Source: Sulfurospirillum sp. (GTDB taxonomy: Bacteria; Campylobacterota; Campylobacteria; Campylobacterales; Sulfurospirillaceae). From it: 64,000 nt of DNA. Position numbers and translations under genes: made by a program. Positions 1 to 64,000 of the stretch are shown in pieces; position 1 is the stretch's first letter, and every line of letters begins with the position of its first letter. The stretch is from NCBI GenBank assembly GCA_016744795.1, contig JADGDR010000006.1, positions 1 to 64,000 of the forward strand, given 5' to 3'. The notes beneath the pieces are model-generated. The model was given only the letters and a program-made list of their open reading frames with translations. It was not told where the DNA came from and did no database searches.

Positions 1-1
1 T

Positions 2-91
2 GTTGTCAAGGATAATAAAAACTTTCTACAGATTATCGCTGTATTAAGTGCTTACACTCAAAAAGAGTTGGGTTTTATGTGCGAAAGTTGA
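2..91 (+). CDS. C-terminal end of an unidentified protein (partial)
   Basis: An open frame enters from the left edge and ends at TGA 89-91, giving 29 residues that end in ELGFMCES. There is no start in the window and the fragment is too short to assign to a family. It reads toward the small broken gene at 228. Only the end of a rightward gene is claimed here. Confidence 0.45.
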   Translation, partial: VVKDNKNFLQIIAVLSAYTQKELGFMCES

Positions 92-227
92 GTAATATAG
101 ATAAAATTTTTATAGCTAGCTTTGATGTAGTCACTTTCCCTCTTTTTTAATGATACAATTTCTTAGTTACTTCTAAATAATATTCTAAAGTTTTTTTTAA
201 AGTGGCTAATTCAAAAAAGGAGGACTT

Positions 228-357
228 ATGAACAAATTAAGCAAAAAAATCATGCTTAGTTTATTTTTAGGTTTAAGTATGAATTGGGGTTACATATCAA
301 CTTAGAGGTGAAACCCTTCTTCATCCAATTATGAAAAAAATTATATTAAATAATTGA
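228..357 (+). pseudogene. Remnant of a small exported protein, frameshifted
   Basis: ATG 228 follows a strong ribosome site (AAGGAGGA) and starts a 25-residue peptide with a signal-like N-terminus (MNKLSKKIMLSLFLGLSMN), stopping at TAG 303. The +1 frame stays open from about 283 to TGA 357 and reads GVTYQLRGETLLHPI before a short basic tail, which looks like protein. The simplest reading is a small secreted protein broken by an indel near the G run at 286-289, or a deletion-scarred remnant. A genuine 25-residue peptide cannot be excluded. The family was not recognised. Confidence 0.4.
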
Positions 358-407
358 TTCAAAAGGGCAGATTTATTTAAAAATAAAAGTATAAATTAGC
401 TAAAGAT

Positions 408-1259
408 TCATCTAAGATACCCACTAAAGTTAAGAACTGGAAAAGATATGGTAGTTTTTAACTCTTGAATAAAGTTATCAAACTCACTAGGTTTTTGCCA
501 GACTGGAAACTCTACTCCACTAATCTTTTCAACTTCTTTTTGAGCAATATACAAAGAACCAACTTCATCTATAAGTCCTTTTTCCTTTGCTTTTTTTGCT
601 ATAAATACTCTAGCATTGGCAAACTCTTTTGCATCTTCTTTTTTAAGTCCTCTAGCCTTGGAAACATCAGTTATAAAAAGCTCATAAGCATCATCAATTA
701 ACTCTTTAAGACCAGCTCTTTCTTTAGGTGTCCACTCTCTTGTGAAGGTTCCCATCTGTTTGTAGTCACCCGCTGTTATAATTTGTTCAGTAATTCCTAG
801 TTTATTTGCAAGTTTTTTTATGTTTGGTGCTTGAAATAAAACACCAATAGAGCCAATAAAAGCCCCAGGGTTTGCTATGATTTTTTTAGTCCAGATTGAA
901 GCGTAGTAGCTTCCACTTGTCATACTTCCACTTGCATAAGCAATGACTGGTTTTAATTTATTGAGTCTCTTAATAGCCATACTAAGCTCTATTGATGGTG
1001 CAAGTGCACCTCCTGGAGAGTCAACTTGCAGAAGAACACCTTTAATATTTGTATTAAGTGTAGCTTTTTGAATTTGTGCTAAGATTTTATCTATATTTGT
1101 TATTTCTCCCTCTAATCGGATGGTCGCTAAATTCGCTTGATTAATACCGTCTTGCTTAAATGGGCTAAATATAAAAAATAGAAGTAGTAAAAAAAGCATT
1201 GCTTTAAAATGATTATTTATATAACTTATTATCTTTCCTATCCATCTGAAAATTATCAT
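408..1259 (-). CDS. sppA: Signal peptide peptidase SppA (protease IV, short form)
   Basis: A 283-residue membrane-anchored serine protease of family S49 that degrades leftover signal peptides at the inner membrane. A transmembrane segment lies at about residues 20-33. The crotonase-like core includes QVDSPGG at 78-84. The Ser/Lys dyad is probably S115 (in TSGSYY) and K167 (in AGDYKQMG). Its length fits the single-domain form found in Bacillus and Campylobacterota, not the long E. coli form. The start codon overlaps the stop of the upstream amidohydrolase by four bases (ATGA), so the two are probably co-translated. The pair also adjoins the aroQ-flagellar block in C. jejuni, as recalled. Confidence 0.93.
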   Translation of the reverse strand: MIIFRWIGKIISYINNHFKAMLFLLLLFFIFSPFKQDGINQANLATIRLEGEITNIDKILAQIQKATLNTNIKGVLLQVDSPGGALAPSIELSMAIKRLNKLKPVIAYASGSMTSGSYYASIWTKKIIANPGAFIGSIGVLFQAPNIKKLANKLGITEQIITAGDYKQMGTFTREWTPKERAGLKELIDDAYELFITDVSKARGLKKEDAKEFANARVFIAKKAKEKGLIDEVGSLYIAQKEVEKISGVEFPVWQKPSEFDNFIQELKTTISFPVLNFSGYLR

Positions 1260-2470
1260 ATTTTTTCTCCACCTATAAATGTTGATTTTGCAAATTTTGT
1301 ATGAAGTATAAGTTCAAGTGCCATATTGTCAATCTCTTTACACGAAGTTTCACAGATGATAAAGTCTGCAAGTTTTCCTTTACTAATCTCACCAGCATTA
1401 ATATTTAAGGCACTTGCTCCATTTCTTGTAACCATTTTTAAAAGAAGTGTTGCAAGTTTTTGTAAATCTGCTTGAAAATGCATCATTAATGCAGCTCTCA
1501 TTTCATCCCAAAGATTTAAAGATATGTTTGAGCTAAGCCCATCTGTTCCTAGGTTTAATATTGATTTGTCTATATGTTCAATCTCAAGTCTACCAATTCC
1601 TAAAAGTCGATTTGAAACTGGACAGTGAGTTACATTGCCACCTATTTCTTTTATAAGTTCTAACTCTTGTTTATTTGCTTGAACGCAGTGAGTAAAAAGT
1701 GTTTTACAACCTCTAAAAAGTTCTATATAGTCTTTTGCATCATTCATTGGTTTTGAATTTGGAGTGAAATTATTGAAAAATTCGTTAAACTCTCCAGTTC
1801 CATGATCTAACCAATCTCTTTCTGCAACACTTTCCATAAAATGAGTTGAAACAACATATTTAAATTTTCTTGCAATATCAAGAGCATTACGAGCTAAAAT
1901 TGGGTGAGTTGAATAGGGTGAGTGTATAGAGATAGCCGGAATTAATCTCTCATTTTCATTATCTTGGGCTACTCTTAGTCTTGATTTGAAATCTGCAAAA
2001 AGTATATCAACAGAGTTAGGACTACTTCCTAAAACTTCTGTAAAAAAGACAACCCTTTGAGGAGTTTTATAACAAGCTTCAAAGTCATTGCCAAAACTAC
2101 TAATTGCCCCAAAAGTAGTAGTTCCACTCTTTTGCATTATTTTGAGTTGTTTGTTTATGGTTTCGTCATTACATGTACAAAGTAAATCATCACGTTTTTG
2201 TATAACAGAGTTTAACCAAGTGATAAAATCACCATATTTTAAAGAGCTTTTATTTGAACTAAATTCAAGATGAACATGAGGGTTAATAAGCCCAGGCATA
2301 ATAAGCGAGTTTTTAGGGAGTTCAATCACTTCAGCTTCAGGGTATTTTTGTGTCAAATTTTCGAATTTATCTATATCTAAGATTGTTTTTTCAAAACAGA
2401 TAGCACTGTTTTGTAGTATTTCAAATTTATCGTTACATGTAAGGATGTAATCTGCACTTATTATCTTCAA
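1256..2470 (-). CDS. Aminofutalosine-deaminase-like amidohydrolase
   Basis: A 404-residue TIM-barrel metal-dependent hydrolase of the ATZ/TRZ (chlorohydrolase) family. Visible metal and catalytic residues are H65 and H67 (NPHVHLEFS), H210 (STHFMES), H261 (FTHCVQ), H282 (VTHCPVSNR) and D310 (GTDGLSSN). Campylobacterota make menaquinone by the futalosine route, and members of this family there are annotated as aminofutalosine deaminases. That substrate is inferred from family and phylum; no other men or mqn gene lies in the window. It is the first gene of a leftward pair with sppA. Two TTACATGTAA-type sites (2169, 2433) lie inside it and encode Thr-Cys-Asn. Confidence 0.78.
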   Translation of the reverse strand: MKIISADYILTCNDKFEILQNSAICFEKTILDIDKFENLTQKYPEAEVIELPKNSLIMPGLINPHVHLEFSSNKSSLKYGDFITWLNSVIQKRDDLLCTCNDETINKQLKIMQKSGTTTFGAISSFGNDFEACYKTPQRVVFFTEVLGSSPNSVDILFADFKSRLRVAQDNENERLIPAISIHSPYSTHPILARNALDIARKFKYVVSTHFMESVAERDWLDHGTGEFNEFFNNFTPNSKPMNDAKDYIELFRGCKTLFTHCVQANKQELELIKEIGGNVTHCPVSNRLLGIGRLEIEHIDKSILNLGTDGLSSNISLNLWDEMRAALMMHFQADLQKLATLLLKMVTRNGASALNINAGEISKGKLADFIICETSCKEIDNMALELILHTKFAKSTFIGGEKI

Positions 2471-2559
2471 AATATTTCCTATGTTTTTTTAGATTATACT
2501 AAAAATATAGTGATAGGTATATAAAACTTTTTATTAATATCATCTTTAAGACTCTAGTG

Positions 2560-2565
2560 TATAAT
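2560..2565 (+). promoter_or_regulatory. Candidate -10 element for the 119-residue protein gene
   Basis: TATAAT lies about 46 bases upstream of ATG 2612, in the divergent gap after the amidohydrolase start. No clear -35 is visible, as is usual for Campylobacterota sigma70 promoters. Confidence 0.4.
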
Positions 2566-2611
2566 CTTTATGTGCGTACTAAACGTGCTATTACCTTAGG
2601 AGTATTTAAAT

Positions 2612-2971
2612 ATGAAAGTAGTATTAAAATTTTTAGTTTTAATATTGATTATAAGTTATGTACTTACTAAAATATATTCTGATATTCAGACAAATACTTA
2701 TAAGGACAAAAAAGCAGTACTAAATGATAATGCCATACAAAGAGGATGGATACCACAAATTCTTCCTGATTCATCATTTCAAATTATTGAAACACATAAC
2801 CTAGATACAAACAAAGTTAATGGTAGTTTCCAATATAGAGAAAAAGACGAAAATACATTTATGAATAAACTTGAAAATCTAAATGGACAGTATACTTGGG
2901 AAGAGTTTCAGTTTACAATTGATAAGACTAATAACAAAGTTGAATTCAAAGATGTAAAAAAGTCTAAATAA
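2612..2971 (+). CDS. Small membrane-anchored protein of unknown function
   Basis: 119 residues. A hydrophobic N-terminal segment (residues 3-20) looks like an uncleaved anchor or a signal peptide. A soluble region of about 95 residues follows, containing RGWIPQILPDSSFQI and a polar, Lys-rich tail. ATG 2612 has the ribosome site AGGAG. It is probably periplasmic. Its 3' end overlaps the convergent M23 peptidase gene by eight bases. I do not recognise the family and give no function. The extended region after the anchor may be a conserved domain. Confidence 0.75.
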   Translation: MKVVLKFLVLILIISYVLTKIYSDIQTNTYKDKKAVLNDNAIQRGWIPQILPDSSFQIIETHNLDTNKVNGSFQYREKDENTFMNKLENLNGQYTWEEFQFTIDKTNNKVEFKDVKKSK

Positions 2972-3770
2972 ACAATGAATTTATCTTATCAATAAAATCT
3001 AAAGGGTCAATCTTTTTAGAATCTATTATAATAGAAAAGTGAAGATGAGGTCCTGTTACTCTTCCTGTGGCTCCACTAAGTCCAAGTTCTTCACCTTGTT
3101 TAATCTTTTGTCCTTTTTTAACATCTATTTTACTTAAGTGGGAGTATGAACTGTAAATACCTTCTCCATGGTCGATGATAACAGCATTTCCAGAGTAATA
3201 TCTTTTACTTGCAGCTACTACAATACCATCATTTACAGCTCTAATTTTTGTTCCTGTTCTGGCTCTAAAATCTGTTCCTGAATGAAAACTTTTTAGTGAG
3301 CCATTAAATACTCTGGCATTACCATAGGCGCTTGTGATTTTTGAAGTTAAGGGTAATAAAAAAGCTTTTTTCCAGTATCTTTTTTTTGTCACTGTAGCAT
3401 ATATTTTTTTTGATTCAAGATACTCTTTATAGATTCTATTTTCTTCGCTTTTGGGTGGTTTTACCTTTTTGGGATTTACTTTGAGAGTCTCTTGTTTGTA
3501 ATTGCCTTTGTTTACATGTAAGAGTATTTTTTTGATTTTATCACCGTTTACATGTAAGAGTTTTATATCTTTAAATTTGCTCTTATACGCTATGGGTAAA
3601 AGTATAAAATAGCTATTTTTTTTTGTAGGATGTTTTAGCAGAGTTAATGCTGTTTTATCTCTTAAAATTTGGCTGTTTTGTTTCACTTCTAAAAGAAAAG
3701 TTTTGCCATTAGTAATCTCATAGGCAAAGATATTTGTTATAAATAAAGAAATTAATAATACTCTATACAT
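2964..3770 (-). CDS. Periplasmic M23 (LytM-type) metallopeptidase
   Basis: 268 residues with a cleavable-looking signal peptide (MYRVLLISLFITNIFA) and a C-terminal peptidase M23 domain at about 145-260. Zinc and catalytic residues are visible: H163 and D167 (HSGTD), H211 (SSYSHL) and H242/H244 (GPHLHF), so it is probably an active peptidoglycan endopeptidase. Residues 60-130 are basic and probably elongated. They contain two LLHVN peptides, at 71-75 and 83-87, each encoded by a TTACATGTAA palindrome (3512 and 3548). It is transcribed alone leftward, divergent from aroQ. A role in cell shape or daughter-cell separation is plausible from the family only. Confidence 0.88.
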   Translation of the reverse strand: MYRVLLISLFITNIFAYEITNGKTFLLEVKQNSQILRDKTALTLLKHPTKKNSYFILLPIAYKSKFKDIKLLHVNGDKIKKILLHVNKGNYKQETLKVNPKKVKPPKSEENRIYKEYLESKKIYATVTKKRYWKKAFLLPLTSKITSAYGNARVFNGSLKSFHSGTDFRARTGTKIRAVNDGIVVAASKRYYSGNAVIIDHGEGIYSSYSHLSKIDVKKGQKIKQGEELGLSGATGRVTGPHLHFSIIIDSKKIDPLDFIDKINSLFI

Positions 3771-3790
3771 ATAATCGTCCTTTTACTATT

Positions 3791-3803
3791 TTTTCTGTAT
3801 AAT
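3791..3803 (+). promoter_or_regulatory. Probable sigma70 promoter of the aroQ-flagellar operon
   Basis: TATAAT at 3798-3803 is preceded by a T-rich stretch ending in CTG, the usual Campylobacterota arrangement. It lies 26 bases upstream of the aroQ ATG. No other promoter of this quality was seen until after mnmA, so it may drive the whole 9-kb operon. Confidence 0.55.
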
Positions 3804-3829
3804 ATCCAAAATTTACATAAAGGCAATCA

Positions 3830-4315
3830 ATGAAAGTAGTAGTAATTCAAGGACCAAACTTAAATCTTCTAGGACATCGTGAGCAGAACATCTATGGACC
3901 GATGAAACTTGAAGAGATTCATACTCAAATGGAGAGTATAGCTAAACAAAACAATATGGAAATAGAATTTTTTCAATCAAACTTAGAAGGCGAGATTGTT
4001 GATAAAGTTCAAGAGTGCATTGGTGACGCTGATGGAATTATTATTAATCCTGCAGCTTATACTCATACTTCAATTGCAATTCGTGATGCAATTGCAGCAG
4101 CGGCTATGCCTACAGTTGAAGTTCATATCAGTAACATTCATAGACGTGAAGAGTTCAGAACTAAGAGTTTAACAGCTCCAGTTTGTACGGGTCAGATTAG
4201 TGGATTTGGACCATTTGGTTACCATTTAGCTATGATATCTATGACTCAAATACTAGGTGAAATAGAAGCACAAAAACAAGCTCAAGCAGCAGCACAAACA
4301 GAGGCTAAAGCATAA
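3830..4315 (+). CDS. aroQ: Type II 3-dehydroquinate dehydratase
   Basis: 161 residues. It catalyses the third step of the shikimate pathway in the cytosol. The family signature is clear: [12 protein letters not shown] at 7-18, the catalytic tyrosine Y22 (IYGP), NPAAYTHTS at 73-81, the catalytic histidine H99 (VEVHISN) and the phosphate-binding [12 protein letters not shown] near 123-134. The Ala/Gln-rich tail after 145 is longer than in most homologues. It is the first gene of the operon, and its stop overlaps the next start by one base (TAATG). Confidence 0.95.
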
Positions 4316-5349
4316 TGAACTTTATCTTAAGAGATGAAAATGCCGTATTTTATGAGTGCGGTTTCTCTTGCGATAATGTTGTTTTTTTAAAGTTTGGCAG
4401 TGAAGCTTTTTTTATAACTGATTCAAGATATGATACTGAAGCAAATGAATATATAAGAGATGCTGAGGTAATTATAACTGAACGTCGTGACATGTTCCCT
4501 AAAGTGCGCGAACTTATAAAAAATGCAAAAATTAAAGAACTTATTTTTAACCCAAGTGAGTGGAGTCTTCATGCTTATGAAGAGTTTACAAAAGATGTTG
4601 ATGGCGTAGAATGTAAAAGAGTTGCTAACTTTTCTCAACAAAAGCGTATTATAAAAAGTGCAGATGAGTTAGATATTCTTAGAACAGCTTCTCAAATAGG
4701 ATCACATGCGTTTGATAAATTTGCAAAGTACCTTAATGAATCTGGTTTACATGTAACTGAACAGAGACTTCACTTTGAAGCAGAGAATATACTGAAAAAT
4801 AGTGGCGAGTATGGTCTTAGTTTTTCTCCTATTCTTGGAGTGAATAAAAATGCAGCTAAGTGTCATGCACTTCCTCTTTTAGACACTCTAGATAAGGGTG
4901 ACTTGATTCTTTTTGATGCAGGTGTGACTTATAAGAGATATTGCAGTGACAGAACAAGAACGGCTGAATTTGATCAAAATTTAAACTTTAGTAAAACTCA
5001 AAAATTTGCTGATGCTAAACGCCAAAAGATTTATGACATTGTGCTTAAGTCTCAAGAAGCAGGTATTAAAAAAGCAAGAGTTGGCGTAAAAGCTTGTGAA
5101 GTGGATAAGGCTTGTAGAGATGTGATAGAAGCTTCAGAGTATGGTGAATATTTTATACACTCAACTGGACATGGAGTTGGTCTTGATATACATGAGCTAC
5201 CAATTATTTCACAAACAAGTGAAACAGTTCTTGAAGAGGGAATGGTATTGACAATTGAGCCGGGAATTTATTTACCAGAAGAGTTTGGAGTTCGTATTGA
5301 AGATACTTTAATAGTAACGAATTCACAGGCTGAGGTTTTAGGAAAGTAA
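4315..5349 (+). CDS. M24 family Xaa-Pro aminopeptidase
   Basis: 344 residues with an N-terminal creatinase-like domain (1-120) and a C-terminal pita-bread metallopeptidase domain. The five metal ligands are visible: D201 (LFDAGV), D212 (CSDRTRT), H286 (STGHGVG), E315 (TIEPG) and E329 (RIEDT). It probably removes N-terminal residues before proline, or cleaves Xaa-Pro dipeptides (PepP/PepQ type); the exact specificity cannot be read. It is coupled to aroQ by TAATG and directly abuts folK. A TTACATGTAA at 4747 encodes Leu-His-Val in a poorly conserved stretch. Confidence 0.9.
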   Translation: MNFILRDENAVFYECGFSCDNVVFLKFGSEAFFITDSRYDTEANEYIRDAEVIITERRDMFPKVRELIKNAKIKELIFNPSEWSLHAYEEFTKDVDGVECKRVANFSQQKRIIKSADELDILRTASQIGSHAFDKFAKYLNESGLHVTEQRLHFEAENILKNSGEYGLSFSPILGVNKNAAKCHALPLLDTLDKGDLILFDAGVTYKRYCSDRTRTAEFDQNLNFSKTQKFADAKRQKIYDIVLKSQEAGIKKARVGVKACEVDKACRDVIEASEYGEYFIHSTGHGVGLDIHELPIISQTSETVLEEGMVLTIEPGIYLPEEFGVRIEDTLIVTNSQAEVLGK

Positions 5350-5814
5350 ATGCAGTTTTTTTATGATAGGTTTTTCCCTGTCATAATAAAACAGAATAAA
5401 AGCTACAAATATAAAGCAGTTGTAGGCATAGGTGGAAATGAAGGAAATGTACGAAAAAGATTTAGAAATCTTTACATGTACTTAAAAAGAAGTTCATTTG
5501 TAAGTATAAGTGAAACTTCACCAATTCTTCAGAATCCACCTTTTGGCTACTTAGAGCAGGACGATTTTTATAATGCAGTGATAGTAATAAGAACATCACT
5601 TAGTCCAAAGGCATTTTTGAAATTTCTTTTACATGTAGAGAATATATTTGGGCGAAAAAGAAGTTTTAAAAATGCCCCAAGAACGCTTGATTTGGATTTG
5701 ATTTTTTTTAGTGACATAAAATATTGCGATAAAAATTTAACAATACCGCATCCAAGCTGGAAGAAGAGAGAATCTGTGGTTTTACCACTTTTGAATTTAA
5801 AAAGGAAGATATAG
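5350..5814 (+). CDS. folK: 6-hydroxymethyl-7,8-dihydropterin pyrophosphokinase (HPPK)
   Basis: 154 residues. It transfers pyrophosphate from ATP to 6-hydroxymethyl-dihydropterin in folate synthesis. HPPK features are GIGGNEGN at 26-33, SETSP, the FGYLEQDDFYNAV loop and RTLDLDLIFF at 111-120 with the two magnesium-binding aspartates D114 and D116. The first 20 residues are an extra basic, aromatic leader relative to E. coli FolK. ATG follows the previous stop directly, with AGGAAAG as ribosome site. A variant palindrome at 5472 ends in GTAC instead of GTAA, which avoids a stop in this frame and reads Tyr-Met-Tyr. Confidence 0.93.
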   Translation: MQFFYDRFFPVIIKQNKSYKYKAVVGIGGNEGNVRKRFRNLYMYLKRSSFVSISETSPILQNPPFGYLEQDDFYNAVIVIRTSLSPKAFLKFLLHVENIFGRKRSFKNAPRTLDLDLIFFSDIKYCDKNLTIPHPSWKKRESVVLPLLNLKRKI

Positions 5815-7083
5815 GTGAAATTTCTTACATTTAGTGCCCAAACTCCTGCTGCTGCTTTGAAACAAGCACAGATAGAGTGTGGTGAAGATGCTTTAGTTGT
5901 CAGCACAAAGCAAGTGAAAAAAAAGACTATAAATACACCTGCTCTTTATGAAGTGGTAGTTGCAGTTGAAGATGCAAAAATTGAAGTCCCTGCTCCTAAA
6001 AAAAAGGCATATCAAAGTAGTGAAGATGTTCTTATAAATATATCAGAAGCAGCAAAACAGATTTCTCGTATAGCAAAAGTAGAAGATGAAGGCGTATCTT
6101 CTAAAGTCCCTCCCAAAATAGCAATTGAGGAAAAAAGTAGAGTAAATGAAGATGTTGGAGATATAAAACAAGAGATAACAAAACTTGCAGATAAGATAAA
6201 ACTTATCCAAGAGATGTTTTGGGAAGAAAAAGCTCCTTCAAGAAACAATCTAGCGATACCACCAGAGTTTGCACAGATATATAAATTAGCGAAAACAAGT
6301 GGTATGGGAGGTGATCATCTTGATAACATAATGAAACTTACACTAGAGCATATGCCTATAAAGATGAGACATTCTAGTGAATCTGTAAAGCGTTATTTTC
6401 AAGTACTTTTACGAAAAATGGTTCCAGTTCGTCATGAAAGAGAAGTTCCAAGAGGTACTAAAAAACTTATGATGTTTGTTGGACCAACAGGAGTTGGAAA
6501 AACTACAACCATTGCAAAATTAGCAGCTCGTTTTTCGTATATAAAGGAAAAAAGAGATAAAGTTGGAATTATTACGCTTGATACATATAGAATAGGGGCA
6601 GTAGAACAACTTTTTCAGTATGCAAAAATGATGAGACTTCCAATAGAAGATGTGGTAGACCCAGCAGATTTTAATAATGCTCTTCGTTCACTTTCTCATT
6701 GTAATGTTATTTTAATTGATACAGTAGGAAGCTCGCAGTATGACAAAGACAAATTAGCAAAACTTCATCAGTTTATAAAAAATAGCGAGTATGAGATAGA
6801 TGTGAATTTAGTACTTTCAGCAGGGAGTAAATTAGAAGATCTCAAAGAGATATATAAAAACTTTTCATTTTTAAATATAGATACACTTGTTTTTACAAAG
6901 TTTGATGAGACTAAAGTATTTGGAACAGTTTTCTCTTTGATATACGATATAGATAGACCAGTGAGTTATTTCTCAGTTGGTCAAGAAGTACCAGATGACA
7001 TAGAAGTAGCAAATAGTGACTTTTTGGTAGAGTGTATGTTAAATGGTTTTAAAAGGAAGCAAGATGCAAACTCAAGCAAATAA
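5815..7083 (+). CDS. flhF: Flagellar biosynthesis GTPase FlhF
   Basis: 422 residues, GTG start directly after the folK stop. FlhF is an SRP-family GTPase that sets the polar site and number of flagella; in Campylobacter it is also needed for sigma54-dependent flagellar genes. The N-terminal B domain (MKFLTFSAQTPAAALKQA) is followed by a variable linker and an NG domain. The P-loop GPTGVGKTT is at 223-231, then DTYRIGAVEQL, DTVGSS and TKFDET. The RNA- and FtsY-type insertions are those expected of the family. Its 3' end overlaps flhG by 20 bases. It probably sits at the cytoplasmic face of the flagellated pole with FlhG. Confidence 0.95.
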   Translation: MKFLTFSAQTPAAALKQAQIECGEDALVVSTKQVKKKTINTPALYEVVVAVEDAKIEVPAPKKKAYQSSEDVLINISEAAKQISRIAKVEDEGVSSKVPPKIAIEEKSRVNEDVGDIKQEITKLADKIKLIQEMFWEEKAPSRNNLAIPPEFAQIYKLAKTSGMGGDHLDNIMKLTLEHMPIKMRHSSESVKRYFQVLLRKMVPVRHEREVPRGTKKLMMFVGPTGVGKTTTIAKLAARFSYIKEKRDKVGIITLDTYRIGAVEQLFQYAKMMRLPIEDVVDPADFNNALRSLSHCNVILIDTVGSSQYDKDKLAKLHQFIKNSEYEIDVNLVLSAGSKLEDLKEIYKNFSFLNIDTLVFTKFDETKVFGTVFSLIYDIDRPVSYFSVGQEVPDDIEVANSDFLVECMLNGFKRKQDANSSK

Positions 7084-7939
7084 ACTGCAAAAACTTGTAA
7101 ATGATGGAAATGTATCTAGTAAAAAAACAAAACATACAAAATATATAGCAATAACAAGTGGAAAAGGTGGAGTAGGAAAGAGTACTCTAAGTGCTAACTT
7201 AGCAAATGTTTTAGCAAAAAATGGCTACAAAGTAGGGCTTTTTGATGCTGACATAGGTTTAGCAAATCTTGATGTTATACTAAATGTTCGTATCGATAAA
7301 AATATTTTACATGTACTAAAAGGTGAAGCAACTTTAGCTGAAATAATAGTGCCTGTAAAGAAAAATCTAATTCTAATTCCTGGTGAGAGTGGAGATGAAA
7401 TTTTAAAATACAATGACCAGTTCTTATATGAAAGATTCTTTGATGAGACTCAAATATTAGATGATTTGGATTTTATGATTATTGACACGGGTGCAGGCAT
7501 AGGTGGACATACACAACTGTTTCTAGAAGCAGCCGATGAAGTTATTGTGGTTACTGTTCCAGACCCAGCTGCTATTACTGATGCTTACGCTACTATAAAA
7601 ATAACTAGTAAAGTAAAACCTATGATACACTTAGTGCTAAATATGACAAGAAGTGCTAAAGAAGCTGAGCTTATTTATGAGAAAATAAGTAAAGTTGCAG
7701 TGGCAAATATAGCTGGTTTAAGTTTAAATTTGTTAGGTCGTTTACCTGAAGATAAAATTATAGCAAAGAGTATAAAACAAAGAACTCTTTTTACAGATGA
7801 TGCTCCAAATGGTGCATCTGCCTATGAACTTAAGAGAATAGTCAATAATTTAGTATATAGATTGGAACGTAAAGTGCTTAATACTGAACAAAGCAGAGGT
7901 TTTGGTAGTTTTTTAAAGAGTCTCATAGATAAATTTTAA
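7064..7939 (+). CDS. flhG: Flagellar number regulator FlhG (MinD-like ATPase)
   Basis: 291 residues from ATG 7064, which has AAAGGAAG at proper spacing. A longer frame starting inside flhF is less likely. FlhG (YlxH) is a ParA/MinD ATPase that restrains FlhF and limits flagellar number. The deviant Walker A is SGKGGVGKST; DADIGLANLD, IIDTGAGIG and PDPAAITDAY follow. The C-terminus (FLKSLIDKF) looks like a short amphipathic membrane-targeting helix. It lies in the flhF-flhG-fliA order typical of polar flagellates. A palindrome variant at 7307 encodes Leu-His-Val. Confidence 0.95.
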   Translation: MQTQANKLQKLVNDGNVSSKKTKHTKYIAITSGKGGVGKSTLSANLANVLAKNGYKVGLFDADIGLANLDVILNVRIDKNILHVLKGEATLAEIIVPVKKNLILIPGESGDEILKYNDQFLYERFFDETQILDDLDFMIIDTGAGIGGHTQLFLEAADEVIVVTVPDPAAITDAYATIKITSKVKPMIHLVLNMTRSAKEAELIYEKISKVAVANIAGLSLNLLGRLPEDKIIAKSIKQRTLFTDDAPNGASAYELKRIVNNLVYRLERKVLNTEQSRGFGSFLKSLIDKF

Positions 7940-7950
7940 AGGATAAGCAG

Positions 7951-8319
7951 TTGATTAGTCCAAACAATTTTATATATTTTTTTACTGTTAGTGGGTTTTT
8001 TATAGGTTTGATATTTAGTATTATAAATTTTACTTTACCTGAAAATATTATACTTTATACAGCAGAGATAACACTGTTTTTTTATCTTTTTATACATGTA
8101 GTAATTATGAATTTTGTTGATATTAAACGTTTTGGAGTTAGCCTATTTAATAAAAAAGAGTACGAAGAAGTAAGTGAGTATTTCATATCAGAACTTGATA
8201 TTAGAGAAAAACGGATGGATGCTTTATTGTTAGAAGTTGAAAAAATGAATATTAGATATGAAAAAGAATCAAAAAACGTACATGAGCCGAAAGTAGATGA
8301 AAATCAAAAAGCAGCTTAA
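7951..8319 (+). CDS. Small two-helix membrane protein in the flagellar operon
   Basis: 122 residues from TTG 7951, with AAAGGA upstream. Two transmembrane helices (about 7-27 and 34-55) are followed by a charged, probably helical cytoplasmic tail. A membrane protein of similar size occupies the same place between flhG and fliA in C. jejuni (recalled as Cj0062c), so the gene is real and conserved in position. No function is established to my knowledge. It overlaps fliA by 23 bases, which suggests tight translational linkage and perhaps a role in FlhF/FlhG/FliA regulation (inference only). Confidence 0.8.
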   Translation: MISPNNFIYFFTVSGFFIGLIFSIINFTLPENIILYTAEITLFFYLFIHVVIMNFVDIKRFGVSLFNKKEYEEVSEYFISELDIREKRMDALLLEVEKMNIRYEKESKNVHEPKVDENQKAA

Positions 8320-9004
8320 TCCTTACAGTGATCATATAAAAAAAGATCAAGATGCTTTGGTATTGCAATATTTACCAGCAGTTCGTGCTTTGGCATATAG
8401 ACTTAGGGAGAGATTGCCAAGTTCTATAGATGTGAATGATTTGATTTCAATTGGGACTGAAGAGATGATAAAATTATCTCGTAGGTATGATAAAGAGCAA
8501 AATGACTCTTTTTGGGGTTATGGACGACAACGAGTTCACGGCTCTATGTTAGATTATCTTAGAAGTTTAGATGTTATGAGTAGAGCAAATAGAAGGCTTA
8601 TTAAAGCAGTAGATAGAGAAATAGAAAAGCATCTTTCTATGTATGAAGAAGAACCTACAAGTGAGCATCTTTCAGCGGTTTTAGAAGAGAATATAGAAAA
8701 AATAAATGATGCTAGAAGTGGTGCAAAAGTCATAGCATTAATGCCAATAAACGAACAAATAACAATTTTAAGTGAAGAAGATACTTCAGAAATAGTAGAA
8801 AAAGACGAATTAGTAGAATTGATAAAAACAATTTTAAGTAGGTTTAAAGAAAGAGAGCAACTTATAATTCAGCTCTATTATTTTGAGGAGCTTAATCTTA
8901 AAGAGATTAGTGGTATACTACATATTAGTGAATCTAGAATTTCTCAGATTCATAAAAAATTATTGAAACAAATACGAGAGGAATTAGGACTAAACGATGG
9001 CTGA
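8297..9004 (+). CDS. fliA: Flagellar sigma factor FliA (sigma28)
   Basis: 235 residues. The sigma factor for late flagellar genes such as flagellin. Sigma-2 is visible (VLQYLPAVRALAYRL and DLISIGTEEMIKL near 35-60, then FWGYGRQRVHGSMLDYLR), then sigma-3, and a sigma-4 helix-turn-helix (LKEISGILHISESRISQIHK) near 203-222. ATG 8297 lies inside the preceding gene with only a weak ribosome site, so translation is probably coupled. Its stop overlaps the fliM start by eight bases. Confidence 0.95.
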   Translation: MKIKKQLNPYSDHIKKDQDALVLQYLPAVRALAYRLRERLPSSIDVNDLISIGTEEMIKLSRRYDKEQNDSFWGYGRQRVHGSMLDYLRSLDVMSRANRRLIKAVDREIEKHLSMYEEEPTSEHLSAVLEENIEKINDARSGAKVIALMPINEQITILSEEDTSEIVEKDELVELIKTILSRFKEREQLIIQLYYFEELNLKEISGILHISESRISQIHKKLLKQIREELGLNDG

Positions 9005-10070
9005 TATACTAAGTCAAGAAGAGATTGACGCCCTTTTAGAAGTTGTTGAAGAAGATGGAGATACGGAAGCCGTTGAAGGTGGAGAAGATGTTGATGAACG
9101 TCAGATAATTCTTTATGATTTTAAGCGACCAAATAGAGTATCAAAAGAACAACTTCGTGCGGTAAAAGGAATTCATGATAAAATGGCAAGAAATCTTGCT
9201 GCTCAAATTTCATCTATTATGAGAAGTATTGTTGAAATTCAACTTCACTCAGTTGATCAAATGACTTATGGTGAGTTTTTGATGAGTCTTCCTAGTCCGA
9301 CAAGTTTTAATGTTTTTTCAGTCAAACCACTTGATGGAAGTTGTGTTATAGAGATAAACCCTTCTATAGCTTTTCCTATGATAGATAGACTTCTTGGTGG
9401 TCTTGGTGAATCTTTTGAGTCAACAAGAGAGTTGACTGATATAGAGCTTAATTTGTTAGATGCAATTTTAAGAATAGTTATGCAAAGACTCAAAGAAGCA
9501 TGGGGACCTATTACCGATATGTATCCTGTTGTTGAAACTAAAGAGTCTAGCCCAAATGTTGTTCAAGTTGTATCACAAAACGAAATTGTTATTATGGTAG
9601 TTATGGAAATTATCATAGGAAATTCCAGTGGTATGATAAACCTCTGTTATCCTGTTATTTATTTAGAGCCAATACTTTCACGTTTGGCAAATAGAGACAT
9701 TATGCTTGGTGAAACTAGTGCAAAAAAGAGTAGAAATAAAGAGTTAAATGCATTAGTTGGGCGTGCTGAAGTTTTTAATGAAACTATTCTTGGTGAAGCA
9801 AATTTGAGTGTTGAAGAGTTACTTGATTTGGAAGAGGGTGATGTTATACGACTTGATCGTGCTGCTGATGATCAGGCTATAGTTTCTATAGACAAAAAAG
9901 ATCTATTTTTAGCAGAAATAGGGCTTCATAGATTTAGAAAATCGATAAAACTTAAAGAGTTAATAAAAACAGATAAAGATGAAGTAAAATCAGTACTAGA
10001 ACAATTAGAGATGAAAAGAATGGAAAAAATATATTCTACATCAGATGAAGATATAGAAAGAGTAATATAA
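8997..10070 (+). CDS. fliM: Flagellar motor switch protein FliM
   Basis: 357 residues. The C-ring protein that binds phospho-CheY. The N-terminal CheY-binding motif LSQEEIDALL is at 4-13, followed by an acidic linker, the CheC-like middle domain (ending with NPSIAFPMIDRLLGG and the rest) and a C-terminal SpoA domain near 265-335. It is followed by a 64-base gap with a strong hairpin before fliY. The order fliA-fliM-fliY is as in C. jejuni. Confidence 0.95.
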   Translation: MADILSQEEIDALLEVVEEDGDTEAVEGGEDVDERQIILYDFKRPNRVSKEQLRAVKGIHDKMARNLAAQISSIMRSIVEIQLHSVDQMTYGEFLMSLPSPTSFNVFSVKPLDGSCVIEINPSIAFPMIDRLLGGLGESFESTRELTDIELNLLDAILRIVMQRLKEAWGPITDMYPVVETKESSPNVVQVVSQNEIVIMVVMEIIIGNSSGMINLCYPVIYLEPILSRLANRDIMLGETSAKKSRNKELNALVGRAEVFNETILGEANLSVEELLDLEEGDVIRLDRAADDQAIVSIDKKDLFLAEIGLHRFRKSIKLKELIKTDKDEVKSVLEQLEMKRMEKIYSTSDEDIERVI

Positions 10071-10095
10071 AAAATTTTCTTTTGAAAAAGAGAAA

Positions 10096-10122
10096 TTTTC
10101 AAGAAATTTACTTTCTTGAAAA
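10096..10122 (+). promoter_or_regulatory. Hairpin overlapping the fliY ribosome site
   Basis: Perfect 11-bp arms (10096-10106 and 10112-10122) with a five-base loop. The right arm runs into the fliY ribosome site AAGGAG (10121-10126). No U-run follows, so it is not a terminator. It could slow translation start on fliY, or stabilise an mRNA end, and so set the FliM:FliY ratio. Confidence 0.55.
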
Positions 10123-10134
10123 GGAGAATTTAAA

Positions 10135-10995
10135 ATGATTTCAGAATTTATAAAAATACTAGAAGGTGAAATAGTATCTACCATAGAAGGATTAACAGGG
10201 ATTGCTCCTATTGTAGAATTGCACAGTGAATCTACTCCTGATGGTAAAACTATTCTCTCTCCGCCACTTGCTGTATTAGATGTTACTGTAAGTGGAGATG
10301 TAGATGCAAAAATAAAGATTACAGTCTCAGCTATACTCGCAACTGCTCTTGGTGATATGATGCTAGGTGGTGAGGGTATAGAAAAAGAAGAGATGGATGA
10401 TGATGATTTAGATGCCACAAAAGAGATTTTGTCAAATATATTAGGCTCACTTTCGACTGCTTTAAGTGGTCAAAAATCTATGCCGAATCTTAGTTTTAGT
10501 GTAGAAGATATAAGATATGTTGAACCAACAGGTGATGTAGATTTTGATAGTTGTGCAAAACTTTTTGTATATAATATGGGAATACAAAGCACGACAGACA
10601 ATATATCTTTTGGAATTGATTCTTCTTTGGATGCAGCTTTAAGTGGTCAAACAGCACAAGAAGAAATTCTCCAAGATAGCCCATCTCATAATGATGAGCT
10701 AGCAGTAGTTCAGAATAGTTTAACTAATGAAGAGATGAAAAACATAGAACTTATTAAAGATGTAAAACTTCCTATAAGAGTAAGAATAGGATCTAAAAAA
10801 ATGCTTTTAAAAGATGTGCTTAGCATGGATATTGGTTCAGTTATAGAATTAGACCAACTTGCAAATGATCCATTAGAAGTATTAGTAGGTGATAAAATCA
10901 TAGCTCAAGGTGAAGTTGTTATTATTGATGGTAACTTTGGTGTACAAATAAGTGAAATAGGTTCAAAAAGAGAACGTTTAGAAAAGCTAAGATGA
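10135..10995 (+). CDS. fliY: Flagellar motor switch protein FliY (FliN/CheC-like)
   Basis: 286 residues. The N-terminal half (1-200) is a CheC/CheX-like domain with the segment DDDLDATKEILSNILGSLSTAL. The C-terminal SpoA/FliN domain (about 210-280) contains LPIRVRIGSKKMLLKDVL and IDGNFGVQISEI. In Campylobacterota FliY replaces or accompanies FliN in the C-ring, and CheC-like parts may have CheY-phosphatase activity; activity here is not proven. ATG 10135 has AAGGAG eight bases upstream, partly inside a hairpin. Its stop overlaps the LOG gene by four bases. Confidence 0.93.
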   Translation: MISEFIKILEGEIVSTIEGLTGIAPIVELHSESTPDGKTILSPPLAVLDVTVSGDVDAKIKITVSAILATALGDMMLGGEGIEKEEMDDDDLDATKEILSNILGSLSTALSGQKSMPNLSFSVEDIRYVEPTGDVDFDSCAKLFVYNMGIQSTTDNISFGIDSSLDAALSGQTAQEEILQDSPSHNDELAVVQNSLTNEEMKNIELIKDVKLPIRVRIGSKKMLLKDVLSMDIGSVIELDQLANDPLEVLVGDKIIAQGEVVIIDGNFGVQISEIGSKRERLEKLR

Positions 10996-11723
10996 CTTCA
11001 GGAAATAAACATATAAAAGATACCGAACACTCAAATGTCTGGAGTGTCCTTAGAATCATGAGTGACTTCGTGAAAGGTTTTGATGAGCTTAAAGATATAG
11101 GACCATCTGTAACTTTTTTTGGAAGTGCTAGATTTGATGAAAATAATAAGTACTATAAAGAAGCAGAAAAATTATCAAAGATATTAGCAAATAAAGGCTA
11201 CAATGTTATCTCTGGTGGTTCAAGTGGTATTATGGAAGCTGCTAATAAAGGAGCTTACAAAAGTGGTAAAGCTGAATCTATAGGATTAAATATAGAATTA
11301 GAACATGAACAGGGCGGCAATGGCTATACTACGAAAGATTTGAGCTTTGATTACTTTTTTGCGAGAAAAGTAATGTTGGTAAAATATTCTTTAGCATATG
11401 TTATCTTTCCTGGAGGTTTTGGTACTCTTGATGAATTTTTTGAAGCACTCACATTAACGCAAACAAAGAAGATTACAAAAATCAGTATATTCCTAGTAGG
11501 CACGCAGTATTGGGAAAAAATTTATGATTTTATTAAAACTACTATGGTAGAAAATGGAACAATTAATCCAGAAGATATTGAATTAATAACATTTACAGAT
11601 AATCTTGAGCAAATCGCTCAGGATATAGATGAAAGATTAATTTTACATATTAACGAATTAAAAAATTCTGGTTTAAGCGATACTGAGTATTATAAGAAAG
11701 CAATAGATTTATTTGCAAAATAA
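10992..11723 (+). CDS. LOG family protein (nucleoside-5'-monophosphate phosphoribohydrolase type)
   Basis: 243 residues of the LOG / TIGR00730 family, often misnamed lysine decarboxylase. Motifs are FFGSARF, the glycine-rich ISGGSSGIMEAANKGA (about 75-90) and the signature PGGFGTLDE (about 139-147), where the Arg/Glu pair acts on nucleotide substrates. Characterised relatives cut the N-glycosidic bond of AMP, other nucleotides or cytokinin ribotides; the substrate here is unknown. It is coupled to fliY by an ATGA overlap and followed by mnmA after 16 bases, so it shares the flagellar operon mRNA. Confidence 0.87.
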   Translation: MTSGNKHIKDTEHSNVWSVLRIMSDFVKGFDELKDIGPSVTFFGSARFDENNKYYKEAEKLSKILANKGYNVISGGSSGIMEAANKGAYKSGKAESIGLNIELEHEQGGNGYTTKDLSFDYFFARKVMLVKYSLAYVIFPGGFGTLDEFFEALTLTQTKKITKISIFLVGTQYWEKIYDFIKTTMVENGTINPEDIELITFTDNLEQIAQDIDERLILHINELKNSGLSDTEYYKKAIDLFAK

Positions 11724-11739
11724 TTAAAAGAGATATAAA

Positions 11740-12756
11740 ATGTCAAAAATACTAGTCGCTATGAGCGGTGGAGTTGACTCTACCGTAACAGCATATAGAT
11801 TAAAAAATGAGGGTCACGAAATAGAGGGAGTCTATATGAGACTTCACAATGATAATCTAGCCCATGAAGAGAATATAAGAAAAGTAAAAAAAGTAGCTGA
11901 TTTTTTAGGAATAAAATATCATGTGCTTGACTTACAAGCAAAATTTAACGATTTTGTTTATGATCCATTCGTAAGTACTTACAAAGATGGTTTAACACCA
12001 AACCCCTGTGTTTTATGCAATAGAAATATAAAATTAGGAGCGCTATTAGATTTTGCAAAAGAGCTTGGTATGGATAAACTTGCAACGGGCCATTACATAC
12101 AAATAAGAGATGGACTTTTAACCGAAGCAGTTGATGATACAAAAGATCAAAGTTACTTTTTAGCAAATGTTAAAAAAGAGAGTTTGGACTTTGTTTTGTT
12201 TCCGTTAGGTGCAATGCTTAAAGAAGATGTTAAAAAATTTGCTTCAACTATTGAAGTTCTTCAAGAGTTTTCAACTCAAAAAGAGAGTAGTGAAATCTGT
12301 TTTGTTCCAGATACTTATACTGAGATATTAAAAAAGCATATGGATATTGATAAGCCTGGAAATGTACTAAATACCAAAGGTGAAGTAGTAGGAGAGCACA
12401 AAGGTTATATGCACTATACAATAGGAAAAAGAAAAGGCTTTACAGTAAAAGGGGCACATGATGCTCACTATGTAACTGCAATAAACCCTAAAACAAATGA
12501 GATAACAGTAGGACTCAAAGATGATTTAAATGTAAGTAAATTTGAAATCAAAGATATCAATATGTTCATAGATGATACTCAGATTGAGTGTTCAGTTAAA
12601 ATAAGATATAGAAGTCCAAAGAGTGAATGTAGTGTACATGTAGACGGAACTAATGCAACTGTTAAACTGTATGAAAATGTTCAAGGGCTAGCTGCTGGAC
12701 AGATGGCAGTTTTTTATAGAGGTGATCAAGTCATAGGTGGTGGTTGGATAAAGTAG
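11740..12756 (+). CDS. mnmA: tRNA-specific 2-thiouridylase MnmA
   Basis: 338 residues. It thiolates U34 of tRNA-Lys, -Glu and -Gln at the wobble position. The PP-loop is AMSGGVDST (7-15). The catalytic cysteines are C93 (NPCVLCN) and C187 (SSEICFV), with GHYIQI and DQSYFL between them. A beta-barrel C-terminal domain with a GQMAVFY-type end follows. The length is slightly below the usual 360. It is the last gene of the long aroQ operon and ends in a perfect 20-base palindrome. Confidence 0.95.
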
Positions 12757-12772
12757 AGGGAATTCCCTCTAC
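12753..12772. terminator. Perfect 20-base palindrome, probable bidirectional terminator
   Basis: Ten-base arms GTAGAGGGAA / TTCCCTCTAC meet with no spacer, between the convergent mnmA (its stop lies inside) and the EF-hand gene. There is no long U-run but A/T-rich flanks on both sides. It would fold on either transcript. Confidence 0.6.
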
Positions 12773-12775
12773 TAT

Positions 12776-13123
12776 TTATCTAAAGGTTCTACCTCTTCCT
12801 TTTGAGTTATTGCGATTTTGTCTATTTTTTTGCATTTGCATTTGTTGTCCCATGTATAACTCTTGAGCAGTAACCTTACCATCTTTATTGGTATCTATAT
12901 TTGTAAATACAAGAGAATTATTAACATTTCTTAACATTCTCCCATCATTTGCATTTTGAGTCATACGAGTTTGTTTGGAACTATCAAACTCTTTTTGAGA
13001 AATATACCCATTTTTATCTAAGTCAAAATCCTCAAAAGGCGTAGGATACATACCAGCAGCACTCAAAAGTGAACCAAACAAAGTAATACTTACAAAAAAA
13101 GTATTTATTTTTGAAATTTTCAT
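12776..13123 (-). CDS. Secreted EF-hand calcium-binding protein
   Basis: 115 residues with a signal peptide (about 1-22). Two EF-hand loops are visible: DLDKNGYISQKEF (D34 region) and DTNKDGKVTAQEL (about 77-89). Both have canonical D-x-[DN]-x-[DN]-G spacing with a closing Glu. The C-terminal tail is rich in Met, Gln, Asn and Arg. It is probably a periplasmic calcium sensor or buffer; the partner is unknown. A strong ribosome site AAGGAG precedes the start, and a reverse-strand TATAAT lies at 13152-13157. The gene stands alone. Confidence 0.85.
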   Translation of the reverse strand: MKISKINTFFVSITLFGSLLSAAGMYPTPFEDFDLDKNGYISQKEFDSSKQTRMTQNANDGRMLRNVNNSLVFTNIDTNKDGKVTAQELYMGQQMQMQKNRQNRNNSKGRGRTFR

Positions 13124-13151
13124 AATATCTCCTTATTAAATATATAATGTA

Positions 13152-13157
13152 ATTATA
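13152..13157 (-). promoter_or_regulatory. Candidate -10 element for the EF-hand gene
   Basis: The reverse strand reads TATAAT about 29 bases upstream of the start codon. No -35 is evident. Confidence 0.4.
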
Positions 13158-13324
13158 TACCTCTTGTGTTAATCGAGTTTTAATGAGACTATATGACATA
13201 ATACAGAATGAAGGTAAAATAGTTTAAAAAACTTAATCCAAAAATAAGATATAATTCTAAAGGCAAAAGAAAAATAAATCATATATTTATAAATTTTTAT
13301 TCTAAGCCATAGCAAGAGAGAAAA

Positions 13325-13903
13325 ATGACAACTGAAATAAAACGAGTCCCTTTTGGACAAATAAATCCTGATAAAAACAATGCAGTTTTTTTAGCAATAT
13401 ACGTTAAAGACATAGCTCCATGGAAGTACTTTAAAGATGATATAAAAAAAACTAGATGCCCCGCAGTTATTATGATAGACAGATGGGATGGGCGTATGGG
13501 TTTTCCTGGTGGGGGCATAAAAGATGGTGAAACACTTCTTGAAGCACTCAAACGTGAGATTTATGAAGAAATAGGCATAAGAGTTAGGCAAGATAAAGTG
13601 CATTCTATAGCCTCACATGAGTGGAAGATTGTTACTCATTTTTATGGTTTAGAAGTTAATGAATTGGAATTTTTGCATATTTATTATCATATACTCAATA
13701 ACTTTTCGCGCTCAATTTTGCTTCATGCTTACGAAGAGGTAGATGAATCACGTTTTATGAGTGAAACAACAGGTATAAAGATAGTTCCAATCATAGAACA
13801 TTCAGGAAAAGGAATCAATAAGTTTCTAGAAAATTCTTTTGCTGGAGCTACTAAACAAGATTTGGAAATCTTTTTAAAAGAGATCTTAGACTACAAAAAA
13901 TAA
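13325..13903 (+). CDS. Nudix hydrolase
   Basis: 192 residues with a full Nudix box at about 60-82: GGGIKDGETLLEALKREIYE, then EIGI. The catalytic glutamates of REIYEE are intact. Nudix enzymes hydrolyse nucleoside diphosphates linked to another group; the substrate cannot be told here. The N-terminal half (PWKYF, RCPAVIMIDRWDGRMGFPGG) loosely recalls the NUDT16/U8-decapping branch rather than MutT, which is only an impression. A TATAAT lies at 13250-13255. The gene is monocistronic, before the iron transporter. Confidence 0.87.
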   Translation: MTTEIKRVPFGQINPDKNNAVFLAIYVKDIAPWKYFKDDIKKTRCPAVIMIDRWDGRMGFPGGGIKDGETLLEALKREIYEEIGIRVRQDKVHSIASHEWKIVTHFYGLEVNELEFLHIYYHILNNFSRSILLHAYEEVDESRFMSETTGIKIVPIIEHSGKGINKFLENSFAGATKQDLEIFLKEILDYKK

Positions 13904-13933
13904 ATATATAACAAACTTATATTTCTTTAAGCC

Positions 13934-13948
13934 TTTTTTGATTATAAT
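13934..13948 (+). promoter_or_regulatory. Promoter of the iron transporter operon
   Basis: TTTTTTG (13934-13940), two bases, then TATAAT (13943-13948): the typical Campylobacterota extended -10. It lies 26 bases upstream of the binding-protein gene. The AT-rich stretch over it is a plausible place for a Fur site, but I see no convincing 19-bp Fur box. Confidence 0.6.
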
Positions 13949-13974
13949 TCTCAAAATTAAATCAAGGAAAAAAA

Positions 13975-14982
13975 ATGTTAAAGAAATTAGTTTTAGGTAT
14001 TCTTTTAATATCTAGCATAGCGTATGCAACCTCTGAAGTTAACGTATATTCTCATAGACATTATGCTTCAGATAAGCAATTATTTAAAATGTTTGAAAAA
14101 CAAACAGGTATAAAAGTAAATATAGTAAAAGCAAAAGCAAATGAATTGATAAAAAGACTTGAAAAAGAAGGGGTTAACTCTCCTGCTGATTTGCTTATCA
14201 CTGCTGATGTTGGTAGATTGTATCTAGCACAACAAAAAGGGCTTCTTCAAAGTGTTCATTCAAAATACTTAAATGAAACAATTCCAGCACATCTAAGAGA
14301 TAAAGATAACTACTGGTTCGCCTTAACAAAAAGAGCAAGAGTTATTGTTTATAATAAAGATAAAGTAAATCCTAATGAGCTTTCAACATATGAAGATTTG
14401 ACAAGCAAAAAATGGCATAAGAGAGTTTTAATAAGAAAATCTTCAAATATATACAATCAATCACTTTTAGCTTCATTTATAGCTTCACAAGGTCCAGAAA
14501 AAGCAAAGGCTTGGGCTAAAGGCATTGTAAATAATATGGCAAGAGTTCCTGCTGGAAGTGATAGAGATCAGATGAAAGCAGTAGTTGCTGGTGTAGGTGA
14601 TGTTGCTATAGTAAATACATATTATGTTGGTAAACTTCTAAATTCAAAGAAGAAAAATGAAGTTATGGTTGGTTCAAAAATGGGTGTTTTCTTCCCAAAT
14701 CAAAAAGGAAGAGGAACACACATAAATATCTCTGGGATTGCAATGACTTATAGTAGTAAAAATAAAGAAAATGCAATTAAACTTATGGAGTTTTTAGTAA
14801 GTCCAAAAGCACAGAAAGTTTTTGCTGAGGCAAATTATGAGTATCCTATAAATAAAAATGTAAAATATTCAAAACTTTTACAATCTTGGGGTACATTTAA
14901 AGAAGATACTATACCACTTTACAAATTGGGCGTTTACAATGCATCTGCTGTAAGAATGTTTGATGAAGTTAACTGGAAGTAA
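13975..14982 (+). CDS. fbpA: Periplasmic ferric-iron-binding protein (FbpA type)
   Basis: 335 residues with a cleavable signal peptide (about 1-19, ending SIAYA). The mature start EVNVYSHRHYASD and the motif NTYYVG carrying adjacent tyrosines Y216 and Y217 are those of FbpA/FutA-type Fe3+-binding proteins, where two Tyr hold the iron. It delivers iron to the permease encoded downstream. It is first in an operon with the fused permease and the ATPase, with overlapping genes throughout. Confidence 0.9.
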   Translation: MLKKLVLGILLISSIAYATSEVNVYSHRHYASDKQLFKMFEKQTGIKVNIVKAKANELIKRLEKEGVNSPADLLITADVGRLYLAQQKGLLQSVHSKYLNETIPAHLRDKDNYWFALTKRARVIVYNKDKVNPNELSTYEDLTSKKWHKRVLIRKSSNIYNQSLLASFIASQGPEKAKAWAKGIVNNMARVPAGSDRDQMKAVVAGVGDVAIVNTYYVGKLLNSKKKNEVMVGSKMGVFFPNQKGRGTHINISGIAMTYSSKNKENAIKLMEFLVSPKAQKVFAEANYEYPINKNVKYSKLLQSWGTFKEDTIPLYKLGVYNASAVRMFDEVNWK

Positions 14983-16552
14983 AATATCTTGGTTGGGCTT
15001 GACTACAGGAGTAACTCTTGTAGTCATCTTACCTATAGCCCTTATATTAATATATGCTATAGGAGCCAATAGCGAAACGTTACAGCACTTAAAAGATACT
15101 GTACTATTAGATTATGTAATTACTACTGTTAAATTACTTTTTTTTGTATCAATTCTCTCTTTGATATTTGGTATAGGTTCTGCTTTTATAGTTACATTTT
15201 ATGAATTCAAATTTAGAAAAATTTACTCCATAGGTCTTATATTGCCTTTTGTAATTCCATCTTATATCTTGGGATTTATCTACTCTGATGTTTTTGGATA
15301 TTTTAGTTATTTCAATATTTTCTTGATGGATTTAGGTATAAAAAGTTACTTTAATATTTTGAATTTCAATACTGTCTGTTTTGTTCTTGCTTTAGCTCTT
15401 TATCCATATATATATCTTATAGTACGAGCATCTTTTTTAAAAAATGCGAATACTCTTTTAAATCCGGCTTTGAGTTTGGGTATGTCAAGAGAAAAAGCAC
15501 TTTTTAAAGTAGTTTTGCCACTTAGCCGTGTTGCCATAGCTGGTGGGTTAGCCCTTGTTTTGATGGAGACTATTAGTGAGTATGGAGTTGTTAGTTATTA
15601 TGGTGTAGATACTCTTAGTACGGCTATCTTTTCAGCTTGGTTTGGTATGGGTGATTCTGGAAGTGCTGCTTATATCTCTTCAATTGCGATGGTGTTTATA
15701 CTTTTCATTTTATTATTAGAAAAGTTTTCTCAAGGAAAAGCACGATTTTCATTAGAGGCTAGTTCATCACCACTAAAAAAGATAAAGCTAAAAGGAATAA
15801 AAGCTTTTTTTGCATATACATTTTTATCTATTCCTCTTTTCTTTGGTTTTGTTTTACCATTTATTTGGATACTAATTTATAGCTTTGAATATGCTAGTGA
15901 TAGACTTGATATGGATTTTTTTAGAGTCATTCTTAACTCTTTTATTGCCTCTTCTTTTGCTTCATTTGTAATTATTTTTTTAGCAGTTATTTTGGCGTAT
16001 ACTTATAGGATAGTACCAAACTTTTATACAAAATATATTACTAAGTTTGCTACTCTTGGCTACAGTATGCCAGGAGCTGTTATAGCTATTGGTATTATCA
16101 TCCTTTTTGGTGATTTTGATAATTATTTGATAGATAATTTTAATTTTGAAGGACTACTTTTGAGTGGGACTCTTTTTGCTTTAGTTTTTGGCTATATTGT
16201 AAGATTTTTAGCAGTTGGATTAAATTCTGTTTTAGCCTCATTTGAAAAAATTGGCATTAGTATTAATAAGGCTTCAAGAAATTTAGGACAAACCCCTTTG
16301 AAAACACTTTTAAAAGTTGAACTTCCTTTATTGAAAAATTCACTATTAGTTGCATATCTTTTAGTTTTTATTGATACAATAAAAGAGTTACCTTTAACAC
16401 TAATATTAAGACCATTTAATTACGAAACTCTAGCAACAAAAACCTATGAATTAGCGGTTAATGAGATGGTACAAGAATCAGCAATTTATGCTCTTTGTAT
16501 TGTTTTTATATGTTTAATTCCAATTACATTTAGTTTAAAGGCATATAAATGA
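14963..16552 (+). CDS. fbpB: Ferric iron ABC transporter permease (FbpB type, fused)
   Basis: 529 residues from ATG 14963; a TTG three bases earlier is the alternative. It starts inside fbpA, overlapping by 20 bases, so coupling is likely. About 12 transmembrane helices form two homologous permease halves. Each has an EAA-type cytoplasmic loop that meets the ATPase: GMSREKALFKVVLPL near 170-185 and GQTPLKTLLKVELPL near 440-455. The single-chain double-permease layout is that of FbpB. Its stop overlaps the ATPase start by four bases. Confidence 0.9.
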   Translation: MKLTGSKISWLGLTTGVTLVVILPIALILIYAIGANSETLQHLKDTVLLDYVITTVKLLFFVSILSLIFGIGSAFIVTFYEFKFRKIYSIGLILPFVIPSYILGFIYSDVFGYFSYFNIFLMDLGIKSYFNILNFNTVCFVLALALYPYIYLIVRASFLKNANTLLNPALSLGMSREKALFKVVLPLSRVAIAGGLALVLMETISEYGVVSYYGVDTLSTAIFSAWFGMGDSGSAAYISSIAMVFILFILLLEKFSQGKARFSLEASSSPLKKIKLKGIKAFFAYTFLSIPLFFGFVLPFIWILIYSFEYASDRLDMDFFRVILNSFIASSFASFVIIFLAVILAYTYRIVPNFYTKYITKFATLGYSMPGAVIAIGIIILFGDFDNYLIDNFNFEGLLLSGTLFALVFGYIVRFLAVGLNSVLASFEKIGISINKASRNLGQTPLKTLLKVELPLLKNSLLVAYLLVFIDTIKELPLTLILRPFNYETLATKTYELAVNEMVQESAIYALCIVFICLIPITFSLKAYK

Positions 16553-17514
16553 TATTAAATTTAAAAAACATAAAAAAAAACTTTGGCAAAACCGAGGTTC
16601 TAAAAGATGTGAATATAGAGTTAAATGAAGGTGAAATTCTAACTATTTTGGGAGCAAGTGGAAGTGGAAAGAGTACCATACTGAATCTTATAGCTGGGTT
16701 TGAAGAACCAAGTAGTGGAAGCATAAGTTTGTATGGTAAAACTGTGAGTTCTAGAGATGTTTTTGAAGAACCTCATGAAAGAAATATAGGATTTGTTTTT
16801 CAAAACTATGCACTATTTCCGCATCTAAATGTTTTTAAAAATATAGCTTTTGGTATATCAAAAAAAGATATAAATAGGAAAAATGCGATTGTTGAAAAAA
16901 TGATGAAACTTACAGGTTTAGAGGGATTGCAAAAAAGATTTCCACATGAGCTTTCAGGCGGACAACAACAACGTGTAGCTTTAGCAAGAACTTTAGCAAC
17001 CAGTCCGAAATTGATACTTTTTGATGAAGCTTTTTCTAATGTAGATGCCATTTTAAAATCCAAAATAGAGAGTGAATTAGTAAGTATCATTAATGATAGT
17101 GGCTTAAGTGCCATATTTGTAACACACGATAGCAAAGAGGCACTTAGCATAAGTGATAAAATAGCATATATAGAAAAAGGCAGAGTATCTCAGTTTTCAA
17201 CACCATCAAAAATATATAACGAGCCATGCTCAAAATCAGTAGGAAATTTTTTTGGAAAAGCAAATTTTATAGAAAAAGATGGGAAAACTTACTGTATACG
17301 ACCTGAAGAGTGTGTTGTAAAAGATGATGGCAAAATAAAAGCAAATATTGGACATAGTTTGTATCTTGGTGAAAGACAAGAGGTAGAACTTTTTTTTGAT
17401 TATGAGGACAAAGAGTATAAGTTTACTGTATTTGTAGATAAAAATTTAGACTTGAACGATAAAGATAGTCTTAATTTTGATATAATCTGGGAAAACAGCA
17501 TCCATATGGAGTAG
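16549..17514 (+). CDS. fbpC: Ferric iron ABC transporter ATPase (FbpC type)
   Basis: 321 residues. ABC ATPase with Walker A GASGSGKST (35-43), Q-loop FVFQNYALFPHL, signature LSGGQQQR, Walker B LILFDEAFSN and the switch histidine in FVTHDS. A C-terminal regulatory (TOBE-like) region of about 90 residues follows (CIRPEECVV). It powers the FbpB permease. The gene order fbpA-fbpB-fbpC with overlaps and the downstream small DUF2892-like gene make one transcription unit. Confidence 0.92.
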   Translation: MILNLKNIKKNFGKTEVLKDVNIELNEGEILTILGASGSGKSTILNLIAGFEEPSSGSISLYGKTVSSRDVFEEPHERNIGFVFQNYALFPHLNVFKNIAFGISKKDINRKNAIVEKMMKLTGLEGLQKRFPHELSGGQQQRVALARTLATSPKLILFDEAFSNVDAILKSKIESELVSIINDSGLSAIFVTHDSKEALSISDKIAYIEKGRVSQFSTPSKIYNEPCSKSVGNFFGKANFIEKDGKTYCIRPEECVVKDDGKIKANIGHSLYLGERQEVELFFDYEDKEYKFTVFVDKNLDLNDKDSLNFDIIWENSIHME

Positions 17515-17516
17515 AT

Positions 17517-17696
17517 ATGAAGTGTAACGTAGGTGGGAAAGATAAACTTAATAGAATTATAACAGGCGTAGCATTAATGGCTTATGGTGTTTATGCTAAT
17601 GAACCTATGGCGTATGCTGGAATACTTCCGTTAATAACAGGTATAGTAGGATTCTGTCCACTATACCCATTGTTCAAATACAGCTCAGTCAAATAA
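17517..17696 (+). CDS. Small DUF2892-like membrane protein
   Basis: 59 residues: MKCNVGGKDKLNRIITGVAL starts a typical DUF2892 (YgaP-type) protein with two short hydrophobic segments and the conserved GFCPLYPLF end. ATG 17517 lies two bases after the fbpC stop. Such proteins occur alone or fused to rhodanese domains; their function is unknown. It overlaps the convergent cyclotransferase-like gene by eight bases. Probably the last cistron of the iron operon. Confidence 0.8.
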   Translation: MKCNVGGKDKLNRIITGVALMAYGVYANEPMAYAGILPLITGIVGFCPLYPLFKYSSVK

Positions 17697-18186
17697 GTTC
17701 TATATCACCTTTTAAAGTGTTTTTATAGGTAGTTTTAAGATAATCATTTAAAAACTCTTTACCATGACATTTTGCACCATTTTTACAAATCTCAAAATAA
17801 TTAGAATTTGGTAAGATTTCATTACTTTGTTTATCTTCTTTGCCTTTATAGACTATGCAATTTTTTAAAATATTTCCATCACTATATAGTGTGACACTTC
17901 CATCTTTTAAACTAGATCTATTATAACCACGTTCACGGTAATCTAGCTCTTGTATATATTTATCATTTAAATTTTTTATAACAAGAGCATTAAACCAAGA
18001 ATTTTCGTCTTTTTCTATATTCATAACAGCTTTTTTTATGCCATCAACTTTTCTCCAAGATGGTAATTGATTAAAGACTCTTTTAAAGCCTTTAACCTTT
18101 ACCAAATCAACCCGTGAAGGGTCGATATTTTGTTTTTTAAGTTCATCTACATGTAAGAGGCTTCCATATATTATTTGGTTATACAT
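17689..18186 (-). CDS. Gamma-glutamylcyclotransferase-like protein
   Basis: 165 residues. The N-terminal YGSL (7-10), the acidic residue E85 in LDYRERGY, and the C-terminal Y-F-E-I-C...FLNDYLKTTY segment fit the GGCT/BtrG fold. There the YGSL loop binds the gamma-glutamyl group and a Glu is the acid/base, releasing 5-oxoproline from a gamma-glutamyl amine. It is the last gene of a leftward operon after kamA (nine-base gap). Its start codon lies inside a variant palindrome (18181-18190), and a second copy at 18147 encodes Leu-His-Val. The substrate is unknown; the context suggests a product made by the ATP-grasp enzyme. Confidence 0.72.
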   Translation of the reverse strand: MYNQIIYGSLLHVDELKKQNIDPSRVDLVKVKGFKRVFNQLPSWRKVDGIKKAVMNIEKDENSWFNALVIKNLNDKYIQELDYRERGYNRSSLKDGSVTLYSDGNILKNCIVYKGKEDKQSNEILPNSNYFEICKNGAKCHGKEFLNDYLKTTYKNTLKGDIELI

Positions 18187-18195
18187 GTAAACATC

Positions 18196-19785
18196 TTATT
18201 TGTATTTGTCAAAGGAGAATGGTTTGTTATACTCTTCCATACTCATATCTGGATAAGAAACTTCTGTACCATCCCAAGGTTTTTTAAGAATATAATCACT
18301 ACCTTCATTAACCTGTGAGACATTATCTCTATGAAGTGGAATTTTGCCACCAGCAGTTGCCAAATACCTAGGTATCGCATCTCCTGCAATGTTTCCATAC
18401 ATGCTTTCAACCAAATCACGTCCAACACTAATAGGAACTCTTAAATGCCCAAATTCAGGGTTTCTAAAACTACAATTAAACAGATAATATGGTCTAATGT
18501 AGGACTCTTGTAAAAGTTCAACCAATTTCCACATTTTATTTTGTGTGTCGTTTACCCCACGAAGCAGTACAGATTGATTTAAAATTGCACTTGTTACCTT
18601 ACTTAGTTTTTTAAATGCTTCATGCACTTCAGGAGTCATCTCTTGAGGTGTATTAATCTGAGTCACAAATCTAAGAGGTTTAATTGCATTACTTTTTGCA
18701 CAAATCTCTAAAAACTTGTCATCAATTCTTTGAGGAGTCATAACAGGAATACGACTACCGATTCTTTTTATTTTTACATGTGGAATTTTATCAAGCTCTT
18801 CAAAAAGATATTCAAGTCTTTTATTTGAAAGTGCTAGAGCGTCACCACCAGTTATTAGAACATCTCTTACTGTTGTATTGCCTCGGATATAGTTTAATGC
18901 TTCTTCATAAGTATTTTTACTACTTACCCAGTCTTTGTCACTTATATGGTCAAGTCTTAGACAGTAGGTACAAAACATAGCACACATATTTGTTGCTTTA
19001 ATTGTTAGAACTCTTGGGTAAAATTGATCTATTAGCCTTGCAGGAGAGTGATCACTCGCAACTGGTTCTATATTGATTCCTTTGTTATCAATCATATCTC
19101 CTGTTGGAACACTTTGGATTAAAATTGGGTCATTAACAACATTCGGCATAATCAAACTTGCATAATAAGGAGAAATCCTCATTCTAAATACACCAACAAC
19201 TCTTTGAATATCATCAATGAGTTTTTGAGGAATGTCAAGTATTTGGGCAAGTTGTTCACCTGATCTAATAGCATATTTGATTTGTCCACCATAACTGTCC
19301 CAATCTTCATCGCTCATTTTTAGTTTTTCTTGTATTTTTTTTCTATTTCTTTTGATTTGCTTTTGTAAGTCAAAACCGCTAGGAGCATCTTTTTTGTGAT
19401 TGTTTAGGTAGTTTTGAACTCTAGCATTTGCTGTTTTAGCAATTGGGAGAGCAGAGTATACTCTACCTCCAACGCTTACAGCATGTTCATCTGTTCTTTT
19501 GTGTTTTATTGCCATTAGATAAAGCTCATCCTTATCAATTCCTATATCTTTAGGCGTTGCTCCATGATTCTCTTTTATAGTCTTTAGTTTAACAAAAAGT
19601 TGAACCATAGGGTTAGTTAATCTAATTGAAGTTTTGCTAATTTCCAACCACTCTTTGACTTCATCAATCTCTTTTTGGCTTACTTCAGTTTTAGATTTTG
19701 AAGAAGAGTACAACAATTCAAAAAGTTTTATATCAAATTTATCTAATTTTTTTAAATCCACGCTATTTGTTTGGCTGCATTGCAT
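18196..19785 (-). CDS. KamA-family radical SAM 2,3-aminomutase
   Basis: 529 residues. The radical SAM cysteines are C268, C272 and C275 (CAMFCTYC), followed by LRLDHI and RDVLITGGDAL. The PLP lysine is K481 (AGGKIPL). The family moves the alpha-amino group of an amino acid to the beta carbon. By eye against Clostridium lysine 2,3-aminomutase, the two aspartates that bind the lysine side-chain amine (D293, D330) are Ser (in LFNCSF) and Thr (in LATAGG) here, so lysine is an unlikely substrate. An N-terminal extension of about 100 residues has no clear match. It lies three bases after the ATP-grasp gene. No acetyltransferase gene (AblB) is adjacent. Confidence 0.85.
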   Translation of the reverse strand: MQCSQTNSVDLKKLDKFDIKLFELLYSSSKSKTEVSQKEIDEVKEWLEISKTSIRLTNPMVQLFVKLKTIKENHGATPKDIGIDKDELYLMAIKHKRTDEHAVSVGGRVYSALPIAKTANARVQNYLNNHKKDAPSGFDLQKQIKRNRKKIQEKLKMSDEDWDSYGGQIKYAIRSGEQLAQILDIPQKLIDDIQRVVGVFRMRISPYYASLIMPNVVNDPILIQSVPTGDMIDNKGINIEPVASDHSPARLIDQFYPRVLTIKATNMCAMFCTYCLRLDHISDKDWVSSKNTYEEALNYIRGNTTVRDVLITGGDALALSNKRLEYLFEELDKIPHVKIKRIGSRIPVMTPQRIDDKFLEICAKSNAIKPLRFVTQINTPQEMTPEVHEAFKKLSKVTSAILNQSVLLRGVNDTQNKMWKLVELLQESYIRPYYLFNCSFRNPEFGHLRVPISVGRDLVESMYGNIAGDAIPRYLATAGGKIPLHRDNVSQVNEGSDYILKKPWDGTEVSYPDMSMEEYNKPFSFDKYK

Positions 19786-19788
19786 TTG

Positions 19789-21222
19789 TTATCCTTTAGT
19801 TGCATAATATGGGCAACTATAACACTTGTCATCTAAGGTAAAATTTTTATCAATATACGTTTTTACTGTATAGTTAATCATACGTCTACCCATCTCAATA
19901 CCATCTTCTACATCTTTGTAGCTTTTCCCAGTAGCAATAACTCGACCCAAAAATGAGCCTTCATTCACAAAAAAATCTTGTCCTATGTGTTCAAGTATCA
20001 TGAACTCCTTATTAATTTTATTTTGTGCTACATTTTGAAACATCTCAATTTCTCCACGCTGTTGTGGTAAATAGCTATGTGTTGTTAGTTTGTTATCTAT
20101 CTTGTAGTTATAAGAACTCCAATATATATCTGTTTTAAAGAAATCAGGTTCCCTCATATGAGGTGCTTGTTTGTTTTGTGTTACAGCGTAAAATTCAATT
20201 TCAGGAAGATTTGGAGAACCAAGAGAAAGTTCAGTTTTTAAAGCACAGCAAAACTCCATAGTAGTACCTTGTTTTCTAGGATTTGTCTCTATAAAAAAAA
20301 CCTCATTTTTATTGGTAACTATATAATCGCAGCCAAATATCCCTCTATATCCTAGCGAAGCCATTTTTTTACCTACTACTTTTGTTTGCCTTATAATTTC
20401 TTTTTGAATTTCTTTTGACATTTTTGATGGAAATGTTGAGCCTTTAAATTTTGTTCCATCTATTCTTTGGTCTGCAACTCCTCCTACATATATCTCTTCT
20501 TCATTGATGACAACACCAAGAGTTGTTGGGTCACAGATATGATCTATATATTCAGTTATTAAAAAAGTATCATTTATATTTGAGCTAAATTTCATTCTAA
20601 TATCTTCTAAACAATAAGCTATGATGCTATTTGCTCCAGCAGCACTAAGTTCTAGTGATATAAATAGAGGATTTCCAGTTCTTTGCATCAATTTTTGTGA
20701 ACTCTGTATAAGCTCATCATATGAGTGTATTATGTTGTAGTTTGCCATAGGTACGATGTTAGAAAATATTTCATATAGAGACATTTTATTGTTTAATATT
20801 GTAACAATTTCACTTTTTGGGCCTATTAAAATAACACCATCTTTTTTATCTAGAGTCATAAAAGGGCTTGATTCAAACATATATATATAAAGCTCATTTT
20901 GATTAGAAAGAATTGTATCTATAACAGAGTGTATATACGCACTATTAGAGATATCATTTATGAATTCATCATGTTTTTTTCTTTTATTTTGTTTATCTTT
21001 TAAATCGTTTATAATGATGAGGTTGTCGTAGTTATATTGTTCAAACACATCAGGAGATATGCTAATAAATTCAATTTTTTCTTTTGAAATTTCTAAGATT
21101 TTTGACAATGCTTCTTTAAAAAAATGACCAATACCATAAGCCTTTAGTTCACTTATAAATAAAAAATAGTATATATTCTTGTCATACTTAAAGTTACTAA
21201 ATCTTACGTCTATTTTTTTCAT
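19789..21222 (-). CDS. ATP-grasp ligase-like protein
   Basis: 477 residues. The middle (about 145-330) is an ATP-grasp fold: the phosphate loop region ELSAAGANS, LITEYID, and the metal-binding end GIFGCDY...FFIETNPRKQGTT with D299, E312, N314 and R316. ATP-grasp enzymes join a carboxylate to an amine or thiol through an acyl phosphate. The C-terminus carries an unusual CYSCPYY pair (C467, C470) that could hold a metal or a disulfide. It starts inside the gntR stop (ATGA overlap) and is followed directly by kamA. The substrate is unknown; ligation of an amino acid is the likely class of reaction. Confidence 0.75.
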   Translation of the reverse strand: MKKIDVRFSNFKYDKNIYYFLFISELKAYGIGHFFKEALSKILEISKEKIEFISISPDVFEQYNYDNLIIINDLKDKQNKRKKHDEFINDISNSAYIHSVIDTILSNQNELYIYMFESSPFMTLDKKDGVILIGPKSEIVTILNNKMSLYEIFSNIVPMANYNIIHSYDELIQSSQKLMQRTGNPLFISLELSAAGANSIIAYCLEDIRMKFSSNINDTFLITEYIDHICDPTTLGVVINEEEIYVGGVADQRIDGTKFKGSTFPSKMSKEIQKEIIRQTKVVGKKMASLGYRGIFGCDYIVTNKNEVFFIETNPRKQGTTMEFCCALKTELSLGSPNLPEIEFYAVTQNKQAPHMREPDFFKTDIYWSSYNYKIDNKLTTHSYLPQQRGEIEMFQNVAQNKINKEFMILEHIGQDFFVNEGSFLGRVIATGKSYKDVEDGIEMGRRMINYTVKTYIDKNFTLDDKCYSCPYYATKG

Positions 21223-21866
21223 TTTACTTCTCTTAGTAAAATTATTTTTGTTCCAGTTTCAAAGTAATGCTCTCGTATAATATCTTCAATATTTTTTTTG
21301 TCTCTTGAAATTATGGTTTCTACAATCTTTTGGTGCCTTTCTTGCACCTCTTTTTGTGAGTACAGTCTTGTCCAGTTTTTATAAAAAAGTAGTTGAGATT
21401 TTTTATTTATCTTTTCCAAAGTTTCCAAAAATACACTATTTTTTGCATATTTTAGAGTAAGTTTATGGAACTCTTCTCCTATTTTAACTACCTTTTTTCT
21501 ATCAATATTAGAATCACTCATTTCCTTTACATGTAAAGATAATTGCTTTATATCTTTTTTTGTTGCTTGTAGAGCAAATTCAGTAGCTAAAAAACCTTCG
21601 ATAACGCCTTTTGATTCATATGTGTCATATATGTCTTTTGAAGTTATCTCTTTAACAAATACTCCTTTTCTTGCAATTTGCTCTAACACTCCTAAAGATA
21701 CAAGTTCTAAAAGAGCTTCTCTAACGGGGGCTCTACTAACATGCAATTTTTCTGATAGATACAATTCTTTTACTTGACTACCTTGTGCATATTCTTCATT
21801 TATAATTGCACTATATATATAATCAATGATTTTATCTTTTAATGGTTCTTTATATTTATTTATCAT
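21219..21866 (-). CDS. GntR-family (FCD-type) transcriptional regulator
   Basis: 215 residues. An N-terminal winged helix-turn-helix (about 8-72: LSEKLHVSRAPVREALLELV and the wing QIARKGVFVKEIT) and an all-helical FCD ligand domain (80-205) place it in the FadR branch. FCD ligands are usually small organic or amino acids held by a metal. It is first in the leftward operon and divergent from the TRAP transporter. Two identical palindromes begin 12 bases upstream of its start and are its probable operator. Confidence 0.88.
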   Translation of the reverse strand: MINKYKEPLKDKIIDYIYSAIINEEYAQGSQVKELYLSEKLHVSRAPVREALLELVSLGVLEQIARKGVFVKEITSKDIYDTYESKGVIEGFLATEFALQATKKDIKQLSLHVKEMSDSNIDRKKVVKIGEEFHKLTLKYAKNSVFLETLEKINKKSQLLFYKNWTRLYSQKEVQERHQKIVETIISRDKKNIEDIIREHYFETGTKIILLREVK

Positions 21867-21878
21867 TTTTAAAGTCCT

Positions 21879-21909
21879 TTGTCGACAATTTATATCATAT
21901 TGTCGACAA
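21879..21909. promoter_or_regulatory. Twin palindromic operator TTGTCGACAA, probably for the GntR protein
   Basis: TTGTCGACAA occurs at 21879-21888 and again, identically, at 21900-21909. The spacing is 21 bases from copy to copy, two helical turns, so both face the same side of DNA. Each copy has the T-G-T/A-C-A style of FadR-type sites. The site sits in the 234-base divergent gap and could control both the gntR operon and the TRAP genes. Confidence 0.75.
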
Positions 21910-21990
21910 TAATATCTGAAAAATATTTAAGTAAGATTAAAAAAAATGATTTAAAGAAAAATTATTGATTGAATTTTTGTTTTAAATATA

Positions 21991-22052
21991 TTAGTTTCAT
22001 AAGGTAACAGTTTCTAAGAAAAACTAATAATCTGAAATTTTTTTGAAACTAA
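21991..22052. repeat. Inverted repeat in the TAXI gene leader
   Basis: TTAGTTTCA at 21991-21999 pairs with TGAAACTAA at 22044-22052, leaving 44 bases that contain a smaller palindrome (TTTCTAAGAAA, 22011-22021). It may be a second regulator site or a leader RNA fold upstream of the TAXI protein gene. Confidence 0.35.
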
Positions 22053-22100
22053 CAAGGCTAAAAGGGTTAAAATAATAATATATTTACATAAGGAGTTTTT

Positions 22101-23057
22101 ATGACTAAGAAATTAGCAACTATTGCTTTAGTAGGTGCATTGTCTATGCCTTTAATGGCAACAGATTTTGTAACAATTGGTACAGGCGGTGTTACAGGTG
22201 TTTATTATCCAACAGGTGGTTCAATTTGCCGTTTAGTAAACAAAGGTAAAAAAGAGCATGGCGTAAGATGCTCAGTTGAGTCTACTGGCGGTTCTATCTA
22301 TAATATTAATACAATTAGAGCCGGAGAACTTGATATGGGTGTTGCTCAATCAGATTGGCAATATCATGCATATAATGGTACTAGCAAGTTTAAAAGTAAA
22401 GGTCCGTTCAAAGAGTTAAGATCAATTTTTTCTATTCATGGCGAGCCTTTTACTGTTGTTGCTCGTGCTGATTCTGGTATTAAAAATTTTGCTGATCTTA
22501 AAGGTAAAAGAGTAAATATAGGAAATCCTGGTTCAGGAAGTCGCAGTACCATGGAATTAGCGATGAAAGCTGAAGGATGGGATAAATCTGTTTTTAAATT
22601 GGCTTCTGAGCTAAAAGCTTCTGAAATGGCAAAAGCACTTTGCGATAACAAAATTGATGCTATGATGTATGTTGTTGGTCATCCATCTGGTTCTATAAAA
22701 GAAGCTACAACTACTTGTGATAGTGTTCTTGTAAATGTAAGTGATGCAAATATACAAAAATTAGTTGCAGATAATTCTTACTATAAATTTACTACTATTC
22801 CTGGTGGAATGTATAGAGGAAATCCAGATGATGTTAAAACATTTGGTGTTGCTGCAACTTTTGTAACTTCTTCAAAAGTTTCAGAAAAAGTTATCTACAC
22901 AGTAGTAAAAGCGGTATTTGAAAACTTTGATGCTTTTAAAAAGCTTCATCCAGCTTTTGCTAATCTTACAAAAGAAGATATGGTAAAAAATGGTAATTCT
23001 GCTCCACTTCACAGAGGGGCAATTAAGTATTATAAAGAAGTTGGTCTTATTAAATAA
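22101..23057 (+). CDS. TAXI-family TRAP transporter substrate-binding protein
   Basis: 318 residues with a signal peptide (about 1-21, ending LMATD). The mature protein starts [18 protein letters not shown], the TAXI signature, and continues with [21 protein letters not shown] and [10 protein letters not shown]. It is a periplasmic receptor for the fused TRAP permease downstream. Characterised TAXI proteins include glutamate/glutamine binders; the ligand here is not readable. ATG 22101 has AAGGAG. A stable hairpin follows the gene and may allow more receptor than permease to be made. Confidence 0.92.
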
Positions 23058-23070
23058 AGAGCAAAAAATA

Positions 23071-23099
23071 TATAATAGGGTCATTTTGACCCTATTATA
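23071..23099 (+). terminator. Intercistronic hairpin between TAXI protein and permease genes
   Basis: Thirteen perfect base pairs (23071-23083 with 23087-23099) around a three-base loop, no U-run. It is probably a partial terminator or an mRNA-stabilising stem that raises the receptor level relative to the permease. A palindrome copy at 23118 follows. Confidence 0.6.
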
Positions 23100-23163
23100 A
23101 AATATGTATTTAAGTCTCTACATGTAAGAGATTTAATTATATGTTTTATTATAAGGAGGAGTT

Positions 23164-25737
23164 GTGAAAGAAGAAAAAAAATCGGCCCAGGATATGGTAA
23201 TAGAGGCTGAATCTGGCGGTCGCGATCCTTCAAATCCATATTTGGCAAAATTTATACTTTATCTTGCGTTAGTTTGGTCTCTTTTTCAATTATTTGTTTC
23301 ATCGCCACTTGTTCTTGAGTTTACCCCATGGATGAATGCTGATGTTGTTAAGCGTATACATCTAATGTTTGCTGGTTTCTTAGCTTATTTGAGTTATTTG
23401 CCTTTTAAATCTTCACCGAAAAAATATGTACCTATTACTGATTGGATTATGGGCATATTGCTGATTTTGTCAGTTGCATATATTATATATGGGCAAGTTT
23501 GGGATGCTGATGTTTTTGAAATGAGATTAGGTGTGCCAAATAAACTTGATTTGATTACAAGTCTAATAGGTTTAGCTCTTTTGCTTGAAGCAACAAGACG
23601 TTCACTTGGTCCACCGCTTATGGTAGTTGCTATTCTTGCTTTAACGTATGCATATTTTGGTATGGGAGATTATGGTGGGGCATCTGTTAATAAAATAGTA
23701 TCTCATATGTGGATAACTACAGAAGGTGCTTTTGGTATTGCAATTGGAGTTTCTGCAACAATGGTTTTCTTATTTGTACTTTTTGGTGCATTATTGGAAC
23801 AAGCTGGGGCTGGTAACTATTTTATAAGGGTCGCATTTTCATTAATGGGACACTTCAGAGGTGGACCTGCTAAAGCTGCTGTTGTAAGTTCTGCAATGAC
23901 TGGTATGATTTCAGGATCATCTATTGCTAATGTTGTTACAACAGGAACTTTTACAATTCCTTTAATGAAAAAAGTAGGATTTTCAAGTGAAAAAGCTGGA
24001 GCTATTGAAGTTGCATCTTCGACAAATGGTCAACTAACACCTCCAATTATGGGAGCTGCAGCTTTTTTAATGGTAGAGTATGTGGGTATACCTTTTATTG
24101 AAATTATAAAACATGCATTTTTACCAGCTGTTATTTCTTATATTGCACTTATCTATATCGTGCATTTAGAAGCTTTGAAAGCAGGAATGAAAGGTATGCC
24201 TCGTCCTTATAAGATGAATAGAATGGGTAAGATGATAGGAGTGCTTAGCGTTGTAGTGGTACTTGGTTTTTTAACCTGGGTATTACCTCCAATTATCGCT
24301 TATATAAAAGGTGCAGCCGGTGAGTATACTATGACAGCTATTATGGCAATGATTGGTGTATCTTATGTAGGATTAGTATATTACTCTTCACGAGTACCAG
24401 ATTTAACAAATGAAGAAATTGTTGAGCTTCCAGAAGTTGGACCTACTGTTAAATCAGGATTACATTACTTATTACCTGTTGTAGTTTTAGTTTGGTTATT
24501 AACAGTTGAAAGACTCTCACCAGATCTTTCAGCATTTTGGGCATCAATTTTTATGATTTTTATTGTTTTAACGCAAAAACCAATGATGGATTTCTTTAGA
24601 GGTGAAAAGAAAATATTTGGTCGTTTAAAAGAGGGTTTAATAGATTTAGAAATCGGTTTGATTAATGGTGCTAAAAATATGATTGGTATTGGTGTTGCTA
24701 CAGCAGTGGCTGGTATTATTGTTGGTACAGTTACTTTAACTGGTATCGGTCAAGTTGTTATAGGATTGGTAGAAACTGTTTCAGGTGGGAATATCTTCTT
24801 AATTCTTTTACTAACGGCCATCATTAGTTTGATTCTTGGTATGGGTCTTCCTACAACTGCAAACTATATTGTTGTATCTTCTCTTATGGCTCCAGTTATT
24901 GTTAGTCTTGGGGCTGCTAATGACATAGCTATACCATTAATTGCAGCACATATGTTTGTATTTTATTTTGGTATTTTAGCTGATGACACCCCACCTGTTG
25001 GGCTTGCTGCTTTTGCCGCCGCCGCCATATCTAAAGGTGATCCTATAAAAACTGGTATTCAAGGATTTACCTATGATATTCGTACAGCATTGTTGCCATT
25101 TATGTTTATTTTTAATACTCAGCTTTTGATGATAGGTATTGATAATACTTTTGAATTTATTATAGTCGTTGTTACTGCTATTGTAGGAATGTTGCTTTTT
25201 GCGGCTGCAACACAAGGATATTGGTTTACAAAAAATCGTTGGAGTGAAACAGTACTTCTTTTAGCATTGACATTTTTAATGTTTAGACCAGGATATATAT
25301 GGGATAAAATAGAACCACCATTTGATCATGTTTCAGGTAAAGAGATATTTAAAGTTGCTGATAAGATGAAAGCTGGAGAAAGATTAGAATTTGTAGTTAG
25401 TGGAGAAACACTTGAGGGTGTTGAAAGAAAATATACATTTGCTTTACCTTTAGTTGAAGGAAAAACTGGAAAAGAACGTATAGATGGTACTGGTATGCAA
25501 TTAGATGATCTATTTGGTCCCATGGAAGTGGCTATGATTCTACCTGGTAATAACAAACAAGTTGAGGCTATAAAAAGAGCTGGAGTAGATAGTGGTTGGA
25601 TTATTGAAAACGTAAAAGTAAAAAGAGATAGACTACCTAAACAAATTGTTCTTATTCCCGTTTTTATGGCAGTATTTTTCTTAGCTTGGATTCAAATTAA
25701 ACGTAGAAGAAAATTAGAAAAAGAAGGAGTGGAGTAA
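23164..25737 (+). CDS. TRAP transporter fused permease (4TM-12TM)
   Basis: 857 residues from GTG 23164, with AAGGAGGA just upstream. The small (Q) and large (M) TRAP membrane subunits are fused, as in TAXI systems. The M domain shows SSAMTGMISGSSIANVVTTG, TNGQLTPPIMGAAAFLMVEY and GLPTTANYIVVSSL. The C-terminal 150 residues after about 705 include a soluble segment (FDHVSGKEIF onward, DUF3394-like) and a final helix. It uses the sodium gradient to import the substrate caught by the TAXI protein. Its TAA and the next ATG overlap (TAATG). Confidence 0.92.
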   Translation: MKEEKKSAQDMVIEAESGGRDPSNPYLAKFILYLALVWSLFQLFVSSPLVLEFTPWMNADVVKRIHLMFAGFLAYLSYLPFKSSPKKYVPITDWIMGILLILSVAYIIYGQVWDADVFEMRLGVPNKLDLITSLIGLALLLEATRRSLGPPLMVVAILALTYAYFGMGDYGGASVNKIVSHMWITTEGAFGIAIGVSATMVFLFVLFGALLEQAGAGNYFIRVAFSLMGHFRGGPAKAAVVSSAMTGMISGSSIANVVTTGTFTIPLMKKVGFSSEKAGAIEVASSTNGQLTPPIMGAAAFLMVEYVGIPFIEIIKHAFLPAVISYIALIYIVHLEALKAGMKGMPRPYKMNRMGKMIGVLSVVVVLGFLTWVLPPIIAYIKGAAGEYTMTAIMAMIGVSYVGLVYYSSRVPDLTNEEIVELPEVGPTVKSGLHYLLPVVVLVWLLTVERLSPDLSAFWASIFMIFIVLTQKPMMDFFRGEKKIFGRLKEGLIDLEIGLINGAKNMIGIGVATAVAGIIVGTVTLTGIGQVVIGLVETVSGGNIFLILLLTAIISLILGMGLPTTANYIVVSSLMAPVIVSLGAANDIAIPLIAAHMFVFYFGILADDTPPVGLAAFAAAAISKGDPIKTGIQGFTYDIRTALLPFMFIFNTQLLMIGIDNTFEFIIVVVTAIVGMLLFAAATQGYWFTKNRWSETVLLLALTFLMFRPGYIWDKIEPPFDHVSGKEIFKVADKMKAGERLEFVVSGETLEGVERKYTFALPLVEGKTGKERIDGTGMQLDDLFGPMEVAMILPGNNKQVEAIKRAGVDSGWIIENVKVKRDRLPKQIVLIPVFMAVFFLAWIQIKRRRKLEKEGVE

Positions 25738-26075
25738 TGTTAATTACATGGATAGTATTGGGTGGTATTGCAATAGCTATGTATATCATTATATATAAAT
25801 ATGAAAAGAAGATGAATGTGATGCAAGAGTTGATTGAAGCCAACAAAGATAAGATTGGTGAACACCAAAATAGAATCAATAAAAATCATGAAAGATCTAC
25901 TGATAACCGTGATAAACTTGAAGAGCATGATGATCGTATAATTTCAAATCAAGAAAGAAGTGAAAAAAACCATGATAGAAGTAAAAAAAATCGTGATAGA
26001 ATTGAAGAACACAATAATCATATAAATCAGATGTGGGTAACGATACCTAAACATAAAGCTACTAAAGAAGATTAA
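25737..26075 (+). CDS. Membrane-anchored Asn-layer heptad-repeat protein
   Basis: 112 residues: one transmembrane helix (about 2-20) and then ten heptads of the pattern [I/L/S]-x-x-[N/H]-x-x-x (for example IEANKDK, IGEHQNR, INKNHER). With position a aliphatic and d Asn or His, this is a coiled coil with polar core layers. It overlaps the TRAP permease stop by one base, so it is made with the transporter. A protein of the same architecture is encoded at 61068-61346. No function is known; a membrane-bound oligomeric stalk or adaptor is inferred. Confidence 0.72.
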   Translation: MLITWIVLGGIAIAMYIIIYKYEKKMNVMQELIEANKDKIGEHQNRINKNHERSTDNRDKLEEHDDRIISNQERSEKNHDRSKKNRDRIEEHNNHINQMWVTIPKHKATKED

Positions 26076-26107
26076 AAGTTTCCCCCCCCCATTTGGGGGA
26101 AACTTTT
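26074..26107 (+). terminator. Rho-independent terminator with a C9 tract
   Basis: Thirteen-base-pair stem (26074-26086 with 26095-26107), loop C/T-rich, then a T-run. Nine consecutive C at 26082-26090 sit in stem and loop. It ends the TRAP operon. Confidence 0.85.
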
Positions 26108-26216
26108 TAGTCTATTATGTTTTTTTGCTTTAACACTCTGTTAATATTATGGCAAAATATCTTTTTAAGCCCTTTTTTAGTAAACTGCGCGTAATTACTC
26201 CCAAAGGAATCTTATT

Positions 26217-27146
26217 ATGAGAGGCTATAAAGTCTTTACTGGAACTGCCAATCCAGAATTTTCAAAAAAAGTGGCAAAATATCTTTCTTTACCATTGTCA
26301 GAAGCAACTATTAAACGTTTTAGTGATGGAGAGATTAGTGTTCAAATTAGTGAAAGTGTTAGAGGAAAAGATGTATTTATAATTCAACCAACATGTGCTC
26401 CTGCAAACGTAAATCTTATGGAACTTCTTATTTTAACAGATGCTCTTAGACGTAGTTCAGCTAGTTCAATTACTGCAATTGTACCTTATTTTGGTTATGC
26501 TAGACAAGATAGAAAAGCAGCTCCAAGAGTTCCAATTACTGCAAAATTAGTAGCAAATATGATGGAAACAGCAGGGATTGATAGAGTTGTAACTATTGAC
26601 CTTCATGCTGGACAAATTCAAGGATTTTTTGATATTCCAGTTGATAACTTGTATGGTTCTATTGTTTTTCTTGATTACATAAAAAACAAAGGACTTAAAA
26701 ATCCTATTATAGCTAGCCCAGATATAGGTGGAGTAGCACGTGCGAGAAGTTTTGCTAAAAAACTTGGTGTAGATATTGTTATTGTAGACAAACGTCGTGA
26801 AAAAGCAAATGAATCAGAGGTTATGAATATAATCGGTGATGTTGAAGGTAAAGATGTTATCTTAGTAGATGATATGATTGATACTGCAGGAACTATAGTA
26901 AAAGCTGCAAAAGTATTAAAGGCAAAAGGCGCTACAAGTGTTATGGCATGCTGTACTCACCCAGTTCTTAGTGGTCCTGCTTATGAAAGAATTGCTGAGG
27001 GAGAGTTGGATGAACTTTTAGTATCTGATTCTATTCCTTTAAAACAAGAGTCTGAAAAAATAAGAGTGATTAGTATTGCTCCTACTTTTGCAGAGGTAAT
27101 AAGAAGAGTTTATCATAATGAAAGCGTGAATGGATTGTTTATTTAA
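26217..27146 (+). CDS. prs: Ribose-phosphate pyrophosphokinase
   Basis: 309 residues, the usual length for bacterial PRPP synthase, which makes PRPP from ribose 5-phosphate and ATP. Visible motifs are [43 protein letters not shown] and the PRPP-binding loop [11 protein letters not shown] near 220-230. ATG 26217 has AAAGGAA upstream. The stop and the lepA start overlap by one base. The pair prs-lepA and the following comF-like gene look like one operon. Confidence 0.95.
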
Positions 27147-28942
27147 TGGCTCAGAAAAACATACGTAATTTCTCGATTATTGCTCATATAGACCATGGGA
27201 AAAGTACACTAGCAGATAGACTTATCCAAGAGTGTGGAGCTGTTTCGGATAGAGAGATGGGCACACAAATGATGGATACTATGGATATTGAAAAAGAGCG
27301 TGGTATTACTATAAAAGCACAAAGCGTTAGACTTACTTATGTTAAAGATGGTGTACCTTATATATTAAACCTTATAGACACTCCTGGTCATGTTGATTTC
27401 TCTTATGAAGTATCACGATCACTGGCTTCAAGTGATGGGGCTTTACTTATAGTGGACTCTTCACAAGGTGTTGAAGCACAAACTATAGCAAATGTTTATA
27501 TAGCATTAGAGAATGATTTGACTCTTATCCCAGTTTTAAATAAGATAGATCTTCCTGCAGCCGACCCTGAAAAAGTAAAAGAAGAAATAGAACATACAAT
27601 AGGACTTGATTGTAGTGATGCTATTAGCGTTAGCGCAAAAAGTGGTATAGGTATAACTGAACTTCTTGATACTATAGTAGATACAATTCCGTCTCCAGTT
27701 GGTGATGAAAATGCTCCAACAAAAGCTATCATTTATGATAGTTGGTTTGATAATTACCTTGGGGCATTGGCATTAGTTAGAGTATATGATGGTGAAATCA
27801 AAAAAGGTCAAGAGATTTATGTAATGGGAACTGAGAAAAAACATGAAGTTTTAAATCTTATGTACCCACATCCTCTAGCCCTTGAAAAAACAAAAACTAT
27901 AAAAACTGGTGAAGTTGGTATCGTTGTTCTTGGATTAAAAAATATAGGTGACGTTCAAGTTGGTGATACAATTACAGACAATAAAAACAAAGCAACAGAA
28001 GCAATTGGTGGTTTTGAAGAGGTTAAATCATTTGTTTTTGCTGGAATATATCCAATAGAGACTGACAAATTTGAAGATTTGCGTGATGCACTAGATAAGT
28101 TAAAACTAAATGATTCAAGTATCTCTTATGAGCCTGAAACTTCAGTAGCTTTAGGTTATGGTTTTCGTGTAGGATTTTTAGGACTTCTTCATATGGAAGT
28201 TGTAAAAGAGAGATTAGAGAGAGAGTTTGATCTTGATTTGATTGCAACTGCCCCTACTGTAACGTATAGAGTTATAACAACAAGTGGTGAGACGATAGAA
28301 ATTCAAAATCCAAGTCAATTACCTCCTGTAAATATGATAGAAAAGATAACAGAGCCTTATGTAAAAGCGACTATACTTACGCCAACAGAGTTTTTAGGAA
28401 ATATTATTACTCTTTTAAATACTAAAAGAGGTATTCAAGAAAAGATGGACTATTTGAGTCCTGAGAGAGTTCTTTTGGAGTATTCAATTCCAATGAATGA
28501 AATTGTTATGGATTTTTACGATAAATTAAAATCAGTTACCAAAGGTTATGCAAGTTTTGATTATGATCAGACTGGTTATAGAGAAGGTGACCTTGTTAAG
28601 CTTGATGTTTTGGTTGCTGGTGAAGTTGTAGATGCTTTATCTATTATCGTTCCAAAAGTCAATGCAACAAGCCGTGGGCGTGAGTTTGTAAAAGCTATGA
28701 AAGAGATAGTACCACGTCAACTTTTTGAAGTAGCTATTCAAGCAAGTATAGGAAATAAAGTAATTGCTCGTGAAACTGTAAAGTCTATGGGTAAAAATGT
28801 AACTGCCAAATGTTATGGTGGTGATATAACAAGAAAAAGAAAACTACTAGAAAAACAAAAAGCTGGTAAAAAAAGAATGAAATCCATAGGAAGAGTGCAA
28901 CTTCCTCAAGAGGCATTCTTGACAGTACTGAAACTAGATTGA
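27146..28942 (+). CDS. lepA: Elongation factor 4 (LepA)
   Basis: 598 residues. A ribosomal back-translocase / initiation-linked GTPase. G1 is AHIDHGKST (13-21), G2 RGITI, G3 DTPGHVDF, G4 NKID. The LepA-specific C-terminal domain follows ([37 protein letters not shown] and the basic tail [19 protein letters not shown]). Full length. It starts in the prs stop codon and is followed one base later by the ComF-like gene. Confidence 0.96.
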
Positions 28943-28943
28943 T

Positions 28944-29510
28944 ATGCGATGCCATCTATGTTTGAACATAAGTTGGCATCCACTTTGTAAGAATTGTTTA
29001 AATACAATTTTAATTCCAAACCCAACAAAAAGAATTTTAAAAAATGGTTTAGTAGTTTACTCTTCATATAGATATGAAGATATAAAAAATCTACTGCACA
29101 AAAAACATACTTATCATGGAGCAAAGATTTTTGCTCAACTAACAAAACATGCACTTTTACCTCTAGTAAAAACCTTTACATGTAAAGATGTATATTCACT
29201 TCCAATTGATGACCATACGAGAAGTGGTTATTCTCACTCAGCAATCATTGCACAAGAATTAAGAAAATATATAAAACCACTTTTTGGAAAATTAAGAGCT
29301 AAAAATCGTATTAGATACTCAGGAAAATCCTTACATGTAAGAGAACAAAATACAAGAGATTTTATGATTACATGTAAAGAAAATTTAGATGTAATTTTAA
29401 TAGATGATATTGTAACTACTGGCAATACTTTATGCGAAGCAAGTTCTACATGTAAAGCTCATAATTTAAATGTACTATTTGCTTTAACTTTGGCAAATAC
29501 ACAGAAATGA
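28944..29510 (+). CDS. ComF-family phosphoribosyltransferase-like protein
   Basis: 188 residues. N-terminal CxxC pairs (RCHLCLNI, LCKNCLN) form a zinc-ribbon-like start, and the C-terminal PRPP loop is LIDDIVTTGNT near 153-163. The family (ComF, GntX) is linked to DNA uptake and carbon use in other bacteria, with no fixed reaction. Four palindromes lie within 280 bases (29176, 29331, 29368, 29446) and encode FTCK, SLHV, ITCK and STCK. This is the densest cluster in the window, so parts of the protein may derive from the repeat. Confidence 0.8.
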   Translation: MRCHLCLNISWHPLCKNCLNTILIPNPTKRILKNGLVVYSSYRYEDIKNLLHKKHTYHGAKIFAQLTKHALLPLVKTFTCKDVYSLPIDDHTRSGYSHSAIIAQELRKYIKPLFGKLRAKNRIRYSGKSLHVREQNTRDFMITCKENLDVILIDDIVTTGNTLCEASSTCKAHNLNVLFALTLANTQK

Positions 29511-29557
29511 GCTAAGTTTTAAAGAATATAAATTTTAATAAATAGGATAAATAAAAA

Positions 29558-29947
29558 ATGAAAAAAATAGATAATAGTTATTCTTTTATTGACAAGAGTA
29601 CAGACATAGATGGTAATTTTAATTTAAGCATAGACCTTGTTGTAAAAGGTAATATAAAAGGAAAAATTATATCGAGTAAAACGGTTTATATTTATGGAGG
29701 AGGTTCATTTACTGGAAATCTTAAATCAGAAAGTCTTGTTGTTGAAGGCACTTTTATTGGTGAAGCCGATTGCAAATTCATAAAAATTTTAAATGGTGGA
29801 GTTTTAAGAGGTAATATAAAAAGCAATATTTTAAAGGTAGAATCAAAAGCTATATTTGAGGGTAAAAATCAAATTATAAGAGATTTAAAAAAAGATAAAT
29901 ATAGAAAGAACATAAAAGAATTAGAAACAGAGTTTATTCTTATGTAA
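29558..29947 (+). CDS. Bactofilin
   Basis: 129 residues of the polymer-forming bactofilin family (DUF583). A right-handed beta-helix with repeating short strands is visible from LSIDLVVKGNIKGKI to SKAIFEGKNQII, flanked by short disordered ends. Bactofilins form stable cytoskeletal filaments without nucleotide. In Helicobacter, CcmA (a bactofilin) acts with M23 peptidases to set cell shape, so the M23 protein encoded at 2964 is a conceivable partner, although the genes are not adjacent. A large AT-rich inverted repeat follows. Confidence 0.88.
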   Translation: MKKIDNSYSFIDKSTDIDGNFNLSIDLVVKGNIKGKIISSKTVYIYGGGSFTGNLKSESLVVEGTFIGEADCKFIKILNGGVLRGNIKSNILKVESKAIFEGKNQIIRDLKKDKYRKNIKELETEFILM

Positions 29948-29950
29948 AAA

Positions 29951-29979
29951 ATATTTATTAATAAATTATTAATAAATAT
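29951..29979. repeat. AT-only inverted repeat between the bactofilin and cstA genes
   Basis: Twelve-base perfect arms (29951-29962, 29968-29979) around a five-base loop, all A/T. There is no U-run, so either a weak terminator or a regulator site in front of cstA. Confidence 0.4.
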
Positions 29980-30070
29980 AGTTGTAAAGTATCAAATATA
30001 CTTTTTATAATATGATTAAAAAATGTTTAGATTAAAGTGGATTATAAGATTAACTTAGGAGGAAAAGGTC

Positions 30071-31545
30071 ATGGTTACATTTTTCTGTGCAGTAATTTTA
30101 CTGTTAATTGGATATTTTATTTACGGTAAGTTTGTTGAAAGGATCTTTGGAATAGATGAAAATCGTCCAACACCAGCTTACAGTAAAGAAGATGGGTTGA
30201 TTATGTTCCAATGAGTACGCCAAAAGTATTTTTGGTTCAATTTCTAAATATTGCAGGTTTAGGTCCTATTTTTGGTCCTATTATGGGTGCTTTATATGGT
30301 CCTGTTGCTTTTTTATGGATAGTATTAGGTTCTATTTTTGCTGGTGGTGTTCATGACTATATGTCTGGTATGATGTCTGTACGGACTGGAGGAAAAAGTA
30401 TGGCTGAGATTACAGGAAACTATCTTGGTGAGCCTAGTCGTTATGTCATGCTTTTTATAAGTGTTGTTTTGCTTTTGTTTGTTGGTGTAGTTTTTATTGT
30501 GGGACCAGCTGCATTGTTAGCAAATCTTACTTTTGATGTAGATGGTAAGGGTGTTTTTGAAGGAACAATATTTGCGAGCAAAACTTTTTGGATTGCAATT
30601 ATATTTGTTTACTATTTCGTCTCCACCATTGTTCCAATAGACAAAATAATTGGTAAAATTTATCCATTTTTTGGTGCGGTGTTAATGTTTATGGCTTTTG
30701 GTGTTGCTGGAGCTATGATTTATGATGGTTTAGCAATTCCAGAAATAACAGATATGGCTCATTATTCTCATCCAGCAGGTATCCCAGTTTGGCCAGCATT
30801 AATTTTTACAATTAGCTGTGGTGCAATTAGTGGATTCCATGCTACACAATCTCCTTTAATGGCAAGAACAATTAAAAATGAAAAATTAGGAAGAAAAGTA
30901 TTTTATGGTGCAATGATTGCTGAAGCAGTAATAGCAATGATTTGGGCAGCTGTAGGTATGGCCTATTTTCCTGATGGATTAAATGGACTTAGTGATGTGA
31001 TTTCAGCAGGTGGTCCTGGCTTAGTTGTTAATAAAGTTACAGTAGGATACCTTGGTATTGCTGGGGGATTAATTGCTATACTTGGTGTTATTGTTGCTCC
31101 TATTACTTCTGGTGATACTGCATTTCGTTCAATAAGATTAACTATTTCAGATCGTTTTGATTTTACTCAATCAAAAATAATGAATCGTTTAGTTGTTGCT
31201 TTACCAATATTTGTTATAGCATTTTTTATTACACAAATTGGATTTAAATCTATTTGGATGTATTTCTCTTTTTCAAATCAGTTATTGTCTACTTTTGTAT
31301 TGTGGACTGGAACTGCTTATTTGTACCAACATGGTAGGACTTTTTTAATAACTGCTATACCTGGTACATTTATGAGTGCAAGTTTAGTTGCTTACATATT
31401 AACAGCAAAAGAGTTTCCATTTGGTTTTAGTCATGAAATAGCTTTAAATGCAGGAATAGTAACAGCAATTGCTATAACTATTTACATTATAAGTTTAGTA
31501 ATTAAAGCAAGAGGAAATTTAAAACAAAGCTATGTAAAAAAATAG
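30071..31545 (+). pseudogene. cstA: cstA carrying a single-base frameshift after codon 42
   Basis: ATG 30071 (ribosome site AGGAGGAAAAGG) opens the N-terminal helix and the conserved ENRPTPAYSKEDG. At the G run 30194-30196 the frame is lost and stops at TGA 30212-30214. Adding one G (GGG to GGGG) restores D-G-V-D-Y-V-P-M-S-T-P-K, the expected CstA sequence, and joins the 444-residue frame starting at 30211. The whole would be 491 residues, a short CstA without the extra C-terminal helices of E. coli CstA. It is either a true frameshift, an mRNA or assembly slip, or a two-part gene. CstA proteins take up peptides or pyruvate. Confidence 0.75.
30211..31545 (+). CDS. CstA-like carbon starvation/uptake protein, downstream part
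   Basis: 444 residues and about 11 transmembrane helices. It begins MSTPKVFLVQFLNIAGLGPI and contains GGVHDYMSGMMSVRTGGKSM, SGFHATQSPLMARTI and GDTAFRSIRL, the core of the CstA family. Without the first 47 residues it lacks the first helix. The ATG at 30211 overlaps the stop of the upstream frame as ATGA, so restart translation is possible. A terminator hairpin follows at 31554. Confidence 0.8.
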   Translation: MSTPKVFLVQFLNIAGLGPIFGPIMGALYGPVAFLWIVLGSIFAGGVHDYMSGMMSVRTGGKSMAEITGNYLGEPSRYVMLFISVVLLLFVGVVFIVGPAALLANLTFDVDGKGVFEGTIFASKTFWIAIIFVYYFVSTIVPIDKIIGKIYPFFGAVLMFMAFGVAGAMIYDGLAIPEITDMAHYSHPAGIPVWPALIFTISCGAISGFHATQSPLMARTIKNEKLGRKVFYGAMIAEAVIAMIWAAVGMAYFPDGLNGLSDVISAGGPGLVVNKVTVGYLGIAGGLIAILGVIVAPITSGDTAFRSIRLTISDRFDFTQSKIMNRLVVALPIFVIAFFITQIGFKSIWMYFSFSNQLLSTFVLWTGTAYLYQHGRTFLITAIPGTFMSASLVAYILTAKEFPFGFSHEIALNAGIVTAIAITIYIISLVIKARGNLKQSYVKK

Positions 31546-31553
31546 TTTTTGAG

Positions 31554-31586
31554 TAAGAGGTTAATTTGTTTAACCTCTTAACTTTT
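31554..31586 (+). terminator. Terminator after cstA
   Basis: Eleven-base perfect arms TAAGAGGTTAA / TTAACCTCTTA (31554-31564, 31570-31580), followed by AC and a T5 run. Confidence 0.75.
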
Positions 31587-31600
31587 TAAATATTTATTTT

Positions 31601-31612
31601 ATTTGCTATAAT
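31601..31612 (+). promoter_or_regulatory. bioA promoter placed for leaderless transcription
   Basis: ATTTGC then TATAAT (31607-31612), ending only five bases before the bioA ATG (31618). A start site 6-7 bases after the -10 would fall on or beside the A of ATG. Confidence 0.6.
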
Positions 31613-31617
31613 AGAGA

Positions 31618-32838
31618 ATGAAAATTTTAGATATAGACAATCAACATACTTGGCACCCCTACAATTCACTACCTTCAAAAAGTGTTATACTCCCAGTTAA
31701 AAGTACAAATAAACAAAGCATTTATTTACAAGATGGCACAGAGTTAATAGATGCCATGAGTTCTTGGTGGAGTGCAATCCACGGTTATAATCATCCTGAT
31801 TTAATAAAAGCCTTAGAAAGGCAAGCGAGGGTTATGCCTCATATTATGTTTGGGGGATTAACTCATGAACCTGCTACTTCCTTATGTAAAAAAATAGCCG
31901 ATTTAACTCAATTACCTAGTGTATTCTTAGCAGATAGTGGAAGTGTGGCTGTTGAAGTTGCTCTAAAAACTGCTATTTTATACAAAAAAGCAAAAGGTAA
32001 AAATGTATCTAAATTTATTGCCTTAGAAAATGCTTATCATGGAGATACCCTAGGTTGCATGGGGGTTTGTGATCCAAAAAATAGTATGCACTCTTTATAC
32101 GGAGATTACTTACCAAAAAATATTTTTACCTCAGTAAAAAATTTAGCTAATACAATAGAAAAATACAAAGATGAAGTCGCAGGAGTCATACTTGAACCAA
32201 TAGTTCAAGGAGCAGGAGGCATGAAAATCCATGAGCCTCAATATTTAAAACTAGCAAGAAATTTATGTACAAAATATGATATTCCTCTTATTGTAGATGA
32301 AATTGCAACAGGCTTTGGTCATACAGGACTTATGTGGGGTTGTGATCATGCCAATATGCGACCAGATATAATGACAATTGGAAAAGCTTTAACGGGAGGA
32401 ATCATGACACTTTCAGCCATGGCAACAACAAAAAACATTAGTGATGTAATTTTTTCAAGCGAAGTAGGCGTAATCATGCACGGACCTACGTTTATGGGAA
32501 ATCCCTTGGCTTGTAGTGTGGCTAATGCAAGTATAGATTTACTTCTTAGTTCAAATTGGAAAGAGAAAGTTCAAAATATTCAAAATATTTTTGCAAAAGA
32601 ATTAAAATCATTAGAAACATTAAAAATAGTTCATGAAGTGAGAAATATTGGAGCTATAGGTGTAGTTGAGCTTGAAGATGAAACAAAAGCTCAAGAAGTT
32701 CAAGATTTTTGTGTAAAAAATGGTGTTTGGATAAGACCATTTGGAAAATTAGTATACAGCATAGTTTCATATAATATTACTAATAAAGAATTACTCAAAA
32801 TCACCTCAACCATAAAAGAAGCAATAAATAATATATAA
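31618..32838 (+). CDS. bioA: Adenosylmethionine-8-amino-7-oxononanoate aminotransferase
   Basis: 406 residues. A PLP enzyme that makes 7,8-diaminopelargonate in biotin synthesis, with SAM as amino donor. Family marks are the start DNQHTWHPYNS, SSWWSAIHGYNHP, LADSGSVAVEVALK, LENAYHGDTLG, IVDEIATGFGHTG and the PLP lysine in TIGKALTGG. The N-terminal WHPY placement supports ATG 31618. There is no full ribosome site, because the -10 box lies in that position. No other bio gene is adjacent. Confidence 0.93.
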   Translation: MKILDIDNQHTWHPYNSLPSKSVILPVKSTNKQSIYLQDGTELIDAMSSWWSAIHGYNHPDLIKALERQARVMPHIMFGGLTHEPATSLCKKIADLTQLPSVFLADSGSVAVEVALKTAILYKKAKGKNVSKFIALENAYHGDTLGCMGVCDPKNSMHSLYGDYLPKNIFTSVKNLANTIEKYKDEVAGVILEPIVQGAGGMKIHEPQYLKLARNLCTKYDIPLIVDEIATGFGHTGLMWGCDHANMRPDIMTIGKALTGGIMTLSAMATTKNISDVIFSSEVGVIMHGPTFMGNPLACSVANASIDLLLSSNWKEKVQNIQNIFAKELKSLETLKIVHEVRNIGAIGVVELEDETKAQEVQDFCVKNGVWIRPFGKLVYSIVSYNITNKELLKITSTIKEAINNI

Positions 32839-32934
32839 AAGGTATTAGAGTTCTTTATTTATAATAATTAATGATGTATAGTAAGTACACTATATTATAA
32901 TTATATAGAATAAATAACAAGGAGGTAAAATAAT

Positions 32935-33066
32935 ATGGAATTAAAACCAGGACCAAAACCTGATGCAAAATCAACAGGCAAAAAAGACCAAAGGCGTAGA
33001 GATAATAAAAGTACACCAGGGAATACATCAAGCTTAAAAGCATCTAAAAGTACAAATAAAAAGTAG
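32935..33066 (+). CDS. 43-residue very basic protein of unknown function
   Basis: ATG 32935 follows a strong GGAGGT site. The peptide starts MELKPGPKPDAKSTGKKDQR and continues Lys/Arg/Ser/Thr-rich to TNKK. Thirteen of 43 residues are Lys or Arg and there are no Cys and no aromatics. It is probably disordered, possibly a nucleic-acid or ribosome contact (inference). It has its own AT-rich promoter region with a TATAATTATA palindrome upstream, and a hairpin downstream. Confidence 0.55.
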   Translation: MELKPGPKPDAKSTGKKDQRRRDNKSTPGNTSSLKASKSTNKK

Positions 33067-33114
33067 TAATTACTTTTTATTTAAGATATTTAAGAAAAGC
33101 TATAAAATAGCCAA

Positions 33115-33138
33115 ACTCACTAGTATTTTCTAGTGAGT
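33115..33138 (+). terminator. Hairpin after the small basic gene
   Basis: Nine-base arms ACTCACTAG / CTAGTGAGT around TATTTT, followed by AACC and a T-rich stretch. Probable terminator for the 43-residue protein gene. Confidence 0.55.
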
Positions 33139-33536
33139 AACCTTTTATTTTTGTACTTTCAATTAACTAGTGTAATTTTTATCATATAAAAATTTAGGCT
33201 TAGGACACAAGCCACTACTTTTAATTAATGAGAATTTTGTATATAGTTGCAAAATTAAAGATTAGATAATTTTATTAATTTTGGTGTTCTTTTCTTTTTA
33301 TCGCAAAAAGAAACAAAAGCTCACCAACTGATGAAATGCTTATCAGAAATTTTTATAATTTTTTTTCATGTTCAAAACTCAGAGAAAAACTATACAGCGT
33401 ATAGCTTTTCTCTTCAAACAGTTGAACATCTTTTCCAAAAAAATTAGATAAATTTCTTGCATTTCAAATGTTGGTCTTAAATACAATTGGGTCAAAAGAT
33501 AAAAGGATAAAATAAAAGGAATAAAAATAAAAGCGT
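33139..33536. other. 398-base non-coding stretch with two compound palindromes
   Basis: No credible gene. Palindrome A spans 33281-33327: outer arms TTGGTG / CACCAA and inner nine-base arms TTTCTTTTT / AAAAAGAAA around ATCGC. Palindrome B spans 33368-33429: outer ATGTTCAA / TTGAACAT and an inner stem 33381-33394 with 33400-33413, 14 pairs and one mismatch. They lie just upstream of a RAYT transposase, whose relatives act on such extragenic palindromes. Confidence 0.5.
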
Positions 33537-34376
33537 AAAAGGGGTCGGAGCTAAACTTTTAACTTTTGTGTTATAATATAGACAAAAAGAGTCAAATGCC
33601 AAGAAGATTAAGAGTAGAAGTTTGTGGCTATCATCATATTTACAATAGAGGCGTTGCTAAAAGTGATATTTTTCTAAATAATAGCGATAAAGAAAAGTTT
33701 TTAGAGATATTAAGTGAAACTTCTAAGGAATATAAATTTAATATTCATTCCTTTTGTCTTATGGACAATCATTACCATCTTTTACTAGAAAATCAAAAAG
33801 AGAATTTATCAGATGGAATGAGGCAAATAAACTCAAAATATGCAAGTTATTTTAATAAAAAGTATAGAAGAGTTGGACATCTTTGGCAAGATAGATTTAA
33901 ATCTTGGTATGTTTTAAATGAGGCTTATCTTTTTACACTTTTCAAATATATAGAACAAAACCCAGTAAAAGCAAACATGACAAAAAAGATTGGTGAGTAT
34001 AGGTATAGTGCCTCATATAGCATTTTAAGAGATGGAATACCACCTTTTTTACAAAACTCCTTTGTATTAAGAGATTATCATACTAAAGAGTTATTTGATA
34101 TGTTAGATATCACTCTTAATAAAGCAGAACTTGAAAATATAGATAAATTCCACAAAACAAAATACAAAGAAGTTGATGGGACAATTGAACCTATTAAAAA
34201 AATACCATTAAGAAAATATTTTCTACATGTAGACAATAAAGACAAGAGAAATCTTGCAATCTTAAAAGCAAATAGTGAAGACTACACAAAGAGTGAAATA
34301 GCAAGAGAATTATCTTTAAGTGTAGCTGGAGTAAGTAAAATCATTAAAAAGTTAAAAGTTTAACCCTGACCCCTTT
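33537..34376. mobile_element. RAYT element with imperfect terminal inverted repeats
   Basis: The 31 bases at 33537-33567 (AAAAGGGGTC...AACTTTT) match the reverse complement of 34346-34376 at 28 positions. They bracket a Y1 transposase gene whose last codons lie inside the right repeat. The right end is about 55 bases from the gyrA start. No target duplication was recognised. Confidence 0.65.
33596..34363 (+). CDS. REP-associated tyrosine transposase (RAYT, Y1 family)
   Basis: 255 residues from ATG 33596. The longer frame from TTG 33566 runs through the probable -10 (TATAAT 33572-33577) and is rejected. The HUH motif is H59-Y-H61 (DNHYHLLL) and the nucleophile is probably Y118 (KYIEQNPVKA). 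GYHHIYNRG at the start and RRVGHLWQDRFKS are typical RAYT features. The C-terminus ends in a helix-turn-helix-like segment (KSEIARELSLSVAGVSKIIKKL), which may bind the palindromes. Such enzymes are usually domesticated and move short REP sequences rather than themselves. Confidence 0.9.
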   Translation: MPRRLRVEVCGYHHIYNRGVAKSDIFLNNSDKEKFLEILSETSKEYKFNIHSFCLMDNHYHLLLENQKENLSDGMRQINSKYASYFNKKYRRVGHLWQDRFKSWYVLNEAYLFTLFKYIEQNPVKANMTKKIGEYRYSASYSILRDGIPPFLQNSFVLRDYHTKELFDMLDITLNKAELENIDKFHKTKYKEVDGTIEPIKKIPLRKYFLHVDNKDKRNLAILKANSEDYTKSEIARELSLSVAGVSKIIKKLKV

Positions 34377-34431
34377 TTGGTTTAAAGGTTATTTGGATAA
34401 AATAGATAAAATTAATTAATGAGGTTATTAA

Positions 34432-36924
34432 ATGGAAAATATTTTTGATAGTAACCAAGATATACAGGCTATAAAGATAGAAGATTCTATTAAGGCTAGT
34501 TATCTTGATTATTCGATGAGTGTTATAATCGGTCGTGCACTTCCTGATGCTAGAGATGGACTTAAACCAGTACACAGAAGAATACTATTTGCTATGAATG
34601 ACTTGAGCATAAGTTCTCGTAGTCCGTACAAAAAATGTGCAAGAATAGTTGGAGATGTTATTGGTAAGTACCACCCACATGGTGATACTGCTGTTTATGA
34701 CGCACTTGTTCGTATGGCTCAACCTTTTGCTATGCGTATTCCTTCGGTTGATGGTCAAGGAAACTTTGGTTCAATCGATGGTGATAATGCAGCGGCAATG
34801 AGATATACAGAAGCTCGTATGACAACACTTGCAGAAGAACTTTTAAAAGACATTGATAAAGACACGGTTGATTTTACACCTAACTATGATGATAGTATGA
34901 GTGAGCCTGATGTTCTTCCAAGTCGTATTCCAAACTTATTATTAAATGGTTCAAGCGGAATCGCAGTTGGTATGGCTACAAATATTCCTCCTCATTGTAT
35001 GAATGAGCTTATTCCTGGTCTTTTGGCTATGATTGAGAACCCTCAGATTGAGCTTGAAGAGATGATGGAGTTTATTAAAGGTCCTGATTTCCCTACTAAG
35101 GGAATCATCTTTGGCAAAAAAGGTATTTTAGATGCTTACTCAACAGGACGTGGTAGAATTAAAATTAGAGCCAAAATTCATATGGAAAAAAAGGGAAACA
35201 AAGATGTCATCATTATTGATGAACTTCCTTACCAAGTAAACAAATCTCGCCTTATAGAACAAATTGCAAATCTAGTTAAAGATAAGCAAGTTGAAGGAAT
35301 TAGTGAACTTAGAGATGAGTCAGATAGAGAAGGAATTAGAGTAGTAATTGAGCTTAAGCGTGATGCTATGAGTGAGATTGTTTTAAATAACCTTTACAAA
35401 TCAACTAACCTAGAAGTTACATTTGGTGTTATTTTACTTGCAATTGAGAATAAAGAACCAAAGGTATTTAAACTTTTAGAACTTCTTAAACTTTTTTTAA
35501 ATCACAGAAAAACTGTAATTATTAGAAGAACTATATTTGAACTTGAAAAGGCAAAAGCAAAAGCACATATTTTAGAGGGTCTTCAAATTGCACTTGATAA
35601 TATAGATGCAATTATAGCTCTTATTAGAGGCAGTGAAGATACAAAATCTGCTAGAGAAGGTCTTGTTGAGCAGTTTGGACTGAGTGATATTCAAGCAGGT
35701 GCAATTTTAGACATGAAACTAAATCGTTTAACTGGTTTAGAAAGAGAAAAGATAGAGAATGAGCTTAAAGCTCTTCATGCAGAGATAGAAAGATTAAGTG
35801 CAATCCTTAAAAGTGAAACACTTCTTAGTGCAATCATCAAAGAAGAGTTGATTGAAATCCAAGATAAATTCAAATCTCCTCGTGTTACTGTAATAGAAGA
35901 TGATTATGATGATATAGATATGGAAGATTTAATTCCAAATGAGCCAGCAGTTGTTACTATTACTCATAGAGGATACATTAAAAGAGTTCCATTGAAGTCT
36001 TATGAAAAACAAAAACGTGGCGGAAAAGGTAAAACAGCTGTTACTGTTTATGAAGATGATTTTATAGAAAGATTCTTTACATGTAACACTCATGATACAC
36101 TTCTTTTTGTAACTGATCGTGGACAACTTCACTGGTTAAAAGTTTACAGAATACCAGAGGGAAGTAGAACAGCAAAAGGTAAGGCAGTAGTAAATCTTCT
36201 AAAACTTGAAGTAGATGAAAGAATACAATCTATTATTCCTACAACTGATTTTAGTGCAGAAAAATCTTTAGTATTTTTTACTAAAAATGGTGTTGTAAAA
36301 AGAACAAATTTAGGTGAATTCTCAAACATAAGAAGTAATGGTGTAAAAGCTATTAATCTAGATGATGATGATTCTATCATTACAGCAAAAATAGCAAATC
36401 AAGATGTTAAACAACTTTTTATGATGACTAAACTTGCTCAGTGCATTAAGTTCGACATAGAAAAAACTCGTGACCAAGGAAGAAATACAAGAGGCGTTAG
36501 AGGAATCAAGTTTAAACTCGAAGGTGATGAGGTAGTAGATGCAAATATTATTAAAAATGACGAACAAGAAATTCTTGTAGTTAGTGAAAAAGGAATCGGT
36601 AAGAGAACTGAAGCTGGAGAGTATCGTTTAACAAACCGTGGAGGAAGTGGAGTAATAGCTATGAAAATGACAGCGAAAACAGGTAAAAATGTTGTTGGTT
36701 GTTTGATGGTTGATGAAACAAAAGATATGATGGCATTAACAAATGCTGGTAAGATGATAAGAGTAGATATGCAGACTATAAGAAAAGCTGGTAGAAATAC
36801 AAGTGGTGTTATAGTGGTTAATACTTCAGGAAAAGATATTGTAAAGAGTATTGCCACTTGTCCGAAAAAAGAAGCAGAAGAAGTAGATGAAGGAATTGAT
36901 GAATCAACAACGTTGATTGATTAA
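34432..36924 (+). CDS. gyrA: DNA gyrase subunit A
   Basis: 830 residues. The catalytic subunit that cuts and rejoins DNA for negative supercoiling. The active tyrosine is Y125 (AAMRYTEARM). The quinolone region reads YHPHGDTAVYD with T86 and D90, the normal, non-resistant residues in C. jejuni numbering. A coiled-coil and the C-terminal beta-pinwheel (GRNTRGVRG as GyrA box) follow. ATG 34432 has a GAGG ribosome site. It lies directly upstream of flgP as in C. jejuni. Confidence 0.97.
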   Translation: MENIFDSNQDIQAIKIEDSIKASYLDYSMSVIIGRALPDARDGLKPVHRRILFAMNDLSISSRSPYKKCARIVGDVIGKYHPHGDTAVYDALVRMAQPFAMRIPSVDGQGNFGSIDGDNAAAMRYTEARMTTLAEELLKDIDKDTVDFTPNYDDSMSEPDVLPSRIPNLLLNGSSGIAVGMATNIPPHCMNELIPGLLAMIENPQIELEEMMEFIKGPDFPTKGIIFGKKGILDAYSTGRGRIKIRAKIHMEKKGNKDVIIIDELPYQVNKSRLIEQIANLVKDKQVEGISELRDESDREGIRVVIELKRDAMSEIVLNNLYKSTNLEVTFGVILLAIENKEPKVFKLLELLKLFLNHRKTVIIRRTIFELEKAKAKAHILEGLQIALDNIDAIIALIRGSEDTKSAREGLVEQFGLSDIQAGAILDMKLNRLTGLEREKIENELKALHAEIERLSAILKSETLLSAIIKEELIEIQDKFKSPRVTVIEDDYDDIDMEDLIPNEPAVVTITHRGYIKRVPLKSYEKQKRGGKGKTAVTVYEDDFIERFFTCNTHDTLLFVTDRGQLHWLKVYRIPEGSRTAKGKAVVNLLKLEVDERIQSIIPTTDFSAEKSLVFFTKNGVVKRTNLGEFSNIRSNGVKAINLDDDDSIITAKIANQDVKQLFMMTKLAQCIKFDIEKTRDQGRNTRGVRGIKFKLEGDEVVDANIIKNDEQEILVVSEKGIGKRTEAGEYRLTNRGGSGVIAMKMTAKTGKNVVGCLMVDETKDMMALTNAGKMIRVDMQTIRKAGRNTSGVIVVNTSGKDIVKSIATCPKKEAEEVDEGIDESTTLID

Positions 36925-36940
36925 ATTATAGTACAATGAA

Positions 36941-36967
36941 TTGATGAGGAATTAATTTCCTCGTCAA
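36941..36967 (+). terminator. Hairpin between gyrA and flgP
   Basis: Ten-base arms TTGATGAGGA / TCCTCGTCAA with one G-T pair and a seven-base loop. There is no U-run, so it may be a processing or attenuation stem rather than a full terminator. Confidence 0.45.
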
Positions 36968-37028
36968 TCAAACAGTAAAATGGAACAAATTTTGCTTTTA
37001 TTCTATTAAATTGACAAAAAGGTATGTT

Positions 37029-37538
37029 ATGAATAAATGGATTATTACCCTCTTCGTGGGGATGGGCATGTTGTTACTGTTTTCTGGTTGTACAAAACAA
37101 CCTAACACAGATGCACAGATGAAGGCAAAAGAGCCAAAGGTTATCGTTCAAAAGGTTGATAGAGAAGATATTAAGAAAATTCTTCAAGAGGAAAAATTCA
37201 TATATCTGAATAACAATCCAGATAGAGTTTTTGCAGTAAATGGTGAGGGAATTGCTCCTCAAAATACTGTTTCACCTTCACAAGCTATGGCTTTAGCAAA
37301 ACGTGCAGCAGTAGCAGATGCATATCGCCAAATGGCTGAAAAACTTTATGGTGTACAAATTAATGCGAAAGATACTATTAAAAATGCAGCATTGTTTGAT
37401 TCACGTATAGTTTCTCAAGTAAGTGGTCTTGTAAGAGATGCTGCAATTACAGAAAATACTTTTAAAGATGGACTGTTTGTAGTAAGAATGGAATTAAAAA
37501 TGAATGGTGCTAGGTGGCAAGAAATTTTTGGCTATTAG
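37029..37538 (+). CDS. flgP: Flagellar outer-membrane lipoprotein FlgP (LPP20 family)
   Basis: 169 residues from ATG 37029, which has AAAAAGG upstream; the TTG 18 bases earlier is less likely. It has a lipoprotein signal with lipobox LFSGC (C21). The LPP20 domain (about 60-165) shows VNGEGIAP, AMALAKRAAVADAYRQMAEKL and VRMELKMNG. In C. jejuni FlgP builds the basal disk beneath the outer membrane around the flagellar motor and is needed for high-torque swimming. The order gyrA-flgP-flgQ-flgR-asd supports the call. Confidence 0.87.
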   Translation: MNKWIITLFVGMGMLLLFSGCTKQPNTDAQMKAKEPKVIVQKVDREDIKKILQEEKFIYLNNNPDRVFAVNGEGIAPQNTVSPSQAMALAKRAAVADAYRQMAEKLYGVQINAKDTIKNAALFDSRIVSQVSGLVRDAAITENTFKDGLFVVRMELKMNGARWQEIFGY

Positions 37539-37906
37539 TCCTTTTTACATGTAACCTATTTGCAAATGAAAATTTTTGGTTTTCATATAAAATAGCTATT
37601 GAAAATAAAATGATAGTATATGAGGAGAGAAATATCTCTCCTTTAATGCAAGTAGTCAATACAAATGAGTACAAACTTTTGTGCCGTTTAGATATCTCAA
37701 AAAAACAATACCAATCAACATATAATTTTCTAAATGAAAATTTCGATAAACTTCTTCCTTGTTTTCAACCCATGAGCACAAAGGTAATAAATTATACACT
37801 TGTTGAAACAAAAGGTATGATGGAAAGAACAGTTCTTGTAATAATCCCCACAAAATTTACAGTAGATTTTAAAGACGATTTTGCTAACATAAAAACCATT
37901 AAATAA
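37514..37906 (+). CDS. flgQ: Flagellar protein FlgQ
   Basis: 130 residues from GTG 37514, overlapping flgP by 25 bases. A signal peptide (MARNFWLLVLFTCNLFANE) is followed by a small periplasmic domain. In C. jejuni FlgQ accompanies and stabilises FlgP in the basal disk. The family is poorly conserved, so the call rests mainly on position between flgP and flgR. A palindrome at 37544 encodes Thr-Cys-Asn inside the signal peptide. Confidence 0.72.
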   Translation: MARNFWLLVLFTCNLFANENFWFSYKIAIENKMIVYEERNISPLMQVVNTNEYKLLCRLDISKKQYQSTYNFLNENFDKLLPCFQPMSTKVINYTLVETKGMMERTVLVIIPTKFTVDFKDDFANIKTIK

Positions 37907-37922
37907 TTATTTTAGGTAAAAC

Positions 37923-39227
37923 ATGAATATTGTAATCGTTGAAGACGATATAAACATGAGAAAATCTCTTGAATTTGCTCTTGCAGAGTATAAAGAATTT
38001 TCTGTTAAAACATATAAAAGTGCTATAGATGCACTTAAAAAGATAGATAGCAGTGTAGATTTAATTGTTACCGATATCAATATGCCAAAAATGGATGGCA
38101 TAGAGTTTATCAAAGAGCTAGATGGTCGTTATGACATCATAGTTATTACTGGTAATGCTACATTGAACCGTGCTATTGAGTCGGTAAGACTTGGCGTAAA
38201 AGATTTTTTAACAAAACCTTTTGAAGTTGATACTTTGGTTGATGCTATTAAAAGGCAAGTTAAAATAAGTAAGAAGATAAAAACTACTCAAAAAATGCAA
38301 AGTAAACAAACTAATGGAGATTTTGTAGCGACTTCTCCTGCACTTGAAAAAGTATTGAAATTGTCCAAAAAAGCGGCTAGAACAGATGCCTCTGTTTTGT
38401 TGATGGGTGAGAGTGGTGTTGGAAAAGAGTTATTTGCAAACTATGTACATAAAAATTCTCCAAGAATAAAAAATAAATTTGTAGCTATAAATATGGCGGC
38501 GATTCCTGAAAATCTTTTAGAGAGTGAGCTTTTTGGTTATGAAAAAGGTGCTTTTACTGATGCAACGACTTCAAAAAAAGGACATTTTGAAATAGCTCAT
38601 GGTGGAACTCTGTTTTTAGATGAAATAGTAGAAATGCCAGTTTCTCTTCAAGCTAAACTTTTGAGAGTTCTGCAAGAAAGAGTAATAACTAGGGTAGGTG
38701 GAACTAAAGAGATTGAAATAGATGTTCGTATAGTAAGTGCAACTAATGCCGATATACATAAATCTATAGACAAAGGTGAGTTTAGAGAAGATTTGTACTA
38801 TAGGCTCAATACTATTCCTGTTCAGATACCACCTCTAAGAGAGAGACGAGAAGAGATAGAACCAATAGCAAATCACATTTTAAAAGATGTATGCAAAAAG
38901 TATGAATTAGAAGAATTAGAGTTCTCACAAGAGGCATTGTGTGAGTTAAATAGTTACAGTTGGCCAGGTAATATAAGAGAATTGATTTCAGTCGTTGAAA
39001 GAGCGGCAATTTTAAGTGATAATAACACTATCAGTTTAGATGACCTTTTTTTAGATAGTAGAAATACAAATAAAACTAAAAGTATAGATAGCATGGAAAA
39101 AGAGTTAATAATAGAAGTTTTACAAAGTGTCAATAGTGACAAAAAAGAGGCTTCCAAAATATTGGGTATGAGTAAATTATCATTAGAGAAAAAAATAAAA
39201 AAATACAGTTTAGAGGAAGAGGAATGA
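37923..39227 (+). CDS. flgR: Sigma54-dependent flagellar response regulator FlgR
   Basis: 434 residues. A receiver domain (phospho-acceptor Asp in IVTDINMPKMDG, about D47) leads to an AAA+ sigma54-activator domain (GESGVGKE, the GAFTDA loop, DEIVEMPVSLQAKLLRVLQE). The C-terminal Fis-type helix-turn-helix (SDKKEASKILGMSKLSLEKK) is still recognisable. FlgR, phosphorylated by FlgS, activates rod, hook and basal-body genes. In H. pylori and C. jejuni the DNA-binding end is lost or unused; here it looks intact. Its stop overlaps asd by four bases. Confidence 0.92.
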   Translation: MNIVIVEDDINMRKSLEFALAEYKEFSVKTYKSAIDALKKIDSSVDLIVTDINMPKMDGIEFIKELDGRYDIIVITGNATLNRAIESVRLGVKDFLTKPFEVDTLVDAIKRQVKISKKIKTTQKMQSKQTNGDFVATSPALEKVLKLSKKAARTDASVLLMGESGVGKELFANYVHKNSPRIKNKFVAINMAAIPENLLESELFGYEKGAFTDATTSKKGHFEIAHGGTLFLDEIVEMPVSLQAKLLRVLQERVITRVGGTKEIEIDVRIVSATNADIHKSIDKGEFREDLYYRLNTIPVQIPPLRERREEIEPIANHILKDVCKKYELEELEFSQEALCELNSYSWPGNIRELISVVERAAILSDNNTISLDDLFLDSRNTNKTKSIDSMEKELIIEVLQSVNSDKKEASKILGMSKLSLEKKIKKYSLEEEE

Positions 39228-40249
39228 AAAAATATAACGTAGCGATTGTAGGTGCAACAGGTGCTGTGGGTGAAGAGTTGTTTAGAGTTTTAGAGGAATT
39301 AGATTTTCCAATTAACAATTTAGTTCCATTAGCATCAAGTAAAAGTGCAGGGATAGATATAGAGTATAGAAACAAGCACTATAAAGTTTTAGAACTAACA
39401 GAGTCGATTTTTGAAGAAAAAGAGATAGAGATTGCATTTTTTAGTGCAGGAGGTTCTATTTCAGCTCATTATGCGAAGTTTGCAGCAGAAGCTGGAGCAG
39501 TTGTTATTGACAATACAAGCCATTTTAGAATGGAAGCTGATGTTCCTTTAGTAGTTCCTGAGTGTAATCCAGACGATATTAGTGGTTGGAAAAACACAGG
39601 AATTATAGCAAATCCAAACTGTTCAACAATACAGATGGTTCAAGTTCTAAAACCTCTTGATGATGCTTTTGATATTACAAGAGTTGATGTTAGTACATAT
39701 CAAGCAGTAAGTGGAGCAGGAAAAGCTGGTATGGAAGAGTTAGTTTCTCAAATGCAAGACTTTTTTGCTTTTAAATTAGGCGATAGTGAAGCTAAGATAT
39801 TTCAACATCAAATTGCATTAAATGTTATTCCTCATATTGATGTTTTTATGGAAAATGATTACACTAAAGAAGAGATGAAAATGGTAAATGAGACTCAAAA
39901 GATACTTGGTAAAAACATTGAAGTAAGTGCTACTTGTGTTAGGGTTCCAGTTATTAGAAGTCACAGTGAGTCTATAACTATTCATTTCGAGAATGCTGTT
40001 AGTGTAGAAAAAGCAGTTCAAGCATTAAAAGATGCTCCAAATGTTACAGTAGTTGATGATCCAAGTAAAAATGAATATCCAATGCCAATAACTGCTAGTG
40101 ATACAGATGAGACTTTTGTTGGTCGTATTAGAAAAGACATAAATAGAGATAATATTCTTCATCTTTGGTGTGTAGCAGATCAGCTTAGAGTTGGTGCTGC
40201 AACAAATTCAGTTCGCATTGCACAAAAATGGATTGAGATGGAAGGTTAA
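39224..40249 (+). CDS. asd: Aspartate-semialdehyde dehydrogenase
   Basis: 341 residues. It reduces aspartyl phosphate to the semialdehyde for lysine, diaminopimelate, threonine and methionine synthesis. It has the NADP-binding start [20 protein letters not shown], the catalytic cysteine in NPNCSTIQ (about C129) and the active histidine region RSHSESI. It is full length for the Campylobacter type. It is coupled to flgR by ATGA and followed after two bases by hemE. Confidence 0.95.
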
Positions 40250-40251
40250 AA

Positions 40252-41280
40252 ATGAGTCAAATTTTTATAGATGCGTGTTTTGGAAAAGAGACAACTCATA
40301 CCCCAGTATGGATGATGAGACAAGCTGGACGTTATTTACCTGAGTATATGAAAGTACGAGCTGAAGCAGGGGATTTTTTATCACTTTGTCATGATCCGCA
40401 AAAAGCTTGTGAGGTAACTCTTCAACCTATGGATATACTTGGAGTTGATGCGGCAATTCTTTTTAGTGATATTTTGGTTGTTCCTATGGAAATGGGAATG
40501 GAACTAAAATTCATAAAAGGAGAAGGCCCACTTTTCCCAAAACCAATTAAAACTATGGAAGATTTAGATGCTCTTTGTGTTGAAGAAGCAGCTGAAAAAC
40601 TAGAGTATGTTTACGAGACTATACGTCTGATTCGTGGTAAACTTGCAGCTGACAAAGCTCTTATTGGTTTTTGTGGAGCTCCTTGGACACTTGCAACTTA
40701 CATGATAGAGGGACAAGGTACAAAGACTTACGCTGTAGTTAAAAAGCTTATATATTCTCAACCAGAATTTATGCATGCACTTTTGAAAAAAGTGACAGCT
40801 GTTCTAAAAATTTATATGTCAAAACAGATAGAAAGTGGCATAAATGCAGCTATGATTTTTGATTCATGGGCATCGGCTCTTGAAGAAGATGCATATTTTG
40901 AATTTAGTTGGAACTATATGAAAGAGATAGCTTCTTATTTAAAAGGAAAATATCCTCATATTCCTATCATTATGTTTCCTAAGGGAATAAGTGGTTACTT
41001 AGACAGAATTGATGGTGATTTTGATGTATTTGGTGTTGATTGGTCAACTCCCTTAGAGCTAGCACGTGAGAAACTTGGCGACAAGTACGTTCTTCAAGGC
41101 AATATGGAACCAACCAGACTTTATAGTAAAAGTGCCATAAAAGAGGGCGTTGAGAAGATAGTAAAAACTATGGACAACAAACGTCACATATTTAATCTAG
41201 GGCATGGAATACTTCCAGATGTTCCAGTCGAAAATGCAAAATACTTCATAAAAGAAGTACAATCTCAAACTAAAAGATAA
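40252..41280 (+). CDS. hemE: Uroporphyrinogen decarboxylase
   Basis: 342 residues. It decarboxylates uroporphyrinogen III to coproporphyrinogen III in haem synthesis. Signature: [17 protein letters not shown] near the start, [33 protein letters not shown] and [15 protein letters not shown] near the end. It is followed after two bases by a radical SAM gene, a pairing also recalled in C. jejuni (Cj1243-Cj1244). Confidence 0.96.
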
Positions 41281-41282
41281 GT

Positions 41283-42194
41283 ATGAGTAAAATAGTATTT
41301 GGACCAATCACTTCAAGAAGATTTGGACAATCCCTTGGAATAGATTTGAGTCCAGATGCTAAACAGTGCAATTTTGACTGTATTTATTGTGAGCTTAAGG
41401 GTGCCACACCAGTTAATACCATACAAAACCCTCCCACAGTCAAAGAAGTTATTTCTAACGTAAAAGAAGCTCTACTAAAGTACAAAGATATAGATGTCAT
41501 AACTTTAACAGCTAATGGAGAACCAACTTTGTATCCATATATGAAAGAGTTGATAAAAGAGCTACATGTAATTAAAAACAGCTCAAAACTGCTTATTTTA
41601 TCTAATGGTGCAACCTCTACATGTAAAGAGACAAGAGAAATATTAAAAGAGATAGATATAGTAAAGCTTTCGTTGGATTGCGTAAGCGAACGCTGTTTTA
41701 AAAAAATAGACAGACCCATAAAGGGCTTACATGTAAAAGACATTATAGAGGGCATAAAAGAGTTTAGAAAAATCTACGATAAAGAGCTTGTTTTAGAGGT
41801 TTTAGTAGTAAAGGGTATCAATGATAAGGAGAGTGAGTTCGAAGCACTAAGAGACGTCTTAAAAGAGATAAAACCAGATAGGATAGACATTAGCACAGTT
41901 GATAGACCACCAGCTTATGATGTCCAAAGCGTAGGTATAGCAAGACTTAAAGAGTTAGCAAGCATATTAAGTTCACTTCCTATTAGTTTGGCTTACAAGC
42001 GTGACTATAGTGAAGAGAAACGAAACTTTACAAAAGATGAAATTCTTAACATGATAGACAAAAGACCACAAAGTTTTGATGATGTAAAAATAAGTTTTTC
42101 ACAAGAGAGTATAAAACGATTAAATAGCCTTGTTGAAGCTAATTTTTTACATGTAAAAGACGTAGCAGGAGTAAATTTTTATAAACTTTCGTAG
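41283..42194 (+). CDS. Radical SAM protein of unknown function
   Basis: 303 residues. The cysteine motif is CNFDCIYC (C30, C34, C37), with ITLTANGEPTLYP binding SAM. It belongs to the Fe-S oxidoreductase group often found beside hemE in Campylobacterota; the reaction is unknown. Four palindromes fall in it (41562, 41617, 41727, 42147), encoding Leu-His-Val three times and Thr-Cys-Lys once. The C-terminal 70 residues resemble a winged-helix (KRPQSFDDVKISFSQESIKRL), possibly a substrate-binding end. Confidence 0.85.
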   Translation: MSKIVFGPITSRRFGQSLGIDLSPDAKQCNFDCIYCELKGATPVNTIQNPPTVKEVISNVKEALLKYKDIDVITLTANGEPTLYPYMKELIKELHVIKNSSKLLILSNGATSTCKETREILKEIDIVKLSLDCVSERCFKKIDRPIKGLHVKDIIEGIKEFRKIYDKELVLEVLVVKGINDKESEFEALRDVLKEIKPDRIDISTVDRPPAYDVQSVGIARLKELASILSSLPISLAYKRDYSEEKRNFTKDEILNMIDKRPQSFDDVKISFSQESIKRLNSLVEANFLHVKDVAGVNFYKLS

Positions 42195-42209
42195 TTTGTC
42201 TAAAAAACC

Positions 42210-42238
42210 TTGACATTCCCCTTGTTTTTCACTATAAT
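42210..42238 (+). promoter_or_regulatory. Consensus sigma70 promoter of tRNA-Asn
   Basis: TTGACA (42210-42215), exactly 17 bases, TATAAT (42233-42238), 20 bases before the tRNA. A full -35 is unusual in this genome and marks a strong stable-RNA promoter. Confidence 0.88.
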
Positions 42239-42258
42239 TTCGACCTCATTAAACGTGT

Positions 42259-42333
<75 letters not shown>

Positions 42334-42454
42334 TTTATTTTTAAATACTCTAAAAAATAGTTTGCATATCAAAAAATCATCAATATAATAGAAATAAACC
42401 TAAAACAAAGCCTACATACACTAAACTGCTTCATTAGATAAAGGGAATAATTAC

Positions 42455-43534
42455 ATGAATAAAGATTTAGTACAAGCAGATAGACCAAATATTATAACAA
42501 CTGAGATTGAGGCTATTGGCTTCAACCGTAACATGGACGTAAAGGCAACTGTTAATGAAATGATTGCAGGTAAGTATGTTCTTGTAGAAAAATTTTATAG
42601 TAATGGTTTAGAGGTTTTAGCTGAACTTAAAAGAAAGCTTTCTGGTAAATATAATGATAAAAGTTTTCAAGGTAAACGAGATTTTCGTTCTGCATTTAGA
42701 GAAGCTTCTCATAGACTATTGTTAAAAGTACAAGAGAATAAACTTCAGGTTAAAAAATGTCCAGACATTGGTTGGTTAGAACTCTTGTATCCAGATGTAT
42801 CAGAATTTTATATCTCTTTTCCAGAAGTTCAAGGTATGAACAGTTCATGGCAATGGCATAAAAAGGGAATTGAAATTAAAACTTTAAATTTAACTCTTCA
42901 TCCCTATTATGGAACTTATTTTCCAACAAGATTCGATCATTTAAAATTATTTGATAAATGGTTAAAAAAATACGAAGGCTCAAAAGATAAGGCTATTGAA
43001 ATTGGTGTAGGAAGTGGTGTTTTATCTTTCCAATTAATTCAAAATGGTTTTAATGATATTTTTGCAACCGATACAAATAAAAATGCAATTATTGGGGTTG
43101 CACAAGAGAGTAAAAGATTGGGTTATGAAGACAAAATAACACTCAATCATGGTGATTTATTTGAAAATTGTGATGTAAAAGTCGATCTAATTCTTTTTAA
43201 TCCTCCTTGGTTGCTTGCAAAGCATAAACTTGAAGAGGGAATTGACAAGGCAATGTATTATGAAAAAGAACTATTTCCAAGATTCTTTGAGCAAGCACAA
43301 AAGCATTTAGCTCCAAATGGACGAATAGTGTTGATTTTTTCAAATCTAGCTGAGGTTGTTGATGAGCAAAGTATGCATCCCATAATAGAAGAACTAAGAA
43401 ATAACAATCGTTTTAGAAAAGACTTACACCTTAGACGTGATGTTCGAGCATCATCAAGAAGAACAAAACGTACAGATTCAAGAAGCACAGAGAAAGTAGA
43501 ATTATGGGTTTTAGCAGCTAAGAGCAAGAAGTAA
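42455..43534 (+). CDS. Class I SAM-dependent methyltransferase with NPPW motif
   Basis: 359 residues. An unusual N-terminal region of about 170 residues (KFYSNGLEVLAELKRKL; WLELLYPDVSEFYISFP) precedes a small-domain methyltransferase. Motif I is AIEIGVGSGVLSF near 180-192 and the catalytic N-P-P-W is at 249-252 (LILFNPPWLL). The NPPW loop is typical of enzymes that methylate amide or base nitrogens (PrmC, RsmC, HemK, N6-adenine types). The basic end (RRDVRASSRRTKRTDSRS) could hold RNA. The target is unknown. It is a single gene after tRNA-Asn. Confidence 0.8.
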   Translation: MNKDLVQADRPNIITTEIEAIGFNRNMDVKATVNEMIAGKYVLVEKFYSNGLEVLAELKRKLSGKYNDKSFQGKRDFRSAFREASHRLLLKVQENKLQVKKCPDIGWLELLYPDVSEFYISFPEVQGMNSSWQWHKKGIEIKTLNLTLHPYYGTYFPTRFDHLKLFDKWLKKYEGSKDKAIEIGVGSGVLSFQLIQNGFNDIFATDTNKNAIIGVAQESKRLGYEDKITLNHGDLFENCDVKVDLILFNPPWLLAKHKLEEGIDKAMYYEKELFPRFFEQAQKHLAPNGRIVLIFSNLAEVVDEQSMHPIIEELRNNNRFRKDLHLRRDVRASSRRTKRTDSRSTEKVELWVLAAKSKK

Positions 43535-43589
43535 TTTTAATCTAAAATAAGTGTATTTCATAAATAGCAAATCAAAGTTTGGGGCATGT

Positions 43590-43781
43590 ATGTTTAATTG
43601 GTTATTAAAAGCAGACAAAAAACAAAAAGCAAAAAAGTGTAAAGAACCACCTTTTACATGTAAAGATTGTGGCTTTACATGTAACGAATGCGAAGCAGCT
43701 CCATTGTGTTATGCCTGTTATTCTGGGCGAGATACTTTTTGTCCAAATTGTAAGAGTGAAGTTTCAAAGCAACAGCATTAA
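43590..43781 (+). CDS. Small Cys-knuckle protein with two palindrome-derived CxxC units
   Basis: 63 residues from ATG 43590; GTG 43551 would add 13 residues. It is cysteine-rich with CKDC, CNEC, CYAC and CPNC, so probably two zinc knuckles. The first two CxxC units (TCKDC and TCNEC) are each read from a TTACATGTAA palindrome, 21 bases (seven codons) apart at 43654 and 43675. Its 3' end overlaps the convergent HD-GYP gene by four bases. No function is recognised; zinc binding is inferred from the spacing. Confidence 0.65.
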   Translation: MFNWLLKADKKQKAKKCKEPPFTCKDCGFTCNECEAAPLCYACYSGRDTFCPNCKSEVSKQQH

Positions 43782-46135
43782 AGATACTGTACTATATCCA
43801 CTTCATCTATCTGTTCTGGTTTTAGATACTTTTTAGCAAAGTCCATATAGATTCCACTAGTCAATAGTAATCTAAAAATATCTCCATCAAGATGTTGCTC
43901 TTTTACCATAAAACTTAAAATCTTTATAGAAGAGGAGAGAGATTTCCCTTTTTTATATGGTCTGTCAGCTGCTGTAAGTGCTTCAAATACATCTGCCACT
44001 GCCATTATTTTTGCTGGTAATGGCATTTCGTCTGCACTAAGACCTCTAGGGTATCCAGTACCAATAAGTGTTTCATGGTGAGCTCCTGCATACTGTGGAA
44101 CTCTTTTTAGATAAGCTGGAAATGGTAATTGTTCTAACATCTTTATACTCATCATAATATGTTCTTGGACTTTAAACCTTTCTTCATTTGTGAGAGTTCC
44201 TTTTTCTACACAAAGGTTGTATATCTCGCCTAAGTTATAGAGATATTCAGGAGTTTTTATCTTGAAGTTTAGGTTTTTATATCTATCTTTTGACTTAGAT
44301 GTCCTTTTAATAATGTGAATATTTTTATCAGCTAATAGAGACTCGGTATTAGAATTAGATTTTACAAATCTCAACTCCTCTTCTTGCGATAAACCAATGG
44401 AATCATCAAACTCTCTTTGCCACTCTTTTTTAGCTATCTTTTTAACTCTTTGTTTGTCTTCATCACTCATAAACTCTGTACCAATATTGGCATTAGCAAT
44501 AAATTCAAAGTCATCTTTAAGTTGTTTTTGTTCGTTGATAAGCCATTTCTCTACACTTTGTTTGTCTTCGCCATTTTCAATCTTCACAAAAGACTCTATT
44601 TTTAAATCCCTATAAATCACTTCAAATCTTGTTCTAATTTCGTGAATTCTATTGTAAATAGTTTCAAGTTTAGTAGCTTTATCTACAACATACTCAGGAG
44701 TTGTAACCTTTCCACAATCATGTAACCATGCTGCAATACTAAGTTCTCTTAACTCTTCATCATTTTTTATTTTAAAATCTTTGAAAACTTCTTCTTGAGA
44801 GTTTGAAGCAGCATTTGCAAGCATTAGTGTTATTACAGGTACTTTATTACAATGTCCACCTGTGTACTCTGACTTTGCATCTATCGCACCAGCAATAAGT
44901 TCAATAAACGAGTCCATGAGCTTTTTTTGTGCTTCTTCATGTTCTTGTATAGATTGAGACATAGATACAAAAGAGTTTGATAACTCTTTTAACTCTTGGA
45001 TATTAGTTTGTATAGTTGAAACTTCGTTAAATTTTCTATGTTTTATCTTTTCATTTTCTTTTACTAAATCTCTAATAGGTTGTACTATAAGTGAAGTTGC
45101 TCTTAAGAGAAAAGGTATTATAAGCAATATAAGTAAAAAGCTGATAAAAATAGAATATAGTATTTTTTTCATATATGGTTCCATAATTTTGTCTTTTGGA
45201 ACAAAACTTATTAGGATTGTATTTTGACCATGTTTAGAGTTGATAGTATTGGTTGAGACAAAGTATTCTATATCGCCTATACTTATAGTTTTGTCCTTTT
45301 GTTGTAAAGATTGATCTAAAATCTTTTCTATATTTTTAGCTTGTTTATATTTTTTAATATTTGAAGCTATTGTAATTCCATAGTTGTTTCTAAGATATAG
45401 TTGGCTTCCATATTCTACCTTTTGTGTTTTTAAAAAAGCAGATAGATTTCTTAGCGAGAGGTCTATGCCTATCACATCATTGCTATATTTTATTTTTTTT
45501 GCATATGTGATACCTAAGCTTTTAAGATTTGCAAAAATATAAGGCTCTGTTTTAGTTGTTCCATCATTTTTCATAGCTATTCCATACCAAGGTCTATTTG
45601 TTGGGTTATATTTAGCATATGAAGTATTTGTTCTTAATATGTTCAAATCTTTATCTAAAAATTCATCTATAAGAACTCTTTTTCTATCTATTGATATTAT
45701 TTTTTTGCTTAACCATACTTCATCTTTTTTTGCAGCAAATTGTGCTCTTACTTTTTGATTTGAATTTAGGTTAATCACCTCAAAAAAATCACCATTTTCA
45801 TATCCGACATAAATAGCATATATGATAGGTCTATTTTTTAGTATAGCGGAAAAAATAGTTAACATCTTATGTTCTTTATGTAGTGTGGGTTTCTCCTTTA
45901 CTCCATATGCAATCTCAATTATAGAGATAAAGTCATCGCCTTGATTATCAATATCTAGTAGTCTTCTTTCAATTTTTTGTGAGATATGATTTATGGAGTT
46001 TACTGTAGCTTTTATGGCTAATTGTTGTGAGTTAAAGTATTGCAAAGTCAAAAGAATAGATACTACAATTAAAATTAAAAGTGTGACAATAACAAATATA
46101 GTTGGTCTAATTTTAAAAGAATTGTAATTTAACAT
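43778..46135 (-). CDS. Cache-sensor HD-GYP-type phosphodiesterase with a large insert
   Basis: 785 residues from the start at 46135 (AAAGG at seven bases); an upstream in-frame ATG lacks a site. TM1 is about 13-32, a double-Cache-like periplasmic sensor follows to about 325 (WYGIAMKNDG, GIDLSL), TM2 is about 326-345, then a HAMP-like linker. The HD-GYP region has H472-D473 (LHDCGK), H659, H686-H687-E688 and GTGYP 692-696. Some 155 residues (about 491-645) are inserted between KATKL and GTLTNEER, where normal domains have almost none. The usual Asp of HHExxDGxGYP is Ile. Cyclic-di-GMP breakdown is likely but not certain. Confidence 0.8.
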   Translation of the reverse strand: MLNYNSFKIRPTIFVIVTLLILIVVSILLTLQYFNSQQLAIKATVNSINHISQKIERRLLDIDNQGDDFISIIEIAYGVKEKPTLHKEHKMLTIFSAILKNRPIIYAIYVGYENGDFFEVINLNSNQKVRAQFAAKKDEVWLSKKIISIDRKRVLIDEFLDKDLNILRTNTSYAKYNPTNRPWYGIAMKNDGTTKTEPYIFANLKSLGITYAKKIKYSNDVIGIDLSLRNLSAFLKTQKVEYGSQLYLRNNYGITIASNIKKYKQAKNIEKILDQSLQQKDKTISIGDIEYFVSTNTINSKHGQNTILISFVPKDKIMEPYMKKILYSIFISFLLILLIIPFLLRATSLIVQPIRDLVKENEKIKHRKFNEVSTIQTNIQELKELSNSFVSMSQSIQEHEEAQKKLMDSFIELIAGAIDAKSEYTGGHCNKVPVITLMLANAASNSQEEVFKDFKIKNDEELRELSIAAWLHDCGKVTTPEYVVDKATKLETIYNRIHEIRTRFEVIYRDLKIESFVKIENGEDKQSVEKWLINEQKQLKDDFEFIANANIGTEFMSDEDKQRVKKIAKKEWQREFDDSIGLSQEEELRFVKSNSNTESLLADKNIHIIKRTSKSKDRYKNLNFKIKTPEYLYNLGEIYNLCVEKGTLTNEERFKVQEHIMMSIKMLEQLPFPAYLKRVPQYAGAHHETLIGTGYPRGLSADEMPLPAKIMAVADVFEALTAADRPYKKGKSLSSSIKILSFMVKEQHLDGDIFRLLLTSGIYMDFAKKYLKPEQIDEVDIVQYL

Positions 46136-46195
46136 TGTTTTACCTTTTATTGATAAATAATAGTATATCATATCATAATAAAAACAGGAGAGAGT

Positions 46196-47410
46196 ATGGA
46201 TTATAAGATACTAAATATTACAAATATTATTTCATATATAAAGAATATAAAAATTATAAAAGATTATTTTGCAGAGGACTCTTTACATGTAAACGAGATT
46301 GGAGATGGAAATCTAAACTTCGTTTATATAATTAAAAGTGAGCAAAATCCTCAAAAAGCACTTATATTAAAACAAGCAGTTCCATATTTACGTTGTGTTG
46401 GAGAAGAGTATCCTTTAAGTAAAGAGCGAATGACATTTGAGATAAGGGCTTTGTTAAAGTACAGTGAGTTGACTCCAGATTTAGTTCCGTTTATTTATGA
46501 TGCAAACGAAGAGATGAGTACAGTTGTAATGCAGTATCTATCAAAGCATATCATTATGAGAAAAGGAATGATAAATGGGATAGTATATCCTAAGTTTGAT
46601 GAGCATATATCTACATTTTTAGCTCAGAATCTTTTTAAGACTTCATCACTGTTTTTAGACTCTACATGTAAACGTCAGTTTGTTGATAGTTTTAACAAAA
46701 ATGTAGAGCTTTGTAAACTAAGCGAAGACTTTGTTTTTAGTTTTGCATTTATGGAGCATGATACAAATGGTGAAAATGCCCGTAATAATGAAACAGCTAA
46801 AAAACTTTTTGCAGATATGGAATTCAAAAAAAATGTTCTTAAACTAAAGTACAAGTTTATGACTCAATCTGATGCCTTACTTCATGGTGATTTACATACT
46901 GGTTCAATCATGCTCAATCAAAATGAGACTTTTGTTATTGACCCTGAGTTCTCTTTTGTAGGACCTTTTGGATTTGATATTGGAGCGTTGATTGGTAATC
47001 TTGTTATGTCCTATGTTTCGCATCTACATGTAAGTAAAAATGAACAGTATCAAAAGTGGATACTTAAACTCATAGAAGAGATATTGACCAAGTTTGAACA
47101 AAAGTTTTTGAGTTTGTGGGCTGAAGTAGATGAAAGTGCTTTACATGTAAAGGGTTTTATAGACTCAAAAAGTTTAGATGAATTTAAAAAAGAGTTTATG
47201 AAAAACATACTTCGTGATTCAGTAGGATATGCAGGTTGTAAGATGGCAAGACGTATGTTTGGAATGGCGGGTGTTGAAGATATACGAGCAATAGAAGATA
47301 AAAATAAAAAAAATATAGCTGAAGCTCATGTTTTAGAGATAGCAAAAAAGTTTGTTAAGAATTATGAACAAGTAGAGTCAGTAAAAGACATAAGAGAGAT
47401 GATTATATGA
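46196..47410 (+). CDS. mtnK: S-methyl-5-thioribose kinase
   Basis: 404 residues. It phosphorylates 5-methylthioribose, a by-product of SAM use. Motifs are EIGDGNLNFVYII (glycine loop), LILKQAVPYLR, the catalytic HGDLHTGSIM and IDPEFSFVGPFGFDIGALIGN. Four palindromes lie in it (46283, 46662, 47024, 47141), mostly encoding Leu-His-Val. The next gene starts in its stop (ATGA). Divergent from the HD-GYP gene across 60 bases. Confidence 0.93.
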   Translation: MDYKILNITNIISYIKNIKIIKDYFAEDSLHVNEIGDGNLNFVYIIKSEQNPQKALILKQAVPYLRCVGEEYPLSKERMTFEIRALLKYSELTPDLVPFIYDANEEMSTVVMQYLSKHIIMRKGMINGIVYPKFDEHISTFLAQNLFKTSSLFLDSTCKRQFVDSFNKNVELCKLSEDFVFSFAFMEHDTNGENARNNETAKKLFADMEFKKNVLKLKYKFMTQSDALLHGDLHTGSIMLNQNETFVIDPEFSFVGPFGFDIGALIGNLVMSYVSHLHVSKNEQYQKWILKLIEEILTKFEQKFLSLWAEVDESALHVKGFIDSKSLDEFKKEFMKNILRDSVGYAGCKMARRMFGMAGVEDIRAIEDKNKKNIAEAHVLEIAKKFVKNYEQVESVKDIREMII

Positions 47411-48471
47411 AATACAAAGCTTTATGGTTAACTGATGAAGGTTATATAGAAGTTATAGACCAAACGAAATTACCTTTTGAAGAGACAACAGTAGTTTTAA
47501 AAACAAGTGAAGATGCAATAGTGGCTATCAAAGATATGATAGTAAGAGGGGCAGGAGTTATAGGCAATATTGCTGCTTTTGGAATATATCTAGCTGCAAA
47601 AGAAGATAATAATATAGAGTCAATAAAAATAAAAGCAAAACTCATAAGGGAGTCACGTCCAACAGCGGTTAATCTTATGTGGGCAGTAGATATCATGATG
47701 GAAAAACTCTTACATGTAAAGAGCGAAAATCTTTTAGAAGTAGCAAAAAATGAAGCAATAAAGATATGTGATGAAGATGCCAATAGATGTAGACTTATAG
47801 CCAAGTATGGTTGTGATAGGTTTGAAGAGATTATGAAAGAAACAGGCAAAGATAGCATCAACGTTTTGACTCATTGTAATGCTGGCTGGCTTGCAATTGT
47901 AGATGATGGAAGTGCATTAGCACCTATTTACGAAGCACATAGACGTGGTATTGATGTTCATGTTTGGGTAGATGAGACAAGACCTCGTAATCAAGGAGCA
48001 AACCTAACTGCTTGGGAACTTAGTAAAAGTGATATAAAACATACAGTTATTCCTGACAATACAGGAGGATATTTGATGCAACAAGGTTTTGTTGATGTAT
48101 GTATAGTTGGGGCAGATAGAGTAAGTGCTCAAGGAGACGTTGCGAATAAGATAGGAACATATTTAAAAGCACTTGCGGCTTATGATAACAATATACCTTT
48201 TTATGTGGCTTTACCAGAGGGGACTTTTGACTTTGATATAGTTGATGGTGTAAAACAGATTCCTATAGAGAATAGAAGTGAAGATGAGGTAACACATATA
48301 AGAGGTGTAGATGAAGATGGACAAATAAAAGAGATTAGAATAGTTCCTAAAAATTCATCAGCTTTGAATTATGGTTTTGATATAACACCAAATAGACTTG
48401 TAACAGGACTCATAACTGAAAAAGGCATCTGCAAAGCAACTCAAAAAGCAATAAAGGAAATGTACCAATGA
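47407..48471 (+). CDS. mtnA: Methylthioribose-1-phosphate isomerase
   Basis: 354 residues. It converts 5-methylthioribose 1-phosphate to methylthioribulose 1-phosphate. Homologous to eIF2B subunits. Features: IVRGAGVIGNIAAFG, ESRPTAVNLMWAV, the catalytic Cys in LTHCNAGWLA (about C157), DETRPRNQGANLTAWEL and VGADRV with the catalytic Asp. It follows mtnK with a four-base overlap and overlaps the aldolase gene by four. Confidence 0.93.
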   Translation: MKYKALWLTDEGYIEVIDQTKLPFEETTVVLKTSEDAIVAIKDMIVRGAGVIGNIAAFGIYLAAKEDNNIESIKIKAKLIRESRPTAVNLMWAVDIMMEKLLHVKSENLLEVAKNEAIKICDEDANRCRLIAKYGCDRFEEIMKETGKDSINVLTHCNAGWLAIVDDGSALAPIYEAHRRGIDVHVWVDETRPRNQGANLTAWELSKSDIKHTVIPDNTGGYLMQQGFVDVCIVGADRVSAQGDVANKIGTYLKALAAYDNNIPFYVALPEGTFDFDIVDGVKQIPIENRSEDEVTHIRGVDEDGQIKEIRIVPKNSSALNYGFDITPNRLVTGLITEKGICKATQKAIKEMYQ

Positions 48472-49076
48472 GTCAAAATGAAGGGGTAGTAAAGTATTCA
48501 TTGGATTTTGAGGAAACTAGCTCATTACCATTTATTTGTGTTGAAGAAATTGAAGAGATTAGAGTTGATTTATTTGCTTTAGGTTTGATAGGAGCTTATA
48601 AAAATGGCATAGGTTTTGGAAATATATCACAAAAAGAGATGGGAAGTTCTGATTTTTTTATAACAGGAACACAAACTGGACACTTAGCTGAATTAGAAGC
48701 AAAAGATTATTCTTTAGTTGAAAGAGTCGATTTTGATACTTTTACTACATATGCAAGTGGAGCTTCAAAGCCAAGTAGTGAGGCAATGACTCATGCTTGT
48801 ATCTATAAACTTGATGAGAATATAAATGCTATTATTCATGTTCATAATGAAAAGCTATGGAGATATATGCTAAAAAATGATTTTGTAAGTACTAGTGACG
48901 TAGAGTATGGATCACTAGCGATGACCAAAGATATTCAAAAAATTTATTGCTCATTAGATGCACTTGAAAATAAATCTTTCGTTATGAAAGGTCATTTTGA
49001 AGGAGTCTTTATTTTTGGTAAAAACTTAGAGGAAGCAAAAAGAGAACTCTACCAAGTTATGGCAAAGGTATTATAA
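48468..49076 (+). CDS. Class II aldolase/adducin-family protein (probable methylthioribulose-1-P aldolase)
   Basis: 202 residues of the FucA/AraD family. ITGTQTG, the catalytic glutamate in KPSSEAMTH (about E104), the metal pair HVHN (about H124, H126) and the late histidine in MKGHFEGVF are visible. It is the third gene of mtnK-mtnA-X with overlapping ends. X may be an aldolase giving DHAP and methylthioacetaldehyde (the DHAP shunt) or MtnB, a dehydratase of the same fold. No mtnC, mtnD or mtnE genes follow in the window, which favours the aldolase. Confidence 0.8.
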   Translation: MSQNEGVVKYSLDFEETSSLPFICVEEIEEIRVDLFALGLIGAYKNGIGFGNISQKEMGSSDFFITGTQTGHLAELEAKDYSLVERVDFDTFTTYASGASKPSSEAMTHACIYKLDENINAIIHVHNEKLWRYMLKNDFVSTSDVEYGSLAMTKDIQKIYCSLDALENKSFVMKGHFEGVFIFGKNLEEAKRELYQVMAKVL

Positions 49077-49144
49077 TATACAAAGAAATATTTAGTTACC
49101 ATAGTCAAAATAACTTAACCTAAGATTAAAAAGGACAAGTTTTT

Positions 49145-51058
49145 ATGTTGAAATTTGTTAGACGAAGTATAATTAAATATCTAATTATTCTTGTTTTGAC
49201 ATTTATAATAGGAACAGTTTTATTTCTATCTATGAATGTTTTACTAGATAAACAGATGGAAAAACATTATCAATATTATAATAATATAATGACAAATTTG
49301 AAAATGTTGGATGATATTTCAAATTATGTTATAGGTATCAAAGCACATATATTTGAAATTACAGCAGCAACACAATCTTCACAACACAGAAAATCACTTA
49401 ATAAAAACATAAAAAAAGATATGGAAGAGATTGTCCTTTTTACCAGCAGTTTGGGTATAGATTTTGTAGATTCTCAAAATTTCTTAGCAAAATTAGAAGA
49501 GTTAAAAAAAGAGAATAATGTATTAATGGATATTTTAGAAAGAAGAGAAATAGCTCTCATTAATAATAGTAGTATAAAGATTAGAACATTAGCACGAGAA
49601 ATTAGAGAACTAAATTATTTGGTTCCTTTAAAGATAAAAAATATACTAAAATATGTAAAAAAATCAGAAAAAGTTCTAACTGAAAGAAAAAATCTTTATC
49701 ATGTAACTTTAGAAAAACACAGACTAAAATATTTATATATTGAGCTGTTTGTCAGTGTTATTATAGTTTTAATTACACTATTTTTATCTAAGTTAATTAG
49801 TCAACACATTGTAAAATTGTATAGAAAATTAGAAACACAACTATACATAGACGAGTTGACACAACTGAAAAATAGATTTGCATTAAATAAAATTTCTAAT
49901 GGTGTAGAAAATCCGTTTATTATAATTTTGAATATAGATTTATTTAGAGTAATCAATGAACTTTATGGAACAGATGTAGGAAATGAAGTTTTAAAAAAAC
50001 TGGCTGATATAATGCGTGAGTATTTTTCAGATACGAAGTTTGAACTTTTTCGTATAGCTGGAGATGAATTCGTACTTTTTGAAAAAGATGCAAAATACTC
50101 TAATAAAGATATAGAAAAAATAGTATTAGATTTCTTGTTTTATATAAAAGAGACTAAAATATATATTGAGGATATTTCTGAGAGTATAGAGTTAGATTTT
50201 ACATGTGGAATATCTACATGTAAAAAAAATAATCTAGGAAAAGCCGATATAGCATTAAATTTTGCGAAAAAAAACAGTTTAGTATTTGCTGTGTATAGAA
50301 CTGGTATTGATAATAAAGTAGAGTTAAAATACAATCTTTTTTGGAATAAAGAGATTAAAAAAGGCATCGATAATGATATGTTTTTACCATTTTTTCAGCC
50401 AATTGTAGATAGAAATGGAACTATAAAAAAGTATGAATCCTTAATGAGACTAAAGATACAAGAGGGTAAAAAGGTGAGTTTTATCTCTCCATCAAAGTTT
50501 TTACAGATTGCTAAGAAAACTAAAAGTTACAACGAAATATCTTCAATTACTATGTTTAAGAGTTTAAATATTTGCAAAGAGAAGGGATTACAAATAACTA
50601 TTAATTTGGATAAAAATGATATGAAAAACCATTTTTTAATTAAAAAATTAAAAAAGAAGATTATTAGCTTAGACATAGCAGATAAGATTATCTTTGAGAT
50701 ATTAGAAAGTGAGAATTTAGTAGATAATAATAGCATAAAAAAATTTATCACAGATTTTAGAGAGTTAGGCGTTAAGTTTGCCATAGATGATTTTGGTTCA
50801 GGGTACTCTAATTTTTCATTTATACTTGATATTAAACCAAACTTTGTAAAAATTGATGGTGCATTAATTAAAAATATTGCAGAAGATAAAAGCTCTTATG
50901 AGCTTGTAAAGTCGATTGTTGCTTTTGCAAAGGCGCTAAATATCATTACTATCGCAGAGTTTGTTCACTCAAAAGAAGTTTATGAAATTGTATTTGATTT
51001 GGGTGTTGATCAATTTCAAGGATATTATTTTGGAAAGCCTAAAAAGATATGTTTATAA
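49145..51058 (+). CDS. Membrane GGDEF-EAL protein beside a LapG protease (LapD-like candidate)
   Basis: 637 residues. TM1 is about 11-33, a helical periplasmic domain is about 35-195, TM2 about 197-218. GGDEF (about 236-390) has AGDEF at about 305-309 in place of GGDEF. The EAL domain (about 405-635) has ESL in place of EAL, while DDFGSGYS, VKIDG and AEFV are intact. The next gene, overlapping by ten bases, is a LapG-type protease. That pairing suggests an inside-out c-di-GMP receptor like LapD. Because the EAL residues are mostly intact, an active phosphodiesterase is the alternative. Confidence 0.82.
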   Translation: MLKFVRRSIIKYLIILVLTFIIGTVLFLSMNVLLDKQMEKHYQYYNNIMTNLKMLDDISNYVIGIKAHIFEITAATQSSQHRKSLNKNIKKDMEEIVLFTSSLGIDFVDSQNFLAKLEELKKENNVLMDILERREIALINNSSIKIRTLAREIRELNYLVPLKIKNILKYVKKSEKVLTERKNLYHVTLEKHRLKYLYIELFVSVIIVLITLFLSKLISQHIVKLYRKLETQLYIDELTQLKNRFALNKISNGVENPFIIILNIDLFRVINELYGTDVGNEVLKKLADIMREYFSDTKFELFRIAGDEFVLFEKDAKYSNKDIEKIVLDFLFYIKETKIYIEDISESIELDFTCGISTCKKNNLGKADIALNFAKKNSLVFAVYRTGIDNKVELKYNLFWNKEIKKGIDNDMFLPFFQPIVDRNGTIKKYESLMRLKIQEGKKVSFISPSKFLQIAKKTKSYNEISSITMFKSLNICKEKGLQITINLDKNDMKNHFLIKKLKKKIISLDIADKIIFEILESENLVDNNSIKKFITDFRELGVKFAIDDFGSGYSNFSFILDIKPNFVKIDGALIKNIAEDKSSYELVKSIVAFAKALNIITIAEFVHSKEVYEIVFDLGVDQFQGYYFGKPKKICL

Positions 51059-51687
51059 AATATATTTTTATTATATTGTTTCTTTGTATTCAGCTAATAG
51101 CAGGTGAATTTTATATCAATCCTTATTTCTTTGATAAACTAAAAAAAGATTCAAAAAGTTATAAAATAATTAATCATTATGTTAATTTTTTAAATGCAAT
51201 ACAAGATGATGACGATAAAATAAAAGTTGAAAAAGTAAATCGGTATATAAATAAAATTATACCTCAATATGATGCTTACAATTATAAAAATGAAGAGTAT
51301 TGGGCGACTCCATTTGAATTTTTTTCAAGTGCTGGAGGCGATTGTGAGGATTATGTGATAGCTAAGATGTACTCTCTTGAAAAACTTGGAATTTCTAAAA
51401 AAAATATGTATATGAGTGCTGTTAAAGAGAAATTTATAGGTGGTGATCATATGGTTCTATCTATTCAAATCGATAAAAATACTCCACCATTAGTTTTAGA
51501 TAATCTTAGTACACGAGTGTTACCAATAGATAAAAGAGTAGATTTAGAGCCTGTTTTTATGTTTAATGAATATGGATTTTACAAGCTAGAAAACCATAAA
51601 AAACTAATAGAGATAAAAAAAATAAATCTACCTGCCTATGAAAAATTAAAAGAAAAAGAAAAAATAAATCTTCTCCTAGAAAGGTGA
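51049..51687 (+). CDS. LapG-type periplasmic cysteine protease (transglutaminase-like)
   Basis: 212 residues with a signal peptide (about 1-19). The Cys-His-Asp triad of the BTLCP/DUF920 family is visible: C99 in GGDCEDY, H134 in GDHMVL and D151 in LDNL. In Pseudomonas LapG cuts a surface adhesin near its N-terminus unless held by LapD bound to c-di-GMP; calcium is required. The gene overlaps the GGDEF-EAL gene. No adhesin gene is in the window. Confidence 0.85.
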   Translation: MFIKYIFIILFLCIQLIAGEFYINPYFFDKLKKDSKSYKIINHYVNFLNAIQDDDDKIKVEKVNRYINKIIPQYDAYNYKNEEYWATPFEFFSSAGGDCEDYVIAKMYSLEKLGISKKNMYMSAVKEKFIGGDHMVLSIQIDKNTPPLVLDNLSTRVLPIDKRVDLEPVFMFNEYGFYKLENHKKLIEIKKINLPAYEKLKEKEKINLLLER

Positions 51688-51690
51688 ATT

Positions 51691-51707
51691 TGTTACATGA
51701 TGTAACA
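51691..51707. repeat. Palindrome TGTTACAT-G-ATGTAACA
   Basis: Perfect eight-base arms with one central base, four bases after the lapG-like stop. It resembles a TTACATGTAA split in the middle. Possible regulator site or decayed copy. Confidence 0.4.
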
Positions 51708-51753
51708 TTTAAATAAATTTATACAATACAATGAAAAATCAATCAAAATTAAA

Positions 51754-51779
51754 AGAGCCCTCTATGAGGACGCTTTTTT
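51754..51779 (+). terminator. Possible terminator after the LapG-type gene
   Basis: Arms 51754-51762 and 51766-51774 pair at seven of nine positions around TAT, followed by T5. A weak but plausible terminator. Confidence 0.4.
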
Positions 51780-51875
51780 AGGAAAGTTTCAGAAAAGTTT
51801 TGAATTTAACTTTTACTAAAAAAATATTTTAAGTTTTATCTAAAAAAACTATACTATATTTTTATTATATAAAAA

Positions 51876-51895
51876 AGTACTACTTTTAGTATTAC
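51876..51895. promoter_or_regulatory. Tandem AGTANTAC operator before the RHH regulator
   Basis: AGTACTAC (51876-51883), TTTT, AGTATTAC (51888-51895). The same arrangement with the same 12-base step occurs before putA at 57406-57425. A -10-like TATTAT (51863-51868) lies eight bases upstream, so the site would cover the transcription start. Confidence 0.72.
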
Positions 51896-51923
51896 TTTTT
51901 AAAAATTATAATGAGGGTATATT

Positions 51924-52145
51924 TTGGCAAAACAAAAATTTGGTAATGAAATTATTAAGAGTGTTATTGAGAAAAATAAAAAGAAACGTACGATATCTCA
52001 ACTAACTATTAAAATAGATTCTAAACTAGATTATGCTTTATGTCGATTATCAAGTTCATTAAATGTATCAAAAAATAGACTTATTGAAGACATTCTTTTA
52101 GAGAGTGGCATCATTAAAGAAGTTGAAGAAAATTACCATGAGTAG
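51924..52145 (+). CDS. Free-standing ribbon-helix-helix transcription regulator
   Basis: 73 residues from TTG 51924 with GAGGG six bases upstream. After a basic N-terminus, a ribbon (SQLTIKIDS) and two helices (KLDYALCRLSSSLN; SKNRLIEDILLESG) form a CopG/MetJ/Arc-type RHH. Such dimers bind tandem sites in pairs. An operator of that kind lies 30 bases upstream, and an identical one precedes putA, so autoregulation and putA control are likely. Its end overlaps the next gene by eight bases. Confidence 0.8.
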   Translation: MAKQKFGNEIIKSVIEKNKKKRTISQLTIKIDSKLDYALCRLSSSLNVSKNRLIEDILLESGIIKEVEENYHE

Positions 52146-52782
52146 ATTTCCTTTGCAACAACAAGTTCTTGATGCAGTTCTTAAAGGAACTATAAAAGCA
52201 GCTCAAAATTTTTTAACATGGACAAACGATAGGCTGTTTTTATCTTATGGTCCACATAAAATTATTTCTATTCATATTGCACAAGAGATGGAAGCTCTTA
52301 AGAATGCTCCTGAAATTTTTATAGATGCAACTATAAGTGACATTTTAAGATGTTCTTTACCAAATCGTGGAGAATATACATCTTATATGATGGAAAAAAA
52401 AATAACACAAGGAGTATTTAGTATTACTCTAGATGAAAGATTTGAACATAAAAACAATGAAGACTCTATTTCTAAAGTTATTATGAGTGTTAGAAATGGA
52501 GTAAGAAATCCAAAGTTAGAGTATTCTCATGAGATAGAAAAAATTTGTAAAATGCTTGATTGTGAAACTACTTTAGATTATGGGCTTTTTAGTTTTTATT
52601 CAGATTTATCTCAAAATGCAAGAAAAAAACTTAAAAAAAGAATCCCAGAGTTAGTTAAAAGTTTTGATGTTGTAGTAAAGAAGTTTCCATCTTTGAAATC
52701 CAGTTTTGCAAGTAGTGAAATCCAAAAGATAGAAGATAGTGGAGAGTGGTTGGCAGGGTGTTACGTTATAGAACCAAAGTAG
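52138..52782 (+). CDS. Protein of unknown function in the proline locus
   Basis: 214 residues from ATG 52138, coupled to the RHH gene by an eight-base overlap. It appears soluble with mixed alpha/beta content (FIDATISDILRCSLPNRGEY, QGVFSITLDERFEH, a basic helical stretch SQNARKKLKKRIPEL). No signal peptide and no known motif were seen. The position between the RHH regulator and the Liv transporter suggests a role in the same regulation or metabolism. The family was not recognised. Confidence 0.75.
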   Translation: MSRFPLQQQVLDAVLKGTIKAAQNFLTWTNDRLFLSYGPHKIISIHIAQEMEALKNAPEIFIDATISDILRCSLPNRGEYTSYMMEKKITQGVFSITLDERFEHKNNEDSISKVIMSVRNGVRNPKLEYSHEIEKICKMLDCETTLDYGLFSFYSDLSQNARKKLKKRIPELVKSFDVVVKKFPSLKSSFASSEIQKIEDSGEWLAGCYVIEPK

Positions 52783-52837
52783 ATTTTTTTAAGATTACAT
52801 GTAGAGTTATCTTAATAAAATTTTCAAAGGATAAAAT

Positions 52838-53965
52838 ATGAAAAATATGTTACCAAAATTAGCTGCATCAGCAGCAGTTTGTGCTTTATTAGTTACAGCA
52901 GGAAGTGCTGCTGATGTTATTAAGATTGGTGTTCAAGTACCTATAACAGGTAAGTATGCAAATGAGGGACAAAGTATTGATGATGGAGTTAAACTTGTTA
53001 TAGATCAATTAAATGCAAAAGGTGGACTTTTAGGTAAACAATTAAAAGTTGTTACTTGTGATGATGAAGGTAAAGCTCAAAAAGCAGCAATTTGTGCAAG
53101 AAAATTAGTAAATGAAGGTGTTTTAGCTGTTATTGGTTCATACACTTCAGGTGCAACAGAAGCTGCTCAAACTACCTATTATAGAAATAAAACACTACAA
53201 ACAAGTGATGGAACGAGTGATAGTTTGACTAAGCACAAGTATTGGACATTTTTTAGAAACTCATTTCAAAATTCAGCTCAAGCGACATTTACAGCAAAAT
53301 ATCTTGTAAAAGAGAAAGGTTATAAAAAAATAGTTGTTATTTCAGATTACTCTAGTTATGCTGTTGGTCTTGCTGATTCAGCTGTTAAATCTATTAAAGC
53401 TGAGGGTGGAAATGTAATTTATCAGGGTAAAATTAAATCAGGAACTCAAAACTTTACAGCAGTTTTAACAAAAATAAAATCAATGAAACCAGATGCGATT
53501 TATTTTAGTGGATACTATACAGATGGGGGACTTATCCGTGCTCAACAAGAACAACTTGGAATAAAAGCAGATTTCATTGGAGGCGATTCAAATGATAACC
53601 CAGATTTTATGAAATTAGCTGGAAAGAGTGCTAAAGGCACACTTTTAGTAAACTTCCCAACTCCAGATTTCTTACCATATGATGCTGCAAAAGTATTTAT
53701 TAAAGATTACAATGCTAAGTATGGAAAAGATCCATCTTCAGTATGGGCTCTTATGAATGTTGATGGACTTAATGCTATTTTGCATGCAGTTAGAAAGACT
53801 AAAAGTCTTGATACTAAGACAATTAGTAATTACCTACACGCACTAAAAGATTTTCCAGGAATTACTGGTCCTATAACATTTAGAGAAGATGGCGAGAGAA
53901 TTAATACTAAATTTAATGTTTATGAAATTCAAGCAGACAATAGTTATAAAATCATAAATAAATAA
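52838..53965 (+). CDS. Liv-type ABC transporter amino-acid-binding protein
   Basis: 375 residues with a signal peptide (about 1-24, ending GSAAD). A type I periplasmic binding fold: VIKIGVQVPITGKYANEGQS, DDEGKAQKAAICARKLVNEGVLAVIGSYTSG and GGDSNDNPDF. It catches an amino acid for the LivHMGF components encoded next. Branched-chain amino acids are the family's usual cargo; because the locus leads to putA, proline is a candidate here (inference). Confidence 0.9.
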   Translation: MKNMLPKLAASAAVCALLVTAGSAADVIKIGVQVPITGKYANEGQSIDDGVKLVIDQLNAKGGLLGKQLKVVTCDDEGKAQKAAICARKLVNEGVLAVIGSYTSGATEAAQTTYYRNKTLQTSDGTSDSLTKHKYWTFFRNSFQNSAQATFTAKYLVKEKGYKKIVVISDYSSYAVGLADSAVKSIKAEGGNVIYQGKIKSGTQNFTAVLTKIKSMKPDAIYFSGYYTDGGLIRAQQEQLGIKADFIGGDSNDNPDFMKLAGKSAKGTLLVNFPTPDFLPYDAAKVFIKDYNAKYGKDPSSVWALMNVDGLNAILHAVRKTKSLDTKTISNYLHALKDFPGITGPITFREDGERINTKFNVYEIQADNSYKIINK

Positions 53966-53988
53966 AATTTAAAATAGAAAGTGAAACA

Positions 53989-54891
53989 ATGGATATATTT
54001 CTTCAACAAATTGTCAATGGTTTGACAATAGGAAGTTTATATGCTTTGGTTGCTCTAGGTTATACGATGGTTTACGGGGTTATGAAGTTAATCAACTTCG
54101 CCCACGGAGACCTCGTTGCCTTGTCAGCCTTTGCAGGACTTACTATATATACAAGCATATTTGCTGATGGTGGAACTTCTATAATAGCTGTCATTACAGT
54201 ATTTATGTTCACAGCAGCAATTATAGCAGTAGTTGGTGTTCTTCTTGAACGCCTTGCCTATAGGCCCTTAAGAACAGCACCACGTCTTAGTGCTGTTGTT
54301 TCTGCATTAGGTGCGGGACTAGTTATTCAAAATTCTATTATGCTAATTTGGGGACCAAATATGAAAATATTTCCTTCAGATTTGTTTCCATCAACAATTT
54401 ATGACATAAATGGTGTAGTTATAACATTTACACAACTTATGATTTTGATTTTTTCATCTGTATTGATGATAGCTCTTTATCTTTTTATAAATAAAACAAA
54501 GATAGGAACTGCAATACGCGCTGTTGCTATTGACCAAGATGCAGCAAAACTTATGGGAATTAATGTAAATAAAATAATTATGATTATTTTTATTATAGGT
54601 TCTGCACTTGGAGCAGTCGCTGGTTTGTTTATCGGAATCTATTACAGAGGCATTACATTTGATATGGGATGGATGTATGGTTTAAATGCATTTGTAGCTG
54701 CTATCATTGGAGGTATTGGCAATATTCCTGGAGCTATGTTTGGTGGACTCATGCTAGGATTGTTTAATGCACTCATAAGTGGTTATATCTCTAGTGCTTG
54801 GGCTGAAACATTTACGTTTATGTTATTGATTGTTGTTCTTATTTTTAGACCAACAGGAATACTAGGCGAAAAAGTGGCGGAGAAAGTATAA
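53989..54891 (+). CDS. livH: Liv-type ABC transporter permease (LivH)
   Basis: 300 residues, about eight transmembrane helices. It has the LivH start QQIVNGLTIGSLYALVALGY, INFAHGDLVALSAFAG and GIGNIPGAMFGGLMLGLFNA. It forms the inner-membrane channel with LivM. The gene ends in ATAATG, sharing one base with livM. Confidence 0.92.
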   Translation: MDIFLQQIVNGLTIGSLYALVALGYTMVYGVMKLINFAHGDLVALSAFAGLTIYTSIFADGGTSIIAVITVFMFTAAIIAVVGVLLERLAYRPLRTAPRLSAVVSALGAGLVIQNSIMLIWGPNMKIFPSDLFPSTIYDINGVVITFTQLMILIFSSVLMIALYLFINKTKIGTAIRAVAIDQDAAKLMGINVNKIIMIIFIIGSALGAVAGLFIGIYYRGITFDMGWMYGLNAFVAAIIGGIGNIPGAMFGGLMLGLFNALISGYISSAWAETFTFMLLIVVLIFRPTGILGEKVAEKV

Positions 54892-55838
54892 TGAATAAGA
54901 CTACAATAATATCATTAGGTTTCCTATTGGTAATGGGTGTTTTTCCATTTTTTGCTGATTCTGCTTGGCTTGCAGTAGGAACTACATTTTTAGTATTTTC
55001 TGTTGTTGCTTTTTCTCAAGATATTATTCTAGGACGTGCTGGAGCATTTCACATGGGACATGCTGCATTTTTTGGACTAGGAGCATATACAACAGCTATT
55101 TTAAATACACATTTTGGATGGCCAATTTTAGCAACTTGGGCACCAGCAGTAATCATTCCTATGGTTGTGGCACTCATAACAACAGCACCGATTATTCATT
55201 TAAGAGGTGACTACCTTTTAGTTACGACTATTGGTATAAATATTATTTTTCTACAGGTATTAGAGAATGATCTTTTTGGTATAACAGGTGGTCCAAATGG
55301 GATATTTGGTATAGATGTTGTTAAAATATTTGGTTATGAGCTTTTTGAACAGATTCATATGTACTTTATGGCTTTTATTTTACTTGGAATTACACTGTTT
55401 ATTATGAAAACATTAGATGGCAGTAAATTTGGTCGTGCAATGTTTTATATAAATAAAGATGATGTGGCAGCTCAAAGTATGGGTATAGATTTACGCTATT
55501 ACAAACTGTATGCTTTTGCTATTGGAGCTGGACTTGCAGGAGCAGCTGGTAGTATGTTTGCAGTTCAGTATAGTGCAGTTAGTCCAGAAGCATTTGATGT
55601 TCTTCAATCAATCATGTTCTTTACAATCGTACTAGTTGGAGGATCTGCTTCACTTCCTGGAGTTCTTCTTGGTACATTTGTCATGTTTGTACTTCCTGAA
55701 ATTTTCCGTGAATTTGAAACAGCACGTTATTTAGTATTTGGTTTAGCTATGATTTTGACAATGATTTTAAGACCTCGTGGTATTTGGCCAGCTAAATTTG
55801 GCAATATCCCAGCATTTCTTAAAAAGGGGAAAAAATGA
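54891..55838 (+). CDS. livM: Liv-type ABC transporter permease (LivM)
   Basis: 315 residues, about nine transmembrane helices. LivM marks: LGRAGAFHMGHAAFFGLGAYT, HLRGDYLLVTTIGINIIFLQ, TGGPNGIFGI, GSASLPGVLLGTFVM and a short cytoplasmic tail. It starts in the livH stop and overlaps livG by four bases. Confidence 0.92.
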   Translation: MNKTTIISLGFLLVMGVFPFFADSAWLAVGTTFLVFSVVAFSQDIILGRAGAFHMGHAAFFGLGAYTTAILNTHFGWPILATWAPAVIIPMVVALITTAPIIHLRGDYLLVTTIGINIIFLQVLENDLFGITGGPNGIFGIDVVKIFGYELFEQIHMYFMAFILLGITLFIMKTLDGSKFGRAMFYINKDDVAAQSMGIDLRYYKLYAFAIGAGLAGAAGSMFAVQYSAVSPEAFDVLQSIMFFTIVLVGGSASLPGVLLGTFVMFVLPEIFREFETARYLVFGLAMILTMILRPRGIWPAKFGNIPAFLKKGKK

Positions 55839-56611
55839 GTCAATATCTATTAGAGATTAAAAATGTCTCAAAATTTTTCTCTGGATTGACTGCAATTGAT
55901 GCTTTGAACTTAAAAGTAAAAAAAGGTCAGATTTATGGAATTATAGGACCAAATGGAGCTGGAAAAACCACTCTTTTTAACTGTATAACTGGTATATATA
56001 CACCTGAAGAGGGAGAGATTCTTTGGCATGGAAAAGACATAAAAGGGACAGCTCCTCATAAGATAGCTGGACTTGGAATCTTAAGAACATTTCAGACTAT
56101 AAGACTTTTTGCTGAGATGAGTGTCGCTGAGAATATTATGTCAGGGCGTCATATTAAATCAAAACAGAAATGGTACAACGGAATTATCCCAACACCAGCT
56201 TATTATAAAGACGAGAAATATAATTGGGGAAAAGTTGGCGAGTATATGGAACTTTTTGGACTAAGTGAATATGCAACAACACCAGCAGGAGACTTATCTT
56301 ATGGAGTTCAAAGAAAAATAGAGATGGCAAGAGCTTTGGCAGCTGAACCTGAACTTTTAATTTTAGATGAACCAGCAGCTGGACTAAATGAAAATGAAAC
56401 AAAAGAATTAGCAGATATCATAAAAAAGGTTCAAGCGATGGGAGTTACCATTATGATGATTGAACATGATATGGATATGATTATGAGCCTTTGTGAATAT
56501 ATGACTGTTATTAACTTTGGTGCATGGATTTGTGATGGAGTAGCCGCTGATGTTCAAGATAATCCAGCAGTAATAGAAGCATATATTGGTTCTGAAGATG
56601 AGGATGAGTAA
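55835..56611 (+). CDS. livG: Liv-type ABC transporter ATPase (LivG)
   Basis: 258 residues. Walker A GPNGAGKTT (about 37-45), Q-loop RTFQTIRLF, signature LSYGVQRKIEMARALA, Walker B LLILDEPAAGLN, H-loop MIEHDM. LivG-type end YIGSEDE. It pairs with LivF to drive uptake. The stop overlaps the livF start by one base. Confidence 0.93.
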   Translation: MSQYLLEIKNVSKFFSGLTAIDALNLKVKKGQIYGIIGPNGAGKTTLFNCITGIYTPEEGEILWHGKDIKGTAPHKIAGLGILRTFQTIRLFAEMSVAENIMSGRHIKSKQKWYNGIIPTPAYYKDEKYNWGKVGEYMELFGLSEYATTPAGDLSYGVQRKIEMARALAAEPELLILDEPAAGLNENETKELADIIKKVQAMGVTIMMIEHDMDMIMSLCEYMTVINFGAWICDGVAADVQDNPAVIEAYIGSEDEDE

Positions 56612-57336
56612 TGGTTGATCATGAAATACTATTAGAAGTAAAAGATTTACATGTAAGCTATGGAGCTATTAAAGCTATTAAAGGTATAAGTCTGTATGTA
56701 AAAAGAGGTGAGGTTGTTACAATTTTAGGAGCTAATGGTGCTGGAAAAACAACAACTTTAAGAACTATCAGTGGACTTTTAAAATCAACAGATGGACATA
56801 TTTACTTTGATAAAGAAGATATTACAACTGTTCCTGCACATGATATAGTAGGACGTGGTATGAGCCATTCTCCTGAGGGAAGAAAAGTCTTTGGGACACT
56901 TAGTGTAGAAGAAAATCTTCATATGGGAGCATATACTTTAAAAACTCATGATGAAGAGACTCTAGGTTGGATATATAAAATTCTTCCTCGTTTAGAAGAG
57001 AGAAAAAAACAACTTGCAGGAACCTTGAGTGGTGGTGAGCAACAGATGCTTGCAATAGGTAGAGCTATTATGAGTAAACCAAAACTTCTTATACTAGATG
57101 AACCAAGTCTTGGTCTTGCACCAGTTTTGGTGAAAGGTATTTTTAAAGCAATTAAAGAGATTAGCTCAACTGGTGTTACAGTTCTAATTGTAGAACAAAA
57201 TGCAAAAGCAGCACTAAAGTTAGCTGATCGTGGTTATGTGTTAGAACTTGGGAAAATTACACATGAGGGGACTAGTGAAGAGTTGTTAAACTCAACAGTT
57301 ATTCAAGAGGCGTATTTAGGTAAAAAAAAGAAGTAG
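56611..57336 (+). CDS. livF: Liv-type ABC transporter ATPase (LivF)
   Basis: 241 residues. Walker A GANGAGKTT (about 34-42), RGMSHSPEGRKVFGTLSVEENL, signature LSGGEQQMLAIGRA, Walker B LLILDEPSLGLAPVLV, H-loop VEQNA. A TTACATGTAA at 56647 encodes Leu-His-Val in the first strand (VKDLHVSYG). It is the last gene of the transporter operon, and a strong terminator follows. Confidence 0.93.
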   Translation: MVDHEILLEVKDLHVSYGAIKAIKGISLYVKRGEVVTILGANGAGKTTTLRTISGLLKSTDGHIYFDKEDITTVPAHDIVGRGMSHSPEGRKVFGTLSVEENLHMGAYTLKTHDEETLGWIYKILPRLEERKKQLAGTLSGGEQQMLAIGRAIMSKPKLLILDEPSLGLAPVLVKGIFKAIKEISSTGVTVLIVEQNAKAALKLADRGYVLELGKITHEGTSEELLNSTVIQEAYLGKKKK

Positions 57337-57349
57337 ATATTTATAAAAT

Positions 57350-57380
57350 CCGTTTACATTTACATGTAGACGGTTTTTTT
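57350..57380 (+). terminator. Rho-independent terminator after livF
   Basis: Nine-base stem CCGTTTACA / TGTAGACGG (57350-57358, 57365-57373) with one G-T pair, loop TTTACA, then a T7 run. A palindrome copy (57360) is built into the loop and right arm. Confidence 0.85.
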
Positions 57381-57391
57381 TGTATCATTTT

Positions 57392-57397
57392 TATAAT
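57392..57397 (+). promoter_or_regulatory. putA promoter -10
   Basis: TATAAT at 57392-57397, upstream T-rich stretch ending in TG further back. It is followed after eight bases by the AGTAGTAC operator. Confidence 0.6.
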
Positions 57398-57405
57398 TTA
57401 CAAAA

Positions 57406-57425
57406 AGTAGTACTTTTAGTAGTAC
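57406..57425. promoter_or_regulatory. Tandem AGTAGTAC operator of putA
   Basis: AGTAGTAC (57406-57413), TTTT, AGTAGTAC (57418-57425), each containing the palindrome GTA-G-TAC. It sits where transcription should start, directly before the ribosome site AGGAGA. Same layout as at 51876-51895. Confidence 0.78.
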
Positions 57426-57437
57426 CTAGGAGAAAAA

Positions 57438-60400
57438 ATGAGTGAAAATACAGTTGTAATGAATCGTGCGATTGATTTAGCAGAAAAATGGCAGTTAAGA
57501 GCTTCAGATAAAATAAGCAAATTTGAAAAAAATTTTCATGAAAAGATGAAGAAGATGTTTGCTCGTCCTTTGGATAAAGTTCTTCTAATCGATCTTATGG
57601 ACCAAAGTTTTAGAACAAAAAATAGTGCAAGAGTAGCAGACCAAATTGAGTATATTTTTTCTAAATATGGCATGGCTACATTTTTCTCAACTCCAGAGAA
57701 ATTTTTAATCTTTTTGTTTAGAAATATTGGTGTGTATCTTCCAGATATTTCAGTTCCATTATTCATAAAGAGTGTCAGAAATGACACTGATACCGTAGTT
57801 TTAAAAGGTGAAGATGATTTGTTAAATGAACATCTTAAAAAAAGACACGCTGAGGGAACTAGAGTAAATATTAATATGATTGGTGAGATTGTTTTAGGTG
57901 AAGAAGAGGCGCAAGAGAGGATTGAAAAGTACATGAAAATACTTACCAATCCTAATATAGACTATATGTCTATAAAAATTTCAACTCTATTTTCACAAAT
58001 AAATCCAGTATCATATGAGAATACTGTAGAAGAGTTTTCAACTAGGCTTTCTAAGGTTTTTGCACAAGCAAAAAAATACTCTTTTACAAATACTAAGGGT
58101 GAACAAGAAAATAAGTTTATAAATCTTGATATGGAAGAGTATAGAGATCTTTCACTTACTGTTGCAACATTTAAAAAAGTTTTAGGGCAACCTGAATTTA
58201 AAGACTTCAAAGCAGGTATAGTTCTTCAAGCCTATCTTCCAGATTCTCATCTTTGGCAAGTCAAACTTACTGATTGGGCTAAAAATAGAGTGAAAAATGG
58301 TGGAGCTCCTATTAAGATTCGTCTTGTGAAGGGTGCAAATATGGAGATGGAAGAGACAGAAGCAGGATTAAAACATTGGGAAACTTGTCCATATACAAAA
58401 AAAATAGACACTGATAGTAACTACAAAGTAATGTTAGAATATGCACTTAAGCCAGAAAATGCACCTTATGTTAATTTAGGTGTTGCTTCACACAATCTTT
58501 TTGAATTAGCCTATGGTTATGAAACTGCAAAAGAAAATAATGTAATGGAACACTTTTCAATGGAGATGCTTGAAGGTATGAGTGAGTCTGCTAGAGTTTC
58601 AATTAAAGAGATGAGTGGAGAAGTTATTCTTTATGGCCCTGCTGCAAAAAAAGAGCAATTTACAAATGCAATTGCTTATCTTGTAAGAAGATTTGACGAA
58701 AATACAGGAACTGAAAATTTTATTCGTTACTCATTTGGTCTAGAAGCTGGTAGTGAAGATTGGAATATGTTAAAAGAGCAGTTTATAGCTTCTTTTGAGA
58801 ATAAAAAACATATTTTTATTGGAGAAAAAAGAACTCAAGATAGGTTAACAGAGAATTGGGATAACTACAAAGGTGGAAGTTTCTATACTAAAGAGTATCA
58901 TGGTGAACCTGATACTGATTTTATTTTACCTTCAAATAAACAATGGGCTAAAGATATACGCACAAAATGGATGAAGAAAAAAGATGAAGAAGTGGTAGTT
59001 GCTCCTGTTGTTATTGGCGGTGAAGATTTAATTGATGAGCGAAAAATAAAAGAGGTACTAGATAAATCTCAACTAAAAGATGGGGTGATTTGTGGAAAAT
59101 ATACTATTCCTACGGCAGATGACTTAAAAAAAGCAGTTGATGTAGCGCATAAGGATCCTGATGGATGGAGAAGTATGACTCATGAAGCTCGTTTTGAAAT
59201 ACTTGCCAAAGTCGCCAACGAAGTAAGAAAAAAGAGATTAGATTTGATAGGTGTTGCATCTGCTGAAGTAGGTAAGATTATTACTGAAACTGACGTAGAA
59301 GTTAGCGAAGCTATTGATTTTTTAGAGTTCTATGGGCATAGTGCTGAGTATTTTAACAATTTCGAAAATTTGAAGTTTAAAGGTAAAGGTGTTGGTGTTA
59401 TTACTCCTCCTTGGAATTTTCCAGTTGCTATTCCTGTTGGTGGTGTTACTGCTGCTCTTGCTGCTGGTAACACAGTTATAGTTAAACCAGCTTCTGTTGC
59501 TGCACTTTGTTCATATGAAATGTGTAAATGTTTTTGGGATGCTGGCATTAGTAAAAATACATTGCAATTTGTTCCAGCTCCTGGCAGTTTAGCTGGAAAA
59601 TATTTAATTGAAAATCCAAAAGTTGATTTTGTTATTTTAACTGGTGGTGAAGATACAGCGTACTCAATGCTAAAAGCTAGACCAGATTTATATTTAACAG
59701 CAGAGACTGGTGGAAAAGATGCAACTATAGTTACAGCTATGGCTGATCGCGAACAAGCAATTAAAAATGTAATTGCATCAGCATTTAATAATAGTGGTCA
59801 AAAATGTTCAGCAACTTCACTATTAGTTCTTGAAGAAGAAGTATATAATGATGAAGGCTTTAAATTAGCTTTAAAAGATGCGGCACAAAGTGTTGAAGTA
59901 GGTTCAGTTTGGAATTATATAAATAGAATTGGAACTTTAGCAAATAAAGTTGAAGGAAATCTAAAAAAAGCTGTAGATTCACTTGAAGGTGGTGAAGAGT
60001 GGTTAGTGAAACCATCTTATGCTGAGGAAAATGAGTTTATGCTAAAACCTGCTATTAAGTGGGGAGTAAAAGATGGGAATTTTTGTCATATGAATGAGCT
60101 TTTTGGACCAGTACTTTCTGTTATGTGCGCAAAAGATCTTAAGCATGCAGTTGAACTTGTAAATAAAACCGGATATGGTCTTACTTCTGGAATTGAGTCA
60201 CTTGATGAAAGAGAGACAGACTACTGGAGAGAAAATCTAAGAGCTGGTAATTTATACATAAACCGTGGTACAACTGGAGCAATAGTTCTTCGCCAACCTT
60301 TTGGTGGTATGGGTAAATCAGCTATTGGTGCTGGTAGAAAAGCCGGTGCATATAATTATGTTTCTCAATTTATGGATTTTGAAGAAGTGAGTAATCCTAA

Positions 60401-61040
60401 AATTGAAAATGTTCATTTTCATCCTTTAGAGGATGTTGTTAAAAATTGGAATAGTGAAGCTCTTAGAGGTACACATAAAGCCTTTAAAGAAGATTTTTCT
60501 AAGTTAAGTATTGCACTTCAGAGTTACTTGAAAAATTTTAAAGAGGAATTTGATGTAGAGCATGATTATTTTAAACTTCGTGGTGAAGATAATATTTTCC
60601 GCTATATACCATTAAAGCGTGTTGCACTACGTATTGTTAAAAGTGACACACTGTTCGACGTCATAAGTAGAATTATCGCTGCAAAAGTGAGTGGAGTAGC
60701 TTTACATGTAAGTGTAGATGCAACTCTAGAAAATAGTGTGGTGTCTTTTTTGTATGAGAATAAAGATACACTTTTAAAATCAACAGATATAGTTTTAAGA
60801 CAGAGTGAAGAAGAGTTTGTAAAGTGCTTTGCAAATGTAGATAGACTTATTTACTCTGATATATCTAAGGTTAGTAAATATGTATTTACAGCAGCTGCAA
60901 AACTTGCTAAATTCATAGTTAGGGGAAATGCTATGATGGAAGGAAGATTAGAGCTTCTGAACTACTTTGAAGAGCAGAGCATTTCACACTCTTACCATAG
61001 ATATGGAAACATAGGTGTAAGAGCTTTAGACAATAAGTAG
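57438..61040 (+). CDS. putA: Bifunctional proline dehydrogenase / glutamate-semialdehyde dehydrogenase
   Basis: 1200 residues. It oxidises proline to glutamate in two steps, passing electrons from FAD to quinone. The proline dehydrogenase barrel is about 120-480 (RLVKGANMEMEETEA, ASHNLFELAYG, RRFDENTGTENFIRYSF). The aldehyde dehydrogenase is about 550-1010 (GVITPPWNFPVAIP, AETGGKDATIV, catalytic C790 in SGQKCSAT, RQPFGGMGKSAIG). A C-terminal region of about 170 residues follows. There is no N-terminal RHH domain, so it is not its own repressor. A strong ribosome site and its own regulated promoter precede it. Confidence 0.95.
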   Translation: MSENTVVMNRAIDLAEKWQLRASDKISKFEKNFHEKMKKMFARPLDKVLLIDLMDQSFRTKNSARVADQIEYIFSKYGMATFFSTPEKFLIFLFRNIGVYLPDISVPLFIKSVRNDTDTVVLKGEDDLLNEHLKKRHAEGTRVNINMIGEIVLGEEEAQERIEKYMKILTNPNIDYMSIKISTLFSQINPVSYENTVEEFSTRLSKVFAQAKKYSFTNTKGEQENKFINLDMEEYRDLSLTVATFKKVLGQPEFKDFKAGIVLQAYLPDSHLWQVKLTDWAKNRVKNGGAPIKIRLVKGANMEMEETEAGLKHWETCPYTKKIDTDSNYKVMLEYALKPENAPYVNLGVASHNLFELAYGYETAKENNVMEHFSMEMLEGMSESARVSIKEMSGEVILYGPAAKKEQFTNAIAYLVRRFDENTGTENFIRYSFGLEAGSEDWNMLKEQFIASFENKKHIFIGEKRTQDRLTENWDNYKGGSFYTKEYHGEPDTDFILPSNKQWAKDIRTKWMKKKDEEVVVAPVVIGGEDLIDERKIKEVLDKSQLKDGVICGKYTIPTADDLKKAVDVAHKDPDGWRSMTHEARFEILAKVANEVRKKRLDLIGVASAEVGKIITETDVEVSEAIDFLEFYGHSAEYFNNFENLKFKGKGVGVITPPWNFPVAIPVGGVTAALAAGNTVIVKPASVAALCSYEMCKCFWDAGISKNTLQFVPAPGSLAGKYLIENPKVDFVILTGGEDTAYSMLKARPDLYLTAETGGKDATIVTAMADREQAIKNVIASAFNNSGQKCSATSLLVLEEEVYNDEGFKLALKDAAQSVEVGSVWNYINRIGTLANKVEGNLKKAVDSLEGGEEWLVKPSYAEENEFMLKPAIKWGVKDGNFCHMNELFGPVLSVMCAKDLKHAVELVNKTGYGLTSGIESLDERETDYWRENLRAGNLYINRGTTGAIVLRQPFGGMGKSAIGAGRKAGAYNYVSQFMDFEEVSNPKIENVHFHPLEDVVKNWNSEALRGTHKAFKEDFSKLSIALQSYLKNFKEEFDVEHDYFKLRGEDNIFRYIPLKRVALRIVKSDTLFDVISRIIAAKVSGVALHVSVDATLENSVVSFLYENKDTLLKSTDIVLRQSEEEFVKCFANVDRLIYSDISKVSKYVFTAAAKLAKFIVRGNAMMEGRLELLNYFEEQSISHSYHRYGNIGVRALDNK

Positions 61041-61051
61041 TTAATTAAACG

Positions 61052-61072
61052 AGTAAGGGGTAAACCCTTACT
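61052..61072. terminator. Convergent terminator between putA and the coiled-coil gene
   Basis: Eight-base arms AGTAAGGG / CCCTTACT around GTAAA, A-rich on the left and T-rich on the right, so it can work in both directions. The stop of the leftward gene lies in the right arm. Confidence 0.65.
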
Positions 61073-61346
61073 TCATTTGTTCTAATGAGTCTTGATTGAG
61101 CTCAAGTGCTTTTTTATTTTTTGTAATTCCGGTTTTATTTTTTGTTATATTACTTTTGTTTGTTGTGATTTTAGTTTTGTTCTCTTCAATACCATATTGA
61201 TTAGTCTGTATATTGTCTCTATTTTCTTCAATTTGTTCTCTATTTAACTCTACTAGTTTTGTAAGTGTTTCAATACGTTTTTCATATTTGCTCTTCAGAT
61301 AGTAGATAACATAGATGAGGATAGCAACTATTGACCATTGTAACAT
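61068..61346 (-). CDS. Membrane-anchored Asn-layer heptad-repeat protein
   Basis: 92 residues. A transmembrane helix (about 4-20) is followed by about eight uninterrupted heptads of I-x-x-N-x-x-x: IEENRDN, IQTNQYG, IEENKTK, ITTNKSN, ITKNKTG, ITKNKKA, LELNQDS. With I at a and N at d this matches the N@d pattern known from trimeric adhesin stalks, where Asn layers hold anions. It is the same architecture as the 25737-26075 protein. Convergent with putA. The function is unknown. Confidence 0.75.
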   Translation of the reverse strand: MLQWSIVAILIYVIYYLKSKYEKRIETLTKLVELNREQIEENRDNIQTNQYGIEENKTKITTNKSNITKNKTGITKNKKALELNQDSLEQMK

Positions 61347-61377
61347 TTAATGCTCCTAATAAGAAATTTAATACATA

Positions 61378-62121
61378 TTATACATTAATTTTAAAAATAT
61401 ACTCTCTTTTTAGTTTTTTTTCTATAATTTCTTCTATAGACAATCCAGAAAAATTGATATTTTCAAACTCTTCAATTGTATTAGGTTGATACTTTGATAA
61501 TTCTCTTAAAATTTTGCCTCTATACGCTTTTGCCCAATGACTCACTACTTTTCCATTTTTTATGAATTTCATAGTAATATGTCTACATGTAAGAGTATAA
61601 AACTTTTCATAAAAACTAGCTCTTAAGTCTATAACTAAATTACTACCTATATAATGGTCTATTTCTTTAGTAAAGTTTTCTTTGTAAAAAAGTTCAGGTT
61701 TAAAGCCATTTATCGTTGAGCCTTGTTTAAAACGATAATAAGGTATATTATCACCTGCTAAAAGTGGTCCAAAAAGGTTAGAAAAAATGATTGTATTTTC
61801 AAGTATCCATGTTTGTTGGTGGTTATCTAAAGTTTTAAAATCTAAATGCTTATAAGCAACACCAGTGTACCTTTGAATAGCTTTACATGTAGAAGATGTA
61901 AGAATATTAAGCTTGGAAAGTTTTTCACATTCCTTTTCATTTTTTATACCAAAGAATTTTACCAAATTAATAGAGTTACAATTTTGTAAAAAGAAGTTTA
62001 ATTTTTCTATTACATATAACCTTTTTTCAAAAAAAGTTGAAAAACATAAGGATTCTTTGGTAAGCATGGCAGAGTCCGTAAAATCGGACTTTGCTTCACT
62101 TGGAGAGAAAAGAATTTTCAT
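61378..62121 (-). CDS. yaaA: Peroxide stress protein YaaA (DUF328/UPF0246)
   Basis: 247 residues. Family marks are the start MKILFSPSEAK, the segment TCKAIQRYTGVAYKHLDF, FSNLFGPLLAGDNIPYYRF and the late SHWAKAYRGKILRELSK. In E. coli YaaA binds DNA and limits free iron under hydrogen peroxide stress. It stands alone. Two palindrome-type sites (61583, 61883) encode Thr-Cys-Arg and Thr-Cys-Lys. Confidence 0.85.
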   Translation of the reverse strand: MKILFSPSEAKSDFTDSAMLTKESLCFSTFFEKRLYVIEKLNFFLQNCNSINLVKFFGIKNEKECEKLSKLNILTSSTCKAIQRYTGVAYKHLDFKTLDNHQQTWILENTIIFSNLFGPLLAGDNIPYYRFKQGSTINGFKPELFYKENFTKEIDHYIGSNLVIDLRASFYEKFYTLTCRHITMKFIKNGKVVSHWAKAYRGKILRELSKYQPNTIEEFENINFSGLSIEEIIEKKLKREYIFKINV

Positions 62122-62180
62122 TTGTTTGCCTTGTAAATTTAAATATTTTTACATTGTAACTAAAAAAGTATCAAAAACCA

Positions 62181-62209
62181 TTGACATTAAAGAACTTTTG
62201 AGATATAAT
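62181..62209 (+). promoter_or_regulatory. Consensus sigma70 promoter of the tRNA-tuf operon
   Basis: TTGACA (62181-62186), 17 bases, TATAAT (62204-62209), 19 bases before the first tRNA. Same quality as the tRNA-Asn promoter. Confidence 0.9.
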
Positions 62210-62228
62210 TTCACCTCACAAACAAGAT

Positions 62229-62304
62229 GCTGGTGTAGCTCAGTTGGTAGAGCAGCTGCCTTGTAAGCAGCAGGTCGGTGGTTCAAGTCCTCTCACCAGC
62301 TCCA
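62229..62304 (+). tRNA. tRNA-Thr (TGT)
   Basis: 76 bases with encoded CCA. Acceptor GCTGGTG pairs with CACCAGC, anticodon TGT at 62262-62264, T-arm GGTTCAAGTCC. First of four tRNAs before tuf. Confidence 0.96.
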
Positions 62305-62363
62305 TTTTGTTGTGTGTCAAATAACAGTGTTTGACCAGGAATAAATCAAGTTTAATGTTAAAA

Positions 62364-62449
<86 letters not shown>

Positions 62450-62462
62450 TTACATTAATTAT

Positions 62463-62538
<76 letters not shown>

Positions 62539-62675
62539 TTGATTTTATTTGGCTGGGAGCTGTTGAATTTTTTCTGCTTATCTTTTACTACAGAATCAGT
62601 TCAGTAGACTCTTCTCAAAACCTATAAATCACCTGTTATTATTGTTGTTGCTATAAGTGCATTTTAAAAAAAATC

Positions 62676-62750
<75 letters not shown>

Positions 62751-62899
62751 TAAAATTAAAAAATTAGATTAAGCTAGATTTTTAGAGACTATTTGTTCTC
62801 GATAAAGTCGTAGCTTTAGTGATTGAGCAAAAACTGGACTTGTTCAGATTTTGTGAGAAATAAAATAAAAATAAAATAAAACTTCATACGGAGGAAGAA

Positions 62900-64000
62900 A
62901 TGGCTAAGGAAAAATTCGAAAGAACGAAACCACACGTTAATATAGGTACTATTGGTCACGTTGATCATGGTAAAACAACTCTAACAGCAGCAATATCTGC
63001 AGTACTTTCACAAAAAGGTCTTGCTGAATTTAAAGATTTTGATGGTATTGATAATGCTCCTGAAGAGAGAGAGCGTGGTATTACTATTGCAACTTCTCAT
63101 ATCGAGTATGAAACTGAAAAACGTCACTATGCACACGTAGATTGTCCTGGTCACGCGGATTATGTTAAGAACATGATTACTGGTGCTGCTCAGATGGATG
63201 GTGCTATTCTAGTTGTTTCTGCAGCTGATGGTCCTATGCCTCAAACTCGTGAGCATATTCTTCTATCTCGCCAAGTTGGTGTTCCATATATTGTTGTTTT
63301 CATGAACAAAGCAGATATGGTTGATGATGAAGAATTGTTAGAGTTAGTAGAGATGGAAATTAGAGAATTACTTTCTGAATATGAATTCCCAGGAGATGAT
63401 ATTCCTATCGTAGCTGGATCTGCTCTTAAAGCTCTTGAAGAAGCAAAAGCAAGTACAGATGGCGAGTGGAGTGCTAAGATAATGGAACTTATGGCAGAAG
63501 TTGATTCTTATATTCCAGAACCAGTTAGAGAAACTGATAAAGATTTTTTAATGCCAGTTGAAGATGTTTTCTCAATTTCAGGTCGTGGTACAGTTGTAAC
63601 AGGAAGAATTGATAGAGGTGTTATCAAAGTTGGAGAGACTATTGAAATCGTAGGTATAAAAGATACTCAAACAACTACAGTTACTGGTGTTGAAATGTTC
63701 CGTAAAGAGATGGATCAAGGTGAAGCTGGAGATAACTGCGGTATTTTATTACGTGGTACTAAGAAAGAAGATGTTGAAAGAGGTATGGTTCTTTGTAAGC
63801 CAGGTTCAATCACTCCTCATACTGTATTCACAGCAGAGATTTATGTTCTTAGCAAAGATGAGGGTGGTAGACATACTCCATTCTTTAATAACTATAGACC
63901 ACAATTCTACTTTAGTACAACTGACGTAACAGGTTCAATCACTTTACCAGAAGGTACTGAAATGGTTATGCCTGGTGATAACGTTAAGATTAACGTAGAG
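62900..64000 (+). CDS. tuf: Elongation factor Tu (partial, C-terminus beyond the window)
   Basis: The first 367 residues of about 399; the frame is open to the right edge. It delivers aminoacyl-tRNA to the ribosome. G1 is GHVDHGKTT (19-27), then [17 protein letters not shown]. Domain 2 ([14 protein letters not shown]) and the start of domain 3 follow. ATG 62900 has GGAGGAAG upstream. The order Thr-Tyr-Gly-Thr-tuf equals the thrU-tyrU-glyT-thrT-tufB operon of E. coli, so this arrangement is ancient. Confidence 0.97.

Follow-up and report, generated by a model that had tools for sequence, protein, structure and literature searches.

In lysine 2,3-aminomutase (KAM), a radical-SAM, PLP-dependent enzyme of the KamA family, R134 reads the α-carboxylate of the substrate and K337 is the PLP lysine. 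The positions of its two lysine-binding aspartates, D293 and D330, are occupied differently in the related enzymes: in the alignment described below KAMs carry Asp/Asp, glutamate 2,3-aminomutase (EAM) controls carry Lys/Asn, as the original prediction had it, and the arginine 2,3-aminomutase BlsG carries Asp/Thr. β-Amino acids are compatible solutes mainly of methanogens, and β-glutamate has been detected in few bacteria (review, PMC1224877).

The gene studied here encodes a KamA-family protein and lies on the minus strand, which had not been specified before, of the window, the 64,000-nucleotide stretch of a Sulfurospirillum contig that was analysed. Its surroundings are as follows.

17689–18186, minus strand: predicted γ-glutamyl-cyclotransferase-fold protein, 165 aa, downstream of the aminomutase
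18196–19785, minus strand: KamA-family (radical SAM, PLP) aminomutase, 529 aa, an exact ORF
19789–21222, minus strand: ATP-grasp ligase of 477 aa, separated by 3 bp from the aminomutase gene that follows
21219–21866, minus strand: transcriptional regulator of the GntR/FCD type, whose gene opens the operon and overlaps the ligase start
21879–21909, no strand: predicted operator of two palindromes in tandem, TTGTCGACAA-N11-TTGTCGACAA, located in the promoter region between the divergent gntR and TAXI genes
22101–23057, plus strand: TRAP solute-binding protein of the TAXI family, encoded divergently from the operon
23164–25737, plus strand: fused TRAP transporter permease with DUF3394

Elsewhere in the window, an ORF at 33566–34363 resembles a REP-associated (Y1-type) transposase.

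The umbrella KamA profile is the sole curated profile whose cut-off the protein passes (TIGR00238, 237.9 bits, cut-off 199.2). Its best curated family is EAM (TIGR04368, 321.2 bits, cut-off 650); the profiles for KAM (TIGR03820, 273.3 bits, cut-off 525.4), arginine 2,3-aminomutase (TIGR04468, 234.4 bits, cut-off 600) and EpmB, of EF-P β-lysylation (TIGR03821, 192.9 bits, cut-off 369.3), were also well short of their thresholds. The only solved structure matched by the sequence is 2A5H (phmmer, E 1e-62). The genome contains no second KamA homologue at E 0.001, and plasmid relatives are distant KamA proteins, with identities of at most 36% among the matches listed.

The protein was aligned by MAFFT L-INS-i with KAM, EAM, BlsG, EpmB and AblA-like references, with KAM numbering anchored on C125, D96, R134, D293, D330 and K337. 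The orthologue sample consists of 69 loci from named genomes, mostly Desulfobacterota with a few Campylobacterota, many with marine or saline names; one locus is labelled SAR324 and one Micrarchaeota (L088, possibly a binning error), and L095 is a true EAM that served as a control. Residue counts exclude gapped rows, which are mostly incomplete sequences. Both this alignment and the phmmer match to 2A5H place S439 at the position of D293 and T477 at that of D330, with no aspartate at either. The reading by eye in the original prediction, of Ser and Thr in place of both the Asp/Asp and the Lys/Asn pair, is thereby borne out. Serine is present in 67/67 aligned orthologues and threonine in 65/66, with one Ser; since the pair is kept to this extent across Campylobacterota and Desulfobacterota, it is not a sporadic mutation. 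L137, an outlier with 48% identity on a short contig lacking cassette genes, has an S/L pair.

The cofactor residues were correctly described as intact. The cysteines of the CxxxCxxC motif (C268, C272 and C275) are kept in 69/69 rows, and the PLP lysine K481 (KAM K337) in 65/66 orthologues. R277, a carboxylate-type arginine equivalent to KAM R134, is invariant or nearly so, and the positions of R134, Y113, Q258, Y287 and Y288 are kept in nearly every orthologue. By analogy with KAM, this conservation of the R134 and K337 equivalents suggests that the substrate would have a free α-carboxylate and α-amine. Four residues that are otherwise near-universal in the family are lost throughout the Ser/Thr (S/T) clade: D96 is replaced by I, L or M, R112 by F, R116 by V and R130 by T. 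The expectation that the enzyme should be active, based on the cofactor residues, is therefore weaker than was originally stated. Further features distinguish the clade. Arg441, beside Ser439 and within a one-residue insertion (CS[FY]RNP), is invariant (67/67), and the loop bearing the PLP lysine is three residues shorter (DAPGGGGK to TAGGK). The N-terminal extension that had been noticed amounts to approximately 115 aa relative to EAM and 155 aa relative to KAM; the clade retains it throughout, and EAMs and KAMs lack it.

Phylogenetic analysis, which had been proposed as a check, places the proteins in a clade of their own beside the EAMs. In a 67-row tree the S/T clade is monophyletic (100/99) and groups with the EAMs (88/96). 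A second tree recovers a group of EAM-like enzymes with Lys/Thr (K/T) at the two positions as sister of the S/T clade (98/92); the S/T and K/T groups together join EAM at 100/100, and the S/T clade does not fall among the EAMs themselves. Its stem is long, at 2.43 changes per column in this second tree, and L137 and other long rows are placed less certainly. The K/T enzymes score 604–632 bits against TIGR04368 (two members scanned), near but not over the cut-off of 650. Judged from the sequences, the aminomutase is best described as a new, EAM-derived subfamily with a rebuilt pocket.

The genomic neighbourhood is also conserved. Among the loci, which were fetched by their aminomutase, an ATP-grasp ligase gene lies directly upstream in 55 of the 63 with enough sequence, and directly downstream there is an M20 peptidase (37) or a cyclotransferase-fold gene (6), together 43 of 62 testable loci. 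The slot after the aminomutase holds the M20 peptidase in Desulfobacterota and the cyclotransferase-fold gene in Sulfurospirillum-type genomes. TAXI-TRAP genes are found near 23/69 loci and a GntR gene near 18/69. In K/T cassettes the order ligase–aminomutase–M20 occurs in six genomes, and the ligase and the EAM-like enzyme can be fused in one reading frame, with the M20 gene next (L190:1891-4659, minus strand, 922 aa; L220, approximately 934 aa). No prior description of a ligase–aminomutase–hydrolase cassette was found in the open-access literature.

When the ligase profile was used independently as the query, 395 Desulfobacterota genomes yielded the ligase in 8; the accompanying aminomutase was of the S/T type in three and of the K/T type in two, and three had none. 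The ligase family can thus occur apart from the aminomutase, as these three solo copies lacking a KamA neighbour show (G646, G710 and G824). Within the class of one K/T genome the ligase is present in 8/56 genomes, in three S/T and five K/T cassettes. Solo relatives of the ligase, approximately 42% identical and without KamA, are those at L204, L205 and L206, and at L205 a protein resembling a B12-type radical SAM enzyme is encoded alongside. A KamA and ATP-grasp pair of Rhizobium was considered as a relative and rejected, its ligase matching that of the window at a non-significant E of 0.66.

Several loci contain additional genes. Three that lack the ligase gene (L072, L082 and L086) have γ-glutamyltransferase-like genes near the aminomutase, and L082 and L086 have oligopeptide-type ABC transporters. 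A KamA-like protein of approximately 600 aa, with Lys/Phe at the D293/D330 positions and a very long branch, is encoded near the cassette in Desulfoprunum and is also present in two Desulfopila genomes (L048:4052-5851, minus strand; L109–L111). A divergent second KamA paralogue with an Arg/Met pair lies beside the cassette in soda-lake sulfate reducers (L064:186-1304, minus strand; L079; L081), with relatives in other Campylobacterota. At L043:4176-6629 a glutamine-synthetase-like gene and a further KamA homologue are found downstream of the aminomutase.

The identities of the partner proteins are drawn from remote similarities. The 165-aa protein has no match in Pfam, NCBIfam or PDB sequences. 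Its AlphaFold model (pLDDT 81) has as best Foldseek match human γ-glutamyl cyclotransferase (3cry, E 9.6e-6, probability 1.00), so that the model predicts a γ-glutamyl-cyclotransferase fold. The sequence has a YGSL-type start and an LDxRExGY motif with an invariant Glu85, which may correspond to the motif of the cyclotransferase family with its catalytic Glu. The nearest solved relative of the M20 protein is carboxypeptidase G2, again remote and below curated cut-offs. For the ligase, the nearest solved match by profile is BesA, an L-propargylglycine–L-glutamate ligase (E 3e-9, with only about 100 residues aligned); the best structural matches of its model, PurT and biotin carboxylase, are uninformative on substrate. 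Each link is remote, but the cyclotransferase fold, carboxypeptidase G2, BesA and the γ-glutamyltransferase-like genes all point to γ-glutamyl or glutamate amide chemistry.

Comparison of the two gene trees suggests that the aminomutase and the ligase have not always descended together. In the ligase tree the ligases of K/T cassettes nest inside those of S/T cassettes, with starred support, in conflict with the aminomutase tree, where S/T and K/T enzymes form separate clades. The simplest reading of this disagreement is at least one replacement of one aminomutase type by the other in a retained cassette; the argument depends on the rooting of the ligase tree, for which a distant outgroup was used, its ligases being only 42% identical. 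It is chiefly on account of this apparent exchange that we expect S/T and K/T enzymes to share a substrate or to have closely related ones.

The region separating gntR from the TAXI gene contains two copies of TTGTCGACAA at a spacing of 21 bp, a tandem that is unique in the genome. Across the orthologous loci the ten-base element has 25 occurrences where 0.8 would be expected; they come from both phyla, and most precede gntR or fall where the ligase region begins. Of the orthologous loci with a GntR gene, the majority have the element upstream of that gene. K/T cassettes lack the element. Elsewhere, eam genes are found together with Na+ riboswitches (PMC9337991); neither the vicinity of the gene in the window nor nine orthologous loci gave an Rfam match for an upstream riboswitch. 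The patchy presence of the cassette in Campylobacterota, together with regulator and operator, suggests that it has moved by transfer as a whole unit.

Our preferred interpretation, to which we assign a probability of roughly 55%, is that the protein is an EAM-derived SAM/PLP 2,3-aminomutase acting on glutamate or on a derivative in which only the side-chain carboxylate is modified, such as a γ-glutamyl amide, within a ligase/hydrolase cassette that would both make and recycle a β-amino-acid compound of the β-glutamate type. Since the S/T clade is sister to the K/T EAM-like enzymes, shares their cassette and appears to have swapped partners with them, the likeliest substrate is probably still glutamate or a γ-glutamyl derivative, and not an unrelated amino acid. 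As the cofactor ligands are intact, the chemistry would be standard: the [4Fe-4S] cluster would cleave SAM, the 5′-deoxyadenosyl radical would abstract hydrogen from C3 of the PLP aldimine, and migration of the amino group from C2 to C3 would yield a β-amino acid. What the sequences show directly is the homology and ancestry of the enzyme, the cassette with its fusions and the conserved motif; we infer the substrate and the physiological role, as well as bond type, direction and regulation. The ATP-grasp ligase would most likely couple the product to another carboxylate or amine, probably through a γ-glutamyl bond, which the M20 peptidase, or the cyclotransferase-fold protein in Sulfurospirillum-type genomes, would break. 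The TRAP transporter, where present, may import a precursor or recover the product, and control of the gene set would fall to the GntR regulator acting at TTGTCGACAA. A β-glutamate-type compatible solute of marine anaerobes is a possible product; the taxa and the transporter make such an osmolyte role plausible.

Several points weigh against this interpretation. The signature Lys of EAM is gone, and with a stem of such length and the loss of D96, R112, R116 and R130 the substrate may have changed. The assignments of ligase, M20 peptidase and cyclotransferase are remote, the ligase and hydrolase could represent sequential, opposing or unrelated steps, and the swap argument hinges on the outgroup rooting.

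A different order of steps is the foremost alternative, and we regard it as a tentative one that is less probable but deserves attention. The rebuilt pocket could take a neutral, elongated side chain, with the ligase acting first and the mutase isomerizing a ligase-made γ-glutamyl amide or peptide, or glutamine. A pocket with Ser/Thr in place of Lys/Asn is better matched to an amide than to a free carboxylate, and the invariant Arg441 could bind a carboxylate on the attached group. The order ligase–mutase–hydrolase, in the genes as in the fusions, and the clustering of γ-glutamyl-type enzymes around the aminomutase gene fit the same scheme. However, the K/T enzymes occupy the same cassette and retain the lysine with which EAM recognises the free carboxylate. 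The usual cyclotransferase route proceeds through a five-membered ring, by which, on our reasoning, a β-glutamyl product could not be released. An extension of this scheme, which we consider rather unlikely, is that marine sulfate reducers and some Campylobacterota have a pathway in which the EAM-derived mutase converts ligase-made γ-glutamyl compounds into a β-glutamyl dipeptide or amide that is not yet known as a natural compatible solute.

The original prediction went further in suggesting a new substrate. This stands in so far as the protein has neither residue pair, scores far below the lysine, glutamate and arginine cut-offs and forms its own clade. An aminomutase of new specificity, with a substrate unrelated to glutamate, would accord with the absence of any known pair, the long stem, the N-terminal extension and the failure of all equivalog cut-offs; the EAM ancestry, and the cassette and apparent swap shared with K/T EAM-like enzymes, make an entirely new substrate improbable in our view. 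More doubtful still is the idea that the protein is no longer an aminomutase, catalysing another SAM-radical reaction or binding PLP differently. The clade-wide loss of the four conserved residues and the shortened PLP-lysine loop would agree with it, but the PLP lysine, the cluster cysteines and the five further positions named above are kept in nearly all orthologues. Finally, the KamA-family score of 237.9 bits would allow an ordinary lysine 2,3-aminomutase (AblA) with harmless or drifted substitutions, but this is effectively ruled out by the absence of both lysine-binding aspartates in all orthologues, the grouping of the tree with EAMs and not KAMs, and a KAM score of 273 bits where 525 would be needed.

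An aminomutase cassette that is conserved and regulated in marine sulfate reducers would indicate a genetic basis for β-amino-acid compounds in anaerobic marine bacteria. It would also offer an unusually clear test of how the pocket of a radical-SAM aminomutase can change, among Asp/Asp, Lys/Asn, Lys/Thr and Ser/Thr, while the surrounding pathway is kept.

Compared with the characterised enzymes, the window protein shares with lysine 2,3-aminomutase (AblA/KamA, 2A5H) the catalytic domain, the radical-SAM motif and the PLP lysine, but has neither of the lysine-binding aspartates and branches elsewhere in the tree. BlsG also has Thr at the D330 position and a shortened PLP loop; unlike the window protein, it keeps Asp at the D293 position, belongs to an antibiotic cluster and occupies a separate branch. 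The closest characterised group, by profile and tree, is EAM, which has the cluster cysteines, the PLP lysine and the carboxylate Arg in common with the window clade; the clade differs in having Ser/Thr for Lys/Asn, in the loss of D96, R112, R116 and R130 and in its longer N-terminus. The K/T EAM-like enzymes (L189, L190 and L219–L222) have the same partner genes in the same order and Thr at the D330 position but, in contrast with the window clade, they keep Lys at the D293 position as well as D96, R116 and R130, have no N-terminal extension, and in some cases are fused to the ligase.
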